Below are positions 1 through 64,000 of a DNA stretch of 64,000 bases, in pieces. The notes under the pieces are model-generated. The model had not been told where the DNA came from and did not search any database. It saw only the letters and a list, made by a program, of their open reading frames with translations. Within the stretch, counting starts at the first letter, position 1, and every line of letters starts with the position of its first letter. Position numbers and translations under genes: made by a program. This DNA is from Micromonospora violae (lineage in GTDB: Bacteria; Actinomycetota; Actinomycetes; Mycobacteriales; Micromonosporaceae): positions 4,030,001 through 4,094,000 of the forward strand of contig NZ_SHKK01000001.1 of the NCBI RefSeq assembly GCF_004217135.1, in the 5' to 3' direction.

Positions 1-332
1 ACCACGATGAGGCGCACGATGGTTCCGCCCTCCTCCTCGTCTCCGGTGAGCTGGACGTAGATCTCGGTGCGCGCCTCCGCCCGAGCACCGGCGCCCTTCG
101 CCCGTTCCCGCCAGCCGATCAGCGTCGGCTCCTGGTAGGCGATCACCTCGGCCTCATGCGCCGAGCCGCGCCCCGCCTGGACAAGTTGTCGCCGCCCGAA
201 GCCCTCTCCCGAGAGCACTTCGGCCGCGCGGACCCCGGCCAGCCAGGCCGGCAACTGCTCGGCCCGCTGCACGACATCCCAGACCACTTCAATTGGCGCC
301 GCCACGTGCGCACTGCGTTCCACGAGGATCAT
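1..332 (-). CDS. SRPBCC (polyketide cyclase/dehydrase-like) family protein, 3' end missing
   Basis: Reading the minus strand from an ATG at 330-332 gives an open frame to the window edge, about 110 residues, beginning MILVERSAHVAAPIEVVWDV. The opening pattern (ERSAHVAAPIEVVWDVVQRAEQLPAW) is the usual start of the START/SRPBCC ligand-binding fold, in which a first beta strand leads into a helix around the W. A GGAGG ribosome-binding site lies about 10 bases upstream of the ATG. The C-terminal end lies beyond position 1. Ligand and role are unknown; such proteins bind hydrophobic ligands or act as cyclases. It is divergent from the GH1 gene on the other side of a 188-base gap. Confidence 0.75.
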   Translation of the reverse strand, partial: MILVERSAHVAAPIEVVWDVVQRAEQLPAWLAGVRAAEVLSGEGFGRRQLVQAGRGSAHEAEVIAYQEPTLIGWRERAKGAGARAEARTEIYVQLTGDEEEGGTIVRLIV

Positions 333-520
333 TTCCGTCTTTCCTCCGGTGAGGACATCACACGATATCGGCACTCTATGCGCTAAATCGGACTTACCTG
401 GACGGGTTCGGAAAAAGACACGCCGATCAACCATTGCGCATTGCGCCAGGCCGGCCTATGGCGCATTCATCGAGATCGTCCTAAAGTCCCGAGCACGTTT
501 CACGTTGACCGGGAGGGCGC

Positions 521-1870
521 ATGTCGACCGCACCGATGCCCCAGTTCCCCACCGGCTTCCGCTGGGGCGTCTCCACATCGGCCCACCAGATCGAAGGCGC
601 CACCACGGCCGACGGCCGAGGTCCGTCCATCTGGGACACCTTTGCGCACTCCCCCGGCCGGATCAGCGACGGCAGCAGCGCGCAGGTGGCCTGCGACCAC
701 TACCACCGGCACAGCGAGGACACCGCGCTCCTGGCCGGGCTGGGCGTCTCCGCGTACCGGTTCTCCATCGCCTGGCCCCGGGTCCAGCCCACCGGCACCG
801 GCGCCACCAACGCGGCCGGGCTGGACTTCTACGACCGCCTGGTGGACGAGTTGCTGGCCGCCGACATCGACCCAGTGGCCACCCTCTACCACTGGGACCT
901 GCCGCAACCCCTCGAAGACGCCGGCGGCTGGCTGCACCGCGACACCGCCGCCCGGTTCGCCGAGTACGCCGAGAAGACCGCCGCCCGGCTCGGCGACCGG
1001 GTCCGGCTCTGGATCACCCTCAACGAACCGTTCATCCACATGAGCCTCGGCTACGGCATGGGTGTGCACGCCCCCGGCCGGATGCTGCTCTTCGACGCCT
1101 TTCCGGTCGCCCACCACCAACTGCTCGGACACGGGCTCGCGGTGCAGGCACTGCGGGCGCACACCACCAACCCGGTGGCGATCGCCAACAACTACTCGCC
1201 GGTGCGGGTGCTCGGCGACCGCGACGCCGACCGGGCCGCCGGGGCCGCGTACGAGGCGCTGCACAACCGCCTCTTCACCGACCCGCTGCTCGGCCGCGGC
1301 TACCCGGAACTGCCCGGCTTCGACGCGAGCGTCGTGCACCCCGGCGACCTCGACACGATCGCCGCGCCGATCGACGTGCTCGGGGTCAACTACTACAACC
1401 CCACCGGGGTACGGGCGGCCGAGGAGGGCTCGCCCCTGCCGTTCGACCTCGTCGCGCTGGACGGCTACCCGCGTACCGCCTTCGACTGGCCGGTGGCCCC
1501 CGATGGGCTGCGCGAACTGCTCGGCTGGCTCCACGACACGTACGGCGACGCGCTGCCGCCCATCGAGATCACCGAGAGCGGCTGCGCGTACGACGACGTA
1601 CCCGACGCCGACGGGCAGGTGGCGGATCCGGAGCGGATCGCGTACCTCGACGGGCACCTGCGCGCGGTCCGGGCCGCCCTCGACGACGGGGTGGACGTAC
1701 GCGGGTACTTCGTCTGGTCGCTGCTGGACAACTGGGAGTGGGCCGAGGGGTTCACCAAGCGCTTCGGTCTGGTGCACGTCGACTACGCCGCCCAGACCCG
1801 TACGCCGAAGTCGTCGTACACCTGGTTGCGGGACGTGATTGCGGCCGGCCGGCCGGGGTCGACGCGGTGA
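521..1870 (+). CDS. GH1 family beta-glucosidase
   Basis: A cytosolic glycoside hydrolase family 1 enzyme of 449 residues, the usual family length, with no signal peptide. The start carries the family signature FPTGFRWGVSTSAHQIEGA. The acid/base glutamate is E169 in TLNEP and the nucleophile is E352 in ITESG, so both catalytic residues are intact. It should split beta-glucosides such as cellobiose after uptake. Its stop overlaps the GTG start of the following MFS transporter by 4 bases, so the pair forms a take-up-and-cleave operon. The 188-base upstream gap holds an imperfect dyad at 442-465 (TGCGCC ... GGCGCA) that could be an operator, but no clear LacI-family consensus is visible. Exact substrate is unresolved. 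Confidence 0.93.
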   Translation: MSTAPMPQFPTGFRWGVSTSAHQIEGATTADGRGPSIWDTFAHSPGRISDGSSAQVACDHYHRHSEDTALLAGLGVSAYRFSIAWPRVQPTGTGATNAAGLDFYDRLVDELLAADIDPVATLYHWDLPQPLEDAGGWLHRDTAARFAEYAEKTAARLGDRVRLWITLNEPFIHMSLGYGMGVHAPGRMLLFDAFPVAHHQLLGHGLAVQALRAHTTNPVAIANNYSPVRVLGDRDADRAAGAAYEALHNRLFTDPLLGRGYPELPGFDASVVHPGDLDTIAAPIDVLGVNYYNPTGVRAAEEGSPLPFDLVALDGYPRTAFDWPVAPDGLRELLGWLHDTYGDALPPIEITESGCAYDDVPDADGQVADPERIAYLDGHLRAVRAALDDGVDVRGYFVWSLLDNWEWAEGFTKRFGLVHVDYAAQTRTPKSSYTWLRDVIAAGRPGSTR

Positions 1871-3144
1871 CCACCCTCGACCCGACGCCGACGTCGTTGC
1901 CGGCGGCGCTCGCCGAGCCGACGGTGCCGGTGCGGCGCGGCTGGATCGGTCTGATCTTCGCGGCCAACCTCGGCGTCTGGATGGCGTTCTTCACGCCCAT
2001 CCAGGTGCTGCTGCCCCAGCAGATCGAGCAGATCGCGCCCGGCGACAAGGAGAACGTGCTGGCCCTGGTCACCGGCCTCGGCGCGCTGGCGGCGGTACTG
2101 GCCAACCCCCTCGCGGGCGCGCTCTCCGACCGGACCTGCCTGCGGATCGCCGGTCGCGAGTTCGGTCGTCGCCACGTCTGGACGGCGGGCGGGGCGGTGC
2201 TCGGCGCGGCGGCCCTGGTGCTGCTCGCCCAGCAGCGGACCATCCTCGGGGTCGTCCTCGGTTGGGTCGCCGCGCAGGTCTGCTTCAACGCGATGCTGGC
2301 CAGCCTCACCGCGGCCGTCCCGGACCGGGTCCCGGTGCGGCAGCGCGGCGGCGTCTCCGGCTGGGTGGGCATCCCGCAGGCGCTCGGGCTGGTGCTCGGC
2401 GCGCTGCTGGTCACCGCCGTGGTCACCGGCAACGCGGCGGGCTACCTGGCCATCGCGGTGGCCGTCCTGCTGTTGTCGTTGCCGTTCGCGCTGCTCACCC
2501 CCGACGAACCGCTGCCGCGTACGCACCGGCCGGTGTTCCGGACGCGGGCGCTGCTGGCCTCGATGTGGATCAGCCCCCGCCGGCACCCGGATTTCGCCTG
2601 GGCCTGGATCACCCGGTTCCTGGTCCAGTTGGGCAACGCGCTGGGCACCCTCTACCTGCTGTACTTCCTCAGCGACGGGGTGCGTCACCCGGACCCCGAG
2701 GGCGGTCTGCTGGTGCTGATCCTGCTCTACACGCTCGGGATGATGCTGACCGCGGTGGTCGCCGGACGCCTCTCCGACCGCTCCGGCCGCCGCAAGATCT
2801 ACGTGATCACCTCTGGGCTGATCATGGCGGTGGCGGCGCTGCTGCTCGCTGTCGCGCCGGTCTGGCCGATGGCCGTCGTCGCCGCGCTGCTGCTCGGCGC
2901 CGGCTACGGCGTCTACCTCTCGGTGGACGCCGCGTTGATCACCCAGGTGCTGCCCCGGGCCACCGACCGGGCCAAGGACCTGGGCGTCATCAACATCGCC
3001 AACTCGGCGCCGCAGGTGCTCGGCCCGGCGCTCTCCGCCCCGCTCGTGGTGTACCTGGGCGGCTACCCCACCCTCTACGCGGTGACCGCCGTGGTCACCC
3101 TGGTCGGCAGCGTCCTGGTCGTCAAGATCCGTTCAGTCCGGTGA
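1867..3144 (+). CDS. MFS transporter, probable sugar/glycoside permease
   Basis: A major facilitator superfamily membrane protein of 425 residues from the GTG at 1867, which overlaps the GH1 stop (GTGA). The open frame runs far upstream, but that part is out-of-frame GH1 sequence, so the overlap decides the start. About 12 hydrophobic segments can be counted. The loop between segments 2 and 3 reads GALSDRT, and the matching loop in the second half reads GRLSDRSGRRK, both typical MFS signatures. Paired with a cytosolic beta-glucosidase, it most likely imports the glucoside that enzyme cleaves. The specific substrate is inference from the neighbour. Confidence 0.85.
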   Translation: MTTLDPTPTSLPAALAEPTVPVRRGWIGLIFAANLGVWMAFFTPIQVLLPQQIEQIAPGDKENVLALVTGLGALAAVLANPLAGALSDRTCLRIAGREFGRRHVWTAGGAVLGAAALVLLAQQRTILGVVLGWVAAQVCFNAMLASLTAAVPDRVPVRQRGGVSGWVGIPQALGLVLGALLVTAVVTGNAAGYLAIAVAVLLLSLPFALLTPDEPLPRTHRPVFRTRALLASMWISPRRHPDFAWAWITRFLVQLGNALGTLYLLYFLSDGVRHPDPEGGLLVLILLYTLGMMLTAVVAGRLSDRSGRRKIYVITSGLIMAVAALLLAVAPVWPMAVVAALLLGAGYGVYLSVDAALITQVLPRATDRAKDLGVINIANSAPQVLGPALSAPLVVYLGGYPTLYAVTAVVTLVGSVLVVKIRSVR

Positions 3145-3195
3145 GCCAGGGGGCGGTGGCGGAAAGCGGTCGCGTACCGCCGTAGGCTGTGGGGT

Positions 3196-4605
3196 GTGAC
3201 AGTACGTGTGCGCTTCGCCCCTTCCCCGACCGGTATGTTCCACGTCGGCGGTGCCCGCTCGGCGCTGCAGAACTGGATCTACGCCAAGCAGCAGGGCGGC
3301 GTGTTCGTGCTGCGCATCGAGGACACCGACGCGGCGCGCAACAAGCCCGAGTGGACCGAGGGCATCCTCTCCGCGCTGGACTGGATCGGGATCTCCCGGG
3401 GCAGCTACGAGGGCCCCTACTTCCAGTCGGCGAACGCCGGCGAGCACCGGGCCGCCGCCGCCCGCCTGTACGACTCGGGCCGCGCCTACTACTGCGACTG
3501 CACCCGGGAGGACGTGCAGGCCCGCACCGGCTCGCAGCACCAGGGCTACGACGGCTACCACCGCGACCGTGGCCTCGGCCCGGGCCCGGGGCACGCTCTG
3601 CGCTTCCGTACGCCGGACGAGGGCTCGACAGTGGTGGTCGACCTGATCCGCGGTGAGCCCACCTTCGAGAACAAGCTCATCGAGGACTTCGTCATCGCCC
3701 GCGGTGACGGCTCGCCGGTCTTCCTGCTGGCCAACGTCGTCGACGACATGACCATGGGGATCACCCACGTGATCCGGGCCGAGGAGCACCTGCCCAACAC
3801 CCCCAAGCAGCAGCTGCTCTGGGAGGCCCTCGGCGTCAAGCCGCCGGTCTGGGCGCACGTGCCGGTGGTGGTCAACGAGAAGCGGCAGAAGCTCTCCAAG
3901 CGCCGGGACAAGGTCGCCCTGGAGGCGTACCGCGACGAGGGTTACCTCGCCGGCGCGATGCGCAACTACCTCATGCTGCTCGGCTGGGCCCCCTCCGGCG
4001 ACCGGGAGATCGTTCCCTGGTCGGTCATCGAGAACGAGTTCCGGCTGGACGAGGTCAATCTGTCCTCGGCCTTCTTCGACGAGAAGAAGCTGCGCGCGTT
4101 CAACGGTGAGTACATTCGCGCGCTGCCGGTGGCCGAGTTCATCGACGCCTGCCAGCCGTGGCTGACCGGCACCGAGACCATCGCGCCGCCGCCGTGGCAG
4201 CCGGAGGAGTTCGATGCCGACGCGTTCGCCGCCGTCGCGCCGCTGGCTCAGACACGGATCGCGGTGCTCAGCGAGATCGTGCCGAACGTCGACTTCCTCT
4301 TCCTGGCCTCGCCGCTGATCGACGAGGCCGCCTGGGCCAAGACGATGAAGGACGGCTCCGCCGAGCTGCTGGACGACGCCGTCGCGGCGTTCGAGGCGCT
4401 GGAGTCCTGGGATGCCGAGTCGTTGAAGTCGACGCTGGAGGCGGTCGGCGCGGAGCGCGGCCTCAAGCTCGGCAAGACACAGGCACCGGTACGCGTCGCG
4501 GTCACCGGCCGCACCGTGGGCCTGCCGCTGTTCGAGTCGCTGGAGGTGCTCGGTCGCGAGCGCACCCTGACCCGCATCCGCGCCGCCCGCCTACGCCTGG
4601 TCTAA
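3196..4605 (+). CDS. gltX: Glutamate--tRNA ligase
   Basis: Class I aminoacyl-tRNA synthetase of 469 residues that charges tRNA with glutamate. The N-terminus [20 protein letters not shown] carries the HIGH-type ATP-binding motif in the form HVGG. The KMSKS-type loop appears as KLSKRRD near residue 237. The C-terminal anticodon-binding region follows. Translation starts at a GTG (3196). Actinobacteria generally lack glutaminyl-tRNA synthetase and use a non-discriminating GltX with GatCAB; that is family knowledge, not seen here. No terminator hairpin other than the palindromic repeat at 4631-4703 separates it from the convergent CopC-like gene. Confidence 0.97.
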
Positions 4606-4630
4606 GAAGCGCCCCGCGCGCCTGTCCCCG

Positions 4631-4703
4631 TCGATCATGGAGTTGTGGTGCCTGGTTTGGTGCCTCTCGGGGCTTTTGTCCCCCACCATAACTCCATGAT
4701 CGA
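4631..4703. repeat. Palindromic intergenic repeat, copy 1
   Basis: Left arm TCGATCATGGAGTTGTGGTG (4631-4650) pairs with the right arm at 4684-4703, leaving a 33-base loop. The single mismatch is a G opposite T, which would pair as G-U in RNA. A second copy lies at 17782-17855 with the same arms and similar loop edges. Both copies sit between convergent genes, this one ending exactly at the CopC-like stop codon. It can fold as a 20-bp hairpin and may act as a two-way terminator. Copy number and spread in the genome cannot be judged from this window. Confidence 0.85.
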
Positions 4704-5387
4704 CTAGGCGCTGTCGCGGCTGCCGCGGCGGCGGCGGAACGCGAGGCCGGTTCCGAGCGCGGCGAGCAGCACCAGGCCGCCGAGCGCCCAGAGCCACCAG
4801 CGACCGCCGGAGTCGGACTGCTCCGACGCGGCCGGCACTGTGGACGCCGTCGCGCCGCCGGCGGAGGGCGACGCCGGGCCGACGGAGGGCGGGACGGCAG
4901 CCGAGGGTGATGCGGCGGCCGAGGGTGATGCGGCGGCCGAGGGTGATGCGGCTGCCGAGGGTGAATCGGCCGGGCTGACGGTGGCGGACGGGTCGGCGGC
5001 GGTGCCGGTGGTGAGGGTGAACCGCACCTCGCCCTTCACCGGATGTCCGTCGGAGGACGCGAGCTGGTAGCCGACGATGTAGAGCCCCGCGGCGGCCGGC
5101 GTGAACGGCACCCGCACCCGGCTGCCGTCGAAGGCGGGTGTCCCGCCGGCGACCACATTGTCCGGTCCGGTTATTGTGATCTTCGTCGTAGCCGGTGACG
5201 GCTTGGCGAGGAACCGCAGCTCGACCCGGGCGGGTGCCGTGGCCACGCGCGCGCCGTCGCGCGGGTTGCTGCCGGTCAACTCGTTGTGGGCGGCGGCCGG
5301 TGTCGCCGGCAGCAAAACCGACACACCGAGCGCCACGCCGAACACCACTGGCACGACCCGCACCGTACGTGTAACCCTGCCCCCCAT
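4704..5387 (-). CDS. CopC domain-containing protein with C-terminal membrane anchor
   Basis: A 227-residue exported protein. The ATG at 5385-5387 has a GGAGGGG ribosome-binding site 5 bases away. A signal peptide ends near AAAHNELTGSNPRDG, so a histidine lies at or next to the mature N-terminus, as in copper-binding CopC/YobA proteins. The other conserved segment, SSDGHPVKGEVRF, is present about 75 residues later. A Ser/Pro/Ala-rich spacer with SPSAAA repeats follows, then one membrane helix (WWLWALGGLVLLAAL) and a basic RRRRG tail. It is therefore probably an extracytoplasmic copper-binding domain tethered to the membrane. The usual CopD partner is absent here. It is divergent from the 5607 gene. 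Confidence 0.85.
   Translation of the reverse strand: MGGRVTRTVRVVPVVFGVALGVSVLLPATPAAAHNELTGSNPRDGARVATAPARVELRFLAKPSPATTKITITGPDNVVAGGTPAFDGSRVRVPFTPAAAGLYIVGYQLASSDGHPVKGEVRFTLTTGTAADPSATVSPADSPSAAASPSAAASPSAAASPSAAVPPSVGPASPSAGGATASTVPAASEQSDSGGRWWLWALGGLVLLAALGTGLAFRRRRGSRDSA
4897..4968. repeat. 18-bp tandem repeat, four units, inside the CopC-like gene
   Basis: Four consecutive 18-base units of the type GCNGCCGAGGGTGATGCG lie in the coding region; the last has one extra change (GAATCG). On the coding strand they produce repeated SPSAAA hexapeptides in the flexible spacer between the CopC domain and the membrane anchor. Unit number could vary between strains by slippage. Confidence 0.9.
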
Positions 5388-5606
5388 GAACCCCTCCGTA
5401 AGGGTACGATCCGCCCGCTGATCAAACGGCTCCTCGTTAGTTGAGCAGAGATCGCAGATAGTTCCAATTACTGTTCCGAAAGCTGCAACCCATCGACGTT
5501 CTGTTGAGTCTGTAGGGGTGGACACGACCAGCTGGTCGATGCCGCACCAGCAGGTCGGTCCGGACGTCACGACGAAGCCATCCATCGAACGGGGCGAGGA
5601 GGCGGG

Positions 5607-6257
5607 ATGGTCCGACACATGAGGCGGTTGGCCGCCGTGTTGGCGGGCACCCTGGCGGCAGCGCTGCTGTCGCTCGGCACCGCCGGCTCGGCCACGGCGG
5701 CGCCGAAGCCGGCACCCGCCGGAGTGGACATCACCGGCACCGGGCTGTCCGAGCCGCTGCGGATGCACGCGGACAAGGAGCCCGCCCTCGTCGGCGCGAT
5801 CATCGACCAGGTCAACTTCCTCGCCCGCACCGGCTCGCCGACCGGTCCGAAGGCAGCCAACCTCGGTCCGAAATACACGGTCGTGGTGCTCGCCGGTGAG
5901 ACGCCGAAGCAGACGTACGACCTGTACCCCAAGGCGGTCGGCGGTCCCCGCGTCTACCGGCCGGCAAAGCAGCCGGACGGCCGGAAGACCAGCGCCGGCT
6001 GGTTCCTGGGTCGGCTCAGCATGTCCGAGACCCTGCGCACCGCCGGGGTGCCGTTGGAGCGTCAGTTCGACACGGTCAGCGGCGGCGCGGGCGGCGGCGA
6101 GCGGGTGCTCCCGGAGGACACGCTCGACCCGGCGAAAGACCTCGACGAGGCGCTCGGCGACCTGCAACGCCTCCTGCTGCTCAACGTCGGCGTGATGCTG
6201 ACCATCACGGTCGGCCTCGCCGGGATCGCCCTGCTGATCCGCCGCCGCACGCGCTGA
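5607..6257 (+). CDS. Secreted protein of unknown function with C-terminal membrane anchor
   Basis: A 216-residue protein. The ATG at 5607 has a GAGGAGG site 5 bases upstream; a second ATG four codons later is possible. A signal peptide (MRRLAAVLAGTLAAALLSLGTAGSATA) leads to an extracytoplasmic domain. That domain includes ADKEPALVGAIIDQVNFLA and the strand-like KYTVVVLAG. A helix (LLLLNVGVMLTITVGLAGIALLI) with an RRRTR stop-transfer tail ends the protein. I do not recognise a catalytic motif. It shares a 219-base divergent promoter region with the CopC-like gene, and the two may be co-regulated. A surface-anchored accessory role is possible but unproven. Confidence 0.8.
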   Translation: MVRHMRRLAAVLAGTLAAALLSLGTAGSATAAPKPAPAGVDITGTGLSEPLRMHADKEPALVGAIIDQVNFLARTGSPTGPKAANLGPKYTVVVLAGETPKQTYDLYPKAVGGPRVYRPAKQPDGRKTSAGWFLGRLSMSETLRTAGVPLERQFDTVSGGAGGGERVLPEDTLDPAKDLDEALGDLQRLLLLNVGVMLTITVGLAGIALLIRRRTR

Positions 6258-6932
6258 GCTGGCGCTGACCCCGCCGCCTTTCGGCAGCGGCGGTCAGCAC
6301 CAACAGCGCGGTCAGCACCAGCGGCGCGGTGGGCGCTCCCGGCGGGTGGCCCGTGGCCGAGGCCGGACCGGGCCGTGTCGGTGCGCCCCGGCCCAGCCGG
6401 GAAGTTCGCTGAGGCAACCAGCGGGAACATCGGAGTCGGGCTCGGCGAGGCCGCCGGGCTCGGCGCAGCGCTGACGCGGCAGCACAAGCTCGTCATCGAC
6501 CCGCGCGACGAGTGGCTCCACCGGGTGTGCTGACGCCCCGCCGACCGCCCGGCGGTGTTTCCCAGCCGCCTGCGGGTCGTGGTGCCCCGGCCGGCAGGGC
6601 TCGCCCTGGGCGCAGCCGTGGTCGGCCTCCCCGTGCGCCATCCCCGGTCTCCTCACGCTCGCTCACCCGCGGGTGCTCCCCCCGACGTGCCCCTGTCACC
6701 GTACTGGCCGGGGCCGACGGGCCGCGCGCAGCGTACCCGGGCTCAGGACCGGCCGGTTCGCCACGACGGCGGGGAGCACGGGATCCGGTTACGCAGTTCA
6801 CAGCTTCTTCGCGCACCGTTCACCGTGGGGTGATCCGCCGCGCTGCGCGTACCCCTTTCGGCGCATGGCGGTGCCGTCGAGGTCCTCCCTCGGTCGGAGT
6901 TCGGCGGGCGACGGCTGTGGTGGGATCGGGGC
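6258..6932. other. 675-base gap without a convincing gene
   Basis: No open frame here has both a credible start and family-like content. One plus-strand frame ends at a TGA at 6531-6533 and reads GKFAEATSGNIGVGLGEAAG before it, with a soluble-protein-like composition. It has only weak GTG starts near 6375 and no ribosome-binding site, so it may be a remnant of a lost gene. The 300 bases before the kinase start at 6933 hold no recognisable promoter or hairpin that I could support. Confidence 0.5.
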
Positions 6933-8129
6933 ATGCGTTCGCCACCGTGGCTCGACTCCGGCACTCTCGGTCGGGACCTCCTGCTGGCCGGCGCGTCGCT
7001 CGCCGGTGGTCTGGTCCTGTTCGCCCTGGGTTGGCAGCCGCAGGTCCGTCCGAACGCGCAGCTGCCGTCGGCGCTGTTCCTGCCGCCGCTGGTGGCGGTG
7101 TGTGTCGCGGTCGGCCTACGGCGGGTCGCGCCGCGCGCCAGCCTGGCCGTGGGGACCGGCGCGCTGGTCGTCGACACGGCGCTGGGCAGCTCGTTGGGCA
7201 CGGTCCTGGTCTACACGCAGGTGCTCTACGACGCCTGCGTGTACGGCCCGCCCCGGCTGTGGCGGTGGTTGCTGCGGATCACCGTGGCGTTGAGCGTGGT
7301 CGGGGTCGTCGTCGGCGTGCTGTCGTACGGCCAGTGGCGTGGCGCGGCGCTCGGGGTGCTGGTGGTGCTCGCCGGGCTGCTGCCGGTCCTTACCGGTGTC
7401 AGTGTGCGGCAGTACCGTGACCAGGCCGCCGCCGAGCGGGCGCGGGCCGAGCAGACCGCCCGGCTGGTGGAGTTGGACCGTCGGCAGGCGGTCAGCGCCG
7501 AGCGGGCCCGGATGGCCCGGGAGCTGCACGACGTGGTCGCCAACCACCTCAGCGCGGTGGCCATCCACGCCACCGCCGTGCTCTCGGTGCCCGGGTTGGA
7601 TCGCGGTCAGGTGGACTCGGCGTTGCGGGTGATCCGGGAGAGCAGCGTGCAGGGGCTGGCGGAGATGCGTCAGATGATCGAGGTGCTGCGTGACCCCGGG
7701 ACCAGCGGCGGGCCGGGTGCCGCCCCGGTGACACCGGAGGTGGTCACCGCCCGGCTGGCCGAGGCGGACGCACTGGTCGAGCGGGTCCGGGCGGCCGGCC
7801 TCGCGGTGCGGGTCCGCACCGATGGCACGCCCGGTGCGCTGCCGGTGGGGGTGGATCTCGCCGCGTACCGGATCGTGCAGGAGTCGCTGACGAACGCGCT
7901 CAAGCACGGTACGGGTGAGGCCGAACTGACGATCGCGTACCGGCCGGCCGAGGTGGTGCTGACGGTGGAGAATCCGGTTCGCCGGGGCGCGGGCGGGCTG
8001 CCGGGCGCCGGGGCCGGGCTGATCGGCATGCGGGAGCGCGCCACGCTGCTGGCCGGACGGTTCACCGCCGGACCGCGCGACGGCCGTTGGCAGGTGCGGG
8101 CCGCCCTGCCCACCGGGGAGGGCGGGTGA
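6933..8129 (+). CDS. Sensor histidine kinase, NarL/DesK (HisKA_3) type
   Basis: A 398-residue membrane kinase. The N-terminal ~165 residues hold four to five hydrophobic helices. A short coil (QYRDQAAAERARAEQTARLVELDRR) and the H-box ERARMARELHDVVANHLSAV follow, in which the His of ELHD is the phospho-acceptor. The ATPase domain shows an N-box (IVQESLTNALKH) and a G-box (GLIGMRERATLL). Its TGA overlaps the regulator's GTG by 4 bases, so kinase and regulator are translationally coupled. There is no adjacent ABC transporter, so the target is unknown. The ATG at 6933 has only a weak GGGG upstream. Confidence 0.93.
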   Translation: MRSPPWLDSGTLGRDLLLAGASLAGGLVLFALGWQPQVRPNAQLPSALFLPPLVAVCVAVGLRRVAPRASLAVGTGALVVDTALGSSLGTVLVYTQVLYDACVYGPPRLWRWLLRITVALSVVGVVVGVLSYGQWRGAALGVLVVLAGLLPVLTGVSVRQYRDQAAAERARAEQTARLVELDRRQAVSAERARMARELHDVVANHLSAVAIHATAVLSVPGLDRGQVDSALRVIRESSVQGLAEMRQMIEVLRDPGTSGGPGAAPVTPEVVTARLAEADALVERVRAAGLAVRVRTDGTPGALPVGVDLAAYRIVQESLTNALKHGTGEAELTIAYRPAEVVLTVENPVRRGAGGLPGAGAGLIGMRERATLLAGRFTAGPRDGRWQVRAALPTGEGG

Positions 8130-8818
8130 CCGGGCCGCCGGGCGACCCGGGAGCGGCGACGGTACGGGTGGTGCTCGCCGACGATCAGCCGGCGGTACGG
8201 GCCGGACTGGCCCTGATCCTGAACGGCTCACCGGGCGTCGAGGTGGTCGGCGAGGCGGGCGACGGCGACGCCGCGGTGCGGCTGTGCCGGGAGCTGCGCC
8301 CGGACGTGGCGGTGCTGGATGTGCGGATGCCGCACCGGGACGGGATCTCCGCGACCCGGGCGATCGTCGCCGACGGGCTCGCCGACGTGCTGGTGCTCAC
8401 CACCTTCGACCTGGACGAGTACGTCTTCGGGGCGTTGCGGGCCGGGGCGGCCGGGTTCCTGCTCAAGGACACCGACGCCGAGGGCCTGGTCGGCGCGGTG
8501 CGGACGGTGGCGCGGGGCGACGGCTTCATCGCGCCCACGGTGACCCGCCGGCTGATCACCGCGTTCGCGGCGACGGCGCCCGGCGCCTCGGCGGACACCC
8601 GGGCCGCGTTGGGCACCCTCACTCCGCGCGAGCGTGACGTGCTGGCCTGCCTCGGGTTCGGCCTGTCCAACCAGCAGATCGCCGATCGGCTGGTGCTGGC
8701 GGAGAGCACCGCCAAGACCCATGTGAGCCGGATCCTCGCGAAACTGGACCTGCGCAGCCGGGTGCAGGCCGCGATCCTGGCCCAGGAGTTGGGCCTGCCG
8801 CCTCCCCCGCAGCCGTGA
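8126..8818 (+). CDS. Response regulator, NarL/FixJ family
   Basis: A 230-residue two-domain regulator starting at the GTG that overlaps the kinase stop. The receiver domain (RVVLADDQPAVRAGL) has the phospho-accepting Asp in VAVLDVRMPHRDG, the conserved Thr in VLVLTTFDLDEYVF and the Lys in GFLLKDTDAEGL. The C-terminal LuxR-type helix-turn-helix reads LTPRERDVLACLGFGLSNQQIADRL. It acts as a DNA-binding output for the kinase encoded just upstream. Confidence 0.95.
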   Translation: MTGPPGDPGAATVRVVLADDQPAVRAGLALILNGSPGVEVVGEAGDGDAAVRLCRELRPDVAVLDVRMPHRDGISATRAIVADGLADVLVLTTFDLDEYVFGALRAGAAGFLLKDTDAEGLVGAVRTVARGDGFIAPTVTRRLITAFAATAPGASADTRAALGTLTPRERDVLACLGFGLSNQQIADRLVLAESTAKTHVSRILAKLDLRSRVQAAILAQELGLPPPPQP

Positions 8819-8891
8819 GCGGGTCCGGCGGGTGGACCGGCGGACCGGTGCCGACGTGGTTGGCCTGCTCACGACGTGTCAGGCTAGGGCG

Positions 8892-10157
8892 GTGAGCACG
8901 CCGGGCGGTGGGGATCTGTCGGCCACGCTGCGCCGGATCGAACGATCGGCGGGGGCGTTGGCCACCTCCAGCGTGGCCCGGATGGACGAGACGCTGCCGT
9001 GGTTCCGGGCGCTGCCGGCCGACCAGCGCTCGTGGGTCATGTTGGTCGCCCAGGCGGGCGCGAGGTCGCTGGTGCAGTGGCTGCGTGACGGCGGCGGCAC
9101 GGCGGACAGCACCCAGGAGGTCTCGGACGACGTCTTCGCCGCCGCCCCGCAGGCGCTGGCCCGGTCGATCACCCTCCAGCAGACCGTGGCGTTGATCAAG
9201 GTGACGATCGACGTGGTCGAGGAGCAGGTGTCGCACCTGGCCGCCGAGGGCGAGGAGCAGCAGCTCCGCGAGGCGGTGCTGCGTTTCTCCCGGGAGATCG
9301 CGTTCTCCGCCGCCCGGGTGTACGCGCGGGCCGCCGAGTCGCGCGGCGCCTGGGACGCCCGGTTGCAGGCGCTGCTGGTCGACGCGCTGTTGCGCGGTGA
9401 CTCGCCGGACGTCCTGGCCAGTCGGGCCGCCGCGCTCGGCTGGGCGGACGCGCCGCCGGTGGCGGTGGCGGTTGGTCGATCACCCGGCGGTGAGGTCTCC
9501 GCGGTGCTGCATGTGGTCTACCGGCAGGCCCGCCGGATCGGCGTGGAGGTGATCGGTGGCGTCCACGGTGACCGGTTGGTGATCGTGCTGGGCGGCGCAC
9601 CGGATCCGCTGACCGCCACGGCGAAGCTGCTCAGCGCCTTCGGGGACGGCCCGGTGGTGGTCGGTCCCGCCGTACCGAGCCTGGACGAGGCGACGGAGTC
9701 GGCGCGGGCCGCGCTGTCCGGCTTCCGGGCCGCACCGGCGTGGCCCAGCGCGCCCCGGCCGGTGCCGGCCGCGGACCTGCTGCCGGAGCGGGCCCTCGCC
9801 GGTGACGCGGAGGCCCGCCGGCGGCTACGGCATGATGTGTACGCGACGCTGGTGCGCGCCGGTGGGGAGTTGCTGGCCACACTGGACGCGTTCCTGGCCG
9901 CTGGTGGCACGCTGGAGAGCGCGGCCCGGGCACTGTTCGTGCACCCGAACACGGTGCGTTACCGGTTGCGCCGGATCGCCGAGGTGACCGGGTTCTCGCC
10001 ACTGTCGCCGCGCGACGCGTTCGCCCTCCAGGTGGCGCTGACCGTGGGTCGGTTGGATCCGGTTGTCCCGCTGGCCTCGTCGGTCCCGAGTCAGACAATG
10101 ACCCCGGCCAGCCGGAAACCCGCCCAAAACGAGGATGATCCCCGCCGATCTTTGTAG
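8892..10157 (+). CDS. fasR: PucR-type helix-turn-helix regulator, probable FasR of the fatty-acid synthase operon
   Basis: A 421-residue regulator from the GTG at 8892 (an earlier in-frame GTG at 8832 would add 20 residues). A central GGDEF-like/PucR region contains GVEVIGGVHGDRLVIVLGG. The C-terminal helix-turn-helix reads TLESAARALFVHPNTVRYRLRRIAEVTG, the hallmark of the PucR/CdaR group. In Streptomyces the gene directly before fabD encodes FasR, an activator of fabDHPF, and the same order occurs here. A 19-base dyad at 10151-10169 overlaps its own stop codon and may be its binding site. The name rests on family plus position, not on sequence identity that I can measure. Confidence 0.85.
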   Translation: MSTPGGGDLSATLRRIERSAGALATSSVARMDETLPWFRALPADQRSWVMLVAQAGARSLVQWLRDGGGTADSTQEVSDDVFAAAPQALARSITLQQTVALIKVTIDVVEEQVSHLAAEGEEQQLREAVLRFSREIAFSAARVYARAAESRGAWDARLQALLVDALLRGDSPDVLASRAAALGWADAPPVAVAVGRSPGGEVSAVLHVVYRQARRIGVEVIGGVHGDRLVIVLGGAPDPLTATAKLLSAFGDGPVVVGPAVPSLDEATESARAALSGFRAAPAWPSAPRPVPAADLLPERALAGDAEARRRLRHDVYATLVRAGGELLATLDAFLAAGGTLESAARALFVHPNTVRYRLRRIAEVTGFSPLSPRDAFALQVALTVGRLDPVVPLASSVPSQTMTPASRKPAQNEDDPRRSL

Positions 10158-10169
10158 GAAACCTCCAAA
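10151..10169. promoter_or_regulatory. Candidate FasR operator / fab promoter region
   Basis: TTTGTAGGAAACCTCCAAA is an 8-base inverted repeat (TTTGTAGG / CCTCCAAA, one mismatch) around AAA. It overlaps the fasR stop and lies 67 bases before fabD. It is the most AT-rich, symmetric stretch between the regulator and the operon it is expected to control. The assignment is inference. Confidence 0.6.
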
Positions 10170-10235
10170 GGTCCTAGTACGGTTTGGTCGAAGGCGGCAC
10201 AGCGTTACCCGCCCTTATCCGGGAGAGTCATAGGC

Positions 10236-11162
10236 GTGCTCGCCGTACTTAGTCCTGGCCAGGGTTCTCAGAAACCCGGCTTCCTGACCCCCTGGCTCGA
10301 CCTGACCGGCACTGAGGCGCGACTGCGCGAGTGGTCGGCGTTGGCCGGGGTCGACCTGCTGCACCTGGGCACCGCCGCCGACGCCGACGAGATCAAGGAC
10401 ACCGCACGCACCCAGCCGTTGCTGGTCGCCGCGGCGTTGCTCGCCGCCGAGCACCTGCCGATGGACGACGTCGCGCTCACCGCCGGCCACAGCGTCGGCG
10501 AGTTGGGTGCCGCCGCCCTGGCCGGCGTGCTCACGGCCGACGCCGCGATCACCCTGGCCGGCGTCCGTGGCCGGGAGATGGCGGCCGCGTGCGCGCTGGA
10601 GCCGACCGGCATGGCCGCGGTGCTCGGCGGCGACCCCGACGAGGTGATCGCCGCGATCGAGGCGAACGGGCTCTACCCGGCCAACCGCAACGGCGCCGGG
10701 CAGATCGTCGCCGCGGGCGCGCTGGACGGGCTCGACAAGCTCGCCGCCGCGCCGCCCACCCGGACCCGGATCATCCGACTCCAGGTCGCCGGCGCGTTCC
10801 ACACCCCGTACATGGCGCCGGCCGAGACCGCGCTCGCCGCGGAGGCCGCCGGAATCACTCCCGCCGACCCGGCCCGGACCCTGCTGTCGAACCTGGACGG
10901 CACCGCGGTCGGCGACGGCGCGGCCATGGTGCAGCGCCTCGTCCGTCAGGTCACCGCGCCGGTGCGCTGGGACCTGTGCATGCGCACGCTGGCCGACCTC
11001 GGGGTCACCGGCGTGATCGAACTACCCCCGGCCGGCACCCTCGCCGGCCTGGTCAAGCGGGAACTCAAGGGCGACGGCGCCCCGGAGATCGTCACCCTCA
11101 ACACCCCGGACGACCTGCCGGCCGCACGGGACCTGATCGCCCGTATCGGAGGTCGTTCATGA
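10236..11162 (+). CDS. fabD: Malonyl-CoA:ACP transacylase
   Basis: Moves malonyl groups from CoA to acyl carrier protein, feeding type II fatty-acid elongation. It has 308 residues, normal length. The N-terminus LAVLSPGQGSQKPGFL carries the GQGSQ motif. The nucleophile is S86 in GHSVGE, and the catalytic His lies in AGAFHTPYM. The start is a GTG (10236). It is the first gene of the fab operon and overlaps fabH by 4 bases (ATGA). Confidence 0.97.
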   Translation: MLAVLSPGQGSQKPGFLTPWLDLTGTEARLREWSALAGVDLLHLGTAADADEIKDTARTQPLLVAAALLAAEHLPMDDVALTAGHSVGELGAAALAGVLTADAAITLAGVRGREMAAACALEPTGMAAVLGGDPDEVIAAIEANGLYPANRNGAGQIVAAGALDGLDKLAAAPPTRTRIIRLQVAGAFHTPYMAPAETALAAEAAGITPADPARTLLSNLDGTAVGDGAAMVQRLVRQVTAPVRWDLCMRTLADLGVTGVIELPPAGTLAGLVKRELKGDGAPEIVTLNTPDDLPAARDLIARIGGRS

Positions 11163-12103
11163 CTGGCAGTCGCATCGTCTCGATGGGGCACTACCAGCCC
11201 TCCCGGGTGGTGACCAACGACGACATCGCCAAGCTCGTCGACACCAACGACGAGTGGATCCGCGACCGGGTCGGCATCGTCAGCCGGCGCATCGCCGACA
11301 CGGAGACGGTGGCCGACATGGCCGCCGCGGCCGCCGGCAAGGCGCTGGCCAACTCGGGCCTGACCGCCGCCGACATCGACCTGGTCGTCGTCGCCACCTG
11401 CTCCTCCATCGACCGCAGCCCCAACGTGGCCTGCCGGGTCGCCGCCAAGCTGGGCATCACCGCGCCGGGCGCGTACGACCTGAACACCGCCTGCTCGGGC
11501 TTCGCGTACGCGCTGGGCACCGTCGACCACGCCATCCGGGCCGGGGCGTCGCGCAACGCGATCGTCATCGGCGCGGAGAAGCTGTCCGACTTCACCGACT
11601 GGACCGACCGCTCGACCTGCATCATCTTCGCCGACGGGGCCGGTGCCGCGGTGGTCTCCGCCAGCGCCGACGACGAGCCGGCCGGGATCGGCCCGGTCGT
11701 CTGGGGTTCGGTGCCGGACAAGAGCGACGCGGTCCGCATCGAGGGCTGGCGCCCGTACATCCAGCAGGAGGGGCAGGCGGTGTTCCGCTGGGCCACCACC
11801 GCGCTGGCGCCGCTCGCGCTCCAGGCCTGCGAGCGGGCCGGGGTCGACCCGTCGGAGCTGGCCGCGTTCGTGCCGCACCAGGCCAACGCCCGGATCATCG
11901 ACGGCATCGCCAAGCGGCTCAACATCCCCAACGCGATCATCGTGAAGGACATCGTCGAGTCCGGTAACACCTCCGCGGCGAGCGTGCCGCTGGCCCTGTC
12001 CAAGCTGGTCGAGCGCCGGGAGGTGCCCTCGGGCGCGCCGGTGCTGCTGTTCGGCTTCGGCGGCGGCCTGACCTACGCCGGTCAGGTCGTCCGCTGCCCC
12101 TGA
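11159..12103 (+). CDS. fabH: Beta-ketoacyl-ACP synthase III
   Basis: Condenses a short acyl-CoA primer with malonyl-ACP to begin fatty-acid synthesis; in actinomycetes this step sets the branched-chain content. It has 314 residues. The triad is visible as C112 in NTACSGF, the His of PHQAN and the Asn of GNTSAAS. Its ATG overlaps the fabD stop (ATGA). An 85-base gap with a perfect hairpin follows before acpP. Confidence 0.97.
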   Translation: MTGSRIVSMGHYQPSRVVTNDDIAKLVDTNDEWIRDRVGIVSRRIADTETVADMAAAAAGKALANSGLTAADIDLVVVATCSSIDRSPNVACRVAAKLGITAPGAYDLNTACSGFAYALGTVDHAIRAGASRNAIVIGAEKLSDFTDWTDRSTCIIFADGAGAAVVSASADDEPAGIGPVVWGSVPDKSDAVRIEGWRPYIQQEGQAVFRWATTALAPLALQACERAGVDPSELAAFVPHQANARIIDGIAKRLNIPNAIIVKDIVESGNTSAASVPLALSKLVERREVPSGAPVLLFGFGGGLTYAGQVVRCP

Positions 12104-12135
12104 TGACCCCCTCGGGCGCGTACGCGTCCAGGAGT

Positions 12136-12158
12136 GGCGGTCGGCGACGCCGACCGCC
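12136..12158. promoter_or_regulatory. Perfect hairpin in the fabH-acpP gap
   Basis: Eleven-base arms GGCGGTCGGCG / CGCCGACCGCC surround a single A. It lacks a T-run, so it is not a classical terminator. It lies about 30 bases before acpP and could protect or define a processed acpP mRNA, since ACP is needed in excess over the enzymes. That role is inference. Confidence 0.6.
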
Positions 12159-12188
12159 GGAGAACCCCGATGAAAGGAACCAACCGCA

Positions 12189-12428
12189 ATGACCCGTGAC
12201 GAGATCACCACCGGCCTCGCCGAGATCCTCGAAGAGGTTGCCGGGGTGAACCCGGACGACGTGGCCGAGGGGAAGTCCTTCACCGACGACCTCGATGTCG
12301 ACTCGCTCTCCATGGTGGAGGTCGTGGTCGCGGCCGAGGAGAAGTTCGGCGTCAAGATCCCGGACAACGAGGTGCAGAACCTCAAGACCGTCGGTGACGC
12401 TGTCAGCTACATCGCGGCGCAGTCCTGA
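12189..12428 (+). CDS. acpP: Acyl carrier protein
   Basis: A 79-residue acidic helical protein that carries growing acyl chains on phosphopantetheine. S39 in DVDSLSMVEV is the attachment site. An AAAGGA ribosome-binding site lies upstream of the ATG. It is third in the fabD-fabH-acpP-fabF operon and its stop is 2 bases before fabF. Confidence 0.97.
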   Translation: MTRDEITTGLAEILEEVAGVNPDDVAEGKSFTDDLDVDSLSMVEVVVAAEEKFGVKIPDNEVQNLKTVGDAVSYIAAQS

Positions 12429-12430
12429 TC

Positions 12431-13657
12431 ATGAGTCGTCCCGACGTCGTCGTCACCGGGCTCGGCGCGACGACCCCGCTTGGCGGGGACGTCGCGTCGA
12501 CCTGGGACGCCATGCTCGCCGGCCGCTCCGGGGTGAGTGCCCTCACCCAGGAGTGGGCCGAGCAACTGCCGGTCCGGATCGCCGCCCAGCTGGCCGTCGA
12601 GCCGTCCGAGGTGCTGGACCGGGTCCGCCTGCGCCGCCTCGACCGTTCCGAGGCGATCGCGATCATCGCGGCGCAGCAGGCCTGGGCGGACGCCGGCCTG
12701 GCCGGTTCCGACCTCGACGGCGAGCGGTTGGCCGTCAGCGTCGGCTCCGGCATCGGCGGTGCCACCACCCTGCTGGCCCAGGACGACATCCTGGAGGCCT
12801 CCGGGCCACGGCGGGTCTCCCCGCACACCATCCCGATGCTGATGCCCAACGGTCCGGCCGCCTGGGTCGGGCTGGAGCTGGGCGCCAAGGCCGGTGTGCA
12901 CTCGGTGGCCAGCGCCTGCGCCACCGGCGCCGAGGCGATCGCCCTGGGTCTGGACATCATCCGCTCCGGCCGGGCCGACGTGGTGGTGGCCGGCGGCACC
13001 GAGGCGGTCATCCACCCGCTGCCGATCGCCGGCTTCAGCTCGATGCGGGCCATGTCGACCCGCAACGACGACCCGGAGCGGGCCTCCCGCCCGTGGGACC
13101 GGGGCCGGGACGGCTTCGTCCTCGGCGAGGGCGCCGGCATCGTGGTGCTGGAGCGGGCCGAGCACGCCGCAGCCCGGGGCGCCCGGGTGTACGCGCGCCT
13201 CGCCGGCGCCGGCATCACCTCCGACGCGTACGACATCGTGCAGCCGCACGCCGAGGGCGAGGGCGCCATCCGGGCCATCGCCAAGGCGATCGCCGACGCG
13301 GACATCGCCAAGCGGGACATCGTGCACGTCAACGCGCACGCCACCTCGACCCCGGTCGGGGACATGCTGGAGATCGGCGGGCTGCACAAGGCGCTCGGCG
13401 ACCACCCGGTGCTGTCCGCGACGAAGTCGATGACCGGTCACCTGCTCGGTGCGGCCGGCGCGCTGGAGTCGATCGCCACCATCCTGGCGATTCGCGACAG
13501 CGTCGTCCCGCCGACGATCAACCTCGACGACCCGGAGCCCGGCCTCACCCTGGACGTCGCCGCGCACAAGGCCCGCCAGATGGAGATCCCGGCCGCGTTG
13601 AACAACGCGTTCGGCTTCGGCGGCCACAACGTGGCGCTCGTCTTCGCCCGGCCCTGA
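12431..13657 (+). CDS. fabF: Beta-ketoacyl-ACP synthase II
   Basis: The main elongating condensing enzyme, 408 residues. The Cys-His-His catalytic set is visible: C163 in SACATGAEAI, the His of NAHATSTPVGD and the His of KSMTGHLLGAAG. The C-terminal FGFGGHNVALVF is the usual family ending. It is the last gene of the fab operon and is followed 7 bases later by a perfect terminator hairpin. Confidence 0.97.
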   Translation: MSRPDVVVTGLGATTPLGGDVASTWDAMLAGRSGVSALTQEWAEQLPVRIAAQLAVEPSEVLDRVRLRRLDRSEAIAIIAAQQAWADAGLAGSDLDGERLAVSVGSGIGGATTLLAQDDILEASGPRRVSPHTIPMLMPNGPAAWVGLELGAKAGVHSVASACATGAEAIALGLDIIRSGRADVVVAGGTEAVIHPLPIAGFSSMRAMSTRNDDPERASRPWDRGRDGFVLGEGAGIVVLERAEHAAARGARVYARLAGAGITSDAYDIVQPHAEGEGAIRAIAKAIADADIAKRDIVHVNAHATSTPVGDMLEIGGLHKALGDHPVLSATKSMTGHLLGAAGALESIATILAIRDSVVPPTINLDDPEPGLTLDVAAHKARQMEIPAALNNAFGFGGHNVALVFARP

Positions 13658-13664
13658 TATCCCG

Positions 13665-13701
13665 CGAAAGGGCCCCTCCTCGTCGAGGAGGGGCCCTTTC
13701 G
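13665..13701. terminator. Bidirectional terminator between fabF and the 13706 gene
   Basis: Perfect 18-base arms (CGAAAGGGCCCCTCCTCG and its complement) around one T. The AAAG/CTTT edges supply a T-run in both directions, fitting two convergent genes. Confidence 0.92.
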
Positions 13702-13705
13702 CCGT

Positions 13706-13924
13706 TCAGCCCCGGTTGCGGGGATGCTGTTTCGCGGTGCGCTCGTTGCCGTGCCGGTAGTTGCCCGTCCAGCGGGCCATCACCAACTGCGGGTCGTCGT
13801 CGACCTCAGCCAGGAACTCTGCGGCCCGAGCGCCACGCAGCGTGCCGGCGACCCGTCCGTGGTGGGTGATCACCACTGTGCCGTCCGCCCGTTGCGTGTG
13901 CCGGAATCCCGCTGCCGCTCCCAT
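13706..13924 (-). CDS. Small conserved hypothetical protein
   Basis: A 72-residue soluble protein. It starts MGAAAGFRHTQRADGTVVITHHGRVAGTLRG, reads like a small mixed alpha/beta fold, and ends in a basic tail (YRHGNERTAKQHPRNRG). Codon use is like that of its neighbours and the stop sits 5 bases from the shared terminator, which supports it as a real gene. No function is known to me; the basic C-terminus might touch nucleic acid. Confidence 0.75.
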   Translation of the reverse strand: MGAAAGFRHTQRADGTVVITHHGRVAGTLRGARAAEFLAEVDDDPQLVMARWTGNYRHGNERTAKQHPRNRG

Positions 13925-14055
13925 GGGGAGAGGTTGTCAGACCGGCCGGGGCGGGGCGACCCGATTTCGGTGGCGCGGACACGATGCCGATTGACGCCGG
14001 GACAGCGCCCGGCTTAGATGGGCCGACTGAAGATCGACTGACGGGGATCACCACC

Positions 14056-14724
14056 ATGGACACTCGTACCCGCACCCGCGTTGCCGTGTCGGCGCTGCTC
14101 GCCGTCGGCCTGCTGGCCGGCTGCGGCGACGACGCCGCCCCCACCGGTGCCACGGCCGGCGATCCTGCGCCGCAGGCCACGGGTGAGCCCTGGTACGACG
14201 AGGTGGGCCCGGCGTCGCCCGGCGGTACGACCGGCGGCACGGGTTCGCCCTGCCCGGTACCGGTGTCGTTTCCGCTGGCCGACGGGTGGACGGCGAAGGC
14301 CATCGAGCCGCCCAAGGGTGAGCTGGCCGAACTGGTCGGTGAGGCGCTCACCAAGCGCGGCGGCACCACGGTGCGCTGCGAGGTGGACGGCCGCTCGGCC
14401 GGTGGCGGGTTCCTGCGGATCTGGGCTGCGGACACGCCGACGATCGCTCCGCGGGCCGCGCTGGAGGGCTTCGCCGCCGGAGGCGGCGAGACGATCAGCG
14501 GCCAGCAGGTCCGCGACCTGCGCGCTGGCGGCTTCGACGCTACCGAGATGACCTGGCTCGCCACCAGCGCGTTGGCCGAGGAGGAGTCGCGGAACTGGGC
14601 GCTGGCCGTCCAGTCGGCGGGGCAGACGCTGGTCTTCGCGGTCAACGAAGGGCTGATCACCGAGCGGACCGACGTGCTGCCGGCGTACCGGCTGGCGGTG
14701 CACGGGCTCACGGCTGCCGGCTGA
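14056..14724 (+). CDS. Secreted lipoprotein of unknown function
   Basis: A 222-residue exported lipoprotein. The ATG at 14056 starts a signal peptide with lipobox LLAGC (Cys about residue 23). A low-complexity Gly/Pro/Thr linker leads to a folded domain from about residue 60 (CPVPVSFPLADGWTAKAIEP to the end). Two Cys residues in that domain (near PCPV and VRCEV) could form a disulfide. An upstream in-frame start exists at 13984, but only the shorter form gives a signal peptide. The domain resembles small lipoproteins of unknown function in actinomycetes. It is convergent with the GH3 gene, 17 bases apart. Confidence 0.8.
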   Translation: MDTRTRTRVAVSALLAVGLLAGCGDDAAPTGATAGDPAPQATGEPWYDEVGPASPGGTTGGTGSPCPVPVSFPLADGWTAKAIEPPKGELAELVGEALTKRGGTTVRCEVDGRSAGGGFLRIWAADTPTIAPRAALEGFAAGGGETISGQQVRDLRAGGFDATEMTWLATSALAEEESRNWALAVQSAGQTLVFAVNEGLITERTDVLPAYRLAVHGLTAAG

Positions 14725-14741
14725 CGTCGGCTCCGGCGGGG

Positions 14742-16469
14742 TCAGGTGCTGGCGCAGGTCGTCGCGGGTAGTCCGGGGACGACCACCGGCGACCGGCCGC
14801 CGGGCCGGGCCTTGCCGGCGAGCACGGCGGCCAGGGCGGTCATCGACGCCCGGCTGGAGGAGTACGTGGCCAGCAGCGTCGGCGACGTGGCCTCGGCCAG
14901 CACGTACGGGGTGTCCATGGCCACCGTGACCGCCGCGTCGGCGCGCAGGTCCTTGGCGCCGTCGCCATAGCCCACCAGGTGCACGATCGTGCCGCCGCTG
15001 GGCTTGACCGACACTCCGGCGGCGGTCAACGCGGCGGTGAGGGTGGCCCGGGTGCCGTCCCGACCGTCGGACGAGGTGACGGTGATCGGCCCGCGTACCG
15101 CTTTGCCGCAGGCGCCGCGCAGCACGGTGACGGCGGCGGCGGCCAGCGCGTCCGCCGCCGCCCGGTGCGCCGGGGTGTTGAGCGTGGACATCTGCGCCGT
15201 CGGCAGCTCCGCGAGCTGGAACTTCATGGTCAGCACCCGGGTGACCGCCTCGACCAGGCGGGTCCGGGGCAGCGATCCGCCGCGCAGCGCGGCGAGCAGC
15301 CCGTCGTACGCCTGACCGACGTTCGGGGTCATCAGGATGAGGTCGTTACCGGCGTTGAGCGCCCGGACCGCCGCCTCACCGGGGGCCCAGCGCTTCGCGG
15401 GAGGCATGTTCATCCCATCGGTGATGACCACGCCCTTGAAGCCGAGTTGGCCGCGCAGCACGTCGGTGAGCAGCTTGTGCGAGAACGTCGCCGGGGTCCC
15501 CGGGTCGATCGCGCGGGCGTCCAGGTGACCGGACATCACGGCCATCGCGCCGGCGTCCATCCCGGCGGTGAACGGCGGCCACGCCCCGCTCTGCAACGCG
15601 GCGGCGGACTGGGTGAGCACCGGAAGATCCTGGTGCGAGTCGTCGGCGCTGTGGCCGTGCCCGGGGAAGTGTTTCAGGGTCGCCGCGACCCCGACCGCCT
15701 GTAGGCCCCGGACCGCGCTGCCCACCTGCGCGGCGGCCCGCTTCGGGTCGGCGCCGTACGACCGGGAGCCGATCACGGTGCTGCGGGTGGCCAGCACGTC
15801 GGCCACCGGGGCGAAGTCGATGTTGATGCCCATCGCGGCCAGCTCGGTGCCGGCGGCCCGCCAGGCGGCCTCGGTGAGCTTCGGGTCACCGGCCGCGCCG
15901 GCCGCGAGGGCGCTGGGCAGCACGGTGACCCCGTCGGTCACCCGGGTGACGACGCCGTACTCCTGGTCGGTGCCGATCAGCAGCGGCGCGGACCCGGCGG
16001 CGAGCCGACCGGCGGCGGTCCGCAGCCCGGTGGTGAGCTCGTGCACCTGCCGGGGGTTGTCGACGTTCGTGGTCTCCTGGTTGCCCTTGGTCGGGTCGTC
16101 GGCGCTGAAACCGACCAGGATCAGGCCACCCAGTCGGTACTTGGCGATCATTTCGGCGGGGGTGTCGACCCCGGCGAGGGCCTGGTTACCGGCCGCCGAG
16201 CCGGCGGAGACCTTCGTCGCCGAGTCGCCGTACGCGTACGGCATCAGCACCTGGCCGACCAGGTCTTCGTCGGAGAGCGTCGCCACCAGCGCGGCGGCGC
16301 GGCCGGCGGGGTCGCTGGCCGGCGGTGCGGCCGGCGCGCTCGGGCCACCGGACGGGGCGGCCGGGCTGGGCGTCGGGGCGGAGCGGGGCGACCCACCCGA
16401 GCAGCCGGAGACGAGCAGAGCGGTCAGGGCGGCGACAGCGACACGGGCGCGCCACGGGCGATTCGACAC
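14742..16469 (-). CDS. GH3 family beta-N-acetylglucosaminidase-like lipoprotein (NagZ type)
   Basis: A 575-residue surface lipoprotein. The signal peptide ends at lipobox LLVSGC and a Pro/Ser-rich linker follows. The (beta/alpha)8 domain contains the NagZ signature KHFPGHGHSADDSHQDLP, whose Asp-His pair serves as acid/base in this subfamily. The nucleophile Asp lies in VVITDGMNM. A C-terminal alpha/beta domain follows (from about residue 440). It likely trims N-acetylglucosamine from peptidoglycan fragments or chitin oligomers outside the membrane. Its length with the extra C-terminal domain matches the Gram-positive form rather than the short E. coli NagZ. Confidence 0.9.
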   Translation of the reverse strand: MSNRPWRARVAVAALTALLVSGCSGGSPRSAPTPSPAAPSGGPSAPAAPPASDPAGRAAALVATLSDEDLVGQVLMPYAYGDSATKVSAGSAAGNQALAGVDTPAEMIAKYRLGGLILVGFSADDPTKGNQETTNVDNPRQVHELTTGLRTAAGRLAAGSAPLLIGTDQEYGVVTRVTDGVTVLPSALAAGAAGDPKLTEAAWRAAGTELAAMGINIDFAPVADVLATRSTVIGSRSYGADPKRAAAQVGSAVRGLQAVGVAATLKHFPGHGHSADDSHQDLPVLTQSAAALQSGAWPPFTAGMDAGAMAVMSGHLDARAIDPGTPATFSHKLLTDVLRGQLGFKGVVITDGMNMPPAKRWAPGEAAVRALNAGNDLILMTPNVGQAYDGLLAALRGGSLPRTRLVEAVTRVLTMKFQLAELPTAQMSTLNTPAHRAAADALAAAAVTVLRGACGKAVRGPITVTSSDGRDGTRATLTAALTAAGVSVKPSGGTIVHLVGYGDGAKDLRADAAVTVAMDTPYVLAEATSPTLLATYSSSRASMTALAAVLAGKARPGGRSPVVVPGLPATTCAST

Positions 16470-16527
16470 GCCGCCTATCCCACCAGTTCCCCCTTATCGG
16501 GGCAACTTGACCTTACCGCCCGCAGGT

Positions 16528-16561
16528 CGCACCGGCGGCGCACGGGCACGTCGCCGGTGCG
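16528..16561. terminator. Hairpin after the DUF3145 gene
   Basis: Ten-base arms CGCACCGGCG / CGCCGGTGCG around a 14-base loop, 12 bases past the DUF3145 stop on the minus strand. The T-run is weak, so termination is likely but not certain. Confidence 0.55.
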
Positions 16562-16572
16562 CGGGCCACCGG

Positions 16573-17064
16573 TCAGCCGACCCGCGTGAGCAAGGTCACC
16601 GGGGCACCGTCGCCGGCGTACCGGTACGGCTCCAGGTCAGCGTCCCACGCCGTGCCGAGCGCCTTGTCGAGGGCGTGCGCCAACGCCTCCGGGGCCCGGG
16701 ACGCCGCCATCAGCGCCCGCAGTCGGTCCTCGCCGAGCTGAATGTCGCCGGCCACGCCCATGGTCGCCCGGAACAGGCCACGGGCCGGCACGTACATGAA
16801 GCGCTCACCATCGGCACCGGGACTCGGCTCCTCGGTGACCTCGAAACGGATCATGGGCCACTGCCGAAGGGCAGCAGCCAGCTCGGCGCCCGTCCCCGGA
16901 CGACCGGTCCACCCGCACTCGGCCCGGCGAGCGCCGGGTTCGACGGGCTGAGCCGTCCACTGCAGGTTGACCGGCGCGGCTAGGACGCGCGCGATCGCCC
17001 ACTCGACGTGCGAGCACACGGCGAGCGGGGTCGAGTGGACGTATACGACGCCACGCGTTGGCAC
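16573..17064 (-). CDS. DUF3145 family protein
   Basis: A 163-residue cytosolic protein found across actinobacteria, with unknown function. It begins PTRGVVYVHSTPLAVCSHVEWAI and carries the family's W-rich core (NLQWTAQPVEPGARRAECGW) and RFEVTEEPSPGADGERFMYVP. The GTG start at 17064 has a GGGAGG site 5 bases upstream. It is divergent from the 17373 gene across a 308-base gap. Confidence 0.88.
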   Translation of the reverse strand: MPTRGVVYVHSTPLAVCSHVEWAIARVLAAPVNLQWTAQPVEPGARRAECGWTGRPGTGAELAAALRQWPMIRFEVTEEPSPGADGERFMYVPARGLFRATMGVAGDIQLGEDRLRALMAASRAPEALAHALDKALGTAWDADLEPYRYAGDGAPVTLLTRVG

Positions 17065-17372
17065 GGTGACCTCCCGGAGAGCGAGGTGCGTCTTCCCCTA
17101 CGACCTCGTCCACCCGGGTGGCTGCTGCAACACATGATGACTCCTGTGACGGGTGGTGCGCCAGGGAATCGGAAAAAACGCCGGGTGGAATAGCCGGACG
17201 GGTGGTCGCCGTTGCCTCTCAGGACACCGCGACGACCAGCATGATGTCGTGGTCCTGTACAGTTCCACCGGCGGCTTATGCCGCGTTACACCTTCGCGGG
17301 TCGAGTGTTGTACGACCCGCACACAGCCCCCGGACGTCCAGTCCTCCCGTACGTCTTGCAAGGAGTACCTCC
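17065..17372. other. 308-base divergent promoter region
   Basis: No gene is visible. It must hold promoters for DUF3145 (leftward) and for the strongly translated 17373 gene (rightward). A short dyad GGGTCG ... CGACCC lies near 17298-17320. No clean -35/-10 pair could be assigned. Confidence 0.5.
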
Positions 17373-17702
17373 GTGGCGAGCAACACCTCTAAGACCGCGC
17401 GCGCGTCCGTCCGGGCCGGCCAGGCTGGCCAGGGTGGCGCCCTCAGCGTGCTGGGCGAGTTCAAGTACCTCATCCCGCTCAACGGCGGCAAGCACGCCTA
17501 CGTGCGGAACCTGACCAACGGCAAGACCGCGCACCTGCGCACGGACTCCGACGCCTTCGTCGAGGAGATCCGCGTTCTGGCCGCCGCCGGCCACGCCGCC
17601 AAGATCCGGGCGGAGATCAACAACCTGGCTGCCACCCACCCGGGTGACGGCTGGGAGGCCACCGAGAAGCGCCTGGTCGCGGCCGGCGTCTTCGAGGGCT
17701 GA
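17373..17702 (+). CDS. Small basic conserved hypothetical protein
   Basis: A 109-residue protein from a GTG at 17373 with a strong AAGGAG site 8 bases upstream. The first ~25 residues are low-complexity and basic (SNTSKTARASVRAGQAGQGG). A compact domain follows (VLGEFKYLIPLNGGKHAYVRNL), then helices and a GDGWEATEKRLVAAGVFEG ending. The strong ribosome-binding site and the perfect terminator right after it suggest high expression as a single-gene unit. No function is recognised. The basic start could contact nucleic acid or ribosomes, which is speculation. Confidence 0.8.
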   Translation: MASNTSKTARASVRAGQAGQGGALSVLGEFKYLIPLNGGKHAYVRNLTNGKTAHLRTDSDAFVEEIRVLAAAGHAAKIRAEINNLAATHPGDGWEATEKRLVAAGVFEG

Positions 17703-17725
17703 GCCCTCCCCCACCGCACCAACTG

Positions 17726-17759
17726 AACCGCCCGCCGGGAATTCCCGGCGGGCGGTTTC
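17726..17759 (+). terminator. Rho-independent terminator after the 17373 gene
   Basis: A perfect 32-base palindrome (arm AACCGCCCGCCGGGAA at 17726-17741, complement to 17757) followed by TTTCG. It lies 24 bases past the stop codon. Confidence 0.93.
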
Positions 17760-17781
17760 GCGTCTCCTGAGATCGGCTTCG

Positions 17782-17855
17782 TCGATCATGGAGTTGTGGT
17801 GCCCGGCTTGGAGTCATCCAGGCCGGTTTGTCACCCACCACAACTCCATGATCGG
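17782..17855. repeat. Palindromic intergenic repeat, copy 2
   Basis: The same 20-base left arm as copy 1 (TCGATCATGGAGTTGTGGTG, 17782-17801) pairs with 17836-17855 across a 34-base loop, with only the outermost base unpaired. At the position where copy 1 has a G-T mismatch, this copy has a proper pair. Loop edges resemble copy 1 (a CCNGGNTTGG start and a TTTGTC part near the end). It again lies between convergent genes. Confidence 0.85.
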
Positions 17856-17893
17856 CGCGGGCGGCGGCGGGACGGTCCTCGGGCCAGGGCAGG

Positions 17894-18521
17894 TCAGCCT
17901 GCATCGAGCAGGGCGACCTCTCCGGTGGCCAGGTCGTAGAGTCCGCCGACCACGGCCACCCGGCCGGCGGCCACCGACCCGGCCAGCAGCTCGTCCTGGC
18001 GCAGCATGCGCACCGTGCGCCGCACGTGGCGGCGGATCGCCAGCGGCTGCACCGCCGGATCGTCGATCCCCGCCTCGGTCACCGACGGCGCGATCTCGTC
18101 CACCAGGTGCGCCAGCGACCCGCCGGGACGCCGCCCGGTGCGCAGCGCCTCCACCGTGGCCTCCACCGCACCGCACCGCTCGTGGCCGAGGACCATCACC
18201 AGCGGTACGCCGAGCTGGCCGACCACGTACTCGATCGAGCCGCAGACCGCGCGATCGAGCACATGCCCCCCGGTACGGATCACACAGATCGCCCCGAACG
18301 TCTGGTCGAAGATCGCCTCCAACGGCACCCGGGAGTCGATGCAGCCGAGCACCACGGCGTACGGCTGCTGGTCGCCGGAGGCCGCGGCCGCGGCGGCCGT
18401 GACGTCGTGCCCGTGCACCGGCTGGCCGCTGACGAACCGTCGATTTACCGGCGAGCAGATCGGCCAGCGCGGCGCGGGGCGTACCGCCGGCCTGCCGCCC
18501 CGGCCCGGACACCGCGCCCAT
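17894..18521 (-). CDS. Beta-carbonic anhydrase, apparent one-base frameshift near the N-terminus
   Basis: Interconverts carbon dioxide and bicarbonate. The main frame (17894-18418) contains both zinc-site motifs: GCIDSRVP (Cys, and the Asp-Arg pair) and GHERCGA (His and Cys). The family normally has about 35 residues before this, including an NRRF element. Here [14 protein letters not shown] is read in the main frame, but the preceding helix [11 protein letters not shown] is in the neighbouring frame with its ATG at 18521 (GGGAG upstream). Removing one T from the TTT run at 18444-18446 joins them into a normal protein of about 208 residues. Either the sequence has an error or the gene is damaged. 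A fallback GTG at 18418 would give a shortened 174-residue form that keeps the zinc ligands. Confidence 0.85.
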
Positions 18522-18691
18522 GGGCGCTCCCGACGACCCCATGCCGTTCAGCTTGGCCCGTCACCGCGCGGCATGGGCGAGGTCGGGAATGTTCGCCCCG
18601 GCGCGATTGGCGCGCTCTCCTGGCGGGTAGCCGGTGTTACCGCCGGGTATCGGAGGTGCTGATGGTGCTGGGCGGCCCAGGGGAGGTGGCG

Positions 18692-19639
18692 ATGGCGGAG
18701 CGGTTCGAGGTCCGTCTGCCGGACGGCGTACGGCTCAACGTCGAGACGACGGGTCAGACGGACGCCCCGGTCACCGCCATCCTGCTGCACGGCTGGACGC
18801 TGGACGGACGCGCCTGGCACCGGCAGGTCGACGCGCTCACCGCGGCGCCATTCGGCGGCGCGGTGCGGGTGGTCGCCTACGACGCGCGCGGGCACGGCCG
18901 GTCCAGTTGCATGGCGCTGCCCACCGCCACCCTCGCCCAGTTGGGTGACGACCTGGCCGCGGTGATCGACGCCGTGGCGCCGACCGGTCCGGTGGTGCTG
19001 GTCGGGCACTCGATGGGCGGCATGACGGTCATGGAGTACGCGCACCGCCACCCCGCGCACTTCGCCGCCCACACCGCCGGCCTGGTCTTCGTCTCGACCA
19101 CCGCCGAGGGGCACACGCACACCGTCTACGGGCTCTCACCGCGGATCGCCCGGTTGATCCGGCTGGCCGAGACGACCAGCGCCGGCGTACTGGCCCGGTG
19201 CGGCTCGTGGCGTGCGCCCCGGGCGCTGCTGACCGCGCTGCGACCGAGCATCCGGTGGATGCTCTTCGGCGACCGCTGCGAACCGGCCGACATCCGCCTG
19301 GTGACGTCGGCGGTGGCGCGGGCCTCGCTGCGCTCGATCGGCGGGTTCCGCGCCTCCATCGGCGCCCAGCACCGACTGGACACCCTCGCCGCGCTGGCGC
19401 ACCTGCCGGCCGCCGCCCTGGTCGGCGACCGGGACCGGCTGACCCCGCCGCCGTGCGCGGAGTCGATCGCGGCGGCTCTGCCGGCCACCGAACTGACCGT
19501 CTGCCCCGGGGCCGGGCACATGCTGATGATGGAACGCCCGGACGAGGTCAACGCCGCGCTCACCGGCGTGCTGCGGCGGGTGCTCGCCGAATCGTCGCCG
19601 GGCCACCGTGACGCGACCCCCGTCGAGACGGGTGTTTGA
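18692..19639 (+). CDS. Alpha/beta hydrolase
   Basis: A 315-residue cytosolic hydrolase. The ATG at 18692 has a GGGGAGG site 5 bases upstream; an in-frame ATG at 18662 is less well placed. The fold is typical: oxyanion strand AILLHGWTLDGRAW, nucleophile Ser in GHSMGG, Asp in GDRDRLTPP and His in CPGAGHMLMMERP. There is a larger-than-usual lid segment (about residues 155-210). The substrate cannot be told from sequence; lipase/esterase or haloperoxidase-like members share this pattern. Confidence 0.9.
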   Translation: MAERFEVRLPDGVRLNVETTGQTDAPVTAILLHGWTLDGRAWHRQVDALTAAPFGGAVRVVAYDARGHGRSSCMALPTATLAQLGDDLAAVIDAVAPTGPVVLVGHSMGGMTVMEYAHRHPAHFAAHTAGLVFVSTTAEGHTHTVYGLSPRIARLIRLAETTSAGVLARCGSWRAPRALLTALRPSIRWMLFGDRCEPADIRLVTSAVARASLRSIGGFRASIGAQHRLDTLAALAHLPAAALVGDRDRLTPPPCAESIAAALPATELTVCPGAGHMLMMERPDEVNAALTGVLRRVLAESSPGHRDATPVETGV

Positions 19640-19747
19640 GCACGTTCGCGCACCTCGGGCGCGGCGGGTCGGGCTCGGGGCCGTACCCTTCTGCGGTTGG
19701 CCCGCGCGGTTCCCACCGCCGGCCGGCGACAGTTGAAGGAGCGTGCG

Positions 19748-21865
19748 TTGACCGACCAGACCGGCCTGGAGCAGGAGATCGCCGTCGAGCAACGACACCT
19801 CGACCGGGTGTACGCCCGACTGGCCGAGCTGCGGCGCTCGGCGGTCCGCGCCGAGCGGGACGGCTACCGGATGGCGCGGGTGGGCACGCACGGCGCACTG
19901 GTCGAGCGCGACGCGATGGTCTTCCACGCGGCGCAGCGGCGGCACATCCTGGACGCCGAGCACGAGGGGCTGGTCTTCGGTCGGCTGGACCTGCGCGACC
20001 GTCAGGTGCTGCACGTCGGGCGACTGGGGATCCGCGACGAGGACGCCGTCACGCTGGTCGTCGACTGGCGGGCGCCGGCCGCCGCCGCCTTCTACCAGGC
20101 CACCCCGGCGCAGCCGCTGGACGTGGTGCGGCGTCGCACGATCCAGTCCCGTGCCGAGCGGGTCACCCGGATCGAGGACGACCTGCTGGACCCGCCCGCC
20201 GCCCCGGAGGGGATGACGGTCGTCGGTGACGGCGCGTTGCTGGCCACCCTGTCGAAGGCCACCGGCCGGGGCATGCGGGACATCGTGGCGACCATCCAGC
20301 GGGAGCAGGACGAGGCGATCCGCTCGCCCGGCTCCGGAGTGACGATCGTCGCGGGCGGCCCCGGCACCGGAAAGACCGCGGTCGCCCTGCACCGGGCCGC
20401 GTTCCTGCTCTACTCCGACCGCAGCCGCTACGCCGGCGGAGGCATCCTGGTGGTCGGCCCGTCGTCGGTCTTCGTCGAGTACATCGGCTCGGTGCTGCCG
20501 TCGCTGGGTGAGGACACCGCGACCCTGCACTCGCTGGGCACCCTCTTTCCGGGGATGACCGCCACCCGCACCGACCCGCCCGAGGTGGCGGCGGTGAAGG
20601 GCTCGCTGCGGATGCGCCGGGTCCTGGAGCGGGCGGCCCGCGACGCGGTGCCGGGCGGCCCGGGTGAGCTGCGGCTGCTCTACCGGGGGACGCTGCTGCG
20701 CCTGGACCGGGCCACGCTGGACCGGATCCGGGATCGCGCGCTGCACCGGGGCGCGCGGCGCAACGAGGTGCGCCGGGCCGGTTTCGACGGGGTGTTCGCC
20801 GCGCTCTGGGCGCAGGCCCGTGAGCTGAGCAGCGGTCGCCTGCCGGAACAGCCGGCCTTCGAGGCGGAGATCGCCGAGCGGCCGGAGTTCCGGGAGTTTC
20901 TCAAGGCGTGGTGGCCTCGGCTGCACCCCCGGCACGTGCTCGGCTGGCTGGCGCAGTCGGACCGACTGCGCCGGTACGCCGGAGGCATCCTCTCGTCGGC
21001 GGAGATCCGGCTGCTCAACGCCGCGTACCGGAATCTGGACTCGGCCGGGTTGACCATCGCCGACGTGGCGCTGCTGGACGAGTTGGACGCGCTGCTCGGT
21101 AAACCCGTGCAGCCGGCCCGCGCGCGACGCGATCCGTTCCAGCTCGCCGGTGGCGTCCGGGAGCTGAGCACGTTCGGCGAGCGGCAGCGGGCCGCCCGCG
21201 CGGCGGCCCGGGAGCGCCCGGAGGACTACCGGGATTACGCGCACGTGGTGGTCGACGAGGCCCAGGACGTCTCGCCGATGCAGTGGCGGATGATCGGTCG
21301 ACGCGGCCGGTTGGCCTCCTGGACGGTGGTCGGTGACCCGGCGCAGACCGCGTGGACCGGCGACCCGGAGGAGCTGACCCGAGCCCGCGACCAGGCGCTG
21401 GGCCGGCGCAAGCGACACGACTTCACGCTCACCACGAACTACCGCAACTCGGCGGAGATCTTCGCGGTGGCGGCTGCGGAGATCCGTCGGCTCTACCCCG
21501 ACCTGCCGCTGCCGACCGCCGTCCGCTCCACCGGGGTCGAGCCGGTCGAGCTGGTGGTGCCCGCCACGGGGTTGGAGACCGCGACCGTGGAGGCCGCCAG
21601 CGCCCTGTTGGCGGAGGTGGAGGGGACGGTCGGGGTGATCACGCCGGTCCCCCGCCGCGATGAGGTCGCCGGTTGGCTGGGCGCTCTGGGCGGCGCACGG
21701 CTACAGGTGGTGACCAGCCTGGAGGCCAAGGGCATGGAGTACGACGGGGTGGTGCTGGTCGCCCCGAGTGAGATCCGCGCGGACCCGGGTGCCGGCGTAC
21801 GCACCCTGTACGTGGCGCTCTCCCGGGCCACCCAGCGACTCACCACCATCGACCCGAACGGCTGA
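19748..21865 (+). CDS. HelD-like superfamily 1 helicase/ATPase
   Basis: A 705-residue UvrD/HelD-type protein starting at a TTG with a GAAGGAG site 6 bases upstream. An N-terminal coiled coil (EQEIAVEQRHLDRVYARLAELRRS) precedes the motor. Walker A is GGPGTGKT (K209), Walker B is VVVDEAQDVSP, and motif III-like VVGDPAQTAWTGDP and a C-terminal TSLEAKGMEYDGVVLV are visible. HelD proteins enter RNA polymerase channels and release stalled or drug-bound polymerase; the actinomycete HelR branch confers rifamycin tolerance. The N-terminal coil and length fit HelD better than UvrD. No rifamycin-associated element is seen upstream, so drug induction is not supported here. Confidence 0.88.
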   Translation: MTDQTGLEQEIAVEQRHLDRVYARLAELRRSAVRAERDGYRMARVGTHGALVERDAMVFHAAQRRHILDAEHEGLVFGRLDLRDRQVLHVGRLGIRDEDAVTLVVDWRAPAAAAFYQATPAQPLDVVRRRTIQSRAERVTRIEDDLLDPPAAPEGMTVVGDGALLATLSKATGRGMRDIVATIQREQDEAIRSPGSGVTIVAGGPGTGKTAVALHRAAFLLYSDRSRYAGGGILVVGPSSVFVEYIGSVLPSLGEDTATLHSLGTLFPGMTATRTDPPEVAAVKGSLRMRRVLERAARDAVPGGPGELRLLYRGTLLRLDRATLDRIRDRALHRGARRNEVRRAGFDGVFAALWAQARELSSGRLPEQPAFEAEIAERPEFREFLKAWWPRLHPRHVLGWLAQSDRLRRYAGGILSSAEIRLLNAAYRNLDSAGLTIADVALLDELDALLGKPVQPARARRDPFQLAGGVRELSTFGERQRAARAAARERPEDYRDYAHVVVDEAQDVSPMQWRMIGRRGRLASWTVVGDPAQTAWTGDPEELTRARDQALGRRKRHDFTLTTNYRNSAEIFAVAAAEIRRLYPDLPLPTAVRSTGVEPVELVVPATGLETATVEAASALLAEVEGTVGVITPVPRRDEVAGWLGALGGARLQVVTSLEAKGMEYDGVVLVAPSEIRADPGAGVRTLYVALSRATQRLTTIDPNG

Positions 21866-21907
21866 CCTGCGCGGACTGCCACCGGTGCACGGCGCTACGC
21901 GTACACT

Positions 21908-21929
21908 TGCACACATAGCGATGTGCGCA
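21908..21929. promoter_or_regulatory. Dyad operator candidate upstream of the CDF transporter
   Basis: TGCACACAT-AGCG-ATGTGCGCA is a 9-base inverted repeat with one mismatch in an AT-richer patch, 43 bases before the GTG start. ArsR/SmtB metal sensors bind such dyads in front of metal exporters. No regulator gene is adjacent, so the binder is unknown. Confidence 0.55.
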
Positions 21930-21971
21930 TACATTTGACCGGGTCCCGATCGGCGGCGGAAGGTGGATCTC

Positions 21972-22889
21972 GTGGGCGCAGGTCATGACCACCACCACGG
22001 CTCCGTCGCCAATGCCGCACACCAGCACCGGGGTCGACTCTGGGCGGCATTCGGGCTCCTCGCCACCCTGATGGTGGTCGAGGCCGTGGTGGCCCTGCAC
22101 ACCGGTTCACTCGCCCTGCTCTCCGACGCCGGGCACATGTTCACCGACGTGCTCGGCATCGGGATGGCGCTCGCCGCCATCACGGCGACCCGGCGGGCCA
22201 CCGGCGACCCGCAGCGCACCTTCGGGCTCTACCGACTCGAGGTGCTCGCCGCGCTGGCCAACGCCGTCCTGCTCTCCGGCGTCGCGATCTACGTGGTGAT
22301 CGAGGCGATCCGCCGTTTCGGCGACCCGCCCGAGGTCATCGCCGGCCCGATGCTCGCGGTGGCTGTGCTCGGTCTGCTCGCGAACATCGCCGCCTTCGCC
22401 CTGCTGCGCGCCGGGGCCCGGGAGAGCATCAACCTCCAGGGCGCCTACCTGGAGGTGCTCGGCGACCTGCTCGGCTCGCTCGGCGTCATCGGCGCGGCGC
22501 TGCTCATCACCGTCACCGACTGGTGGTGGGCGGACCCCCTGGTCGCGGTCGCCATCGGCGTCTTCATCCTGCCGCGCACCTGGCGGCTGGCCCGCGCCGC
22601 CATCCGCATCCTGGTGCAGGCCGCCCCGGAGCACCTCCAGGTGACCGCCGTGCACGACCGACTGGCCGCGGTCCCCGGTGTCGTCGAGGTGCACGACCTG
22701 CACGTCTGGACGCTCACCTCGGGCATGGAGGTGGCCTCCGCACACCTGACCATGGCACCCGGCGCGGACGTCGGCGCGGTGCTCGCCGCAGCCCGCACGG
22801 CCCTGCACGACGACTTCCGCATCGAGCACGCGACGTTGCAGATCGAGCCCGGCGCCGCCGCCGGGGCGTGTGGCTCCATCGAGTGGTGA
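21972..22889 (+). CDS. Cation diffusion facilitator (CDF) family metal efflux protein
   Basis: Exports divalent metal (Zn, Cd or Co) in exchange for protons across the membrane. It has 305 residues from the GTG at 21972, chosen because GGAAGG lies 8 bases upstream; an earlier GTG at 21963 is too close to that site. The N-terminus is His-rich (GHDHHHGSVANAAHQH). Six membrane segments are visible; segment 2 has LLSDAGHMFTDVLG, whose HxxxD forms the metal site, and segment 5 carries a matching acidic residue set. The C-terminal cytoplasmic domain ends with VHDLHVWTLTSGMEVASAHL. The HDHHH start and DAGHMFTD pattern resemble CzcD. Confidence 0.93.
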   Translation: MGAGHDHHHGSVANAAHQHRGRLWAAFGLLATLMVVEAVVALHTGSLALLSDAGHMFTDVLGIGMALAAITATRRATGDPQRTFGLYRLEVLAALANAVLLSGVAIYVVIEAIRRFGDPPEVIAGPMLAVAVLGLLANIAAFALLRAGARESINLQGAYLEVLGDLLGSLGVIGAALLITVTDWWWADPLVAVAIGVFILPRTWRLARAAIRILVQAAPEHLQVTAVHDRLAAVPGVVEVHDLHVWTLTSGMEVASAHLTMAPGADVGAVLAAARTALHDDFRIEHATLQIEPGAAAGACGSIEW

Positions 22890-23007
22890 CGGGATCACGG
22901 TAATTTTCCGTGGTAACGCACGCACCGTCCGTCACATCGGCTGCAGTCGCCCCACCTGCACCGGTAGGCTCAGTCCCGGCCTCCACCAGGCGGCGCCCTC
23001 CCGGCGC

Positions 23008-23139
23008 CGGTGGCGGTCGCCGCCTAATCGCCCAGCAGGGCGAACCGGGGAACCACGTTCCTGGGGTGCATCCGCGTCAGCGGTAGGGATCTTCCGTCCC
23101 GAACCCGACAGCTAACCCGGTCGGCGGCTGACGGAAGGA
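23008..23139 (+). ncRNA. c-di-AMP riboswitch (ydaO/yuaA leader)
   Basis: The stretch contains the conserved blocks of this leader: GCGAACCGGGGAACCACGTT, CTGGGGTGCATCCGCGTCAG, CGGTAGGGATC, CCGTCCCGAACCCGACAGCT and AACCCGGTCGGCGGC. It ends in the GGAAGGA ribosome-binding region 9 bases before the GTG. In actinobacteria this element sits in front of secreted cell-wall hydrolases and turns them off at high c-di-AMP. The next gene fits that rule. Edges are approximate. Confidence 0.93.
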
Positions 23140-23147
23140 CATGCGCA

Positions 23148-24212
23148 GTGGCACCAGCACGACCACCCGCCGCCCGCCTGGCGGCCCTGATCGTCGCGAT
23201 GTTCGCCCTCGGCGTCGCGCTTCCGGCCGGCACCGCCTCGGCCGCTCCCCCGACCGGCCAACGGGCCGCCGCGCCCAACTCCGACGAGGAGGGCGGCACC
23301 CCGGCGTTGCGCGCCCAACTCGAGGCGGCCAGCAAGGGCTACCTGGACGCGAAACGCGCCCTGGACACCTCGGTACAACGGCAGCGGCAGCTCGCCACCC
23401 AGCTCAAGACCATCGAGGTCGAGATCGACCAGCGCAACGGCAAGGTCGGCGAGATCGCCGAAGTGGCGTACCGGACCGGCCGGCTCGGCGCGATGTCGGC
23501 GCTGCTCAACAGCAACACCCCGGAGGGCTTCATGGACCGGGCGGCCGCGCTGGACGCGGTGGCCGCCAACGAGGACCGGGTGCTGCGCGACCTGCTGGCC
23601 AGCAAGGACCGGGCCAACCGCACCCGGACCGCGCTGGACGGCGAGATCAACGAACAGCGCAAGCAGGTGGCGGTGATGGCCAAGCGCAAGGATCAGGCCG
23701 AACGGGCCCTGACCGTGGCCACCGCGGCCAAGCCGCAGACCACCACCGACACCGGCTCCAACCGGGGTACCTCCACCGCCAACGCGAAGGCCGCGCCGCG
23801 CAACTCCGACGGCTCCTGGCCCTCCGAGTCATGCAGCGTCAACGACCCGACGCCGGCCAGCGGCTGCATCACCCCACGCACGCTGCACGCGCTCAACCAG
23901 GCCAAGGCCGCCGGCTTCACCCGGTACGTCTCGTGCCACCGCCCCAGCGGCTCCGGTGAACACCCGAAGGGTCGGGCCTGCGACTTCGCAGCACAGAAGA
24001 ACGGCTTCGGTGGGGTCGCCACCGGCGGCGACAAGACGTACGGCAACAACCTGGCCGCGTACTTCATCCGCAACGCGGACCGGCTCGCCGTGCTCTACGT
24101 GATCTGGTACAAGCAGATCTGGCTGCCCAGCAGCGGGTGGAAGTCGTACAGCGGCGCGCACGGCACCCCGTCCACCGACCACACCAACCACGTGCACCTG
24201 TCGGTCTACTGA
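23148..24212 (+). CDS. Secreted coiled-coil cell-wall protein with M15-like (ARB_07466-type) C-terminal domain
   Basis: A 354-residue exported protein. The signal peptide ends near AGTASAAPP. A long coiled coil follows (about residues 50-200, from PALRAQLEAASKGYLDAKRAL). An Asn/Thr-rich linker leads to a C-terminal domain of about 140 residues. That domain has SCHRPSGSGEHPKGRACDFA and the ending DHTNHVHLSVY, a His/Asp plus HxH pattern like D,D-carboxypeptidase/LAS metallopeptidases. The coil-plus-enzyme layout is like NlpC/P60 cell-separation proteins. Control by the c-di-AMP riboswitch just upstream supports a cell-wall role. Enzymatic activity of this domain type is not established. Confidence 0.88.
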   Translation: MAPARPPAARLAALIVAMFALGVALPAGTASAAPPTGQRAAAPNSDEEGGTPALRAQLEAASKGYLDAKRALDTSVQRQRQLATQLKTIEVEIDQRNGKVGEIAEVAYRTGRLGAMSALLNSNTPEGFMDRAAALDAVAANEDRVLRDLLASKDRANRTRTALDGEINEQRKQVAVMAKRKDQAERALTVATAAKPQTTTDTGSNRGTSTANAKAAPRNSDGSWPSESCSVNDPTPASGCITPRTLHALNQAKAAGFTRYVSCHRPSGSGEHPKGRACDFAAQKNGFGGVATGGDKTYGNNLAAYFIRNADRLAVLYVIWYKQIWLPSSGWKSYSGAHGTPSTDHTNHVHLSVY

Positions 24213-24240
24213 CCCGTCCGAGCAGGGGCATCCGCTCGCT

Positions 24241-24290
24241 GTCGCCGAGGTCGGGGCATCCGCACGCCGGGATACCCCGACCTCGGTGAC
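24241..24290. terminator. Hairpin terminator between convergent genes
   Basis: Sixteen-base arms GTCGCCGAGGTCGGGG / CCCCGACCTCGGTGAC with one mismatch around an 18-base loop that can itself pair (ATCC/GGAT). It lies between the 23148 gene and the minus-strand 24376 gene. Confidence 0.75.
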
Positions 24291-24375
24291 GTTACGTCGA
24301 CCGCGACGGCGCGGGCCTGATGATCATCGCGACCGTGCTCGCCACGGACAAGCCGTGGGGGCGACGGCGCGCCGG

Positions 24376-24843
24376 TCAGGTGGGGGGCGACGGGTCGGCG
24401 CTGCGGTCCAGGGCCGCGCCGAGCCGGGTCGCCAGCGCGAGGTGAGCGGCTCGGGCCTGGCGGAACGCGTAGCGGAACAGCGGCGTCGGCGCGGTCAGGG
24501 TGATCTCGACGTCGATGCGGACCAGGCCGTCCGGCTCGGCGCGCAGGCGGGTGTGGTTGCGTACCGTGGTGGCGGGCCACTGGCGGGCCACCGTGACGAT
24601 CTCGTCGGTCCCGATGATCAGCACGTCCGCGTGGTACGTGGTCCGGAACCGCAGCGGGCCGGCCGCCAACCGGTCGTTGATCGTGTAACTGGCCCGCGCG
24701 CCGGGTCGGGGCGGCACCCGGCGGACCCGGACGATCAGCGGATGCAGCTCACCCTGCCGGGTCAGGTCACTGAGCAGTGCTGCCGCCTCGGCGGGTGAGC
24801 ACCGGGCCTGGACGGTGTAGCTGAAGGTATCGCTGCTGAGCAC
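24376..24843 (-). CDS. SRPBCC-like protein
   Basis: A 155-residue soluble protein from a GTG at 24843 with GGGAG 7 bases upstream. It starts LSSDTFSYTVQARCSPAEAAALLSDL, where a strand followed by a helix holding the substrate-entry loop is the SRPBCC/START opening. Later strands (YHADVLIIGTDEIVTVARQW, VRIDVEITLTAPTPLF) and a long C-terminal helix (RQARAAHLALATRLGAAL) complete the fold. The ligand is unknown. It is divergent from the PfkB-type kinase. Confidence 0.75.
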   Translation of the reverse strand: MLSSDTFSYTVQARCSPAEAAALLSDLTRQGELHPLIVRVRRVPPRPGARASYTINDRLAAGPLRFRTTYHADVLIIGTDEIVTVARQWPATTVRNHTRLRAEPDGLVRIDVEITLTAPTPLFRYAFRQARAAHLALATRLGAALDRSADPSPPT

Positions 24844-25031
24844 ACCGTCTCCCGCCGTCGTTGGTCGCCCGATCGTCCCGCACCGATGTCTGGCTGGCAA
24901 CGCCCGACCGCCCCGGGTGCCGCACCGGACCGGGCCGATGCGGCGACCTGGCACCACCTGCCCCATTAAGGTCGATTGGTACGAAGTCTTCCGAGGGTGC
25001 CGGAGGCGGCCAGCATGAACAGCGACGACCG

Positions 25032-26009
25032 ATGAGTGGGCACGTGATGGTCTTCGCGCCCACGCCACAGCTGACGGTGACCGTGGACCAGCCCAACGAC
25101 CACCCCGAGCTGCACCTGCACCCCGGTGGGCAGGGTGTCTGGCAGGCCCGGATGGTGATCTCCCTCGGCGTCGACGTGGTGCTCTGCGCCGCCCTCGGGG
25201 GCGAGATCGGCCAGGTGCTGGAGCCACTGCTGGTCAGCGAGGGCGTGGACCTCAAGGTGGTGGTCCGCGACTCCGGCAGCGGCGGGTACGTGCACGATCG
25301 CCGGGCGGGCTCCCGGCAGGAGATCGCCGACGTGCCCGGGCAGCCGCTGAGCCGGCACGAGATCGACGAGTTGTACAACCTCGCGCTCGGCGAGGGCCTG
25401 CGCGCCTCGGTGAGCATCCTCAGTGGGCCGAACGAACCCTGGCTCGTCCCTGCCGACCTGTACCGACGCTTCGCCGCCGACCTCGGCGCCAACGGCGGCC
25501 GGGTGGTGGTCGACCTCTCCGGTGACCACCTCACGTCGGTGCTGGAGAGCGGGGTGTTCTTCCTCAAGGTGAGTCACGAGGAGCTGATCCGCGACGGTCG
25601 CGCCCGCAGCGACGACAGCGTGGAGCTGACCCGGGCCATGTACGAGCTGCACGCGGGCGGCGCCGAGACGGTGGTGGTCAGCCGCGCCGATCAGCCGGCG
25701 TTGGCGCTCATCGACGGGGAGCTGTTCCAGGTCGAGATGCCCCGGCTGGAGGCGGCCGACCCGCGGGGTGCGGGCGACTCGATGACCGCGGGAGTGGCGG
25801 CCGTCGTGGCCAGGGGCGGAGACATCCGGACCGCCATCCGCACCGGTGCCGCCGCTGGCGCGCTGAACGTGACCCGGCACGGCCTGGGCACCGGGCGGTT
25901 GGACTCGATCACCGGCCTGGTGGACCGGGTCCGACTGGTGCCGGCGGACAGCCGGCAACAGGAACGGACCACTCCGGACGAGTTGGCCGACCGGGTGATC
26001 GAGCGATGA
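25032..26009 (+). CDS. PfkB-family sugar kinase (1-phosphofructokinase type)
   Basis: A 325-residue ribokinase-fold kinase. The ATG at 25032 starts SGHVMVFAPTPQLTVTVDQP, like FruK/LacC proteins whose N-terminus holds the substrate Asp. HPGGQGVWQARMVISLG is the GG-hinge region. The anion hole and catalytic Asp appear as DPRGAGDSMTAGVAAV (the GAGD motif). An in-frame upstream extension lacks family sequence and was excluded. It overlaps surE by 4 bases, suggesting linked roles in sugar-phosphate/nucleotide balance; the substrate is uncertain. Confidence 0.85.
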   Translation: MSGHVMVFAPTPQLTVTVDQPNDHPELHLHPGGQGVWQARMVISLGVDVVLCAALGGEIGQVLEPLLVSEGVDLKVVVRDSGSGGYVHDRRAGSRQEIADVPGQPLSRHEIDELYNLALGEGLRASVSILSGPNEPWLVPADLYRRFAADLGANGGRVVVDLSGDHLTSVLESGVFFLKVSHEELIRDGRARSDDSVELTRAMYELHAGGAETVVVSRADQPALALIDGELFQVEMPRLEAADPRGAGDSMTAGVAAVVARGGDIRTAIRTGAAAGALNVTRHGLGTGRLDSITGLVDRVRLVPADSRQQERTTPDELADRVIER

Positions 26010-26827
26010 CCCTACGGGTGCTCATCACCAATGACGACGGGATCGCGGCACCGGGCATCCAGGCCCTGGCCTGGGCGGCCCGGCAGCGGGGCCTGGACGT
26101 GGTGGTCGCCGCGCCGATGGAGGAGGCGAGCGGCACCAGCGCCGCGATGAGCGCCGTGGAACGCGACGGGCGCGTCGTCGTGAACGACCACCCGCTGCCC
26201 GAGCTGGTGGGTGTGCCGGCGTACGGAGTCGCCGGGTCCCCCGGCTTCATCACGCTGATCGCCCTGCACGGGGCGTTCGGCCCGCCGCCGTCGGTGGTGC
26301 TCTCCGGTGTCAACCGGGGTGCCAACGCCGGTCGGGCGGTGCTGCACTCCGGGACCGTGGGCGCCGCGTTCACCGCCGCCACCAACGGCTGCCGGGCGAT
26401 GGCGGTCTCCCTCGACGTGCTCTCGGCCGGCGAGGCGACGGCCGCGAGCGGCGGGGCCGCGGTGGACGCCGCCGCTCGGGTACGCGACGCCGAGCGGCAC
26501 TGGAACACCGCCACGCGCGTCGCCCTGGACCTGCTCCCCCGGTTGACCTCCGCGCCGATGGAGAGCGTGCTCAACGTGAACGTTCCCGACCTGCCGCACG
26601 GGGAGCTGCGCGGCGTGCGGCGAGGCACCCTGGCCAGCTTCGGTCAGGTGCAGATGACGGTGGCGGAATCCGGCCACGGCTTCGTGCGTACCTCACTGCA
26701 GGAGCCGGGGCAGGCCGCACAGCCCGGCACGGACGTGGCGTTGCTGGCTGCCGGGTACGCGTCGGTGACAGCCATCCGGGCGGTCAGCGAGGCGAGCGAC
26801 ATCGACCTGACCGGCCTGGACGAGTAG
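26006..26827 (+). CDS. surE: 5'/3'-nucleotidase SurE
   Basis: A metal-dependent nucleoside-monophosphate phosphatase of 273 residues. The start RVLITNDDGIAAPGIQAL holds the metal-binding DD pair. SGVNRGANAGRAVLHSGTVG is the second signature, with metal and phosphate ligands. The ATG overlaps the kinase stop (ATGA), so translation is coupled. An insertion around residues 140-165 (Ala/Gly-rich, EATAASGGAAVDAAARVRDA) is longer than in E. coli SurE. Confidence 0.94.
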   Translation: MTLRVLITNDDGIAAPGIQALAWAARQRGLDVVVAAPMEEASGTSAAMSAVERDGRVVVNDHPLPELVGVPAYGVAGSPGFITLIALHGAFGPPPSVVLSGVNRGANAGRAVLHSGTVGAAFTAATNGCRAMAVSLDVLSAGEATAASGGAAVDAAARVRDAERHWNTATRVALDLLPRLTSAPMESVLNVNVPDLPHGELRGVRRGTLASFGQVQMTVAESGHGFVRTSLQEPGQAAQPGTDVALLAAGYASVTAIRAVSEASDIDLTGLDE

Positions 26828-26885
26828 CCCGCACGGCTTCGTTCGCGACTGCGGGGCTGCTCACTCCTCGCGCTCACCGACGCGC

Positions 26886-27248
26886 TCAGGCGCCGGGCAG
26901 CACCTCGGGGGTGGCGGCACCGGCGAAGTAGGGCTCCGGGGCGCCGAAGAGGCCGAGCAGGCCGGTCACCCAGAGCTGCCGGTGCACGAATCGGCTCGGC
27001 TCGGTCACCACCAGCTTGACGCCGCTGACCTCGGCCGTCTGGAAGCCGGCAACCATGGCGCTGATGCCGACCGAGTCGATGAAGGTGACCAGCCTCATGT
27101 TGAGTTCGATGCGGAGCGGGCGGCCCTTGGCCAGCACCTCCGCGATCGCTTCGCGCACCTCGTACGCTGTGTCGACGTCGATCTCGCCCCGTGGGGCGAT
27201 CTCCACGACACCACCGGACAGAACAGACTTCACGATCGACAGGCTCAC
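26886..27248 (-). CDS. STAS-domain anti-sigma-factor antagonist
   Basis: A 120-residue SpoIIAA/RsbV-like switch protein. The GTG at 27248 has GGAGG 7 bases upstream; the longer open frame is non-homologous. The strand APRGEIDVDTAYEVREAI leads to the phosphorylatable serine in TFIDSVGISAMVAG. Its partner kinase and sigma factor are not in this window. It should release a sigma factor when unphosphorylated. Confidence 0.9.
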   Translation of the reverse strand: MSLSIVKSVLSGGVVEIAPRGEIDVDTAYEVREAIAEVLAKGRPLRIELNMRLVTFIDSVGISAMVAGFQTAEVSGVKLVVTEPSRFVHRQLWVTGLLGLFGAPEPYFAGAATPEVLPGA

Positions 27249-27636
27249 GCGAGCACCTCCACCCGCCCGTCCCCCGGGCGCCTCATCAGTACGCGGGCCG
27301 CGACCGAGAGTATTCCTCCGATGGCCTCGGTCGCCACCCCTCGGGATGAGCAATTCGCGGATCCGGACCCACAAAGCCACCCATATCCGCACTTTTCAGT
27401 ATCTGATTACTCAAGACTTTTCGTTATCTGACCATCGACGATCGGTCGGGACCGACGCGCCGCCGAACCAGGGTAGCGGTCCGGACCCGGCACACCCGAC
27501 AACCGCCCCACCGCGCACTCCCGCCCCGTGTGCCGTCGGCGTGTCGCCCACGTCCGGCCGCCGTGATTCGCGGCCCACCGTTGCCGACGCGCCCTAGCAT
27601 CGGCCGGGACACCAACCGCAACGGAGAGGATCTTCG
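27249..27636. other. 388-base divergent region with a 16-base direct repeat
   Basis: No gene is visible. The middle holds an AT-rich patch with two near-identical 16-base copies: ACTTTTCAGTATCTGA (27391-27406) and ACTTTTCGTTATCTGA (27416-27431), 25 bases apart. They lie between the STAS gene (leftward) and the small lipoprotein (rightward), and may be a regulator's paired half sites or part of a promoter. The remaining sequence is GC-rich and featureless. Confidence 0.65.
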
Positions 27637-27780
27637 ATGATCAAGCGACTTGCCGGGTTGGCCGGCGTCGGCGTTCTGCTCGCCCTCGTCCTGGCCTGCG
27701 GTTTCGGTGGCGGCGGGGATGACGATGACGACGATGACGACGACTTCGCCCGCGGCGTAGCCGTGTCGGCGGTGCGCTGA
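27637..27780 (+). CDS. Tiny poly-aspartate lipoprotein
   Basis: A 47-residue ORF. The ATG at 27637 has GGAGAGG 7 bases upstream. A short signal peptide (MIKRLAGLAGVGVLLALVLAC) ends at a lipobox VLAC, so the mature protein would be only about 27 residues: CGFGGGG, nine consecutive Asp, then FARGVAVSAVR. The acid run could bind metal or calcium at the cell surface. Such short lipoproteins are easily missed by gene callers. Evidence is the start signal and lipobox; function is unknown. Confidence 0.7.
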   Translation: MIKRLAGLAGVGVLLALVLACGFGGGGDDDDDDDDDFARGVAVSAVR

Positions 27781-27849
27781 GCCGGCGGCGCACCCAGGCA
27801 TGGTGCGCTGAACCGGCGGCGCACCGAGTCATGGTGCGCCGACCCGCCG
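27772..27849. repeat. 31-bp tandem repeat, about 2.5 copies, at the end of the poly-Asp gene
   Basis: Units start at 27772, 27803 and 27834, each opening GTGCGCTGA or a close variant and holding GCGGCGCACC. Unit 1 includes the stop codon of the small lipoprotein. Within a unit, GGTGCGC and GCGCACC can pair, so the array makes one or two hairpins and may terminate that transcript. Confidence 0.75.
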
Positions 27850-27979
27850 TTGCCCCGCGGCGGTCGGGGTTTGCGCCCGGCCGACGTGGGGCACTGCGGG
27901 ATAGGCGACACCGTGACGCGCTGGGAAGACGCCGACGTCCGAAGTGGCCGGCGCTTCGGCACCCGAGGAGGTAACCACG

Positions 27980-28378
27980 ATGTTCGGAACCAACCTGCTG
28001 GACCGCCGCAGCAAGCCGGAGCGGATCGCGGACCAGGCCTGGGAGCACCTGCTCTCGGCCGTCAGTTCCGCTGGAGACAGTGTGCGGGACACCGCCCGCT
28101 CGGCCCGTCGCAACAGCAGCGGTCTCGCCGAAGAGGCCGGTGACCTGGTGGGATCCGCCGCCGACGAGGCGCGACGCCGGGCCTCGCTGGCCTTCGATGC
28201 GCTCGCCGGCCGCCAGCCGGCACTGCCCTGGACGCTCCTGATCGGCGCCGCGCTTGTCGGCGCGGCGGTCGGTTGGGCCGTCGGCTCCGCCGCGCGGGCC
28301 GCCGGCAGCCGGGACGACCGTGCCATGGACGACGTGGAGTTCGTCGACGTCGACCGCCCCAGCTCCCCCGCCGCCTGA
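27980..28378 (+). CDS. Single-pass membrane protein of unknown function
   Basis: A 132-residue protein from an ATG at 27980 with GAGGAGG 8 bases upstream. The first ~85 residues are charged and helical (RRSKPERIADQAWEHLLSAV, then AARSARRNSSGLAEEAGD-like repeats resembling stress/YtxH-type proteins). One membrane helix follows (LPWTLLIGAALVGAAVGWAVG). A short acidic tail ends the protein (MDDVEFVDVDRPSSPAA). The layout is similar to small envelope stress proteins, but no family is certain. A terminator lies 15 bases after it. Confidence 0.78.
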   Translation: MFGTNLLDRRSKPERIADQAWEHLLSAVSSAGDSVRDTARSARRNSSGLAEEAGDLVGSAADEARRRASLAFDALAGRQPALPWTLLIGAALVGAAVGWAVGSAARAAGSRDDRAMDDVEFVDVDRPSSPAA

Positions 28379-28392
28379 ACCACAGCACCAGC

Positions 28393-28429
28393 ACGGGCCC
28401 CGGCGCGACCCCGGTCGAGCGGGGCCCGT
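28393..28429 (+). terminator. Hairpin after the 27980 gene
   Basis: Ten-base perfect arms ACGGGCCCCG (28393-28402) and CGGGGCCCGT (28420-28429) with a 17-base loop, just after the stop codon. Confidence 0.75.
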
Positions 28430-28485
28430 CGCGCGTCACTGCGCCATCGAGCGGGATGGAACCGGTCCGCCGGGTGCCGGACCCC

Positions 28486-28599
28486 TCAGGCGGCCCGGCG
28501 GACCGGTGTTCGGTGGCGACCCGGTCTTCCCGTCACCACGGTGGTGGGGGTGGTGGCGGCCAACACGGACACGAACGCGTCGGTGAGACTTCTCCGCAT
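28486..28599 (-). pseudogene. Remnant of a secreted protein gene behind a CebR-type promoter
   Basis: An ATG at 28597-28599 with GAGAGGA 7 bases upstream opens a 37-residue frame, MRRSLTDAFVSVLAATTPTT onward, then hits a TGA. It looks like a positively charged start and weak hydrophobic core of a signal peptide cut off before any mature domain. About 180 bases upstream lies a LacI/CebR-type operator (28776-28789) of the kind that controls secreted glycosidases. No downstream frame resumes before the neighbouring gene end. The stretch 28379-28954 (576 bases) holds nothing else that I can support. The degraded-gene reading is inference. Confidence 0.5.
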
Positions 28600-28775
28600 C
28601 TGCGGTTCCTCTCGGGATGGAGCCCCGGGGGACGGGGTCGATCGCCTGGGTGACGCCGTGGCCGGGGGACGAGCACGGCGACGAGGACGGGCGGAGCTGC
28701 CCTGGCTCCACCACCCGATGCGACGGCTCCCGCAATCGAGGAACGCGATTTACCGTAACCGAAAGGCGCTCGCTT

Positions 28776-28789
28776 TGGAAGCGCTCCCA
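28776..28789. promoter_or_regulatory. CebR-like (LacI family) operator
   Basis: TGGAAGCGCTCCCA differs by one base from the perfect palindrome TGGGAGCGCTCCCA bound by cellobiose-responsive CebR repressors. On the minus strand a TATGAT -10-like box lies directly before it, so it fits leftward transcription into the remnant at 28486-28599. It could also influence the BON-domain gene to the right. Confidence 0.75.
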
Positions 28790-28954
28790 TCATAGATGTT
28801 CGTCCGTCCTTCCCCGCCGAGCCGCCCAGGTCCGGCGACACCGTCACCCGGTCCGGGCGACGGCGGCTCACCCCGGGCGACGGCAGGATCGCAGCACGGC
28901 GGACCGCCGGCCACAGCCACCCGGTCCGCCACCGCAACAGCCGAGGAGGGACAG

Positions 28955-29641
28955 ATGGCCATCGCGCAGATCAGCCGCACCGACCAGGACATCCAGTCCG
29001 CCGTGCTCGACGAGCTGACCTGGGAACCGCGGGTGCAGCCGCACGAGATCGGCGTGACCGTCGCCGAGGGCGTCGTCACCCTGACCGGCCGCGTGGACAG
29101 CTACGCCAGGAAGTGGGCCGCCGAACGGGCCGCTCACCGGGTCGCCTCGGTCCGGGCGGTCGCCAACGACGTGGCCGTGCAGCTCACCAACAGCACCGAG
29201 CGTGCCGACAGCGACCTGGCCGCCGCGGCCAGCCACGCGCTGGAGTGGGACGCGTTCGTACCCATCGAGAAGCTCCAGGTCACCGTCTCCGCCGGCTGGG
29301 TGACGCTGCACGGCGACGTCGAGTGGGAGTACCAGCGCCGAGCCGCCGAGAACGCGGTCGCCCGGCTGACCGGCGTACGCGGGGTGAGCAACGGCATCAC
29401 CGTCCGACCGGCCGCCGCCCCGGACGGGCACGATCTGGCCGACCGGATCGTCGACGCCCTCACCCGGGCCGGCGCGACCGAGGCCGAACGGATCAGCGTC
29501 CGGGTGCACGGCGACACCGCGATCCTCGCCGGATTGGTGCACTCGATGCCCGAACGGGCCGAGGTCGAGCAGGTGGCCTGGTCCGCGCCCGGCATCCGGG
29601 AGGTGCAGAACCACATCGCGGTCGCCCCGGTGCTGCGCTGA
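28955..29641 (+). CDS. BON-domain protein (three repeats)
   Basis: A 228-residue protein from an ATG at 28955 with GAGGAGGGA 5 bases upstream. Three BON repeats of about 70 residues are visible: DIQSAVLDELTWEPRVQPHEIGV..GVVTLTGRVDSY, then LAAAASHALEWDAFVPIEKLQV..GWVTLHGDVEWE, then LADRIVDALTRAGATEAERISV..DTAILAGLVHSM. Each has the conserved G-x-V-x-L-x-G strand. There is no signal peptide, so it is cytosolic or membrane-peripheral. BON proteins bind lipids or are stress-induced (OsmY type). A perfect terminator follows. Confidence 0.9.
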   Translation: MAIAQISRTDQDIQSAVLDELTWEPRVQPHEIGVTVAEGVVTLTGRVDSYARKWAAERAAHRVASVRAVANDVAVQLTNSTERADSDLAAAASHALEWDAFVPIEKLQVTVSAGWVTLHGDVEWEYQRRAAENAVARLTGVRGVSNGITVRPAAAPDGHDLADRIVDALTRAGATEAERISVRVHGDTAILAGLVHSMPERAEVEQVAWSAPGIREVQNHIAVAPVLR

Positions 29642-29656
29642 GCAGGCGCCGAACCA

Positions 29657-29691
29657 CCCGGGGTGGGTGAGCCCACCTCACCCACCCCGGG
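29657..29691 (+). terminator. Terminator after the BON-domain gene
   Basis: Perfect 15-base arms CCCGGGGTGGGTGAG / CTCACCCACCCCGGG around CCCAC, 15 bases past the stop. Confidence 0.85.
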
Positions 29692-29705
29692 AGCAGGCTG
29701 GTGGC

Positions 29706-30206
29706 ATGAGTGATCCGAACGGGCTGATCCAACCGGGACGCACCGCGCCCGATTTCACCCTGCCGGCCACCCCGGACGGTGCTCTGACGGGGCCCCAGCA
29801 GTTCCGTGGCCGGCCGGTCGTGCTCGCCTTCTACCCCGCCGACTGGAGCCCGGTCTGCGGGGACCAGATGTCGCTCTACCAGTCGGCGGCACCCGTCTTC
29901 GCCCAGTACCAGGCGGTGGTGCTCGGCGTGTCGGTGGACAGCATCTGGTCACACCGGGCGTTCGCGGAGAGCCGGGGCATCGAGTTTCCCCTGCTGGCCG
30001 ACTTCGAGCCGAAGGGCGAGGTTTCGCGCCGCTACGGGGCGTACCAGCCGCAGCAGGGCGAGGCGGCCCGCGCGCTGGTCGTGCTCGACCCGACGGGGAC
30101 GGTGACCTGGAGCCACCTGTCGCCGCCGGACGTCAACCCCGGCGCCGACGGCATCTTCGACGCGCTGGACCAACTCGCCGCCGATCGGAAGGTGATGGCC
30201 GGATGA
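29706..30206 (+). CDS. Peroxiredoxin (AhpC/TSA family, Bcp/AhpE-like)
   Basis: A thiol peroxidase of 166 residues. GRTAPDFTLPATPDG is the usual start, and the peroxidatic cysteine is C51 in DWSPVCGDQ (the form PxxxVC replaces the common PxxxTC). The supporting Arg lies in the C-terminal half. No second resolving Cys is visible, so it is probably a 1-Cys type that relies on an external thiol. The ATG at 29706 was chosen over an upstream non-homologous extension. It overlaps the DsbA-like gene by 4 bases, which could supply reducing power or a linked oxidative-stress role. Confidence 0.92.
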   Translation: MSDPNGLIQPGRTAPDFTLPATPDGALTGPQQFRGRPVVLAFYPADWSPVCGDQMSLYQSAAPVFAQYQAVVLGVSVDSIWSHRAFAESRGIEFPLLADFEPKGEVSRRYGAYQPQQGEAARALVVLDPTGTVTWSHLSPPDVNPGADGIFDALDQLAADRKVMAG

Positions 30207-30751
30207 CCACGCCACTTCAGGTCACCGCCCGACTTCGGGACCCGGTGACCGCCGACGACCACATCCGGGGGCCGGCCGACGCGGCGGTGACCATCGTCGA
30301 GTACGGCGACTTCCAGTGCCAGTTCTGCGGTGCCGCGTACCCGAACCTGCACGAGTTGCTGCGACAGCGGGCCGACACCGTACGGCTGGTCTACCGCTAC
30401 TTCCCGATCGCCAACGTGCACCCGTACGCCGAACGCGCCGCCGAGACGGCCGAGGCCGCCGCCGTCCGGGGCCGGTTCTGGGAGATGCACGACTGGCTCT
30501 ACGAGCATCAGGACCAACTCGACCCGGTGCACCTCTCGCTCGGTGTCGAGCAGGTCGGGTTGCCGCCGGACGAGTTGAACGCCGAGGTGGAGAACCGGAC
30601 GCACGCCGACCGGGTACGCCGCGACTTCGTGGGGGGCATCCGCAGCGGGGTGAACGGCACCCCCACCCTGTTCGTCAACGGGGTTCGGCACGACGGCGGG
30701 TACGACCTGCCCGACCTGCTGACGGCTGCGGACGCCGCCGCCAACGCCTGA
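30203..30751 (+). CDS. DsbA-family thioredoxin-fold protein
   Basis: A 182-residue protein with the active-site pair C39 and C42 (FQCQFCGAAYPNL) and the cis-Pro in NGTPTLFVNG. There is no signal peptide, so unlike classic DsbA it acts in the cytosol, similar to 2-hydroxychromene isomerase/FrnE-like members. Coupling to the peroxiredoxin (ATGA overlap) supports a role in peroxide or thiol repair. The C-terminus is 12 bases from the convergent regulator stop, with no terminator between. Confidence 0.9.
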   Translation: MTTPLQVTARLRDPVTADDHIRGPADAAVTIVEYGDFQCQFCGAAYPNLHELLRQRADTVRLVYRYFPIANVHPYAERAAETAEAAAVRGRFWEMHDWLYEHQDQLDPVHLSLGVEQVGLPPDELNAEVENRTHADRVRRDFVGGIRSGVNGTPTLFVNGVRHDGGYDLPDLLTAADAAANA

Positions 30752-30762
30752 CCGCCATCCGC

Positions 30763-33615
30763 TCAGATCAGCCGCAACTCGCGCGCCCGCCGGACCGCTT
30801 CGCGCCGGCGGGTCGCGTCGAGTTTGCGGTAGATGTTGCGGACGTGGGTCTTCACCGTGTTGACCGAGAGGGACAGCTCGCTGGCGATCTCCACGTTGGA
30901 CAGGATGCTCTGCAGGTACCGCAGGATGGTCAGCTCCCGCTCGGTCAACGGCTCGTCGAGCGTGCCTCTCGGCCCGGCGGCCGGCCCGGCCGTGCTCTGC
31001 CCCGCCCCCCGCACCAGATCACTGACCAGCGCGAAGTGGGCGGTGCCCGCGTCCAGGTGCGCGGCCAGCAGGTCCCGCACGGGCGGCTCGGCACGGGTGA
31101 AGGCCCGTCGGCAGCCCTGCGGGCCGGCCAGGTCCAACGTCTGCTCCAGGATCCGACCCGCTCGACGCCGGTCCCCGGCGCGCTCGGCCAGCACCGCGTC
31201 CAGCAGGCCCGCGTCCAGACGTACCGGTAGCGGCCACGCGCTCGCCGCGGGCGCCAGCCAGTCCGGCAGGGTCCGCTCGGCGGCGGCGTCGCCGGCCAGC
31301 AACTGCACCTTCGCCAACGTCACCGCGAGCACCGGGTCGGTCTCCTCGTCGGTGACGCCGTCCAGCAGCTCGCGGGCGGAGTCCAGATCGCCCCGCACGG
31401 CGCGCAGTTCGGCTTCGGCGGCGCGCAGCAGATTGGTCAATTCGGCGGCGGACGGCCGGTCGGCCAGCGACTCCCGGGCCTGGACCAGCAGCCGCTGGCC
31501 GGCCGCCGGGTCGCCCGAGTCGCGGCACAGCTGCGCCCGACACAGTGCGGCCACCGCCGCCGCCACCGGTTCGCCGCCGGCCGCGACGGGCCAGTCGTCG
31601 CCCACCGCCGCGCCGGCCCAGCTCTCCGTCACATCGAACGCCGGACGGGCGAGGGCGAGGTTCGCCGTGGCCTCCTCGGGCTGGTCGCGCAGCAGCGCCA
31701 CCACTGCGAGAGCCAGGTACGCGTAGCCGCAGTCGAGCCGACCGGACCAGCCCCGACCGGACGGCAGGCCAAGCGCGTCCCGGGCCGCCTGCTCAGCCGC
31801 CCGCAACTCGCCGCGCACCGCGAGCAGCAGCGCGGCCCGGCTGGCACCGACCAGTTCGGTACGCGGCCGACCGGCCTCCCGAGCCGCCGCCCGGGCCCGG
31901 ACGAACCGGGCGGTGGGCAGCGCGCCGTCGGCCAACTCGCCCAGCCCCAGCGCGGTGCCGGTGAACGCCCGCAGGTCCAGGTCGTCGGCCGCGCCGCCAC
32001 CACCGGTGGTCGGGGCGGAGCCCGTCAACCCGGTCGGGGCGGCGTTCGGCACCCGTGTCGGCGTGGCCTGCGGTGGGCGGGTACGTAGCAGTCGCCCGGC
32101 GGCGGCTCGGACCTCTGCGCGGTCGTCGTCGAGCCGGGCCACGGTCAGTTCCAGCGCGGTGACCAACCGCAGGAACCGGTCCCGGCGCGGCACCGGCAGG
32201 CCCGCGGCGTACCCGGCGGCGGCGCGCAGGTGACCGACGGCGGCCGTCAGGTCACCGGCGTACGCGCGCTCGGCGGCACAGGCCAACGCCACCTCCGGGT
32301 CGGCGCGGATCACCTCCGCTGGCGGCGGCGCGGGTGCCGGCGCGTGCACCGGTTCACGGTCGTAGCGGGCCAGCTCCGGCCAGTGCGCGACGAACAGATC
32401 ACCGGCCAGATCCCAGCGGCCGGCGGCCAGGGCGTGCCGCAGACCGTCGGCGGGCCGGCCGGCGCCCGCGTACCAGTCGGCGGCCCGTGCGTGCAGCTCG
32501 TGCCGCTCGTCGGCGGGCAACCGCGCCAGGTCGGCGCGGAGCAGGTCGGCCAGCAGCGACTCGCACCGGTACCACGGCGGCCGGCTGCCCTCCCGGTGCA
32601 GCAGACCACCGGTTCCGGCCAGGTCGGCCAGCGCCTGCCCGGCGTCGGCGCGACCGGTCAGGGCCTCGGCCAGGTCGGCGCAGACGGTGTCGACGAGGGC
32701 GGTACGGCGCAGCAGGTCCTCCTCCGCCGGGTCGAGCGTCGCGAGCACCTCCTCGTGCAGGTAGCCGGCGATCTCCGGTTGGTCGCCGCCGAACTGCCCC
32801 ACCCAGCGTTCCGGGTCGGGCTGTCCGCGTACCGCCAGGGCCGCGATGCGCAGCGCGGCCGGCCAGCCGCCGGTGCGCTCCCGCAGCCGGCGCACGGCGG
32901 TCGCCGGCAACGGAGCGGCGTGGGCGGTGAGCAGATCGGCCACCTCGTCGTCGGTGAACGCCAGCTCGTCCGGGCCGATCTCGGTCAGCTCGCCGGCGAG
33001 GCGGAGCCGGTGCAGGGGCAGGTGCAGACCGGCCCGCGCGCCGACCACCAGACGCAGCCGCCCCCCGGCGTGGCGCAGCAGGAACTCCAGGCCGGTCAGG
33101 GCCGCCGGGTCGGCGGCCCGGTGCAGGTCGTCCAGGATCAGCAGCACCGGCCGGTCGGCGGCGGCGAGCGTGGCGGCCAGCGCCTCCAGCTGGTCGGGGC
33201 GCGGCGGCCGGTCGGGCACCGGGCCGTCCTGCGCCAACCCGATCGCCGAGCGCAGAGCCGCGGCGAGGTACGCCCAGAGCCGGTCGGAGTCGTCGCCGGC
33301 CTCCACCGACATCCACGCCGTGACCGGCTCGTCAGCCGAGGACACCGACAGGTCGCCGGAGTCGGGCACGGTCGCGCCGGGCTCGACGTCGGGCGGAACA
33401 CCGCCCAGCCGTACCCAGGAGGCGAGCAGGGTGGTCTTGCCCCAGCCGGCGGGGGCGGCCACCAGGGTGACCGGTCCCCGGCTGCCCTCGTCCAACCGGC
33501 GCAGCAGGCGGGGCCGGGCCACCACCGGCTCCGGCGGCACAGCCGGCGTCAGCCGGGACGCCAGCAGCGGCGGCCCCGGCGCCGGCTCGACCCGTACGCG
33601 TTCCTGTTCCGCCAC
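30763..33615 (-). CDS. Large LuxR-family ATP-binding regulator (MalT/LAL type)
   Basis: A regulator of about 950 residues. Walker A is APAGWGKTTLL (K60 from the chosen start) and Walker B is LLILDDLHRAADPAAL. A long helical sensor/TPR-like region (about 400-850) follows. The C-terminal LuxR helix-turn-helix is LTERELTILRYLQSILSNVEIASEL, then SLSVNTVKTHVRNIYRKLDA. Such STAND proteins use ATP and an inducer to form active oligomers. The GTG at 33615 was chosen because the residues added by the upstream GTG at 33636 (WWGWGW) look like untranslated G-rich leader. The target is unknown; the divergent redox genes at 33751 are candidates. Confidence 0.9.
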   Translation of the reverse strand: MAEQERVRVEPAPGPPLLASRLTPAVPPEPVVARPRLLRRLDEGSRGPVTLVAAPAGWGKTTLLASWVRLGGVPPDVEPGATVPDSGDLSVSSADEPVTAWMSVEAGDDSDRLWAYLAAALRSAIGLAQDGPVPDRPPRPDQLEALAATLAAADRPVLLILDDLHRAADPAALTGLEFLLRHAGGRLRLVVGARAGLHLPLHRLRLAGELTEIGPDELAFTDDEVADLLTAHAAPLPATAVRRLRERTGGWPAALRIAALAVRGQPDPERWVGQFGGDQPEIAGYLHEEVLATLDPAEEDLLRRTALVDTVCADLAEALTGRADAGQALADLAGTGGLLHREGSRPPWYRCESLLADLLRADLARLPADERHELHARAADWYAGAGRPADGLRHALAAGRWDLAGDLFVAHWPELARYDREPVHAPAPAPPPAEVIRADPEVALACAAERAYAGDLTAAVGHLRAAAGYAAGLPVPRRDRFLRLVTALELTVARLDDDRAEVRAAAGRLLRTRPPQATPTRVPNAAPTGLTGSAPTTGGGGAADDLDLRAFTGTALGLGELADGALPTARFVRARAAAREAGRPRTELVGASRAALLLAVRGELRAAEQAARDALGLPSGRGWSGRLDCGYAYLALAVVALLRDQPEEATANLALARPAFDVTESWAGAAVGDDWPVAAGGEPVAAAVAALCRAQLCRDSGDPAAGQRLLVQARESLADRPSAAELTNLLRAAEAELRAVRGDLDSARELLDGVTDEETDPVLAVTLAKVQLLAGDAAAERTLPDWLAPAASAWPLPVRLDAGLLDAVLAERAGDRRRAGRILEQTLDLAGPQGCRRAFTRAEPPVRDLLAAHLDAGTAHFALVSDLVRGAGQSTAGPAAGPRGTLDEPLTERELTILRYLQSILSNVEIASELSLSVNTVKTHVRNIYRKLDATRRREAVRRARELRLI

Positions 33616-33750
33616 CCAGCCCCACCCCCACCACACGTTCCGCCCCCGGTCGGCGAGCGGTTACCCGGCGCGGGCCGGTTCACCCCTTCCGGGCGAGCGC
33701 GCTTCACCCGGCCAGCACCGACGATCGGGGGACGTGAACCGGGAGGTCAG

Positions 33751-34194
33751 GTGGTACCCATGCGACGGCTGGTGCGGGCGGGATTCGCCCTCGGCGGCGC
33801 GGCGCTGGCCGGGGCGGCCCGGTTGCTGCGCGTACCCCGTCAGCGGGGCCGGTTCGGCGCGGACGGCGACGCGGCGGGCCGGTGGGAGGTGGTGACCGTC
33901 GACCGGCCGCCGGAGCAGGTGCTTCCCGACGGCCGCTGGCCGGAGCCGCTGCGCCGCCTGGGCGGGGCGGTCGAGGTGCGGATGCGCGCGGCGCCCGGCG
34001 ACCGGGGCACCGAGCTGGCCGCCCGGCCACTGACCGGCGTCACCCCGCCCACCGGGCTGGCCGCGCACCTGGTCGGCGACGACCCGGGTCTGCTGGTCCG
34101 CCGGACACTGCGCCAGGTCAAGCAACGGGTGGAGGCCGGCGAGGTGCTCCGCGCGGACCGCTCGGCGCTGGACCGTCCCGAGGTCCACGGGTGA
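33751..34194 (+). CDS. Hypothetical protein coupled to the alcohol-dehydrogenase-like gene
   Basis: A 147-residue protein. The GTG at 33751 lies 4 bases after GGGAGG; an in-frame ATG at 33760 is the alternative. A short hydrophobic start (RRLVRAGFALGGAALAGAARLL) may be a membrane anchor. A domain of about 110 residues follows, with WEVVTVDRPPEQVLPDGRWPEPLRRLGG and VRMRAAPGDRGTELAARPL. That pattern resembles SRPBCC-like proteins, and the tail RRTLRQVKQRVEAGEVLRA is a helix. Its TGA overlaps the next gene's GTG. In this context it may work with the dehydrogenase; the function is unknown. Confidence 0.78.
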   Translation: MVPMRRLVRAGFALGGAALAGAARLLRVPRQRGRFGADGDAAGRWEVVTVDRPPEQVLPDGRWPEPLRRLGGAVEVRMRAAPGDRGTELAARPLTGVTPPTGLAAHLVGDDPGLLVRRTLRQVKQRVEAGEVLRADRSALDRPEVHG

Positions 34195-35339
34195 GGGCGC
34201 TGTGCTGGGTGGCGGCCGGCGAGGTGGGGGTACGCGAGGTGCCCGACCCGGAGCTGCGCAACGAGCGTGACGTCATCGTCCGGGTTCGGCGCAGCGCCAC
34301 CTGCGGAGGTGACCTGCCGCTGCTGGCCGGCCCGCACCCGCTGCTGCGCGCCGGCGACGTGCTCGGCGCGGAGTTCCTGGGCGAGGTGGTCGAGGTTGGC
34401 CCCGAGGTCCGGCGGCACCGCACCGGCGACCGGGTGGTCGTCGGCGCGGGCGTGGCCTGCGGCGGCTGCTGGTACTGCCGTCAGGGCCTGCACTCCTGCT
34501 GCGACAACGCCCATGCCGACCTGCCGAGCGCCGACCCCGACTGGGTCCGCTCGGACGCCGGCTGTTTCGGCCGACCCCGGGCGGCGGGCGGCTTCGCGGG
34601 CGGCCACGCCGAGTACGTGCGGGTGCCGTACGCCGACGTGAGCGCGTTCCGGGTGCCGGAGAGCGTCGACGACGACCGGGCGGTGTTCGCGGCGGACGCC
34701 GCGCCGACCGGGTGGCTCGCCGCCGAGTTGGGTGCGGTGCGCCCCGGCGACGTGGTGGCGATCTGGGGCGCCGGGGCGGTCGGCCAGTTGACCGCCCGGG
34801 CGGCGGTGCTGCGCGGCGCGGCCCGGGTGCTGGTCGTGGACCGGCACGAGGAGCGGTTGCGGATGGCCGAGCGGCACGCGGCAGCCGAGCCGCTGGACTA
34901 CCGCCGCACCGACGTCGCGGCCGAGCTGCGCGACCGTAGCGGCGGGCGCGGGCCGGACGTGTGCGTGGTGGCGGTCGGCACCCCGCCGGCCCGGTCGCTG
35001 GTCGACCGGTTCGCCGGCCCGCACGCCGACCGACCGGACGCGCTGCGGGAGGCCGTGCACGCGTGTCGCAAGGGCGGCGTGGTGGTGGTGCTCGGCGGAA
35101 CGGACGGGTTCGTCGACGCGTTCCCGCTGGGCGCGGTGACCGAGCGGCGGCTCACCCTGCGCGGGGCCGGGCGGCCGGATCTGCGGGACGTGCCGATGCT
35201 GCTGGACCGGATGGCCCGCGACGAGCTGCGGACCGAACACCTGGCCACCCACCGACTGCCGTTGGCGCAGGGCCCCGAGGGGTACGCGCTGTTCCGGGAC
35301 CGGGCCGACGGCTGCGTACGGGCCGTGTTCACGCCGTGA
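34191..35339 (+). CDS. Zinc-type medium-chain dehydrogenase/reductase with an altered catalytic zinc site
   Basis: A 382-residue NAD(P)-dependent alcohol-dehydrogenase-like protein (GTGA overlap with the gene before). The structural zinc cysteines are present (C90, C93, C96 and C103/C104 in ACGGCWYCRQGLHSCC). The Rossmann motif is AIWGAGAVGQLTARAA. The catalytic Cys is C38 (SATCGGD), but the usual His of the GHE motif is Ala (LGAEFLGEV, A60). Metal binding and activity may therefore differ. It is close in length to glutathione-independent formaldehyde-dehydrogenase-like members. The substrate is unknown. Confidence 0.87.
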   Translation: MRALCWVAAGEVGVREVPDPELRNERDVIVRVRRSATCGGDLPLLAGPHPLLRAGDVLGAEFLGEVVEVGPEVRRHRTGDRVVVGAGVACGGCWYCRQGLHSCCDNAHADLPSADPDWVRSDAGCFGRPRAAGGFAGGHAEYVRVPYADVSAFRVPESVDDDRAVFAADAAPTGWLAAELGAVRPGDVVAIWGAGAVGQLTARAAVLRGAARVLVVDRHEERLRMAERHAAAEPLDYRRTDVAAELRDRSGGRGPDVCVVAVGTPPARSLVDRFAGPHADRPDALREAVHACRKGGVVVVLGGTDGFVDAFPLGAVTERRLTLRGAGRPDLRDVPMLLDRMARDELRTEHLATHRLPLAQGPEGYALFRDRADGCVRAVFTP

Positions 35340-35378
35340 CGAGTGTCGATCGGCGGGGGCGAATGGCAGACTCCGGGG

Positions 35379-36560
35379 ATGGCCGTGGAGCGAACGTACG
35401 ACGTGGTGCTGTTCGGAGCGACCGGGTTCACCGGCGGCCTGACCGCTGAGTACCTGGCCCGACACGCGCCGGCTGGGCTGCGCTGGGCGCTGGCCGGGCG
35501 CAACCCGCAGCGCCTCGCCGCGGTCCGGGATCGGCTCGCCGCGATCGATGCGCGCCTGACCGACCTGCCGCTGCTCAGCGCCGACGTGACCGACGCCGAC
35601 TCCCTGCGGGCGGTGGCGGACAGCGCCCGGGTGGTGGCCAGCACGGTCGGCCCGTACATCCACCACGGCGAGCCGCTGGTCGCGGCCTGCGCCCGGGCCG
35701 GCACCGACTACCTGGACATCACCGGCGAGCCGGAGTTCGTCGACCTCATGTACGTACGCCACCACGCCGAGGCGACCCGCACCGGCGCGCGGCTGGTACA
35801 CGCCTGCGGCTTCGACTCCATCCCGCACGACCTGGGCGCCTGGTTCACCGTCAAACAGTTGCCCGCCGACGTCCCGATCACCGTGGACGGGTACGTGCGC
35901 GCCGGTGGCCGGTTCTCCGCCGGCACCTACCATTCGGCGCTCACCGCGTTCTCCCGTACCGGGCAGGCCAGCCAGGCCGCCCTCGCCCGGCGGGCGGTCG
36001 AGCCGCGCCCCACCGACCGTCGGGTCCGGGCGGTGCCCGGCCGGCTCGCCCGCTCGGCGGAGCTGGGCATCTGGACCGTGCCGCTGCCGACCATCGACCC
36101 GCAGGTGGTCCGCCGCTCGGCCGCGGCCCGCCCGGAGTACGGCCCGGACTTCCGCTACCGGCACTTCGCCGCAGTGAAACGGCTACCCACCGTCCTGGTC
36201 GGCGCGGCCGGGCTCGGCGCGCTGATCGGGCTGGTGAAGCTGCCGCCCAGCCGACGCTGGCTGCTCGGCCGGCTCGCGTCCGGGCAGGGGCCCACCGCAC
36301 AGCAGCGGGCGTCGTCCTGGTTCCGGGTCCGGTTCGTCGGCACCGGCGGCGGGCAGCGGGTGGTCACCGAGGTCGCCGGCGGTGACCCCGGCTACGACGA
36401 GACGGCGAAGATGCTCGGCGAGTCGGCGCTGTGCCTGGCGCTCGACGAGCTGCCGCCGACCGCCGGCCAGCTCACCCCGGTCGCCGCGATGGGTGACGCG
36501 CTGCTCGACCGGCTCGTCCGGGCCGGCCTCACCTTCCGGGTGCTGGAACGCTCGGCTTGA
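35379..36560 (+). CDS. Saccharopine dehydrogenase-like / trans-acting enoyl reductase family protein
   Basis: A 393-residue oxidoreductase. The start YDVVLFGATGFTGGLTAEYLARH carries a Rossmann GATGFTG motif. STVGPYIHHGEPLVAACARAGTDYLDITGEPEF is the signature of the family that includes the mycobacterial enoyl reductase of phthiocerol synthesis. The ATG at 35379 is chosen over a GTG at 35343 because it starts right at the homologous region. A hydrophobic stretch (VLVGAAGLGALIGLVKL) may be amphipathic or membrane-touching. Its stop overlaps the promoter of the MerR-clamp gene. The substrate is uncertain; a lipid or polyketide intermediate is plausible. Confidence 0.87.
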   Translation: MAVERTYDVVLFGATGFTGGLTAEYLARHAPAGLRWALAGRNPQRLAAVRDRLAAIDARLTDLPLLSADVTDADSLRAVADSARVVASTVGPYIHHGEPLVAACARAGTDYLDITGEPEFVDLMYVRHHAEATRTGARLVHACGFDSIPHDLGAWFTVKQLPADVPITVDGYVRAGGRFSAGTYHSALTAFSRTGQASQAALARRAVEPRPTDRRVRAVPGRLARSAELGIWTVPLPTIDPQVVRRSAAARPEYGPDFRYRHFAAVKRLPTVLVGAAGLGALIGLVKLPPSRRWLLGRLASGQGPTAQQRASSWFRVRFVGTGGGQRVVTEVAGGDPGYDETAKMLGESALCLALDELPPTAGQLTPVAAMGDALLDRLVRAGLTFRVLERSA

Positions 36561-36587
36561 CCCTCGACCGGGTCGAGGGGGCAGGAT
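36557..36587 (+). promoter_or_regulatory. MerR-type promoter with 19-bp spacer
   Basis: TTGACC (-35, 36557-36562) and CAGGAT (-10, 36582-36587) are 19 bases apart. The spacer region holds CCCTCGACCGGGTCGAGGG (36561-36579), a perfect 9-base dyad around one G. That layout is the MerR-family design and suggests self-regulation. A start point would fall about at 36594, so a leaderless message from the GTG at 36595 is possible. Confidence 0.75.
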
Positions 36588-37668
36588 GCCCAGCGTGAAC
36601 GACCTGCACAGCATCGGCGAGCTGGCCCGGGCCAGCGGCCTGACCGTCAGCGCCCTGCGCTTCTACGACTCGGCGGGGGTGCTGACGCCGACCCTGGTCG
36701 ACCCGGTGACCGGCTACCGCTGGTACACCGAGGAGCAGATCACCCCGGCCCGGCTGGTGGCCGGGCTGCGCCGGATCGGCATGCCGGTTCCGGAGATCGC
36801 CGCCGCGGTACGCGCCGAGCCGGCCGTGGTGCACCACCTGCTCGACGCGCACCTGCGCCGACTCGCCGACGGGCTCAGCGACGCCCGCCGGGAGGCCGAC
36901 CGGCTCCGGGCCCTGGTGGACCCGGCCCCGCCGGCCGCCACCACGCTGCTGCTCTCCCCCGCCGGGTTGGCCGCCGCGCTCGACGCGGTGCGCTTCGCCG
37001 TCAGCGTCGACCCGGCCCTGCCGATGCTCGCCGGTGTGCTCTTCGACGTGGAGCCCGACGGCGTCCGGCTCGTCGCCACCGACCGGTACCGGCTCGCGTT
37101 GGCTCGGGCCGGGGCCGACGTCGACGGTCCGCCGGTGCGGGTGTTCGTGCCGGTGGCCCTCGTCGACCAGCTCCGGCCGCTGCTCGACACCGCCGACACC
37201 TGGCCGGTCCGGTTGACCGTGGCCGGCGCGGACCTGCGGCTGCGGGTGGCCGACCGCACGCTGACCGGCACCGCCCTGCCGTACGACTTCCCGGACTACC
37301 ACCGGCTGCTGCGTACGTCCGTCGGCGAGCGGCCGACCGCGCGGCGGATCCCGGTGGACGTGGCCACGCTGCGCGCCGCGCTGGTCGACCCGGCGGCCCC
37401 CACGGTCGCCCTCGACCACGACGGCACGACCCGGGAGGTCACCGTGCTGGGCGTCGACGACCAGGGCGGGCTGCGGCTGCTCCCCGCCGCCGACCTGGGC
37501 ACCGACGCGCTGCGGGTCGGGGTGGACGGTGGTTACCTGCTGGACGCGCTGAACGCGGCCGGCGGGCCGCAACTGGTGCTGGAGCTGGATGGGCCGATCG
37601 CCCCGCTGGCCGTACGCCGACCGGACGACGCGGACACCTACTCGGTGCTCATGCCGATCCGACTCTAG
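36586..37668 (+). CDS. MerR-type regulator fused to a DNA polymerase III beta-clamp-like domain
   Basis: A 360-residue fusion. Residues about 7-75 form a MerR helix-turn-helix (HSIGELARASGLTVSALRFYDSAG, then TGYRWYTEEQI). A helical linker (about 80-118) precedes a region like sliding-clamp domains 2 and 3. That region has LPMLAGVLFDVEPDGVRLVATDRYRLALA, which in DnaN precedes the peptide-binding pocket, and ends YSVLMPIRL like DnaN's LLMPVRL. Clamp domain 1 is missing, replaced by the DNA-binding unit. The clamp part may form rings or sense replication or clamp-binding ligands. The start may instead be GTG 36595 (see promoter). The architecture is clear; the function is unknown. Confidence 0.88.
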   Translation: MPSVNDLHSIGELARASGLTVSALRFYDSAGVLTPTLVDPVTGYRWYTEEQITPARLVAGLRRIGMPVPEIAAAVRAEPAVVHHLLDAHLRRLADGLSDARREADRLRALVDPAPPAATTLLLSPAGLAAALDAVRFAVSVDPALPMLAGVLFDVEPDGVRLVATDRYRLALARAGADVDGPPVRVFVPVALVDQLRPLLDTADTWPVRLTVAGADLRLRVADRTLTGTALPYDFPDYHRLLRTSVGERPTARRIPVDVATLRAALVDPAAPTVALDHDGTTREVTVLGVDDQGGLRLLPAADLGTDALRVGVDGGYLLDALNAAGGPQLVLELDGPIAPLAVRRPDDADTYSVLMPIRL

Positions 37669-37712
37669 AACCTCCCCGCCCCGGGCCCAGGGGGCCGCGA
37701 CGGTAACATCTG

Positions 37713-37732
37713 GGGGTTCACCAGTGAACCCC
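37713..37732 (+). promoter_or_regulatory. Perfect hairpin at the serS 5' leader
   Basis: Nine-base arms GGGGTTCAC / GTGAACCCC around CA, 22 bases before the serS ATG. A TAACAT -10-like box lies at 37703-37708, placing the hairpin at the very 5' end of the message. It may stabilise the mRNA or bind a regulator. It is too short and simple for a T-box. Confidence 0.55.
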
Positions 37733-37754
37733 GGACGGAGGCGTACGGAGCAGC

Positions 37755-39041
37755 ATGCTCGACATGGAGTTGATCCGGAAGGATCGCGAGGCGGTGGCGA
37801 CCGCGCTGGCGAAGCGTCTGGATCCCGCCGAGGTCACCCGTGCCCTGGACGAGATCCAGCGGCTCGACCAGGAACGCCGTGCCCTGATCACGGAGATCGA
37901 CGCCGAGCGGCAGCGCCGCAAGGCCGAGGCCCGGGCGTACGCGCAGGCAAAGCGCGCCGGCGAGGAGCCGCAGGTCGCCGCACCGGAGGCGGAGCGTAAG
38001 CAGCTCGCCGAGCTGGAGTCCCAGCTGGACGAGGTGCAGGCCCGGCTGCGCGACGCGATGAGTGAGCTGCCCAACCTGCCCAGCGACGATGTCGTGGCCG
38101 GCGGCAAGGAAGCCAACCGGGTCGTGAAGACCTTCGGCGAGCCGCCGGTGATCGAGAAGGTCCGCGACCACGTGGAGCTGAGCCGCGCGCTGGGTCTGGT
38201 CGACTACGAGCGCGGCGTGAAGCTCGGCGGGTCCGGTTTCTGGATCTACACGGGGGTCGGCGCCCGGCTGGAGTGGGCGCTGCTCAACTACTTCGTCGAC
38301 CAGCACATCAAGGCCGGCTACGAGTTCCTGCTCCCGCCGCACCTGCTGCTGGATTCGGCCGGCTTCGCCGCCGGGCAGTTCCCCAAGTTCTACGACGACG
38401 TCTACCACCTGGACTCGGCGTCCGCCCCGCGCGGCCAGTTCCTGCTGCCCACGTCGGAGACAGCGATCCTCGGCGCCTACCAGGACGAGATCCTGGAGAC
38501 CCCGAAGCTGCCGCTGAAGGCGTTCGCGTACACCCCGTGCTACCGGCGGGAGTCGGCCGGCTCGCACTCGGACGAGCGCGGCACGGTGCGGGGGCACCAG
38601 TTCAACAAGGTGGAGATCTTCCAGTTCACCCTGCCGGAGCAGGCCGACGCGGCGCTGGAGGAGATGCTCGCCCACGCCGAGAGCCTGGTCGAGGGGCTGG
38701 GTCTGCACTACCAGCGCACGCTGCTCTCGGCCGGTGACGCCAGCGCCTCGATGAAGAAGACACTCGACATTGAGGTGTGGATGCCGAGCACCGGCAAGTA
38801 CAAGGAGGTGTCGTCGGTCTCCTGGGCCGGCGACTACCAGGCTCGTCGGGCCGCCATCCGTTACCGCGAGCCGGGCGGCAAGCAGACCCGCTTCGTGCAC
38901 ACCCTCAACGGGTCGGCGCTGGCCACCAGCCGGCTCTTCCCGGCCATCCTGGAGCAGTACCAGCAGGCCGACGGCAGCGTCCTGATCCCCAAGGTCCTCC
39001 AGGACCGCCTGGGCACCGACCGGCTGACCCCCCTGCGCTAG
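37755..39041 (+). CDS. serS: Serine--tRNA ligase
   Basis: Class II synthetase of 428 residues. The N-terminal long coiled-coil arm (about 30-110, EIQRLDQERRALITEIDAER) binds tRNA-Ser. The catalytic domain includes motif 2 (CYRRESAGSHSDERGTVRGHQFNKVE) and motif 3 (LNGSALATSRLFPAILEQYQ). The ATG at 37755 follows GGAG at 37747-37750. A perfect terminator follows the stop. Confidence 0.97.
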   Translation: MLDMELIRKDREAVATALAKRLDPAEVTRALDEIQRLDQERRALITEIDAERQRRKAEARAYAQAKRAGEEPQVAAPEAERKQLAELESQLDEVQARLRDAMSELPNLPSDDVVAGGKEANRVVKTFGEPPVIEKVRDHVELSRALGLVDYERGVKLGGSGFWIYTGVGARLEWALLNYFVDQHIKAGYEFLLPPHLLLDSAGFAAGQFPKFYDDVYHLDSASAPRGQFLLPTSETAILGAYQDEILETPKLPLKAFAYTPCYRRESAGSHSDERGTVRGHQFNKVEIFQFTLPEQADAALEEMLAHAESLVEGLGLHYQRTLLSAGDASASMKKTLDIEVWMPSTGKYKEVSSVSWAGDYQARRAAIRYREPGGKQTRFVHTLNGSALATSRLFPAILEQYQQADGSVLIPKVLQDRLGTDRLTPLR

Positions 39042-39060
39042 CCAGCTCCCCGAATTGATC

Positions 39061-39105
39061 GACGGGGGCGGGGCTGATGCGGATCGCATCAGCCCCGCCC
39101 CCGTC
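39061..39105. terminator. Strong terminator between serS and the discoidin gene
   Basis: Perfect 20-base arms (left arm GACGGGGGCGGGGCTGATGC, 39061-39080; right arm 39086-39105) around GGATC, 19 bases after the serS stop. It can serve both convergent genes. Confidence 0.9.
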
Positions 39106-39185
39106 CATTCGGGCCCCGGGTGTCACACCGTGGTCAATCCCGACGCGGAGCTGTTCCGGCTCCGGCGCGGACAGGCGGTGCCGGT

Positions 39186-42100
39186 TCAGGCACCGAACAC
39201 CTCCACGGAGGTCAGTCGGGCGTCACCGGGCTGCCAGTCGGCGACCGCGACCGCCAGGTACCGCGCGGAGGACCCGGTCGAGATGGTGGTCTCGGGTTTC
39301 GGCTTCGGCTCCGAGGCGACCGTCCCGTAGCCGAGTCCGTCGGCCGAGGTGGCGACGGTGATCGGCCGCCGCCGACCGGGAGTCCAGGTCAGGCGGACCG
39401 ATGCCAGTGCCTGGAGCGATCCGAGGTCGATCACCATTCGGCCGTTCGGGCCGGGTTGCCAGGCCGTCCCCGGGTCGCCGTCGACGGCGGCCGACGGGTC
39501 GGTCATGCCGGCCGGGAGCGGTGACGTCGGGTAGGTCGTCCGAGACCGGGCCAGGTCGCTGGTCGGCGTCACCGTTTCACCCGCGAACGCGACGTCCTTG
39601 CTGTGTCCAGCGGGGACCGTCACCCGCTGTCGGGTGCCGCCGGCCGCGGACTCCACCTGCACCTTCACGATGTGCCCGGCGGGTGCGGTGATGCGGAGGT
39701 GGTGCGAGTCGGTGACGTCGAACCGGGTACCGGCGGGAATCTCCTCCTCCGGCTGTGCGGCGGTCACGGTGAACCGGGGCGGCTCGACGCGTGCCGTCGC
39801 GGCGGCAAGGTCGACCTGGTAGGTGGTGGTCCCCGACCCGGCGACCTGGCTTCCGTGGTACAGCCGCAGCGTGGTGCCCTGCGACAGCGTGACGGCCGCC
39901 GCCGTGATGTCGTCGCCGGACAGGTTGAACAGGCTCAGGTATCCGTCCGCGTCACTCACCCGCAACGCCTCCGGACCACCACTGGGCAGGGTTCGCGACG
40001 CCGCGGCGGCCAGGGCCGACCTGCTCGCGCCCGCGTACCCCTCGACGATCATTCGAGTGCTGCCGGTGGCCGGTCCGCTGGACAGGGTGACGGTGGTCGC
40101 GGTCACGGTGATCGGATTCTGGGCGTTGTGGACGACCAGACCCGCCCGTCCGTCGACATCCAGCCAGGAGCCGGCGATGGTCGGGCTGTCCGGCACCACC
40201 GCCGCGTCGCTCCAGTTGGTGCCGTCGAGCGAGGTCTGGATGACGTAGCGGGTGCCGTACGCGGCCTCCCAGTCCAGGCGTACGCCGCTGATGTCGGTCG
40301 GCTCGCCGAGGTCGACGGCGAGCCAACTGTCCGTGCGGCCGCGTTCCTCCCGGGCGACCGCCCAGCGGGTGCCGGAGTTGCCGTCGGTCGCGCGCGCTGC
40401 GGGGTAGGCGGGGTCAGCGGACGAGGCCGTGGTGGGCCGGCCGATGGCGCGGTCGACGCCGCCGGCGTCGAGCACGGCGAAGGCGAACAGCGAGTAGCCG
40501 TACTGGTTGGCGGGGGATCGGCCGAGCATCCGCACGTGCCGGGCTGAACGAGGCGCGAAGCTGATCTCGTCGGTGCCGCCGTCGCCGACGCCCTGTCCAG
40601 CCAGGGTGACGGACCCCTGTTCGCCGGTGAAGGTACGGGTGCCGGTGAGCCCGGGTACACCGGGCATGTCCAGGTTGAACAGGGTGAGCGCGCCCTCATC
40701 GGCAGCAATGCCGGTGGTGGCGTACACGACCGTACCGGTGGGCAGCGTGACGTATCCGGCGGTGCCGCCGGCGACGCGGAGAACGGTCGCCGTGGCGTCG
40801 ACACCGTCCCGGGCCACGGTGTACGCGGCGGAGGTGCGACCGAGGACCGGCGCGGACTGCTTCGGCAGCAGCGAGGCGGCCCGGGTGTCGAACAGCCAGT
40901 TGTCGTGGGCGGGGGCCCACTGGAACGAGACGAATCCGGTCTTACTGACCGCTGCGGCGAAGGCGGTCGGGGTTTGCTGGGCGGTCAGCCCAGCTTTCGC
41001 CCCGAAGTCCCGGGTGCCCGCCGCCGCCGCGAAGAACGTGGTGCTGGCGACCGGTTCGACCACGCCGCCGTTGGCTGCCCGCCAGGCGTGGAAGAGGTAG
41101 CTGATGGCGATTTCGGCCCGGGCTTCGGGCTCGTACTTCGGCTCGCCGCTGAACTTGGTGAGCCGGTTCTCGGGCGGGTAGTTCAGGTAGGGCATGAGCC
41201 GGTCGGCGAGGTCCGCCTCGGCCCGGGCGGCGTGCCGGTCGCCCTGGACCTGCGCGAGGAAGGCGAGCGGCAGGGCATCACGGCCGTACAGGTGGTAGCG
41301 GTCCGCGACCATCGGCATGAAGGGTTCGCCGGCATCGCTGGCCATCAGCCGCATGGTCCGCCACAACTCGGCGCCGTTGGGCTGCCGGGTGAGTGCCTCG
41401 GGGAGCGGTTGGCCGGCGGTCAGGAAGTGCACGGCGGTACGACCGGCGGTGCGCCACAGTTCTTCCTGGTAGTGCGGGCCGAAGGAGTCGTGATTCTCGA
41501 CGAGGAACGTGTCGTGGATGTTGTGAGCGGTGTTCCAGTCCGCGACCGCCCGCCCCTCGACGACGGCGGGGTTGGCCCGGTCGGCTGCCGGTAGTCCGCT
41601 CGCGTTGAGCATCCACGTCAGGAACCGCTCGCGCCACGCCGCGGCTGCGGGGTCGTCCGCCGCCCAGGCCAGGCCGGGCGCGATCGCCTGGGCGTAGACC
41701 CCCATCTCCTCGAGCTTGGTGTCACCGCTCCAGCCACCGGTGAGGCCGTTCGGCGTCCAACCGCCACTCAGCGGGTCGTTACCGGTGCCGAGGGAGTGGG
41801 CGTACGCGGCCTGCCCACGGGCGATGCGGTCGACGTTGTTGCGGGTCACCTCGTCCAGGTCGGACCAGAGCAGTCGGGCGGCCAGGACGAAGTACAGCTC
41901 AAAGGTGCTGTCCCAGAACAGCTGTCGGCCCCACTCGGTGCCGCCGGTGAGCCGGTTGGTGGCCGCGAACCGGCGGATGGTCGCGATGGTACGGGCGTGC
42001 AGCGTGTCCCGGTCGACGCCGGCTGCCGCCGCGTCGTACCCGGGCGAGATGAGCAGGACCGCGTTACCGAGGACGACCGCGAACCTGAAGTCCGCGAGGC

Positions 42101-42326
42101 GGTACGCGTTGATCGCCGGATCCCACTGCTCCTCGGCCCATCGGGTGTGGGCGAGCAGCAGCGCGTGGTAGGTCTTGGCGACCGGGCCGGTGGCCGCAGC
42201 CGGTGGCGTGGTGCCGGCTGGCGCGGCCTGGGCGGCGGCCGGTCGGGCGATGGCGAGTCCAGCGCCGATGGCGCCGCCAAGGATGAGGAGCCGTCGCCTG
42301 CTCAGCTCGAATTCGGAGATACGCAT
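39186..42326 (-). CDS. Tat-exported discoidin-domain protein, probable polysaccharide-acting enzyme
   Basis: A 1046-residue secreted protein. The ATG at 42326 has GAAGGA 5 bases upstream. The twin-arginine signal SRRRLLILGGAIGAGLA ends near AAAQAAPA. Residues about 50-430 look like an all-helical (alpha/alpha) barrel (TEWGRQLFWDSTFELYFVLAARL, WNTAHNIHDTFLVENHDSFGP). Beta-rich sections follow. Two F5/8 type C (CBM32-like) sugar-binding domains lie at about 620-730 (ATDGNSGTRWAV) and at the C-terminus (AVDGDPGTAWQPG). A perfect LacI-type operator lies just upstream. The reaction is unknown; lyase or glycoside hydrolase are candidates. Confidence 0.85.
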   Translation of the reverse strand: MRISEFELSRRRLLILGGAIGAGLAIARPAAAQAAPAGTTPPAAATGPVAKTYHALLLAHTRWAEEQWDPAINAYRLADFRFAVVLGNAVLLISPGYDAAAAGVDRDTLHARTIATIRRFAATNRLTGGTEWGRQLFWDSTFELYFVLAARLLWSDLDEVTRNNVDRIARGQAAYAHSLGTGNDPLSGGWTPNGLTGGWSGDTKLEEMGVYAQAIAPGLAWAADDPAAAAWRERFLTWMLNASGLPAADRANPAVVEGRAVADWNTAHNIHDTFLVENHDSFGPHYQEELWRTAGRTAVHFLTAGQPLPEALTRQPNGAELWRTMRLMASDAGEPFMPMVADRYHLYGRDALPLAFLAQVQGDRHAARAEADLADRLMPYLNYPPENRLTKFSGEPKYEPEARAEIAISYLFHAWRAANGGVVEPVASTTFFAAAAGTRDFGAKAGLTAQQTPTAFAAAVSKTGFVSFQWAPAHDNWLFDTRAASLLPKQSAPVLGRTSAAYTVARDGVDATATVLRVAGGTAGYVTLPTGTVVYATTGIAADEGALTLFNLDMPGVPGLTGTRTFTGEQGSVTLAGQGVGDGGTDEISFAPRSARHVRMLGRSPANQYGYSLFAFAVLDAGGVDRAIGRPTTASSADPAYPAARATDGNSGTRWAVAREERGRTDSWLAVDLGEPTDISGVRLDWEAAYGTRYVIQTSLDGTNWSDAAVVPDSPTIAGSWLDVDGRAGLVVHNAQNPITVTATTVTLSSGPATGSTRMIVEGYAGASRSALAAAASRTLPSGGPEALRVSDADGYLSLFNLSGDDITAAAVTLSQGTTLRLYHGSQVAGSGTTTYQVDLAAATARVEPPRFTVTAAQPEEEIPAGTRFDVTDSHHLRITAPAGHIVKVQVESAAGGTRQRVTVPAGHSKDVAFAGETVTPTSDLARSRTTYPTSPLPAGMTDPSAAVDGDPGTAWQPGPNGRMVIDLGSLQALASVRLTWTPGRRRPITVATSADGLGYGTVASEPKPKPETTISTGSSARYLAVAVADWQPGDARLTSVEVFGA

Positions 42327-42341
42327 GGTGGTCCTTCGGTG

Positions 42342-42355
42342 TGACAACGTTGTCA
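42342..42355. promoter_or_regulatory. LacI-family operator of the discoidin gene
   Basis: TGACAACGTTGTCA is a perfect 14-base palindrome centred on CG, the design of LacI-family sites in actinomycetes, 16 bases before the ATG. The repressor gene is not in this window. Sugar induction of the secreted protein is inferred. Confidence 0.85.
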
Positions 42356-42402
42356 GACAGACTCCGATGATCGCTTCCCGATGTCAAGAGCAGTGCGTTA
42401 CC

Positions 42403-43239
42403 TCAGGTCGGGCGGCGGGCGCGCTTCGCCAGGAGCGCGATTAGGAGCAGGGTGGCCAGGGCGGCCAGCAGCACCGCCGGGCCGACCCGGTCGACGGCGT
42501 CGGCCAGGGCTCGCTGGACCTGGGCGGCCACCCGGATGACCGGGTCGTGCAGCGCGTCGCGGCGGCCGGCGGCAAGCCGCAGCTCGTACCAGCCGTACCA
42601 GGCGACATAGCCGCCGGCGAGCAGCAGCACCAGGCCACTGAGCCGGGGCACCAACGCACCGGCGACGCGCAGCCGGGCCACCAGGCCGTCGCGCACCAGC
42701 GCCACCCCGAGCGCGGCGACCGCGACCACCAGACCCATCCCGAGGGCGTACGCGCCGAACAGCGCCAACCCCTGGCCGGTCGAGCCGGCCTGGAGGCTGG
42801 TCACCACGATGGCCAGGAACGGGGCGATGGCGCAGCCGAGCGACGCCAACGCGTACGCCGCGCCGAACAGCGCCATCGACGGCCAGGACCGGGTCAGCCG
42901 GGGGGCTCGGGCGGACCAGCCGGGGGCGGGCAGCCGCCGACCGGCCAGCAGCCAGCAGCCGGCCAGCACCAGCAGCACACCGAGCGCCACCGTCAGCCAC
43001 GGCAGCCGGGGCCGCAGCCACCCGGCCAGCGGCGCGAGCGCCAGGCCGAACGCGCCGAACACCAGCACGTACCCCACTGTCAGCCCGGCCGCCGCGGTGA
43101 GCGCGCGGCCGACCGCGCCGCGGGTGTCCGACGTCCCGGCGACCAACAGCGAGAGGTACGCGGGCAGCAACGCGAAGCCGCACGGGTTGACCGCGCCGAG
43201 CATGCCGGCGGTCAGCGCGAGCAGCAGGGCGGCGGTCAC
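42403..43239 (-). CDS. ccdA: CcdA-type thiol-electron membrane transporter
   Basis: A 278-residue membrane protein with six or more helices that carries reducing power across the membrane, for cytochrome c maturation or other thiol repair. The two redox cysteines lie in VNPCGFALLP (helix 1) and SLGCAIAPF (helix 4). The C-terminus extends past the usual six helices (ending LLIALLAKRARRPT). Its GTG overlaps the TlpA-like stop by 4 bases, so the two are one functional unit. Confidence 0.93.
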   Translation of the reverse strand: MTAALLLALTAGMLGAVNPCGFALLPAYLSLLVAGTSDTRGAVGRALTAAAGLTVGYVLVFGAFGLALAPLAGWLRPRLPWLTVALGVLLVLAGCWLLAGRRLPAPGWSARAPRLTRSWPSMALFGAAYALASLGCAIAPFLAIVVTSLQAGSTGQGLALFGAYALGMGLVVAVAALGVALVRDGLVARLRVAGALVPRLSGLVLLLAGGYVAWYGWYELRLAAGRRDALHDPVIRVAAQVQRALADAVDRVGPAVLLAALATLLLIALLAKRARRPT

Positions 43240-43880
43240 GCCCCGGCCAGTGCGGCGACCTTGGCGGTGAGCGCCTCACCGTCCAGGAAGCCCTGGTGGA
43301 CGATTGCGCCGTTCCGGTCGATGACCACGAAGATGCTCTGCTCGGTCACCTTGAACCGCTTCCAGAGCACTCCCTTGCTGTCCTCGATCTGTGGTGTCGC
43401 GCCGAGCTCGAACTCGGTGACGAACTCCTTCATGGCCTTGCGCTCGCCGAGCCCGGCGACACCGACGATCGGCACGGTGTCCCGGTACTTCGGTGCGATC
43501 TCGGCCACCGTCCAGGCCTGGCTGGCGCAGGTGGCGCACCACGGCGCCCAGAACCACAGCACCACGGGTCTGCCGGCGAGCTGTGCCGCGTCGAACGCCG
43601 CCCCGCCGAGGGTGGTCCCGGTGAAGCGCAGAACGTCCGGAACCTGCGCCGGGGCGGCGGGTGGTCCGCCGGTCGCCGCGTCGCTCGGCGGAGACGGTGA
43701 GTCGGTCGAGGCCGGGGCCGATCCGGCGGCGGCGGGTCCACCCGGGGCGGTGCCGGTGCAGGCCGCAGCGCCGAACAGGGCCACGACGAGCGCCCCGACG
43801 GTGGCGGCCCGGCGCAACTGCCCGGCCGCTGGAACGCGGCGCAGCTGCCCGGCCCTTGTCAACGCCATGCCGATCCGCAT
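43236..43880 (-). CDS. TlpA/ResA-like thioredoxin-fold lipoprotein
   Basis: A 214-residue lipoprotein with lipobox FGAAAC and a Ser/Pro-rich linker. The redox domain has WAPWCATCASQ (CxxC) and the cis-Pro region GATPQIEDSKG. It sits outside the membrane and should receive electrons from CcdA (next gene, coupled by overlap). The ATG at 43880 has GGAGAAG upstream. An N-terminal internal near-repeat (AGQLRR...AGQLRR) precedes the signal helix. Confidence 0.92.
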   Translation of the reverse strand: MRIGMALTRAGQLRRVPAAGQLRRAATVGALVVALFGAAACTGTAPGGPAAAGSAPASTDSPSPPSDAATGGPPAAPAQVPDVLRFTGTTLGGAAFDAAQLAGRPVVLWFWAPWCATCASQAWTVAEIAPKYRDTVPIVGVAGLGERKAMKEFVTEFELGATPQIEDSKGVLWKRFKVTEQSIFVVIDRNGAIVHQGFLDGEALTAKVAALAGA

Positions 43881-43931
43881 CCGCTTCTCCGTTCCGGTCC
43901 GGAAGGGACCCTTGCCGGGCCTGACGCTTAA

Positions 43932-45395
43932 CTATTCGGCCTTGGCGAGCCGCAGAGCCAGCTCCGGGCAGACCTTGACCGCCTTCAGCGCGCCCTCCCG
44001 CAGCCAGGTCGGCACCGGGGTGGCCGGGAAGGCGGGATATCCGTTCGCGTCGAGCCGGATGAAGTCCGGTACGACGTGCGCGCAGAGGCCGTGCCCGTCA
44101 CAGCGCGACCAGTCCAGGGTGAGCTTCTGCGGGTTCGCGTCGGGCGCGCCCGGCAGCCCCATCACGCCCTTGACCCGTCGGCCACAACCGTCGCCGGTGC
44201 TGTGCAGCCGCAGGTCCTCGCTGAAGACCTCGATCGCGGAGAGCGCGAACCGGGCGGTGCCGTCCGGGTGGCTGCACGCGCCCCGGCCCTTCACCTCGCC
44301 GGCCGCGGCGCGCACCACGTCCGCCGGTTGGCTGCCGGCGACGGCCAGGTCCACCGCGCGGGCCAGGTCCGGCAGGCCCATCTTGCACGGGCCGCACTGC
44401 CCGGCGGACTCGCCAGCCAGGTAGCGGACCACCTGGGCGGCCTCGCCGAGCGGGCAGGTGTCGACACCGATCGGGACGATGATGCCCGCGCCGAGGGTGC
44501 CGCCGACCGCAGCCAGGCCCTTGCGGGAGACCTCGGCCTTCTCCGCCGCCTCCGGGGTGATCCACTTGCCGTGGTAGCCGCCCATCAGGATGCCCTGGAC
44601 GTCCGGCACCTCGCACAGGTCAAGGACGTCACGCAACGGCATCCCGGCGGTGCACTCCACCACGGCCGGTCGGCCCGCCGCGCCGGTCACGGTGAGCAGC
44701 ACGGTGCCCGGCTCGTCGTCGGTGCCGAGCGCCGCGTACTCGTACGGGCCCAGTCGGGCGCCGACGGCGAGCTGGGCGTACGTCTCGGCGTTGGACAGCA
44801 GGGTGGGCAGACCGCTGACCCCGGAGTCGCTGGAGCGCTTCTTGGTGCCCGGTGGGATGTGCGGCAGCCCGTTGATCCCGTTGACCAGGGCACCCCCCTC
44901 GCCGGAGATGAACCGGTGCGGCACGGTGACGATCGTCGTCTGCACCGGCATCCGGCGCTCGTCGAGAGCCTCCATCAGCGAGTCCCGGCCGACCCCGTCG
45001 TCGGCCACGCCGATGACGATCTCGTCGGCGTCCAGCGCGTAGGCGGCCAGCGCCGCGCCGTCCAGGATCAGGTGCGGGGCGCGGGTCAGCAGCACCTTGT
45101 CCTTCCAGCTGGCCGGCTCCCCCTCGGTGGCGTTGACCACCACCACTGCGGCGAGGTCCTGCCGTTCGCAGGACTCCAGCACCGCGCGCAGCTTGCGGGC
45201 GAACGGGAACCCGGCACCACCCTTGCCCTTGAGTTGCATGCCCTCGGCGAGCCGGAGCAGCTGCGCCGGTTCCATCGGGCCGATCGGTCCGTGCACGTCC
45301 TCGTGCGCGATCAGGTCGAGCCGGCCGTACTCGGCGAAACCGGCGGTGAGCCGGGGCTCGCCCACGCAGGCGACCGGCGGCACGGCGGTCCGCAT
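43932..45395 (-). CDS. NuoF-like NADH dehydrogenase fused to a 3Fe-4S-type ferredoxin
   Basis: A 487-residue flavoprotein. The complex-I 51-kDa parts are present: FMN region GKGGAGFPFARKL, NADH/flavin motif NATEGEPASWKDKVLL, and the Fe-S cluster set CGPCKMGL..GACSHP. The C-terminal ~70 residues form a small ferredoxin with CDGHGLCAHVVPDFI and VCPEL. The three-Cys pattern, with Ala/His where a fourth would be, suggests a 3Fe-4S cluster. It is not part of a nuo operon. The ATG at 45395 overlaps the TGA of the upstream ferric-reductase-like gene (TGATG). It probably feeds electrons from NADH to that membrane cytochrome. Confidence 0.87.
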   Translation of the reverse strand: MRTAVPPVACVGEPRLTAGFAEYGRLDLIAHEDVHGPIGPMEPAQLLRLAEGMQLKGKGGAGFPFARKLRAVLESCERQDLAAVVVVNATEGEPASWKDKVLLTRAPHLILDGAALAAYALDADEIVIGVADDGVGRDSLMEALDERRMPVQTTIVTVPHRFISGEGGALVNGINGLPHIPPGTKKRSSDSGVSGLPTLLSNAETYAQLAVGARLGPYEYAALGTDDEPGTVLLTVTGAAGRPAVVECTAGMPLRDVLDLCEVPDVQGILMGGYHGKWITPEAAEKAEVSRKGLAAVGGTLGAGIIVPIGVDTCPLGEAAQVVRYLAGESAGQCGPCKMGLPDLARAVDLAVAGSQPADVVRAAAGEVKGRGACSHPDGTARFALSAIEVFSEDLRLHSTGDGCGRRVKGVMGLPGAPDANPQKLTLDWSRCDGHGLCAHVVPDFIRLDANGYPAFPATPVPTWLREGALKAVKVCPELALRLAKAE

Positions 45396-46933
45396 CACTT
45401 CGCCTCACCCCGCAGCCCGGCCCAGTACGCCCCGTCCACCGCGTCGGCACTGGCCTTGCGGCGCTTGGCGGAGCGGCCCTCGCCGGCGGCCCGCTTGGCG
45501 CGGCGGGACGCCAGGTCGACCAGGGTCGGGGTGTCGTCGACGGGCGGCGGCACCTCGTCCGGCACGTACCGGGCCGGCGGGCGCCAGTAGTCCGGCTCTT
45601 CGGGCAGGTCGTCCTCGACGCTGTGCCGGCCGCTGCCGCTGCGCGGGGCGGACGAGATCGGCTCGGCGGAGACCGGGCCGGCGGAGATGGGTTCGGCGGC
45701 CTGCCACCGGCGTGGGCTGTCCCACGGCTCCTCGGGCTCGTCGAGGGCCGGCAGCGGCGGCGTCGAGTAGCGGCTGCCGTCGTCCTCGCTGCGGGAGCGG
45801 CGACGGGACCGTTCGGCGGCCGGCTCGTCGGCACGTCGCCGGCCGGTGGGGACGGCTTCGTCGCGTCGACGGGTATCGGTCTCCTCCACGCTGCGGCGGG
45901 CCGGTCGGCGGTTCGTCGGCTCCTCCTCGGCTCGTCGGCCGCGCGAGGACCGTTCGGTGTCGCGGCGGGCGGCCGGCTCCTCCTCCCGGCGGCGTCGGCT
46001 GGGCCGGGCCGGCTCGACGAGGGAACCGGGCTCGGGCACCACCGGGACGGTGAACCGTTCCGGGTCGCGCCGCGCGGCCGGGGCGGCCCAGGTGGCGGTC
46101 GTGGTGTCCGCCCAGGCGGGACGCTTGTCGGCGGCCTTCGGGCGCCGACCCAACCCGGCCAGCAGCGTTCGGGCGGTCTTCGCCTCCTCGGCCCGACCAA
46201 CCATCACCGCGTTGCGCACCGCGGCCTGGTGCTGCTCCCGGCTGCGCCGACCGATGGTGACCGAGAACCGGACCAGCAGGGCCAGCACCACCAGCAGGAC
46301 GCAGCCGAGGTAGCTGAGCACCACCCAGGGCGCTGCGGCCCGGCCGGCGTTGAGGCCGTGCAGGATGGCGAACGGCCAGGCCAGGTACGCGGTGGAGTGC
46401 AGCGTGCGCCACAGCCACTTCGGACCGACACCGGCGAAGCGGGCCCGGATGATGCCGGTCCAGATCACGCTGACCATCAGCAGGGCGGCCACCGTGCCGA
46501 GCCCGACGTAGAGCCCTCCGCCGCCGACGAACGGCACCAGCGCGTCGGTCGCCGCCGCCCGCCCGGTGCCGATCTTGGTGAGGACGTGGAAGCCGAGCCC
46601 GGCCACGCCCAGCACGCCGGTGGCCCGGTGCGCCGACTGCAGCAGCACCCGGTGCGGGATCCGCAGCACCAGCCGGTCGGTGGCGAGCAGGCCGAACATC
46701 ACGGTGAGGCTCAACGCCACCAGGGAGACCACCCCGGCGAAGAACTCGGTGAAGAAGAAGCCGTACGCGTACGCCGTCTGGCCCGCGCCGGTCAGCATGA
46801 TCGCCGCCCAGAGCGCGGCGAGGACCGACGCGATCAGCAGGGCGGCCGCCGGCCGCGACTGGGTGCGTACCCCCCGACTGCTGGCGCTGGTCCGGACGGT
46901 CGCCGCCTTCTTGTCCTGCTGTGCCCGGGCCAT
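45395..46933 (-). CDS. Ferric-reductase-like transmembrane protein with long charged tail
   Basis: A 512-residue protein from an ATG at 46933 (GAGGAG 4 bases upstream). Residues about 25-235 hold six membrane helices with heme-type histidines (SAHRATGVLG, GLGFHVLTK, RTLHSTAYLAW, AILHGLNAG), like the ferric reductase/NOX b-type cytochrome family. The remaining ~270 residues are low-complexity Arg/Glu/Ser/Pro-rich and probably disordered in the cytosol. The NuoF-like gene is directly coupled downstream. A transmembrane NADH-to-acceptor electron path is inferred; the acceptor is unknown. It is divergent from the alpha-amylase. Confidence 0.85.
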   Translation of the reverse strand: MARAQQDKKAATVRTSASSRGVRTQSRPAAALLIASVLAALWAAIMLTGAGQTAYAYGFFFTEFFAGVVSLVALSLTVMFGLLATDRLVLRIPHRVLLQSAHRATGVLGVAGLGFHVLTKIGTGRAAATDALVPFVGGGGLYVGLGTVAALLMVSVIWTGIIRARFAGVGPKWLWRTLHSTAYLAWPFAILHGLNAGRAAAPWVVLSYLGCVLLVVLALLVRFSVTIGRRSREQHQAAVRNAVMVGRAEEAKTARTLLAGLGRRPKAADKRPAWADTTTATWAAPAARRDPERFTVPVVPEPGSLVEPARPSRRRREEEPAARRDTERSSRGRRAEEEPTNRRPARRSVEETDTRRRDEAVPTGRRRADEPAAERSRRRSRSEDDGSRYSTPPLPALDEPEEPWDSPRRWQAAEPISAGPVSAEPISSAPRSGSGRHSVEDDLPEEPDYWRPPARYVPDEVPPPVDDTPTLVDLASRRAKRAAGEGRSAKRRKASADAVDGAYWAGLRGEAK

Positions 46934-47121
46934 CTGCTCCTCGATCGTCTCGCGGCGGCGCACCACCGGCCGACCCCTGCTCCCCCATCCAGTACGGACC
47001 GGCGGGGCGCGCGGATCACCCGCCGCCGAAAAAATTCTGGGCCGACATCGAACCGAGGGGCCCGGCCGTGCGTTGTGGCCGCTCCCCGTCACCGACCCGG
47101 ACAGCGACGGATGTCCATGCA

Positions 47122-47169
47122 TTGACAGCCCTCGCAACACGCTTGTAACTTTTCAGCAAGGGTTGCAAG
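47122..47169 (+). promoter_or_regulatory. Alpha-amylase promoter and LacI/MalR-type operator
   Basis: TTGACA (47122-47127) and TAACTT (47146-47151) make a promoter with an 18-base spacer. An inverted pair CTTGTAAC (47142-47149) and GTTGCAAG (47162-47169), one mismatch, overlaps the -10. CTTGNAA-type half sites are common in actinomycete amylase control regions bound by MalR-like repressors. The 294-base gap 46934-47227 also holds the ferric-reductase promoter, for which I see no clear boxes. Confidence 0.65.
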
Positions 47170-47227
47170 ATTTCGACAACTCGGCTCCCCCACCGCACCA
47201 CCACCCCCGCCCCCGTCAGGAGTCCCC

Positions 47228-48673
47228 ATGCACCGACGTCGACGCGGCTCGGCGCTCCTCGCCCTCGGCCTGATCGCCAGCCTGCTCGTCCCCAGCACCG
47301 TGACGGCGCCCCCGGCCGTCGCCGCCCCGTCCGGCGGCAAGAAGGTCATCGTCCAGCTCTTCGAGTGGAACTGGCCCTCGGTGGCCAGCGAGTGCCAGAG
47401 CACCCTCGGCCCGAAGGGGTACGGCTACGTGCAGGTCTCACCCCCGCAGGAGCACGTGCGGGGCAACCAGTGGTGGCTGGCGTACCAGCCGGTCAGCTAT
47501 CGGATCGAGTCCCGCAAGGGCACCCGGGCCCAGTTCCAGTCGATGGTGAACACCTGCCACGCCGCCGGGGTCAAGGTCATCGTCGACGCGGTGATCAACC
47601 ACATGTCCGGTCAGGACAACGGCGGCACCGGCTGGGCCGGCTCGTCCTACTCGCACTACGACTACCCGGGCATCTACCAGACCCAGGACTTCCACCACTG
47701 CGGACGCAACGGCGGCGACGACATCGCCAACTACAACGACCGGTACGAGGTGCAGAACTGCGAACTGGTCAACCTCTCCGACCTGAAGACCGAGTCGGAC
47801 TACGTCCGTACGAAGATCGCCTCGTACCTCAACGACCTGCTCTCGCTCGGCGTGGACGGTTTCCGGCTGGACGCCAGCAAGCACATGCCGGCCGCCGACA
47901 TCGCCGCGATCAAGGGCAAGTTGTCGCGCTCGGCGTACCTCGTCCAGGAGGTCATCCACGGTGCCGGCGAGCCGATCCAGCCGACCGAGTACACCGGCAA
48001 CGGCGACGTGCACGAGTTCCGCTACGGCAAGGACCTGGCCCGGGTGTTCCGCTCCGAACGGCTGGCGTACCTGCGCAACTTCGGCGAGGGCTGGGGGCAC
48101 CTGCCCACCGGCCCGGCGTCGGTGTTCGTCGACAACCACGACACCCAACGCGACTCCGGCGGAGTGTTGACCTACAAGGACCGCGGGATCTACGCCCTGG
48201 CGAACGCCTTCATGCTGGCCTGGCCGTACGGCTCCCCCACCGTCATGTCCAGCTACACCTTCAGCAGCCGGGACGCCGGCCCGCCGTCGGACGGTGCCAA
48301 CAAGACGCTCAACACCACCTGCTACTCCGGCTGGGAATGTGAACACCGCTGGCCGGTGATCGCCAACATGGTCGGCTTCCGCAACGCCACCGAGGGCGCC
48401 GGCGTGGCCAACTGGTACGGCAACGGCAACAACCACATCGCGTTCAGTCGCAGCGGCAAGGGCTACCTCACCGTCAACGACGAGGATGCCGCGGTGAACG
48501 GCCGCTCCTACTTCAGCGGGCTGCCCGCCGGCCGATACTGCGACGTCATCCACGGCACGTACGCGGGCGGCACGTGCAGCGGACCGGTGATCACGGTGGA
48601 CGGTAACGGCTGGTTCGCGGCCAACGTACCGGCACATGACGCGGTCGCCATCCACATCGGCGCGCGACTCTAG
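47228..48673 (+). CDS. Secreted alpha-amylase (GH13)
   Basis: Hydrolyses internal alpha-1,4 bonds of starch outside the cell. It has 481 residues. The signal peptide ends near APPAVAAPS. The conserved regions are complete: DAVINH, GFRLDASKH (nucleophile D215), QEVIHG (acid/base E241) and FVDNHD (D305). Strong similarity to animal-type/Streptomyces amylases is suggested by FEWNWPSVASEC and YVQVSPPQEHV. No starch-binding domain is attached. It likely responds to maltose through the upstream operator. Confidence 0.96.
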   Translation: MHRRRRGSALLALGLIASLLVPSTVTAPPAVAAPSGGKKVIVQLFEWNWPSVASECQSTLGPKGYGYVQVSPPQEHVRGNQWWLAYQPVSYRIESRKGTRAQFQSMVNTCHAAGVKVIVDAVINHMSGQDNGGTGWAGSSYSHYDYPGIYQTQDFHHCGRNGGDDIANYNDRYEVQNCELVNLSDLKTESDYVRTKIASYLNDLLSLGVDGFRLDASKHMPAADIAAIKGKLSRSAYLVQEVIHGAGEPIQPTEYTGNGDVHEFRYGKDLARVFRSERLAYLRNFGEGWGHLPTGPASVFVDNHDTQRDSGGVLTYKDRGIYALANAFMLAWPYGSPTVMSSYTFSSRDAGPPSDGANKTLNTTCYSGWECEHRWPVIANMVGFRNATEGAGVANWYGNGNNHIAFSRSGKGYLTVNDEDAAVNGRSYFSGLPAGRYCDVIHGTYAGGTCSGPVITVDGNGWFAANVPAHDAVAIHIGARL

Positions 48674-48680
48674 GGCCTGG

Positions 48681-48724
48681 CCGGGGCCTCCGGACGGCGG
48701 TTTTAGCCGAACCGGGGGCCCCGG
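48681..48724 (+). terminator. Terminator after the alpha-amylase
   Basis: Outer 13-base arms CCGGGGCCTCCGG / CCGGGGGCCCCGG (one mismatch) enclose an inner CGGC..GCCG pair around GGTTTTA, 7 bases past the stop. Confidence 0.75.
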
Positions 48725-48750
48725 AGCATTCGCCACCATAGAGTGGTTTC

Positions 48751-49662
48751 GTGTCGTTTGACCGAAAGTCTCCGTCTCGTCGCCGCGGGCTCTGGGTGAC
48801 CGCCGCGATCGGCGTACCCGTGTTGCTGGTGACCGCGCTGCTGGTCGGCCAGGCCCTCACCCCGAGCTCGACGGCCCCCGAGGACCGCACCGTGGTGGTG
48901 GCCGACCCGACCCCGAGCAGTGTGGAGCAGAGCCCGGAGGAGTCGATCCCACCGGCCGCGCCCGCCCCGGACGGGCTGCCGGTGGTCGACTACGACCCCG
49001 CACCCAAAGGGTTCCCCGCCGATCCGGCCAGCATGGACGTCACGCCGCTGACCGAGGGCGCGCACCCGACCAGACGGATCGCCGCGTACGACGCGCCGGG
49101 CGGTCGTCCGCGCGCCTTCCTCGAACCGACGATCCGCGGTGTCGAGCTGACCATGCCGATCGCCCAGCGGCGCGCCGGCTGGACGGCCGTCCTGCTGCCC
49201 TCAGCCAACCGACGGCTCGCCTGGCTCCCTCCCGGCGGGTTCGAGACCGTGCCACTGCGCGACCAGATCGTGGTGGAACGCAAGGTCCACCGGCTCACCT
49301 GGTACCGGGCCGGCAAGGCGGTGCGCTCCTGGGAGGTCAGCCTCGGCCAGTCCGGCCAGGAGACGCCACTCGGGCGGACCTTCATCCTGGGCCGCACCCC
49401 ACCGCCGGAGTCGGTCTACGGCGGGGTGGACATCTACGCCCTCGGTTCGGTGCCGGACGACCCGGAGTCGGTGCCCGACGGGCTGCGCGGCGCGCACATC
49501 GGCGTGCACACCTGGCACAACGACGACGAGTTGGGCGAGAACACCACCAACGGCTGCATCCGGCTGACCCGCAGCGGTCAGCGGGAACTGCTCGCCGAGG
49601 TCCGCCCCGGCAGCAGCGTCGTCGTGGTCGACCAACTGGCCGCCCCGCCACCGACCGCCTGA
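48751..49662 (+). CDS. L,D-transpeptidase (YkuD family)
   Basis: A 303-residue membrane-anchored or secreted enzyme that makes 3-3 peptidoglycan cross-links or attaches proteins. An N-terminal helix (GLWVTAAIGVPVLLVTALLVG) and Pro-rich linker precede the YkuD domain (from about residue 170). The catalytic C269 is in NTTNGCIRL with His in IGVHTWHN. The usual SHGCIRL is TNGCIRL, a tolerated variation. The GTG at 48751 starts it. Confidence 0.92.
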   Translation: MSFDRKSPSRRRGLWVTAAIGVPVLLVTALLVGQALTPSSTAPEDRTVVVADPTPSSVEQSPEESIPPAAPAPDGLPVVDYDPAPKGFPADPASMDVTPLTEGAHPTRRIAAYDAPGGRPRAFLEPTIRGVELTMPIAQRRAGWTAVLLPSANRRLAWLPPGGFETVPLRDQIVVERKVHRLTWYRAGKAVRSWEVSLGQSGQETPLGRTFILGRTPPPESVYGGVDIYALGSVPDDPESVPDGLRGAHIGVHTWHNDDELGENTTNGCIRLTRSGQRELLAEVRPGSSVVVVDQLAAPPPTA

Positions 49663-49678
49663 GCGCCGGAGCGGACGG

Positions 49679-50311
49679 TCACTCGCCGAGCAGCCAGCCG
49701 TTCTGCTCGGCGACCCGGATCGCGTCGGCCCGGTTACGCGCACCGGTCTTGCCGATCGCCGCCGACAGATGGTTGCGTACCGTCCCCTCGGACAGGTGCA
49801 GCACCCGGGCCAGGTCGGCGACGGTGCCACCGCCGCGCGCGGTCCGCAGCACCTCGGTCTCCCGCTCGGTCAGCGGGCTGACGCCGACGGCCAGCGTCTC
49901 CGCGGCCAGTGTCGGGTCGACCACCCGCAGGCCCGCGTGCACCCGGCGGACCGCGTCGGCGAGCTGCCGGGCCGGGGTGTCCTTGACCACGAAACCGCTC
50001 GCACCGGCCTCCATCGCCCGGCGAAGGTAACCGGGTCGACCGAAGGTGGTCACCACCAGCACCCGGCAGGTCGGCAGCGCGGCCCGCAACTGGGCGGTGG
50101 CGGCGATCCCGTCCAGGCCGGGCATCTCGACGTCCAGCAGGGCGACGTCGGGGGCGCTGCGTCGAGCCTCGGGCACCACCTCGTCGCCCCGGCCGACCTC
50201 GGCGACCACGGTCAGGTCCTCCTCCAGCGAGAGCAGGGCGGCCAGCGCACCCCGGACCAGCGCCTGGTCGTCGGCGAGCAGCAGCCTGATCGGCGCGGGT
50301 TCGGCGCTCAC
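49679..50311 (-). CDS. Response regulator, NarL/FixJ (DesR-like)
   Basis: A 210-residue regulator. The receiver has LLADDQALVRGAL, phospho-Asp in VALLDVEMPGLDG, Thr in VLVVTTFGRPGYL and Lys in GFVVKDTPARQ. The LuxR helix-turn-helix is LTERETEVLRTARGGGTVADLARVL. Its GTG overlaps the kinase stop by 4 bases. It is the last gene of an ABC-transporter/two-component operon (51465-53160) and probably controls that transporter. Confidence 0.94.
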   Translation of the reverse strand: MSAEPAPIRLLLADDQALVRGALAALLSLEEDLTVVAEVGRGDEVVPEARRSAPDVALLDVEMPGLDGIAATAQLRAALPTCRVLVVTTFGRPGYLRRAMEAGASGFVVKDTPARQLADAVRRVHAGLRVVDPTLAAETLAVGVSPLTERETEVLRTARGGGTVADLARVLHLSEGTVRNHLSAAIGKTGARNRADAIRVAEQNGWLLGE

Positions 50312-51447
50312 CGGGCATCCTCCGGCGCGTGCACCCGCAGCAGAAAACCGTCGCCCTCCGGCCGCTTACCCACGGTCACCGCCGCGTCGAGCCGCCGCGC
50401 CCGCTCCCGCAAGCCGACCAGCCCGTGCCCGCTCGGGTCGGGAGTGGACGGGCCACGGCCATCGTCACTGACCTCGACCCGATCCGGGCGCACCCTGATC
50501 ACGCAGCACCGCGCCCCGCTGTGCCGGACCACGTTGGTCACCCCTTCCCGTACCGCCCAGCCGAACAACTGATCCCACTGCTGCGGCAGCTCCGGCACCT
50601 CCGTCGACACGTCCGCCGCGATGCCCGCCGCGGCCAGCGCCGAACGGGCGCCGGCCAACTCCGCGGCGAGACTGACCTCGCGGTACGCCCCGACCGTCTG
50701 TCGTACATCGGCCAGCGCGGTCCGCGCCAGCGCCTCCACCTCGGCGATCTCGGCGGCGGCCCGCTCCCGGTCGACGTCGAGCAGGCGCCCGGCCAACTCG
50801 GCCTTGATCGCCACCACGGTCAGCGAGTGCCCGAGGATGTCGTGCAGGTCGCGGGCGGCGCGGGCCCGCTCCTCGGCGACCGCGAGCCGACCGATCTCCT
50901 GTTGGGCGGCCCGGAGTTCGCTGTTGCGCTGGGCCAACTGGGACACCCCGAACATGGCGAACGAGGCGAGCAGCACCGCGAAGACGATGCCGTGCTCCGC
51001 CTCCCACCCCGCCACCAGCTCGGACGTCAGCACGGGGGTCACGGCGCAGAGCACCACGACGGCCAGCGACTCCCCCAGCGGCAGCAGGAACACCGCCGCG
51101 GCGGCAACGTAGACCAGAGTGGCCAGCCAGTCCCCGCCGGTGCCCGGCATACTGGCCAGGCCCACCGCGAACAGCAGCAACAGCCCGGCCCGGGCCCGAC
51201 CGACCGGAATCGGCAGCAGCGACTGACGCAGCTTGCGGGCCCACTGGAACAGCAGCACGTAGCCGACGCTGAACGCGACCAGGGCCGCCACACCGACGAG
51301 CCGCCGCCACGGCGCCGGCTGGTGCAGCGCGGTGGCGAGCGGCACGTTGAGGAAGAACAACCAGACGGCGGCCAGCAGCCAGCCGGTGACCCGCCAGTGG
51401 CGGCTCACCGGCCGGGGCTGCCCGGTCGAGAGGTCCATCGGGTTCAC
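50308..51447 (-). CDS. Sensor histidine kinase, DesK type
   Basis: A 379-residue kinase with five or so N-terminal membrane helices (to about residue 155). A coil follows, then the H-box ERARAARDLHDILGHSLTVVAI with the phospho-acceptor His, the N-box region VREGVTNVVRHS, and the G-box HGLVGLRERARRLDA. The start may be GTG 51447 or ATG 51438; neither has a good ribosome-binding site. It is 17 bases after the ABC permease stop, so it is likely co-transcribed. Confidence 0.93.
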   Translation of the reverse strand: MNPMDLSTGQPRPVSRHWRVTGWLLAAVWLFFLNVPLATALHQPAPWRRLVGVAALVAFSVGYVLLFQWARKLRQSLLPIPVGRARAGLLLLFAVGLASMPGTGGDWLATLVYVAAAAVFLLPLGESLAVVVLCAVTPVLTSELVAGWEAEHGIVFAVLLASFAMFGVSQLAQRNSELRAAQQEIGRLAVAEERARAARDLHDILGHSLTVVAIKAELAGRLLDVDRERAAAEIAEVEALARTALADVRQTVGAYREVSLAAELAGARSALAAAGIAADVSTEVPELPQQWDQLFGWAVREGVTNVVRHSGARCCVIRVRPDRVEVSDDGRGPSTPDPSGHGLVGLRERARRLDAAVTVGKRPEGDGFLLRVHAPEDAR

Positions 51448-51464
51448 GCTAGCGGCCCGGCCGG

Positions 51465-52259
51465 TCAGACCCGCGCGGTGTCCCGGCGGAACAGCCGGGC
51501 TGCGCCGACGCCGAAGGCCAGCGCCCAGACGACCACGTTGACCACCGCCGCCATGCTCACCCCGTCACCGGTGAGGGGGGCGCGGGCCAGCACCCCGATG
51601 CCGTAGACGGGAGTGAACTTCGCGACCTGCTGGAGCACGTCCGGCAGCACCTCGACCGGGACGAACAACCCGCCGAACATGGCCAGCACCGCCAGGACCG
51701 GGCCGATGATCTGCATGACGTTCTCGGCCGGCGCCAGGTAGCCGATGAAGAGACCGAAGGCGGCGAAGACCAGCGAGCCGATCCAGGCGGCGAGCCCGGA
51801 CAGCAGCCAGACGGACGCCGGGACGCGGACGCCGGCCACGGCACCCACCAGGAACTCGACGACGACCGCGAGCAGACCGAGGCTCATCGCGGTGATCAGC
51901 TTCGTCGCCACGTACGCCGCCGGGCGTAGCGGGGTGAGCCGCAGCTGCCGGCTCCAGCCCAGCGCCCGCTCCGTGGCCACCGCGCCACCGACACTGGTCG
52001 TCGCCACCATGGCCGCGTACACGGCCAGGCTGATCATGACGTACGCCGTCACCGGCTGACCGTTGTCCAGTGACCGCCCGCGCTGTGGCAGGCCGAAGAT
52101 GAGGAAGAAGACGCCCGGCATGATCAGCGTGAAGGCCAGGGTGCGGCGGTTACGCAGCACCCGGCGCAGCTCGATGCGCAGGGCTCCCAGGGCGAACCCG
52201 CCGAGGGCGGGCAGCCGACGATCCGGCGCGGTGGCGCGGGTGGGGGTGGCGGTGGTCAT
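51465..52259 (-). CDS. ABC-2 type transporter permease
   Basis: A 264-residue membrane protein with six helices, beginning cytoplasmically (ALRIELRRVLRNRRTLAFTLIMPGVFFLIFG, the usual ABC-2 opening). It works with the ATPase encoded immediately before it (1-base gap between stop and ATG). It is likely a drug or lipid exporter; the substrate is unknown. Confidence 0.92.
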   Translation of the reverse strand: MTTATPTRATAPDRRLPALGGFALGALRIELRRVLRNRRTLAFTLIMPGVFFLIFGLPQRGRSLDNGQPVTAYVMISLAVYAAMVATTSVGGAVATERALGWSRQLRLTPLRPAAYVATKLITAMSLGLLAVVVEFLVGAVAGVRVPASVWLLSGLAAWIGSLVFAAFGLFIGYLAPAENVMQIIGPVLAVLAMFGGLFVPVEVLPDVLQQVAKFTPVYGIGVLARAPLTGDGVSMAAVVNVVVWALAFGVGAARLFRRDTARV

Positions 52260-52260
52260 C

Positions 52261-53160
52261 TCAGGCTCCGGTCTGCGCGGTGGTCAGGGCGAGGAAGGCG
52301 TCCTCGAGGTTGCGGGAGGTGATCTCGACGTCCCGCGCGGCGGTCCGGGTCAGCAGGTACCGGGCGATCGCGTCCGAGTCGCCGGTCCGCACCAGCACGC
52401 TGTCGCCGCGCACCTCCACGGCGTCCACGCCGGGCAGCGCGGCGAGCGCGGCCTGGTCGGCCCCGGGCAGGGTGGCCCGCACCGTACGGCCGGCCGCCAG
52501 GTTCTTGATCTCGGCGGTGGTGCCGTCGGCGACGACGCGCCCCTGCCGGACCAGCACGATCCGGTCGGCGTAGGCGTCCGCCTCGTCCAGGTAGTGGGTG
52601 GCGAAGATGACGGTCCGTCCACCCCGGGCGTCACGGCGGAGCGCCTGCCAGAAGTCCCGCCGACCCTCGACGTCCATGCCGGTGGTCGGCTCGTCGAGCA
52701 CCATCAGGTCCGGGTCGGGCAGCAGGGCCAACGCGAAGCGCAGTCGCTGCTGCTGACCGCCCGAGCAGCGCCCGACCACCCGGTCGGCGATGTCGGCGAT
52801 TCCGGCCCGCTCCAGCACCTCCGCAGTCGGGCGGGTGTGCCGGTAGAAGTGGGCGGTCATCTGCACCGTCTCGCCCACGGTGAGGTCCTTGAGCAGCCCA
52901 CCGGTCTGGAGTACGGCGGCGACCCGGCCCCGGGCCACCGCGTCGTCCGGGGTGCCACCGAGGACGCGGACGGTGCCCGTGTCCGGGCGGGACAACCCGA
53001 GCAGCATGTCGATGGTGGTGGTCTTGCCCGCGCCGTTCGGCCCGAGGAACGCCACCACCTCGCCGGGCTGCACCCGCAGGCTCAGCCCGTCGACAGCGGT
53101 GACCGCGCCGAAGCTCTTGGTGAGGCCGTCCAACTCGACAGCCGGATGCGTACTGGTCAT
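52261..53160 (-). CDS. ABC transporter ATP-binding protein
   Basis: A 299-residue ATPase: Walker A GPNGAGKTTT, signature CSGGQQQRL (normally LSGGQ, here with Cys), Walker B LMVLDEPTTGMD and H-loop FATHYLDEA. The C-terminal ~90 residues are the extension typical of drug-export ATPases (DrrA/NatA type). It is the first gene of a four-gene operon (ATPase, permease, kinase, regulator). Confidence 0.95.
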   Translation of the reverse strand: MTSTHPAVELDGLTKSFGAVTAVDGLSLRVQPGEVVAFLGPNGAGKTTTIDMLLGLSRPDTGTVRVLGGTPDDAVARGRVAAVLQTGGLLKDLTVGETVQMTAHFYRHTRPTAEVLERAGIADIADRVVGRCSGGQQQRLRFALALLPDPDLMVLDEPTTGMDVEGRRDFWQALRRDARGGRTVIFATHYLDEADAYADRIVLVRQGRVVADGTTAEIKNLAAGRTVRATLPGADQAALAALPGVDAVEVRGDSVLVRTGDSDAIARYLLTRTAARDVEITSRNLEDAFLALTTAQTGA

Positions 53161-53288
53161 GCCACTGATGCTCGGTCAGCGCGTACCCCGATGCCCGGAG
53201 CGGTCGTCACGCCCCGACCATGACATTTGTCAGGAGACCAGGCGCCACGGAGAGTGACCTCCGCGCGAGCGAACACCGCGACGAGCGT

Positions 53289-53326
53289 GATGCCTCTGAG
53301 TCATCACGATGCCCCTGAGTCATCAC
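53289..53326. repeat. Tandem 19-bp direct repeat in a divergent promoter region
   Basis: GATGCCTCTGAGTCATCAC (53289-53307) and GATGCCCCTGAGTCATCAC (53308-53326) differ in one base. Each has GATG..CATC symmetry, so each is also an inverted repeat. They lie in the 284-base gap between the ABC operon (leftward) and the 53445 hydrolase (rightward). Paired sites of this type fit a dimeric response regulator such as the one encoded at 49679. No other feature is seen in the gap. Confidence 0.7.
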
Positions 53327-53444
53327 GCTCACCGCCACGTCCGCCCCCCGAACACGACAGGCCGAGGCGAGCAACCGGCGGAGGAATTCCCGACGCGGCA
53401 GCGGGTAACCGCCGCCCCGGATGCCGCGATACCGGGGGGACGCG

Positions 53445-54299
53445 ATGGGTGCCACGCCGCAGGGGCAGGTCGACACGGTCGTGCTGATTCACGGGCTCTG
53501 GATGACGCCGCGCAGCTGGGAGGGGTGGACGCAGCGGTACACCGCGCGCGGCATGCACGTCATCGCCCCCGCCTGGCCCGGAATGGACCGGTCCGTGGAG
53601 CAGCTGCGCGACGATCCCACCCCGATCGCCGAGCAGAGCATCGCCACGATCGTGGCGCACTACGACCGGATCATCCGGGCGCTGCCCCGACCACCGATCA
53701 TCATGGGGCACTCGTTCGGCGGCCTGATCACCCAGCTCCTCGTCGACCGGGGCCTCGGCGCCGCAGCGGTCGGAGTGCACCCCGCGCAGGCGAAAGGGGT
53801 GCTCAAGGTGCCGCTGAGTCAGCTGCGCTCGGGCTTCCCGATCCTGCGCAGCCCCGCCAACCGCAACAAGGCCGTCCCGTTCACGAAGGACGACTTCGCC
53901 TACACCTTCGGCAACGCGTTGAGCCGGGAGGACTCCGACCGGGCCTGGCAGCGCTACGCCGTCCCCGGCGCCGGTCGGGTCTACTTCGAGGGCGCGTTCG
54001 CCAACCTCGACCCGCGCTCGCCGGCCCGGGTCGACTTCGGGCGTGACAACCGGGCACCGCTGCTGCTGATGGCCGGCGAGATCGACCACGTGGTGCCGGC
54101 GTCGGTGGTCCGCGCCAACGCCGCGCTCTATCAGAGGTCCCGCGCCCTCACCGCGTACGAGGAGTTCCCCGGCCGGTCACACTTCACCGTCGGTCAGGAC
54201 GGCTGGGAGAAGATCGCCGACTACGCGCTGGACTGGGCGCTGCGGGCGGCGGCCCTGCCCCGGGAGGCGACAATCGCCAGCGAGACCCCCCGCCGCTGA
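53445..54299 (+). CDS. Alpha/beta hydrolase
   Basis: A 284-residue hydrolase, start ATG 53445 after GGGGGGA. The fold signs are VVLIHGLWMTPRSWEGW, nucleophile Ser in MGHSFGG, Asp region AGEIDHVVPASVV and His in FPGRSHFTVGQDGWE. In this group GHSFGGL with HPAQAKGVLKVPLSQL is common among actinomycete lipase-like proteins of unknown substrate. It converges on the BREX operon (41-base gap) and marks the apparent left border of that island. Confidence 0.88.
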   Translation: MGATPQGQVDTVVLIHGLWMTPRSWEGWTQRYTARGMHVIAPAWPGMDRSVEQLRDDPTPIAEQSIATIVAHYDRIIRALPRPPIIMGHSFGGLITQLLVDRGLGAAAVGVHPAQAKGVLKVPLSQLRSGFPILRSPANRNKAVPFTKDDFAYTFGNALSREDSDRAWQRYAVPGAGRVYFEGAFANLDPRSPARVDFGRDNRAPLLLMAGEIDHVVPASVVRANAALYQRSRALTAYEEFPGRSHFTVGQDGWEKIADYALDWALRAAALPREATIASETPRR

Positions 54300-54340
54300 C
54301 CCGCCCATCGCCCACCCTGACGAAGGAACTGGTACACCCA

Positions 54341-56443
54341 CTACTGGACGATGACGAATCGTACGGGTTCGTCCAGCACCACGGCAGCGCCCTCCAGGTC
54401 GGCCAGGCGCGCGGCCAGCGTGGCTGCGGCCAACCGTTTCGGCAGGGCGGCGCCGAACTTGAGACCGTCCACGGCCTTGTCGTTGACCTCTGGCAGGCAC
54501 AGTCGGGTGGCGGCGTCCGCGGTGAGTGCCCGCCAGGTCGCAGGAGTGACGTCTTCCCGTAGTCGGATGCTGTTGCCGTCGAACCGCTCCACCGGATCGA
54601 CAACTTCGCCCAGCGTGGCGGTCAACGTGGCATTCGTCCGGAAACCCGCCCAGGTCCACCAACGCAGGTCACCGCTGCTCTCGCGGGCAATAACAGTGCC
54701 ACCGGGATGCACCAGGTGCAGTTTCTCCTCGCGCTCCCGCGCCAGGCGAGTCAGCGCACGACGGGTGAGAGCGACGGGAGGCTCCGCTCCCAGCAGCACC
54801 TCACGCATCGCCCGGGTGATCTCGTGACTGCGGTACGCCCACCCGGTGCCCGTCCAACGGGCACGTCCGCCGCCGTCGGCGGGCTCGACGAAACACCGTC
54901 GACGGCGCCAGTCGATGTAGGTGACGCGCCAACTCCGGCCGCTCAACAGCAGGCGGCGTTCGCCCCGGACCTCCTCGGTGAGCAGGCTGGGATCGATCCG
55001 ACCCAGCTCGCTACGGCCCAGGAGGACGGTGAACTCGGGCGGCCCGGTGAATACGGCCGTCATCTCCATGAAGTGGCGACGGCCGAACCGCTCCTCAGCG
55101 GTGGGACCGATGAAGAGCATGCCCTCGTCCTGCTCCAGATAACCGTGCTCGACGAGGTGTCGAACGATCGGTCGGGCGTTCTTCGCAAAGGGCGGCAGCT
55201 CGTTCCAGGCCTGGATCCAGGTTTCCGCACCGATCCGATGCTCCTGAAGGCAGAGCGCGAGCACCTGTTGGGCGACGATGTGCCGAGGTTCCGGCGGCGC
55301 GGTGACCGGCTCCACCCAACCTCGCGACCAGAGCAGGAGCAACGCGGCCGCCTCCACGAGCGGCTGGCCACCGAGCGTGAGGAACAGGCAGTTCCGGCTG
55401 CTTCCCGGACGGCGACCGGTGCGTCCGAGCCGCTGCAGGAAGGACGCTACGGTAGGTGGCGCGTCGATCTGGATCACGCGGTCCAGATCACCAACGTCGA
55501 TGCCGAGTTCGAGGGTGCTGGTTGAGACGATGACGCAGTCCCGTGACTCACCAAACGCCTGTTCCGCGCGGCGCCGCTCGTCCACGGACAATGACGCATG
55601 TGAGAGGAAGGTGGTAACGCCCTGCTCCCGCAGCAGCTGTCCGAGCTCCTCGACTGTCTGCCGGGATTCGCAGAAGACCAGCCGCTTCTCGCCCGGATGC
55701 AGCGCGGCGATCACGGCTGCGGCGTTGGTGAGCGAGCCGACATAGTCCAGCTCGATCTCGCCCGCTGGTGCGTCACCCGCGATATGGACCACCTCGGGTG
55801 CGACGACCTGGGCCGGCCGGCTGCCCGCGCCAGAACCCTGGAGCCAGGTGAGCAGGTGGTCGGGGTTGCCGACGGTGGCGGAGAGCCCGATCCGCTGCAG
55901 GGGCCGACCAGCTACCCGGGTCAAACGTTCCAAGACGGCGAGCAGGTGCCAACCTCGGTCATCTCCCGCGAAGGCGTGCACCTCGTCAACGACCACCGCT
56001 TGGAGGCTGGCGAAGAACTGGCGGTGGTCGACGTTGGCGCTGACCAGCATGGCTTCCAGCGACTCAGGTGTGGTCAACAGGATGTCCGGCCGTTCGAAGA
56101 GCACGCCCCGCCGCCGCGAGGCGCCGACATCCCCGTGCCAGAGGGCGACCTGCCGTCCAAGCCAGCCGGCGTACTGCGCTAAGCGAGGCTCCAGGTTGTT
56201 GAGTAGCGCCTTCAGCGGGGCGAGGTAGAGCACCGAGGTGCCCGTCCACTGGTGCGTGGCCATCCGGGACAGCAGCGGGAACAGTGCGGCCTCCGTCTTG
56301 CCGCCGGCCGTCGGGGCGAGCAGAAGGGCATCCAGGCCGCCCTGCACAGGGGCGATCGCAGCACGCTGCAGTGGACGCAGGTCTCGCCAACCCAGCGTGT
56401 TGACCACGTGGTGCACCACGACCGGGTCGAGGTCCGGCACCAC
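54341..56443 (-). CDS. brxHI: BrxHI: Lhr-like DEAD/DEAH-box helicase of type 2 BREX
   Basis: A 700-residue superfamily 2 helicase. Motif I is APTAGGKTE (K49), motif Ia LAPLKALLNN, motif II VVVDEVHAF (DEVH), motif III LSATVGN, and motif VI FLQRLGRTGRRPGS. A winged-helix/Lhr-type C-terminal half follows, without the extra Lhr core. The gene is the last of the pglY-pglZ-brxD-brxHI run, one base after the brxD stop, which is the set known for type 2 BREX. It presumably acts on DNA during phage defence. Third-position GC looks less extreme than in nearby housekeeping genes, consistent with transfer, but I did not compute it. Confidence 0.92.
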   Translation of the reverse strand: MVPDLDPVVVHHVVNTLGWRDLRPLQRAAIAPVQGGLDALLLAPTAGGKTEAALFPLLSRMATHQWTGTSVLYLAPLKALLNNLEPRLAQYAGWLGRQVALWHGDVGASRRRGVLFERPDILLTTPESLEAMLVSANVDHRQFFASLQAVVVDEVHAFAGDDRGWHLLAVLERLTRVAGRPLQRIGLSATVGNPDHLLTWLQGSGAGSRPAQVVAPEVVHIAGDAPAGEIELDYVGSLTNAAAVIAALHPGEKRLVFCESRQTVEELGQLLREQGVTTFLSHASLSVDERRRAEQAFGESRDCVIVSTSTLELGIDVGDLDRVIQIDAPPTVASFLQRLGRTGRRPGSSRNCLFLTLGGQPLVEAAALLLLWSRGWVEPVTAPPEPRHIVAQQVLALCLQEHRIGAETWIQAWNELPPFAKNARPIVRHLVEHGYLEQDEGMLFIGPTAEERFGRRHFMEMTAVFTGPPEFTVLLGRSELGRIDPSLLTEEVRGERRLLLSGRSWRVTYIDWRRRRCFVEPADGGGRARWTGTGWAYRSHEITRAMREVLLGAEPPVALTRRALTRLAREREEKLHLVHPGGTVIARESSGDLRWWTWAGFRTNATLTATLGEVVDPVERFDGNSIRLREDVTPATWRALTADAATRLCLPEVNDKAVDGLKFGAALPKRLAAATLAARLADLEGAAVVLDEPVRFVIVQ

Positions 56444-56444
56444 G

Positions 56445-57749
56445 TCAGATCGTCAGTTCGATGTCGTCGGCGCAGGCGGCTGCGTTGCGTTCCACCTCGG
56501 TCAGCTCGTCGGCCCGCAGGGTCAGTGCGTAGTGCTGCCGCGGGTCCCAGTCGGCGAACTGGTCCACCCGATCGAAGACGTCCGCGACGAGCTTCTTGAG
56601 GTAGACGCGGGGTGCCACCCCGACCCGACCGCCCAGTGCTCCGGTGACGGCCCGGGCCAGGGTCGCGAGGTAGCCGTCGTCTACCCGTGCGTCGACCTGC
56701 TCACTGGCGTAGATGTCCCGGACCCTGCTGCCGAGTTCCACCAGGGCGTCGACGGTGAACCCGGGCAGCCGCAGTTGGGTGGCGCGGGGGTTGTCCCAAC
56801 GCGGGTCGGGGCCGAGGTCGGTGGCGAGTCGTTGCGCGAGTGGCGCGAGCCGTTGGACGCCCTGCGGGCCGTCGAAGAACGCGGGCGTCCCGGTGATTAC
56901 CAGCAACAGGCCAGGGAAGCGGTCGGCATGGACCTCGTCGATGAGCTGTCGGAGGGCGTTCAGTGCCTTGTCCCGTGCGTCAGAGCGCACCCGTTGCAGC
57001 GTTTCGACCTCGTCGAGCACCAGCAGAAGCCCCCGGTGCCCGCTGTCACGCATGACGGTGAGCAGCCCCTGGAGGAAGCTCAGCGCGCCGTAGTGGTCAA
57101 GGTCGCCCTTCACTCCGGCCGCGCGCCGGGCGGATGCCGCGACGTGTGGCTGACCGCCGAGCCAGGCGGCCAGTCCGTCGGCGGTGAGGTGGTCACCGCT
57201 GGCGCTGGCGGCCCGGTAACCACGCAGGGCGGCGGCGAAGCCCGGCGTGCTCCGGGAAATGTCACCCAGCCGGCGTTCCAGCAGCTCGCCGACTGCTCGA
57301 TCGAGCGCCTCGGCATCGTCCTCGGCGACCGTACCCCCGGCGAGCACGTCCTCCTCCAACGCGAAGATCCAACCGTCGAGTACGGGTCGGAACGCGCTCG
57401 GGGCGAACTGCTCAGTGCTGAGGTGTTCGACCAGCCGCCGGTAGACGGTCTCCATCCGGTGCAGTGGTGTTTCTAGCTCGGAGATCTGCACCTCCGCGGC
57501 GGAAAAGCCGCGGCGCTTGGCGCGCTCGGCCAGCCACCGTGTGAAGAACGTCTTGCCGGCCCCGTATTCGCCGCGCACGGCCTTGAAGACGCTCCCGCCG
57601 CTGGCGACCCGTTCCAGGTCGTCGTCTAGCGCGGTGGTGAACCGGTCCAGTCCGACCGCGAGTGCGTCGAGTCCGTTACTCGGGACTACCCCGCGCCGCA
57701 GCGCATCGACGATGTCCCGGCGGCGGCGGGCCGACAATTCCACGGTCAC
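56445..57749 (-). CDS. brxD: BrxD: P-loop ATPase of type 2 BREX
   Basis: A 434-residue ATPase. Walker A is GEYGAGKTFF (K66) and the acidic Walker B region is LLLVLDEVETLQR. DKALNALRQLIDEVH and LLLVITGTPAFFDG follow, as in BrxD/DUF2791-type proteins. Its GTG overlaps the pglZ stop by 4 bases, and brxHI follows after 1 base, so these are strictly co-translated. It is probably a DNA-associated AAA-like motor partner of the helicase. The name is from family pattern plus its position between pglZ and the helicase. Confidence 0.92.
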   Translation of the reverse strand: MTVELSARRRRDIVDALRRGVVPSNGLDALAVGLDRFTTALDDDLERVASGGSVFKAVRGEYGAGKTFFTRWLAERAKRRGFSAAEVQISELETPLHRMETVYRRLVEHLSTEQFAPSAFRPVLDGWIFALEEDVLAGGTVAEDDAEALDRAVGELLERRLGDISRSTPGFAAALRGYRAASASGDHLTADGLAAWLGGQPHVAASARRAAGVKGDLDHYGALSFLQGLLTVMRDSGHRGLLLVLDEVETLQRVRSDARDKALNALRQLIDEVHADRFPGLLLVITGTPAFFDGPQGVQRLAPLAQRLATDLGPDPRWDNPRATQLRLPGFTVDALVELGSRVRDIYASEQVDARVDDGYLATLARAVTGALGGRVGVAPRVYLKKLVADVFDRVDQFADWDPRQHYALTLRADELTEVERNAAACADDIELTI

Positions 57750-60460
57750 CGCGGCTCCAGCTCGAACTGCTCGATCAGCAACGCGCGGTTGAGGTGAACG
57801 GTGCGACCGTCCGCGTCGACGGTGATCACGGGATAGCCCTCGACCTGAAGGAGCCGACGCAACACGGTGACGGTGCCGTTGATCCTGTGTGCAGGTACGC
57901 CGGACCGGGCGGCGAGGGTGTCGAGGGTTGCCCGGTCACCGCCGGCGATCAGCGTGGTCAGCAGCGCGGCGACCCGTTCGTCGGCCAGGGGCAGTCGAGG
58001 GTCGCGCCGTTGGGCGTAGCGCTCACTGGAGAGCAGGGCCGTCACCAGGTCAGGCGGAGTGGGGACAGGCCGCAGTGCGGCAGCCGACGCGACGACAGCC
58101 GGCGCCAGGTCGAAGAGACCGTCGGTCTGCTGCTCGACGGATTTGCGCGGGCGACGCCGGGTTGCCGGCGCGGGTTCGGCCGGCGGGGGCGTGCTCTCCG
58201 TCAACGGTTCCCGCCACCAGTCCGGGCTGGCCACCGGCGCGCCTGCCCAGCCGGGCACGGCAAGGTCGTCACCAGCGGTCAGCACGAGCAGTGGGATGAC
58301 GGCTTCCGCCGGTGCGGCGCCGCCGTGGTAGCCCGCCTTGCGCGGCCCGTACCGCACCTCCTCCCGCCAGGGCAAAACGACGGACCCGCCGCCCAGCGCC
58401 ACCCGGCTGCCGGCGACGGCCACTTCGGCGTCGCCGGGCGGGTCGGTCGGCGGTCGCCACCGGTTCTCACCGCTGACGCTGGGCAGGGTGACTGACTCCG
58501 GGCCCCGGTCCACGACGTGGCCGTGGTCGGAAACGATGACGACCACCCGGTCCGGGTCGCCCGCAGAGGCCAGCAGGTCACCGACAGCGGTGATGGTGTC
58601 GTCGCCCCAGACGGTGGTACCCGGGTCGCTGCGGTCCAGGGCGTCGTCGATCGTGTTGACAACGGCGGCGACCAGGGGGATCGACTTGTCGTCGAGGGCG
58701 GCGAGCACGTCCGGGTCCAGGGCTGCTCCGGCTCCGGCGCGCAATGCCGACTTGTGCAGCAGCCGCCCGGCGGCGAAGCGTTGCTCGAACGCCTTCCGCT
58801 CGGCCTGCTGGCCGCCGGCAGCGATGCGCCCGCTCAGCAGGCTGCACCGGCTGGCCTCGGTGACGGTGGGCAGGGCCGCCAGCACACCCGTGCGCGGGCC
58901 GCCATCGGGGGTGAGTTCCACCCAGGCGCCGCTGCGGGTGACGGACTCGGCCAGCTCGGTCGCGGCGGCGACACCCATGCCGTCCATGACGAGCATCAGC
59001 ACCCGGCGACCGGTGTCGAGGACCGGCTGGACCACCCGGTCGAGCACGTCTTCGACGCGCAGTAGCGCACCGGGCTGTATCTCGGCGTTGGTACCGGCGG
59101 CGAGCAGCGTGGCGAACTGCTGGTCGTGCCGAGAGCGACGGGCGTCGACAGCCCGGTGCAGCAGTCGATACGCCTCGGCGACCTGTGGGTCGGGATCCCC
59201 GGCGAAGACGTCGAGCCGGGCCCTGTCGACCCAGCCGTCCTGCCGGACCTGCCGGTGCAGTGCGTCGAGCAGGGTGGCCGGTGGCGGGCCGTCGGTGGTG
59301 TGCAGCCAGCGCAGCAGGCGGACGGCCATCCGGGCGGTCTCGACCCGGCGCGGCTCGGCGGCCCGGTGCTCCTCGACCGTGGCGAGGGCCGACTGTGCCC
59401 GTGCCACCGCCGCCGAGAGCGCCGACCCACCGGCCGGCACGGCGAGTCGTACGGCGTCGGCGAAGGCCCGCAGTCGCTGAACGAATCCGCTGGGCAGGAC
59501 GGTCGAGGCGCCGAGCAGTGCGTTGATCTCGACCTCGGCGGCGATCGCCTCGGCCCGGCGCAGCATTCGCATCGCTTCGTCCCGGCCCTTGTCGCCCGAC
59601 TCGACGGTCCGGTAGACCCACGACTCGGCCGCCTGGTGCAGCTGATCGGCCTGCTGCGGGCTGAGCCGAAGGCCGCCGAACCGGGGCTCCAGTCGGGTAC
59701 GACCGACGGCTGCCTCCACCTGGACGGCACCACCGGTGCTGGCGGGCCAGAGCAGCCCGGCGAGCAGCCCCAGCGGGATGACGTCGACGCCGTGTCCGGC
59801 GCGTACGGCGGCCATCATCGGGACGGCAGCGTGGCCGGCGGTCCCGGTCAGGTACGCGGTGATGCCGTCGGCGACGGCCTCCGGCAGCTGGGTGAAGCGC
59901 AGTTGCCGCCGTGCGTCGGTGCTCCACTGCACCAGGCCGCTGTCGTCGAGTTCGGCGGGTGGCAGGTCGAGCAGTTCGGAGGTGAGGCTGCGCAGCGCGT
60001 GGTCGCGGGTGAGGATCGCGCCGGGCGGGGCCGGCCAGCCGTCGGCCGGGGCGTGGTCGGTGAGCGCGTTGGCGACCCAGCGTCCGACCCGAACCAGGGT
60101 CGGGTCGAGTGCGGCCACTCCGCCGAACATCTGCCGGACCAGGTCCCACGGATCAATCTTGCGCACGGTCTGCTTGCTGAGGTGGGCGAGGACCCCATCG
60201 CCCAGTTCGGTGTCGGTCAGCTCGGTCAACAGGACCAACCGTTCGCCGTCGGCCCGGTCGTGCAGGGCGGCGCGGGCGGCCAGCGGAGTGGGACATGGAA
60301 CGACCCGGACCCGACAGCCGTTGACGCTGAACACCGTTTCGGCCGGCCCGTCGGGGCGGGCGGTCAGCGCGATGGCGTCGGCCGGATCGTCCTCGGCCAG
60401 CCACGCCTCGACCTTGCGGCGGATCGCGTCGGGTTGGGCTACGCCGACGGGCACGCTCAC
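57746..60460 (-). CDS. pglZ: PglZ: alkaline-phosphatase-fold protein of BREX
   Basis: A 904-residue protein. The N-terminal ~430 residues are BREX-specific helical and beta parts. The PglZ domain begins at about residue 490 with VLMLVMDGMGVAAATELA (metal-binding Asp). The nucleophile-like Thr/Ser region is PTVTEASRCSLLSG, and VVIVSDHGHVVDRG and GYHGGAAPAEAVIPL carry the other metal ligands. Recent work on the family describes phosphodiesterase/nuclease-type activity; earlier work predicted phosphatase. A C-terminal winged-helix part ends the protein. The GTG at 60460 has GAGGTGGG upstream. It is a core defence component. Confidence 0.95.
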   Translation of the reverse strand: MSVPVGVAQPDAIRRKVEAWLAEDDPADAIALTARPDGPAETVFSVNGCRVRVVPCPTPLAARAALHDRADGERLVLLTELTDTELGDGVLAHLSKQTVRKIDPWDLVRQMFGGVAALDPTLVRVGRWVANALTDHAPADGWPAPPGAILTRDHALRSLTSELLDLPPAELDDSGLVQWSTDARRQLRFTQLPEAVADGITAYLTGTAGHAAVPMMAAVRAGHGVDVIPLGLLAGLLWPASTGGAVQVEAAVGRTRLEPRFGGLRLSPQQADQLHQAAESWVYRTVESGDKGRDEAMRMLRRAEAIAAEVEINALLGASTVLPSGFVQRLRAFADAVRLAVPAGGSALSAAVARAQSALATVEEHRAAEPRRVETARMAVRLLRWLHTTDGPPPATLLDALHRQVRQDGWVDRARLDVFAGDPDPQVAEAYRLLHRAVDARRSRHDQQFATLLAAGTNAEIQPGALLRVEDVLDRVVQPVLDTGRRVLMLVMDGMGVAAATELAESVTRSGAWVELTPDGGPRTGVLAALPTVTEASRCSLLSGRIAAGGQQAERKAFEQRFAAGRLLHKSALRAGAGAALDPDVLAALDDKSIPLVAAVVNTIDDALDRSDPGTTVWGDDTITAVGDLLASAGDPDRVVVIVSDHGHVVDRGPESVTLPSVSGENRWRPPTDPPGDAEVAVAGSRVALGGGSVVLPWREEVRYGPRKAGYHGGAAPAEAVIPLLVLTAGDDLAVPGWAGAPVASPDWWREPLTESTPPPAEPAPATRRRPRKSVEQQTDGLFDLAPAVVASAAALRPVPTPPDLVTALLSSERYAQRRDPRLPLADERVAALLTTLIAGGDRATLDTLAARSGVPAHRINGTVTVLRRLLQVEGYPVITVDADGRTVHLNRALLIEQFELEPR

Positions 60461-60499
60461 GATCCCACCTCAGGACGACCGGCCGCGGATCCCGCCGCG

Positions 60500-60539
60500 C
60501 CGGCTCGGCGGTGTGCGACGCGGCCGACCGCCGAGCCGG
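60500..60539 (-). promoter_or_regulatory. Perfect hairpin between pglY and pglZ
   Basis: Thirteen-base arms CCGGCTCGGCGGT / ACCGCCGAGCCGG around a 14-base loop, touching the pglY stop codon (60540-60542). It could be an attenuator or mRNA-processing site that lowers pglZ-brxD-brxHI expression relative to pglY. There is no T-run. Confidence 0.7.
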
Positions 60540-63500
60540 TCACCGGATCTCCCAGGTGACCGTGAGCCGCCGCCCGGCAGCGACCTCGGCCGTGATCTCG
60601 GCAGCGACCTTCTCCCAGGTGGCCGCATCGGCGACCTCGCGACGCTGATGGGCGACCGCGATCAGCCGATCGCCACCGGCCACCGCGACCGGCCCAGCCC
60701 CACCGGTCCCCTCGATCTCAGCCCCACGGCCCGGCCCGCCACCGCCGCCATTCGCGGGCACCTCGACAGGGCCGGACTCGCGGGGCGGCTGCTGCCCCGG
60801 CACCGTGACGGTGGGGATGGTCCCCCCGCCGTTCGGCGTACCCCCGGGGTTGTTGACTGTGGGGTCCTGCGGCGGGTTGGTGGCGAGCAGCGCCGCCGAC
60901 GCGTCGACTGCCGTCTGGAGGGCGTCCACCAGGTCCTGCCCGTGCTGCTGGTGTCGGGCGACCTCCCGGAGCTGCCCGATGATCGCCTGCGCCTGCTCGT
61001 CGTGGGCGGCCCGGGCCGAGATCGCCTGGAGCAGGGACCACTGGTGGCCTCGGGCCATGGCGGCAAGGATCGTTCCCGCCTGGCTGAGCAGCTCCCCGAC
61101 GGCCTGGTCGTCGACGTCGCCCAGGTCGGCCCGAGCAACCGTTTCGACCAGCACCACGTCGTCGCGCTCGGCGGCCAACTCGGTCACGAGTCGAGCCGCT
61201 CGGCGTGCGGTGGCGAGCCGGCCCGTTGGGGCTGAGGTGTCCAGGCCCAGCACGTCGGCGTGGGCTTCCAGCGCTTCGACGAGGTCGCGCGCGGCTTTCG
61301 TGCGCGTGCTCGCCGCCGTGCGCAGCGTTCCGGCGAGTTCACCGAGGTTGGCCGGCGTCCGCCAGACGGGCAGCACGCCGCCGAAGATCGCCGAACCCCG
61401 GCGGACCGCGTCTCTCCAGGCCTGCTCGTCGGGCATCGGTGGGTGGCGCAGCTCCAGCTCGTCGCGCACGAGGGCGAGGTTGCCCACGTCGACCTTGCCG
61501 CCGTGCTGGTACCAGGCGAGCTGCTGCTCCAGCCCAAAGACGACGATGATCAGGTTTTGCAGCTCACGGTCGAAGCCGAACGCGGCGGGTTCGTCGATGA
61601 GCCGACGCAGCACGTGCACCGGGAAGTGGTCGGTGTAGCCCTCGTTGGCGGCGGCCTGGAGCAGGTGTTGACTCCACCGGCAGGTAGTCGTGTTGAGCAC
61701 GTAGCGGCCGTCGATCAGCTCACCGAGGCGCAGGTTGTTGCAGACGCGCCGGAGGATGCGCTGGTCGACCGGGTTGGGCACGCTGACGCCGCGAGCGGGG
61801 TCGACGGCGGCCAGCCGGGCGTACTCCAGGATCTTGGTCATCTCGCTGCGGGTGACGGGCTTCTCGTCGTCCGGCATTGCCGGCCGGCCCGGGTAGGACC
61901 AGGCAAGGAGTTCCCCGGTCAGGTTGTGGAACGCCTCGGCGAGGGTGCCGCCCCGGGGGTCGCCGACGTGCAGGCCTTCGGCGAGGGTGTGGAACACCCC
62001 GATGGCATCGTCCTGCACGTCGGAGCCGCGCGATGTGGCCGACCCGTACGCCTGCATCATGGCGCTGATCAGCGTGCCGCGCAGTTGGGTCTGGCGCTGC
62101 TGGAGGTAGACCCGGCCCTGCTGCCGGTCGGCGAGGGGCCAGTCGGCGGCCAGCGAGTTGAGCCGGTCGCCGGTGCCGTTGCCCAACAGGTAGTTGATCC
62201 TGGCGAGCTGGCCGACCTTGCCCATCAGCTCGTCGGTCAGGAAGTAGGGCAGCCAGAAGACCGTCCGGGAGCCCCGTTCCAGGCGCTCGATCCGGGCGCG
62301 GTCCGCGCTGCGCTCGTAACCCTGGGGGTCGAACGGATAGTCGATGATGATGCGCCACGCCTCGCCGGTGGCGATCAGCGCGGAGACCGGCATGGTGTCG
62401 GGGTCGCGGACGTTGCCGAACTTGACCTGGACGGTGTGCTTCCGGCCACGCCAGTCGCGGGCGTGCAGCAGCTCACCGAGCTGCCCCTCGGCGCCGGCGA
62501 TGCCCATCTCGGCGGTGACCAGCTCCCGGATGAGCTGCTGCCGGACGCCGGTGGTGGTGGCCTCGTCCTCGGGGACCAGGTCGAGCAGCTTGTCGTAGTC
62601 GACGGTGTGCAGCTTGAGGCTGACCACCGGGTCGGGGGTCTTGGTGAGGTGCAGCTCGCCGGCGCCGTCGGCGACCCGGTTGAGCCGGTTGAGCACGATC
62701 TGCCGCTCGTAGCCGGGGATCGGCGAGGTGATCGAGCCGAAGTTCAGCGCGTGCAGCTTGGCGGCGGTGAGGTTGTGCAGGGCCGGCACCTCGGGGACCA
62801 GCGCGCCGAGCAGCACCGTCTTGACCAGCTTGTCGTCGAGCTGGAACTGCTGGTGGCCGGCCGCCTGCTCCTCGGTGATGCCGTTGAGGTTGAGCAGGAT
62901 GGGGCGCAGCTTCTGGGTGTAGAGGGTGCGGGCGGCCTGGAAGAGCTGCTTGAGCTTGGGCCGGTCGGGCAGTTCGCCGTGCAGCACTAGGGGGTCGAAG
63001 AGGGCGGCCACCCCGATCAGGTCGTTGACCCGCAGGGTGTCCCGGCGGTCGACGAGCAGCTCGGTCATCACCTTCAACGCGGTGCGTTCCCGCTGCAACG
63101 CCTGGGAGAGGGCGACCAGGGTGGCGACCAGGGCGGGCGAGAACGGGTAGAGCTTGCGGAAGGCGGCGGCGTCGGAGCCGATGCCGGCGTCACCGTACTG
63201 GGCGCCGAGCAGCAGGGCGTCCCAGACCTCCCGGTTGCCCTTCACGGCGGCGAAGGCGTTGTCGATGACCGCCCGACCCTCGTCGGTGAGCGGCTTGAGC
63301 AGCCGCTTCTCGGTGATCTCGGGCAGGTTGGTGTCGGCGAGGACGATCTCGCCGAAGCGGCCCTGGACGCTGCGCATGACGTGCGCGAGGGCCTCACGCT
63401 CGGTGCCGCCGACCTGGGGGCCGAGGAAGTCCTCCAGGTTGCGCTGCCGGGCGACGAACGAGATCAGCGGCAGCGGCCGGGTGGCGTCGGCGGACTCGAT

Positions 63501-64000
63501 GAGCTTGTTGAGCTTCGCGCCCTCGGTGTTGACGAAGGTGTGATCGCTGATCTTGGTGGAGAGCCAGAGGATCAGCTCGTCAAGGAAGAGCACCAGCGCG
63601 TCGTACCCGAGAGCCTTGGCGTGCCGGGTGATCACGGCGAGGCCGGTGTCCAGGTCGAGGTACTCCCCGCTGCGGACCGCGCCCGTGAAGAACGTGCTGG
63701 TCAGCGCGCTGACCAGCCGGTCCCGCTGCTCGGTGCCGGGTACCGCCGCCGCAGCGGCGGCGTAGCTCTGCGGGGTCCAGCCGTCGGCCTGGGCGCGCAG
63801 CGCGGCGAGTGAGAGGCCACCACCGGCCGCCGGGGTGCCGCCACCGTCGCGCAGCGCCGCGAAGAAGGCGTCGTCGCCCATCCGCTCGCGCAGCCGCGCG
63901 GCGTCGTTCAGCAACGCGTCCGACCGGTGTACGGCGGGGACGGGCGCCTCGGGGTGCAGCCTGGTGATCTGGTTGAGGTACCCCTCCAGGACGGCCTGCT
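60540..64000 (-). CDS. pglY: PglY: large BREX ATPase (N-terminus cut by the window edge)
   Basis: At least 1152 residues are open to the right edge; the start lies outside. The visible part begins QAVLEGYLNQITRLHPEAP. The Walker B motif of the ATPase is YDALVLFLDELILWLSTKI. Long helical regions follow (TALKVMTELLVDRRDTLRVNDLIGVA and others). The Gly/Pro-rich linker (about 100 residues before the end) leads to a final small beta domain ending LTVTWEIR. S. coelicolor PglY is about 1290 residues, so roughly 140 N-terminal residues with Walker A are missing. It is the first visible gene of the BREX run. pglX and pglW are expected further right. Confidence 0.93.
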   Translation of the reverse strand, partial: QAVLEGYLNQITRLHPEAPVPAVHRSDALLNDAARLRERMGDDAFFAALRDGGGTPAAGGGLSLAALRAQADGWTPQSYAAAAAAVPGTEQRDRLVSALTSTFFTGAVRSGEYLDLDTGLAVITRHAKALGYDALVLFLDELILWLSTKISDHTFVNTEGAKLNKLIESADATRPLPLISFVARQRNLEDFLGPQVGGTEREALAHVMRSVQGRFGEIVLADTNLPEITEKRLLKPLTDEGRAVIDNAFAAVKGNREVWDALLLGAQYGDAGIGSDAAAFRKLYPFSPALVATLVALSQALQRERTALKVMTELLVDRRDTLRVNDLIGVAALFDPLVLHGELPDRPKLKQLFQAARTLYTQKLRPILLNLNGITEEQAAGHQQFQLDDKLVKTVLLGALVPEVPALHNLTAAKLHALNFGSITSPIPGYERQIVLNRLNRVADGAGELHLTKTPDPVVSLKLHTVDYDKLLDLVPEDEATTTGVRQQLIRELVTAEMGIAGAEGQLGELLHARDWRGRKHTVQVKFGNVRDPDTMPVSALIATGEAWRIIIDYPFDPQGYERSADRARIERLERGSRTVFWLPYFLTDELMGKVGQLARINYLLGNGTGDRLNSLAADWPLADRQQGRVYLQQRQTQLRGTLISAMMQAYGSATSRGSDVQDDAIGVFHTLAEGLHVGDPRGGTLAEAFHNLTGELLAWSYPGRPAMPDDEKPVTRSEMTKILEYARLAAVDPARGVSVPNPVDQRILRRVCNNLRLGELIDGRYVLNTTTCRWSQHLLQAAANEGYTDHFPVHVLRRLIDEPAAFGFDRELQNLIIVVFGLEQQLAWYQHGGKVDVGNLALVRDELELRHPPMPDEQAWRDAVRRGSAIFGGVLPVWRTPANLGELAGTLRTAASTRTKAARDLVEALEAHADVLGLDTSAPTGRLATARRAARLVTELAAERDDVVLVETVARADLGDVDDQAVGELLSQAGTILAAMARGHQWSLLQAISARAAHDEQAQAIIGQLREVARHQQHGQDLVDALQTAVDASAALLATNPPQDPTVNNPGGTPNGGGTIPTVTVPGQQPPRESGPVEVPANGGGGGPGRGAEIEGTGGAGPVAVAGGDRLIAVAHQRREVADAATWEKVAAEITAEVAAGRRLTVTWEIR

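Follow-up and report, generated by a model that had tools for sequence, protein, structure and literature searches.

Do the four genes at the right-hand end of the window (the whole 64,000-nt stretch of Micromonospora violae DNA analysed here) belong to a complete type 2 BREX (Pgl) system, and what has come to lie between the genes of that system? Type 2 is counted among the largely unexplored BREX types in the available text of PMC12839542. The four genes are listed in Table 1. An initial annotation, made from the sequence letters, had described all four as minus-strand genes with a 4-base overlap between pglZ and brxD and a gap of 1 base between brxD and brxHI, and the open reading frame coordinates agree with each of these statements. 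A further 79 bases lie between pglY and pglZ. The end of the window at 64000 cuts pglY, which starts 370 bases outside it.

Table 1. Core genes at the right-hand end of the window, with their best supporting profile scores.
Gene	Product	Positions	Strand	Length (aa)	Profile score
brxHI	Lhr/Ski2-like helicase	54341-56443	minus	700	PADLOC BrxHI, 1069.6 bits
brxD	ATPase	56445-57749	minus	434	NCBIfam BREX_BrxD, 665.1 bits (cut-off 350)
pglZ	type 2 BREX PglZ	57746-60460	minus	904	NCBIfam BREX_PglZ_2 (NF033446), 878.5 bits (cut-off 200)
pglY	BrxC-type ATPase	60540-64370	minus	1276	PADLOC BrxC-PglY, 1194.9 bits (window part)

PADLOC and NCBIfam profiles uphold the assignment of these genes to type 2 BREX families, that of pglY more tentatively. 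The PADLOC E-values are 0 for both BrxHI and PglY, 2.4e-204 for BrxD and 1.2e-284 for PglZ, and together with the NCBIfam scores they exclude a chance match. BrxHI also matches Pfam DEAD and Helicase_C, and its GGKT, DEVH and SAT motifs were located; no NCBIfam model scored above its own cut-off for this protein. BrxD matches Pfam BrxC_BrxD with 468.2 bits and, at its close spacing, forms with BrxHI the linked pair known from type 2 BREX (BrxD by NCBIfam, BrxHI by PADLOC). Walker A motifs were found in PglY and BrxD, SDHG and DGM motifs were located in PglZ, and the motifs quoted in the initial annotation (LVLFLDEL, GEYGAGKT and DEVH) are all present. The best NCBIfam model for the full-length PglY is PglY itself, with 926.5 bits against a cut-off of 1700, and PglZ did not match Pfam PF08665; this clade is therefore divergent.

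PglX and PglW had been predicted to lie to the right of position 64000, and both are encoded there on the same strand as the other core genes. The type 2 PglX, on whose presence nearby the identification depended, scores 1694.6 bits against NF033451 (cut-off 400) and carries an NPPY motif. PglW scores 1503.3 bits against NF033442 (cut-off 990) and combines NERD and kinase domains; its HRD motif was located, and a literal DFG was sought in the protein and not found. Judged from its sequence, this is a genuine and probably complete type 2 BREX anti-phage system. The core is of an already known kind and adds one more case to type 2 BREX. If its proteins act as others of their families do, PglX would methylate adenine in host target sites, and PglY and PglZ would recognise and attack unmethylated phage DNA; BrxD would assist them by loading the helicase BrxHI. 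PglW, as a NERD nuclease and kinase, would sense infection and control the other components.

The Pgl system of S. coelicolor has been described in other terms, as a true phage growth limitation in which phage DNA is modified in the first cycle and attacked in the second, and PglX is toxic there without PglZ (PMC4365076, available text). We think it unlikely that the M. violae system works in this way and not as a host-marking BREX. According to the available text of PMC12839542, direct evidence for methylation of phage DNA during the first infection is lacking and a BREX-like mode is favoured. Moreover, phase variation of S. coelicolor pglX is ascribed to a G tract (PMC4365076, same limit), whereas a homopolymer search of M. 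violae pglX found no G or C run of at least 7, and phase variation by this route was rejected.

From left to right beyond pglY, the order is insert A, pglX, insert B, pglW and a QatC-like pair. The two large inserts split the six core genes into three blocks, with gaps of 11.8 kb between pglX and pglY and 7.7 kb between pglW and pglX. M. violae shares pglW, pglX, pglY and pglZ with S. coelicolor, including the pairing of pglY with pglZ and the separation of the pglWX and pglYZ blocks, but its blocks are further apart than the 6 kbp given for S. coelicolor in the available text of PMC4365076, and its pglW and pglX are also parted. One reading of this layout is a decaying locus, cut by the inserts so that some genes no longer cooperate. 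Profile matches of the genes parted here do lie 39–305 bp apart in the majority of compact loci, and two reading frames are needed to cover an SNF2 gene in one relative (G175). The core ORFs, however, are full length without internal stops, and most of the motifs sought in them are present; PglY is 96% identical over its full length to that of relative G209, and for PglX, PglZ and PglW the retrieved ends are 92–96% identical to their counterparts there. Given also that pglWX and pglYZ are two separate operons in S. coelicolor itself (PMC4365076, available text), decay seems to us very improbable.

The genes stand on a chromosomal defence island of 39.5 kb. Similarity to nine empty-site relatives ends at 54299–54308, which fits the edge that the initial annotation had placed at 54300–54340, and the right edge is at about 93790–93833. 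No tRNA gene was found in the window or in the 60 kb covered by L001–L003, which gives no support to integration at a tRNA gene. The same 60 kb gave no Rfam match at gathering score.

Of the 298 genomes sampled from the order, 36 encode type 2 PglX, and PglZ and PglW each accompany it in 35 of these 36; thus the gene set travels together. The distance between pglW and pglX exceeds 3 kb at 10 of 13 Micromonospora loci, compared with 5 of 22 elsewhere (G074, G191 and G059, where the end of pglW is an estimate because the profile covers only the first part of the gene and the partial match ends at most 1.7 kb from pglX, were scored as not filled). Likewise, pglX and pglZ lie more than 6.8 kb apart, with pglY adjoining pglZ, at 10 of 11 testable Micromonospora loci and 2 of 21 elsewhere; here G191, G059 and G023 (4.6–5.4 kb) were scored as not filled, G037 was not scored as a slot of this kind because its large distance is due to an insert between pglY and pglZ, and G175, G275 and G063, with pglX and pglZ on separate contigs, fall outside the count. 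Three relatives (G209, G175 and G126) share the address and the QatC-like flank of the M. violae island, with different genes as cargo in one slot or in both. There are two fixed points at which the operon is opened, pglW|pglX and pglX|pglY; the cargo in them differs between relatives, and the outer flanks and core are collinear. Such islands amount to a natural experiment on the entry of defence modules into a working operon.

Cargo may be swapped by homologous recombination with the conserved core genes as arms. The G209 slot holds what is left of another pglW 3′ end (330 bp, 92%), and G227 offers a weaker case, in which a repeat of roughly 615 bp (81%) includes the last 71 bp of pglW. Across the 31 slot loci of relatives and the two M. 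violae slots that were compared with themselves, G209 gave the clear core-gene-end repeat; clear pglW relics are confined to one or two loci. The repeats listed for L021, L028, L044 and L048 fall within the slots, and around the two slots of M. violae no convincing direct repeats were found, self-comparison included.

Beside pglX, and on its strand, are three genes that match the three PADLOC PDC-M55 models over most of their length (M55A, M55B and M55C), the last ending 34 bases ahead of pglX. Their order is constant in the loci seen. M55A matches an OLD ATPase in the PDB and the AriA model of PARIS (80.5 bits; best AriA E-value 4.8e-23), although the PDC-M55A, NsnB and HEC-03B models score better. 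NsnA and NsnB are components of Menshen. M55B has a probable TOPRIM fold resembling the C-terminal regions of OLD nucleases and a PARIS chain equal in length to AriB, at 10–15% identity over the aligned region, and differs from them in an additional N-terminal part (residues 1 to about 99). Residues E110, D173, D175 and E209 are kept in all 38 of the sequences aligned. PDC-M55 is listed by PADLOC with neither a description nor an activity, and the fold added here provides a testable nuclease hypothesis for this candidate. M55C is a DUF262 protein, a third gene that a two-gene PARIS does not have; it accompanies M55A and M55B at 4/4 Micromonospora loci and 7/7 others (two with a partial M55C match). 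A literature search for PDC-M55, Menshen and NsnB returned neither PDC-M55 nor any title on M55 or Micromonospora BREX among the matches listed, which, with preprints and supplements outside its scope, is no proof of absence.

BREX loci with auxiliary nucleases (among them OLD-ABC plus TOPRIM or HNH modules) likewise have additional genes for OLD ATPases, nucleases and GmrSD-type proteins in or beside the core, but the available text of PMC12839542 does not describe the trio of OLD ATPase, TOPRIM and DUF262 proteins or cargo exchange at two fixed slots. We consider M55A-B-C likely to be a back-up module, a second-line abortive defence. The OLD-type ATPase M55A would sense infection or an attack on BREX and then release or activate the putative TOPRIM nuclease M55B, with M55C adding another component for nucleotide binding or recognition. 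The joint reading, in which a complete type 2 BREX occupies the island with two cargo slots and M55 as a second-line module, is one we hold with high confidence.

Whether M55 guards BREX is the direct question that this arrangement raises. The inserts could instead be passive island cargo, tolerated where it does least harm beside a working BREX, with M55 having no functional tie to that system; we regard this as a serious possibility, if somewhat short of an even chance. The pglW|pglX slot of G209 is occupied by non-defence genes (a prolyl oligopeptidase and an MgtE-type protein), and nine of ten cargo proteins from relatives had no PADLOC match at an E-value of 1e-5. Outside the order, none of seven M55A-B-C loci (14–20 kb fetched for each) includes a match to the M. 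violae pgl, brxD or brxHI proteins, so M55 needs no adjoining BREX to function. The position and orientation of the M55 genes ahead of pglX speak against passive cargo, as does the occurrence of M55B, which is found in 4 of the 298 genomes of the order and in all four between pglW and pglX. Nuclease-type genes are also repeatedly the first or second neighbour of pglX in other loci, HNH in G228 and G091 and PIN in G091. A DNA-pattern scan of the genome contigs for M55B found one locus. In its most far-reaching form, the guard reading would make the type 2 BREX of Micromonospora a platform with two exchange slots, in which core genes serve as recombination arms for swapping back-up modules while the island stays in place. 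M55 would then be a guard in the pglX transcription unit, a PARIS-like ATPase with a TOPRIM nuclease and a DUF262 partner, triggered by phages that disarm BREX. Taken together, these propositions are speculative, and we judge them rather unlikely to hold jointly.

Qat systems comprise QatA, QatB, QatC and QatD together. Of these, the island flank has only a QatC-like protein (224.8 bits, below the cut-off of 280), and a full Qat system was rejected. The partner of the QatC-like gene is a 254-aa ORF without a match, and the next gene encodes an M50 peptidase.

The window (G000:C1:4030001-4094000) belongs to a genome of 7.14 Mb in one contig. As the initial annotation proposed, it holds a minus-strand set of brxHI, brxD, pglZ and pglY, all four matched by PADLOC profiles, and the claimed spacing agrees with the ORF coordinates: pglZ and brxD overlap by 4 bases, and 1 base lies between brxD and brxHI. 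BrxD (665.1 bits, cut-off 350) and PglZ (878.5 bits, cut-off 200) exceed the thresholds of the NCBIfam models BREX_BrxD and BREX_PglZ_2. The Pfam profile search gave no match of PglZ to PF08665, and full-length PglY scores 926.5 bits against the 1700 bits demanded by its NCBIfam model. Since no other model scored better for either protein in those searches, these results point to a divergent clade, not to another family.

The same annotation had predicted pglX and pglW to the right of the window and had named the absence of a nearby PglX-type methyltransferase as evidence against the assignment. With the numbering continued rightward (window position = genome position minus 4030000), one of each was found there on the minus strand; PglX is present, so the claim is favoured. 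Profile searches of the whole genome returned a single type 2 PglX (4106208-4109720; 1694.6 bits, cut-off 400) and a single PglW over the cut-off (4117469-4121551; 1503.3 bits, cut-off 990), the 28 further PglW-profile matches all falling below 990. Motif searches identified Walker A in PglY and BrxD, GGKT and DEVH in BrxHI, SDHG in PglZ, NPPY in PglX and HRD in PglW; a literal DFG was sought in PglW and not found.

Features of the island and of related loci (window numbering, continued rightward; L numbers are loci fetched for this analysis)
Feature	Position	Strand	Evidence or remark
Hydrolase	53421-54299		left of system
BrxHI	in window	-	ORF, PADLOC E 0
BrxD	in window	-	ORF, PADLOC E 2.4e-204
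PglZ	in window	-	ORF, PADLOC E 1.2e-284
PglY	in window, ORF extending beyond it up to 64370	-	PADLOC E 0 (window ORF)
Insert A	64371-76192		between pglY and pglX
XRE-DUF5753 regulator (A)	up to 66175	+	
AAA/STAND protein with Schlafen AlbA_2 domain (A)	66455-68569	-	
165-aa ORF (A)	69284-69781	+	
PLD-like protein (A)	69825-70772	+	
254-aa ORF (A)	71101-71865	-	
NB-ARC-TPR protein (A)	72610-74808	-	
GNAT (A)	74774-75418	-	
DUF6879 (A)	75346-75885	-	
pglX	76193-79729	-	type 2 PglX profile
M55C, DUF262/GmrSD_N (insert B)	79764-81461	-	PADLOC 782.9 bits
M55B (B)	81474-82355	-	PADLOC 311 bits
M55A, OLD-type ATPase (B)	82345-83811	-	PADLOC 566.2 bits
SNF2 helicase (B)	84076-86616	-	DpdE-type model 674.6 bits
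pglW	87439-91569	-	PglW profile
254-aa ORF	91740-92504 (L002:18740-19504)	+	
QatC-like protein	92501-93814 (L014:12501-13814)	+	NCBIfam 224.8 bits, cut-off 280
M50-CBS peptidase	93834-94964		right of system
Second-clade pairs beside pglY	L022:10234-13443, L029:4418-7627, L031:9678-12882, L039:9628-12834		
EAL-domain cargo	L033:2689-4878, L039:7443-9620		one with sub-cut-off CHAT match

Insert A puts 11.8 kb between pglY and pglX, and insert B puts 7.7 kb between pglX and pglW. We surveyed these two slots in 298 genomes of the Mycobacteriales. Type 2 PglX occurs in thirty-six, of which thirty-five have PglZ and thirty-five PglW; the exception is the same genome, G189, whose PglX match is partial. 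In compact loci the profile matches to pglW and pglX are separated by 39-305 bp (962 bp in G280; three of the values are estimates), with 3.7-4.0 kb from pglX to pglZ, space for pglY only (4.6-5.4 kb in three). The pglW-pglX distance exceeds 3 kb in 10/13 Micromonospora loci versus 5/22 elsewhere (Fisher P = 0.004), and pglX-pglZ exceeds 6.8 kb with pglY adjoining pglZ in 10/11 testable Micromonospora loci versus 2/21 elsewhere (P = 1e-5), P-values that are only a guide because the genomes are related. One genome of the order, G037, has a third insertion place, with an 1801-aa gene between pglY and pglZ (L049:1270-6675).

The locus is of a known type, since passages of PMC12839542 already report type 2 BREX in 1309 taxa, and many embedded nucleases, OLD-TOPRIM included; its architecture is instructive. 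The Streptomyces coelicolor Pgl system, as outlined in an excerpt of PMC4365076, comprises two operons, pglWX and pglYZ, with 6 kbp between them. The pglX-pglY gap is common to both loci and, on that account, therefore not new. What is added here is the filled pglW-pglX gap and the exchange of cargo between collinear islands.

This exchange is seen among islands at one chromosomal address, common to our genome and three other Micromonospora (G209, G175 and G126). PglY of G209 is 96% identical to ours over its full length, and those ends of PglX, PglZ and PglW that were fetched are 92-96% identical. To the left and to the right of the island the outer flanks remain collinear, including the QatC-like pair (90 and 93% DNA identity). 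The cargo of G209 differs in both slots, bar an XRE gene (35% identity) and two stretches of the pglX-pglY slot (180 and 290 bp at 74-76%). G175 has the M55-SNF2 cargo in common with our genome (92% DNA identity) and a different gene beside pglY, its pglX-pglY slot being split across two contigs and so seen in part. G126 carries M55A-B-C at 39-61% identity, without SNF2, and different pglX-pglY cargo. In G220, which also has M55, the shared island flank was not seen. The SNF2 gene beside M55 in G175 (L036:1166-3695) reads in two frames, and is either broken there or wrongly assembled.

Inside the pglW-pglX slot of G209 lie the remains of a second pglW, 330 bp of its 3' end that share 92% identity with the intact copy. 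G227, which belongs to a different family, has a 615-bp repeat (81%) that includes the last 71 bp of pglW. We interpret both as putative marks left by homologous recombination through pglW; the remaining slot loci compared gave no such pglW-end traces. Cargo in G209 includes non-defence genes (prolyl oligopeptidase, MgtE-type protein), and elsewhere HNH, PIN, OLD-like ATPase, EAL, RuBisCO-like and DUF262 proteins. At E 1e-4, nine of twenty scanned cargo proteins lacked any Pfam match, and at E 1e-5 nine of ten lacked any PADLOC match. Our SNF2 helicase falls under the cut-off of every NCBIfam model listed.

About 820 bp upstream of pglY (64371-65190) are similar in G209, G126 and G220, and in G175 after an insert. 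In all four this similarity ends at 65190-65191, immediately ahead of the XRE-DUF5753 gene, which is fast-evolving and divergent from pglY. The stretch is a possible control region for the pglYZ-brxD-brxHI operon.

M55B (TOPRIM-like fold) was found in 4/298 genomes of the order, each time between pglW and pglX. A class-wide draw of 394 genomes gave seven besides our own, and M55A and M55C flank M55B in all seven (partial M55C match in two, M55B by profile only in one). None of these seven loci matched our Pgl, BrxD or BrxHI proteins within the fetched 14-20 kb; four of the genomes carry a PglX match, always on another contig. Because its genes keep together without BREX matches nearby, M55 is, judged by gene neighbourhood, a free unit that in Micromonospora has entered the BREX operon.

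The flanking genes were searched in sixty-one Micromonospora genomes, our own included (E 1e-60). The M50-CBS peptidase matched in 61/61 and the hydrolase in 46/61, a few via hydrolase paralogues only (42-50% identity). In thirty-eight other genomes the best matches to both lie on one contig, nineteen less than 200 bp apart and nineteen at 0.4 to 29 kb, on which basis the site looks like a hotspot. The longest distance (29 kb) is that of G126, holding its BREX island. Eighteen further genomes have inserts of 0.4 to 11 kb there (G321, G335, G323, G228, G015 and others). Nine of the nineteen closely spaced sites were fetched, among them that of G279, which had no PglX match in the order sample. 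Similarity to them ends at 54299-54308, which bears out the left edge first placed at 54300-54340, and resumes at 93791-93833; the island is therefore about 39.5 kb long.

G209, G175 and G126 all retain the QatC-like protein and its 254-aa partner at this position. No QatA or QatD was seen beside them, and the pair may represent a QueC-type defence unit that is either reduced or of a different kind.

Micromonospora also has a second clade of BREX, whose PglY is about 38-40% identical to ours. In four of its genomes a 662-663-aa protein, weakly M55C-like, and a 393-395-aa protein are encoded beside pglY, where they are divergent; in the L022 pair, the only one run against Pfam, the larger member matched GmrSD_N and the smaller had no match. 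In G197 and G275 the cargo upstream of pglY includes EAL-domain proteins of about 725 aa; it would be unusual for a defence island to be linked to cyclic-di-GMP.
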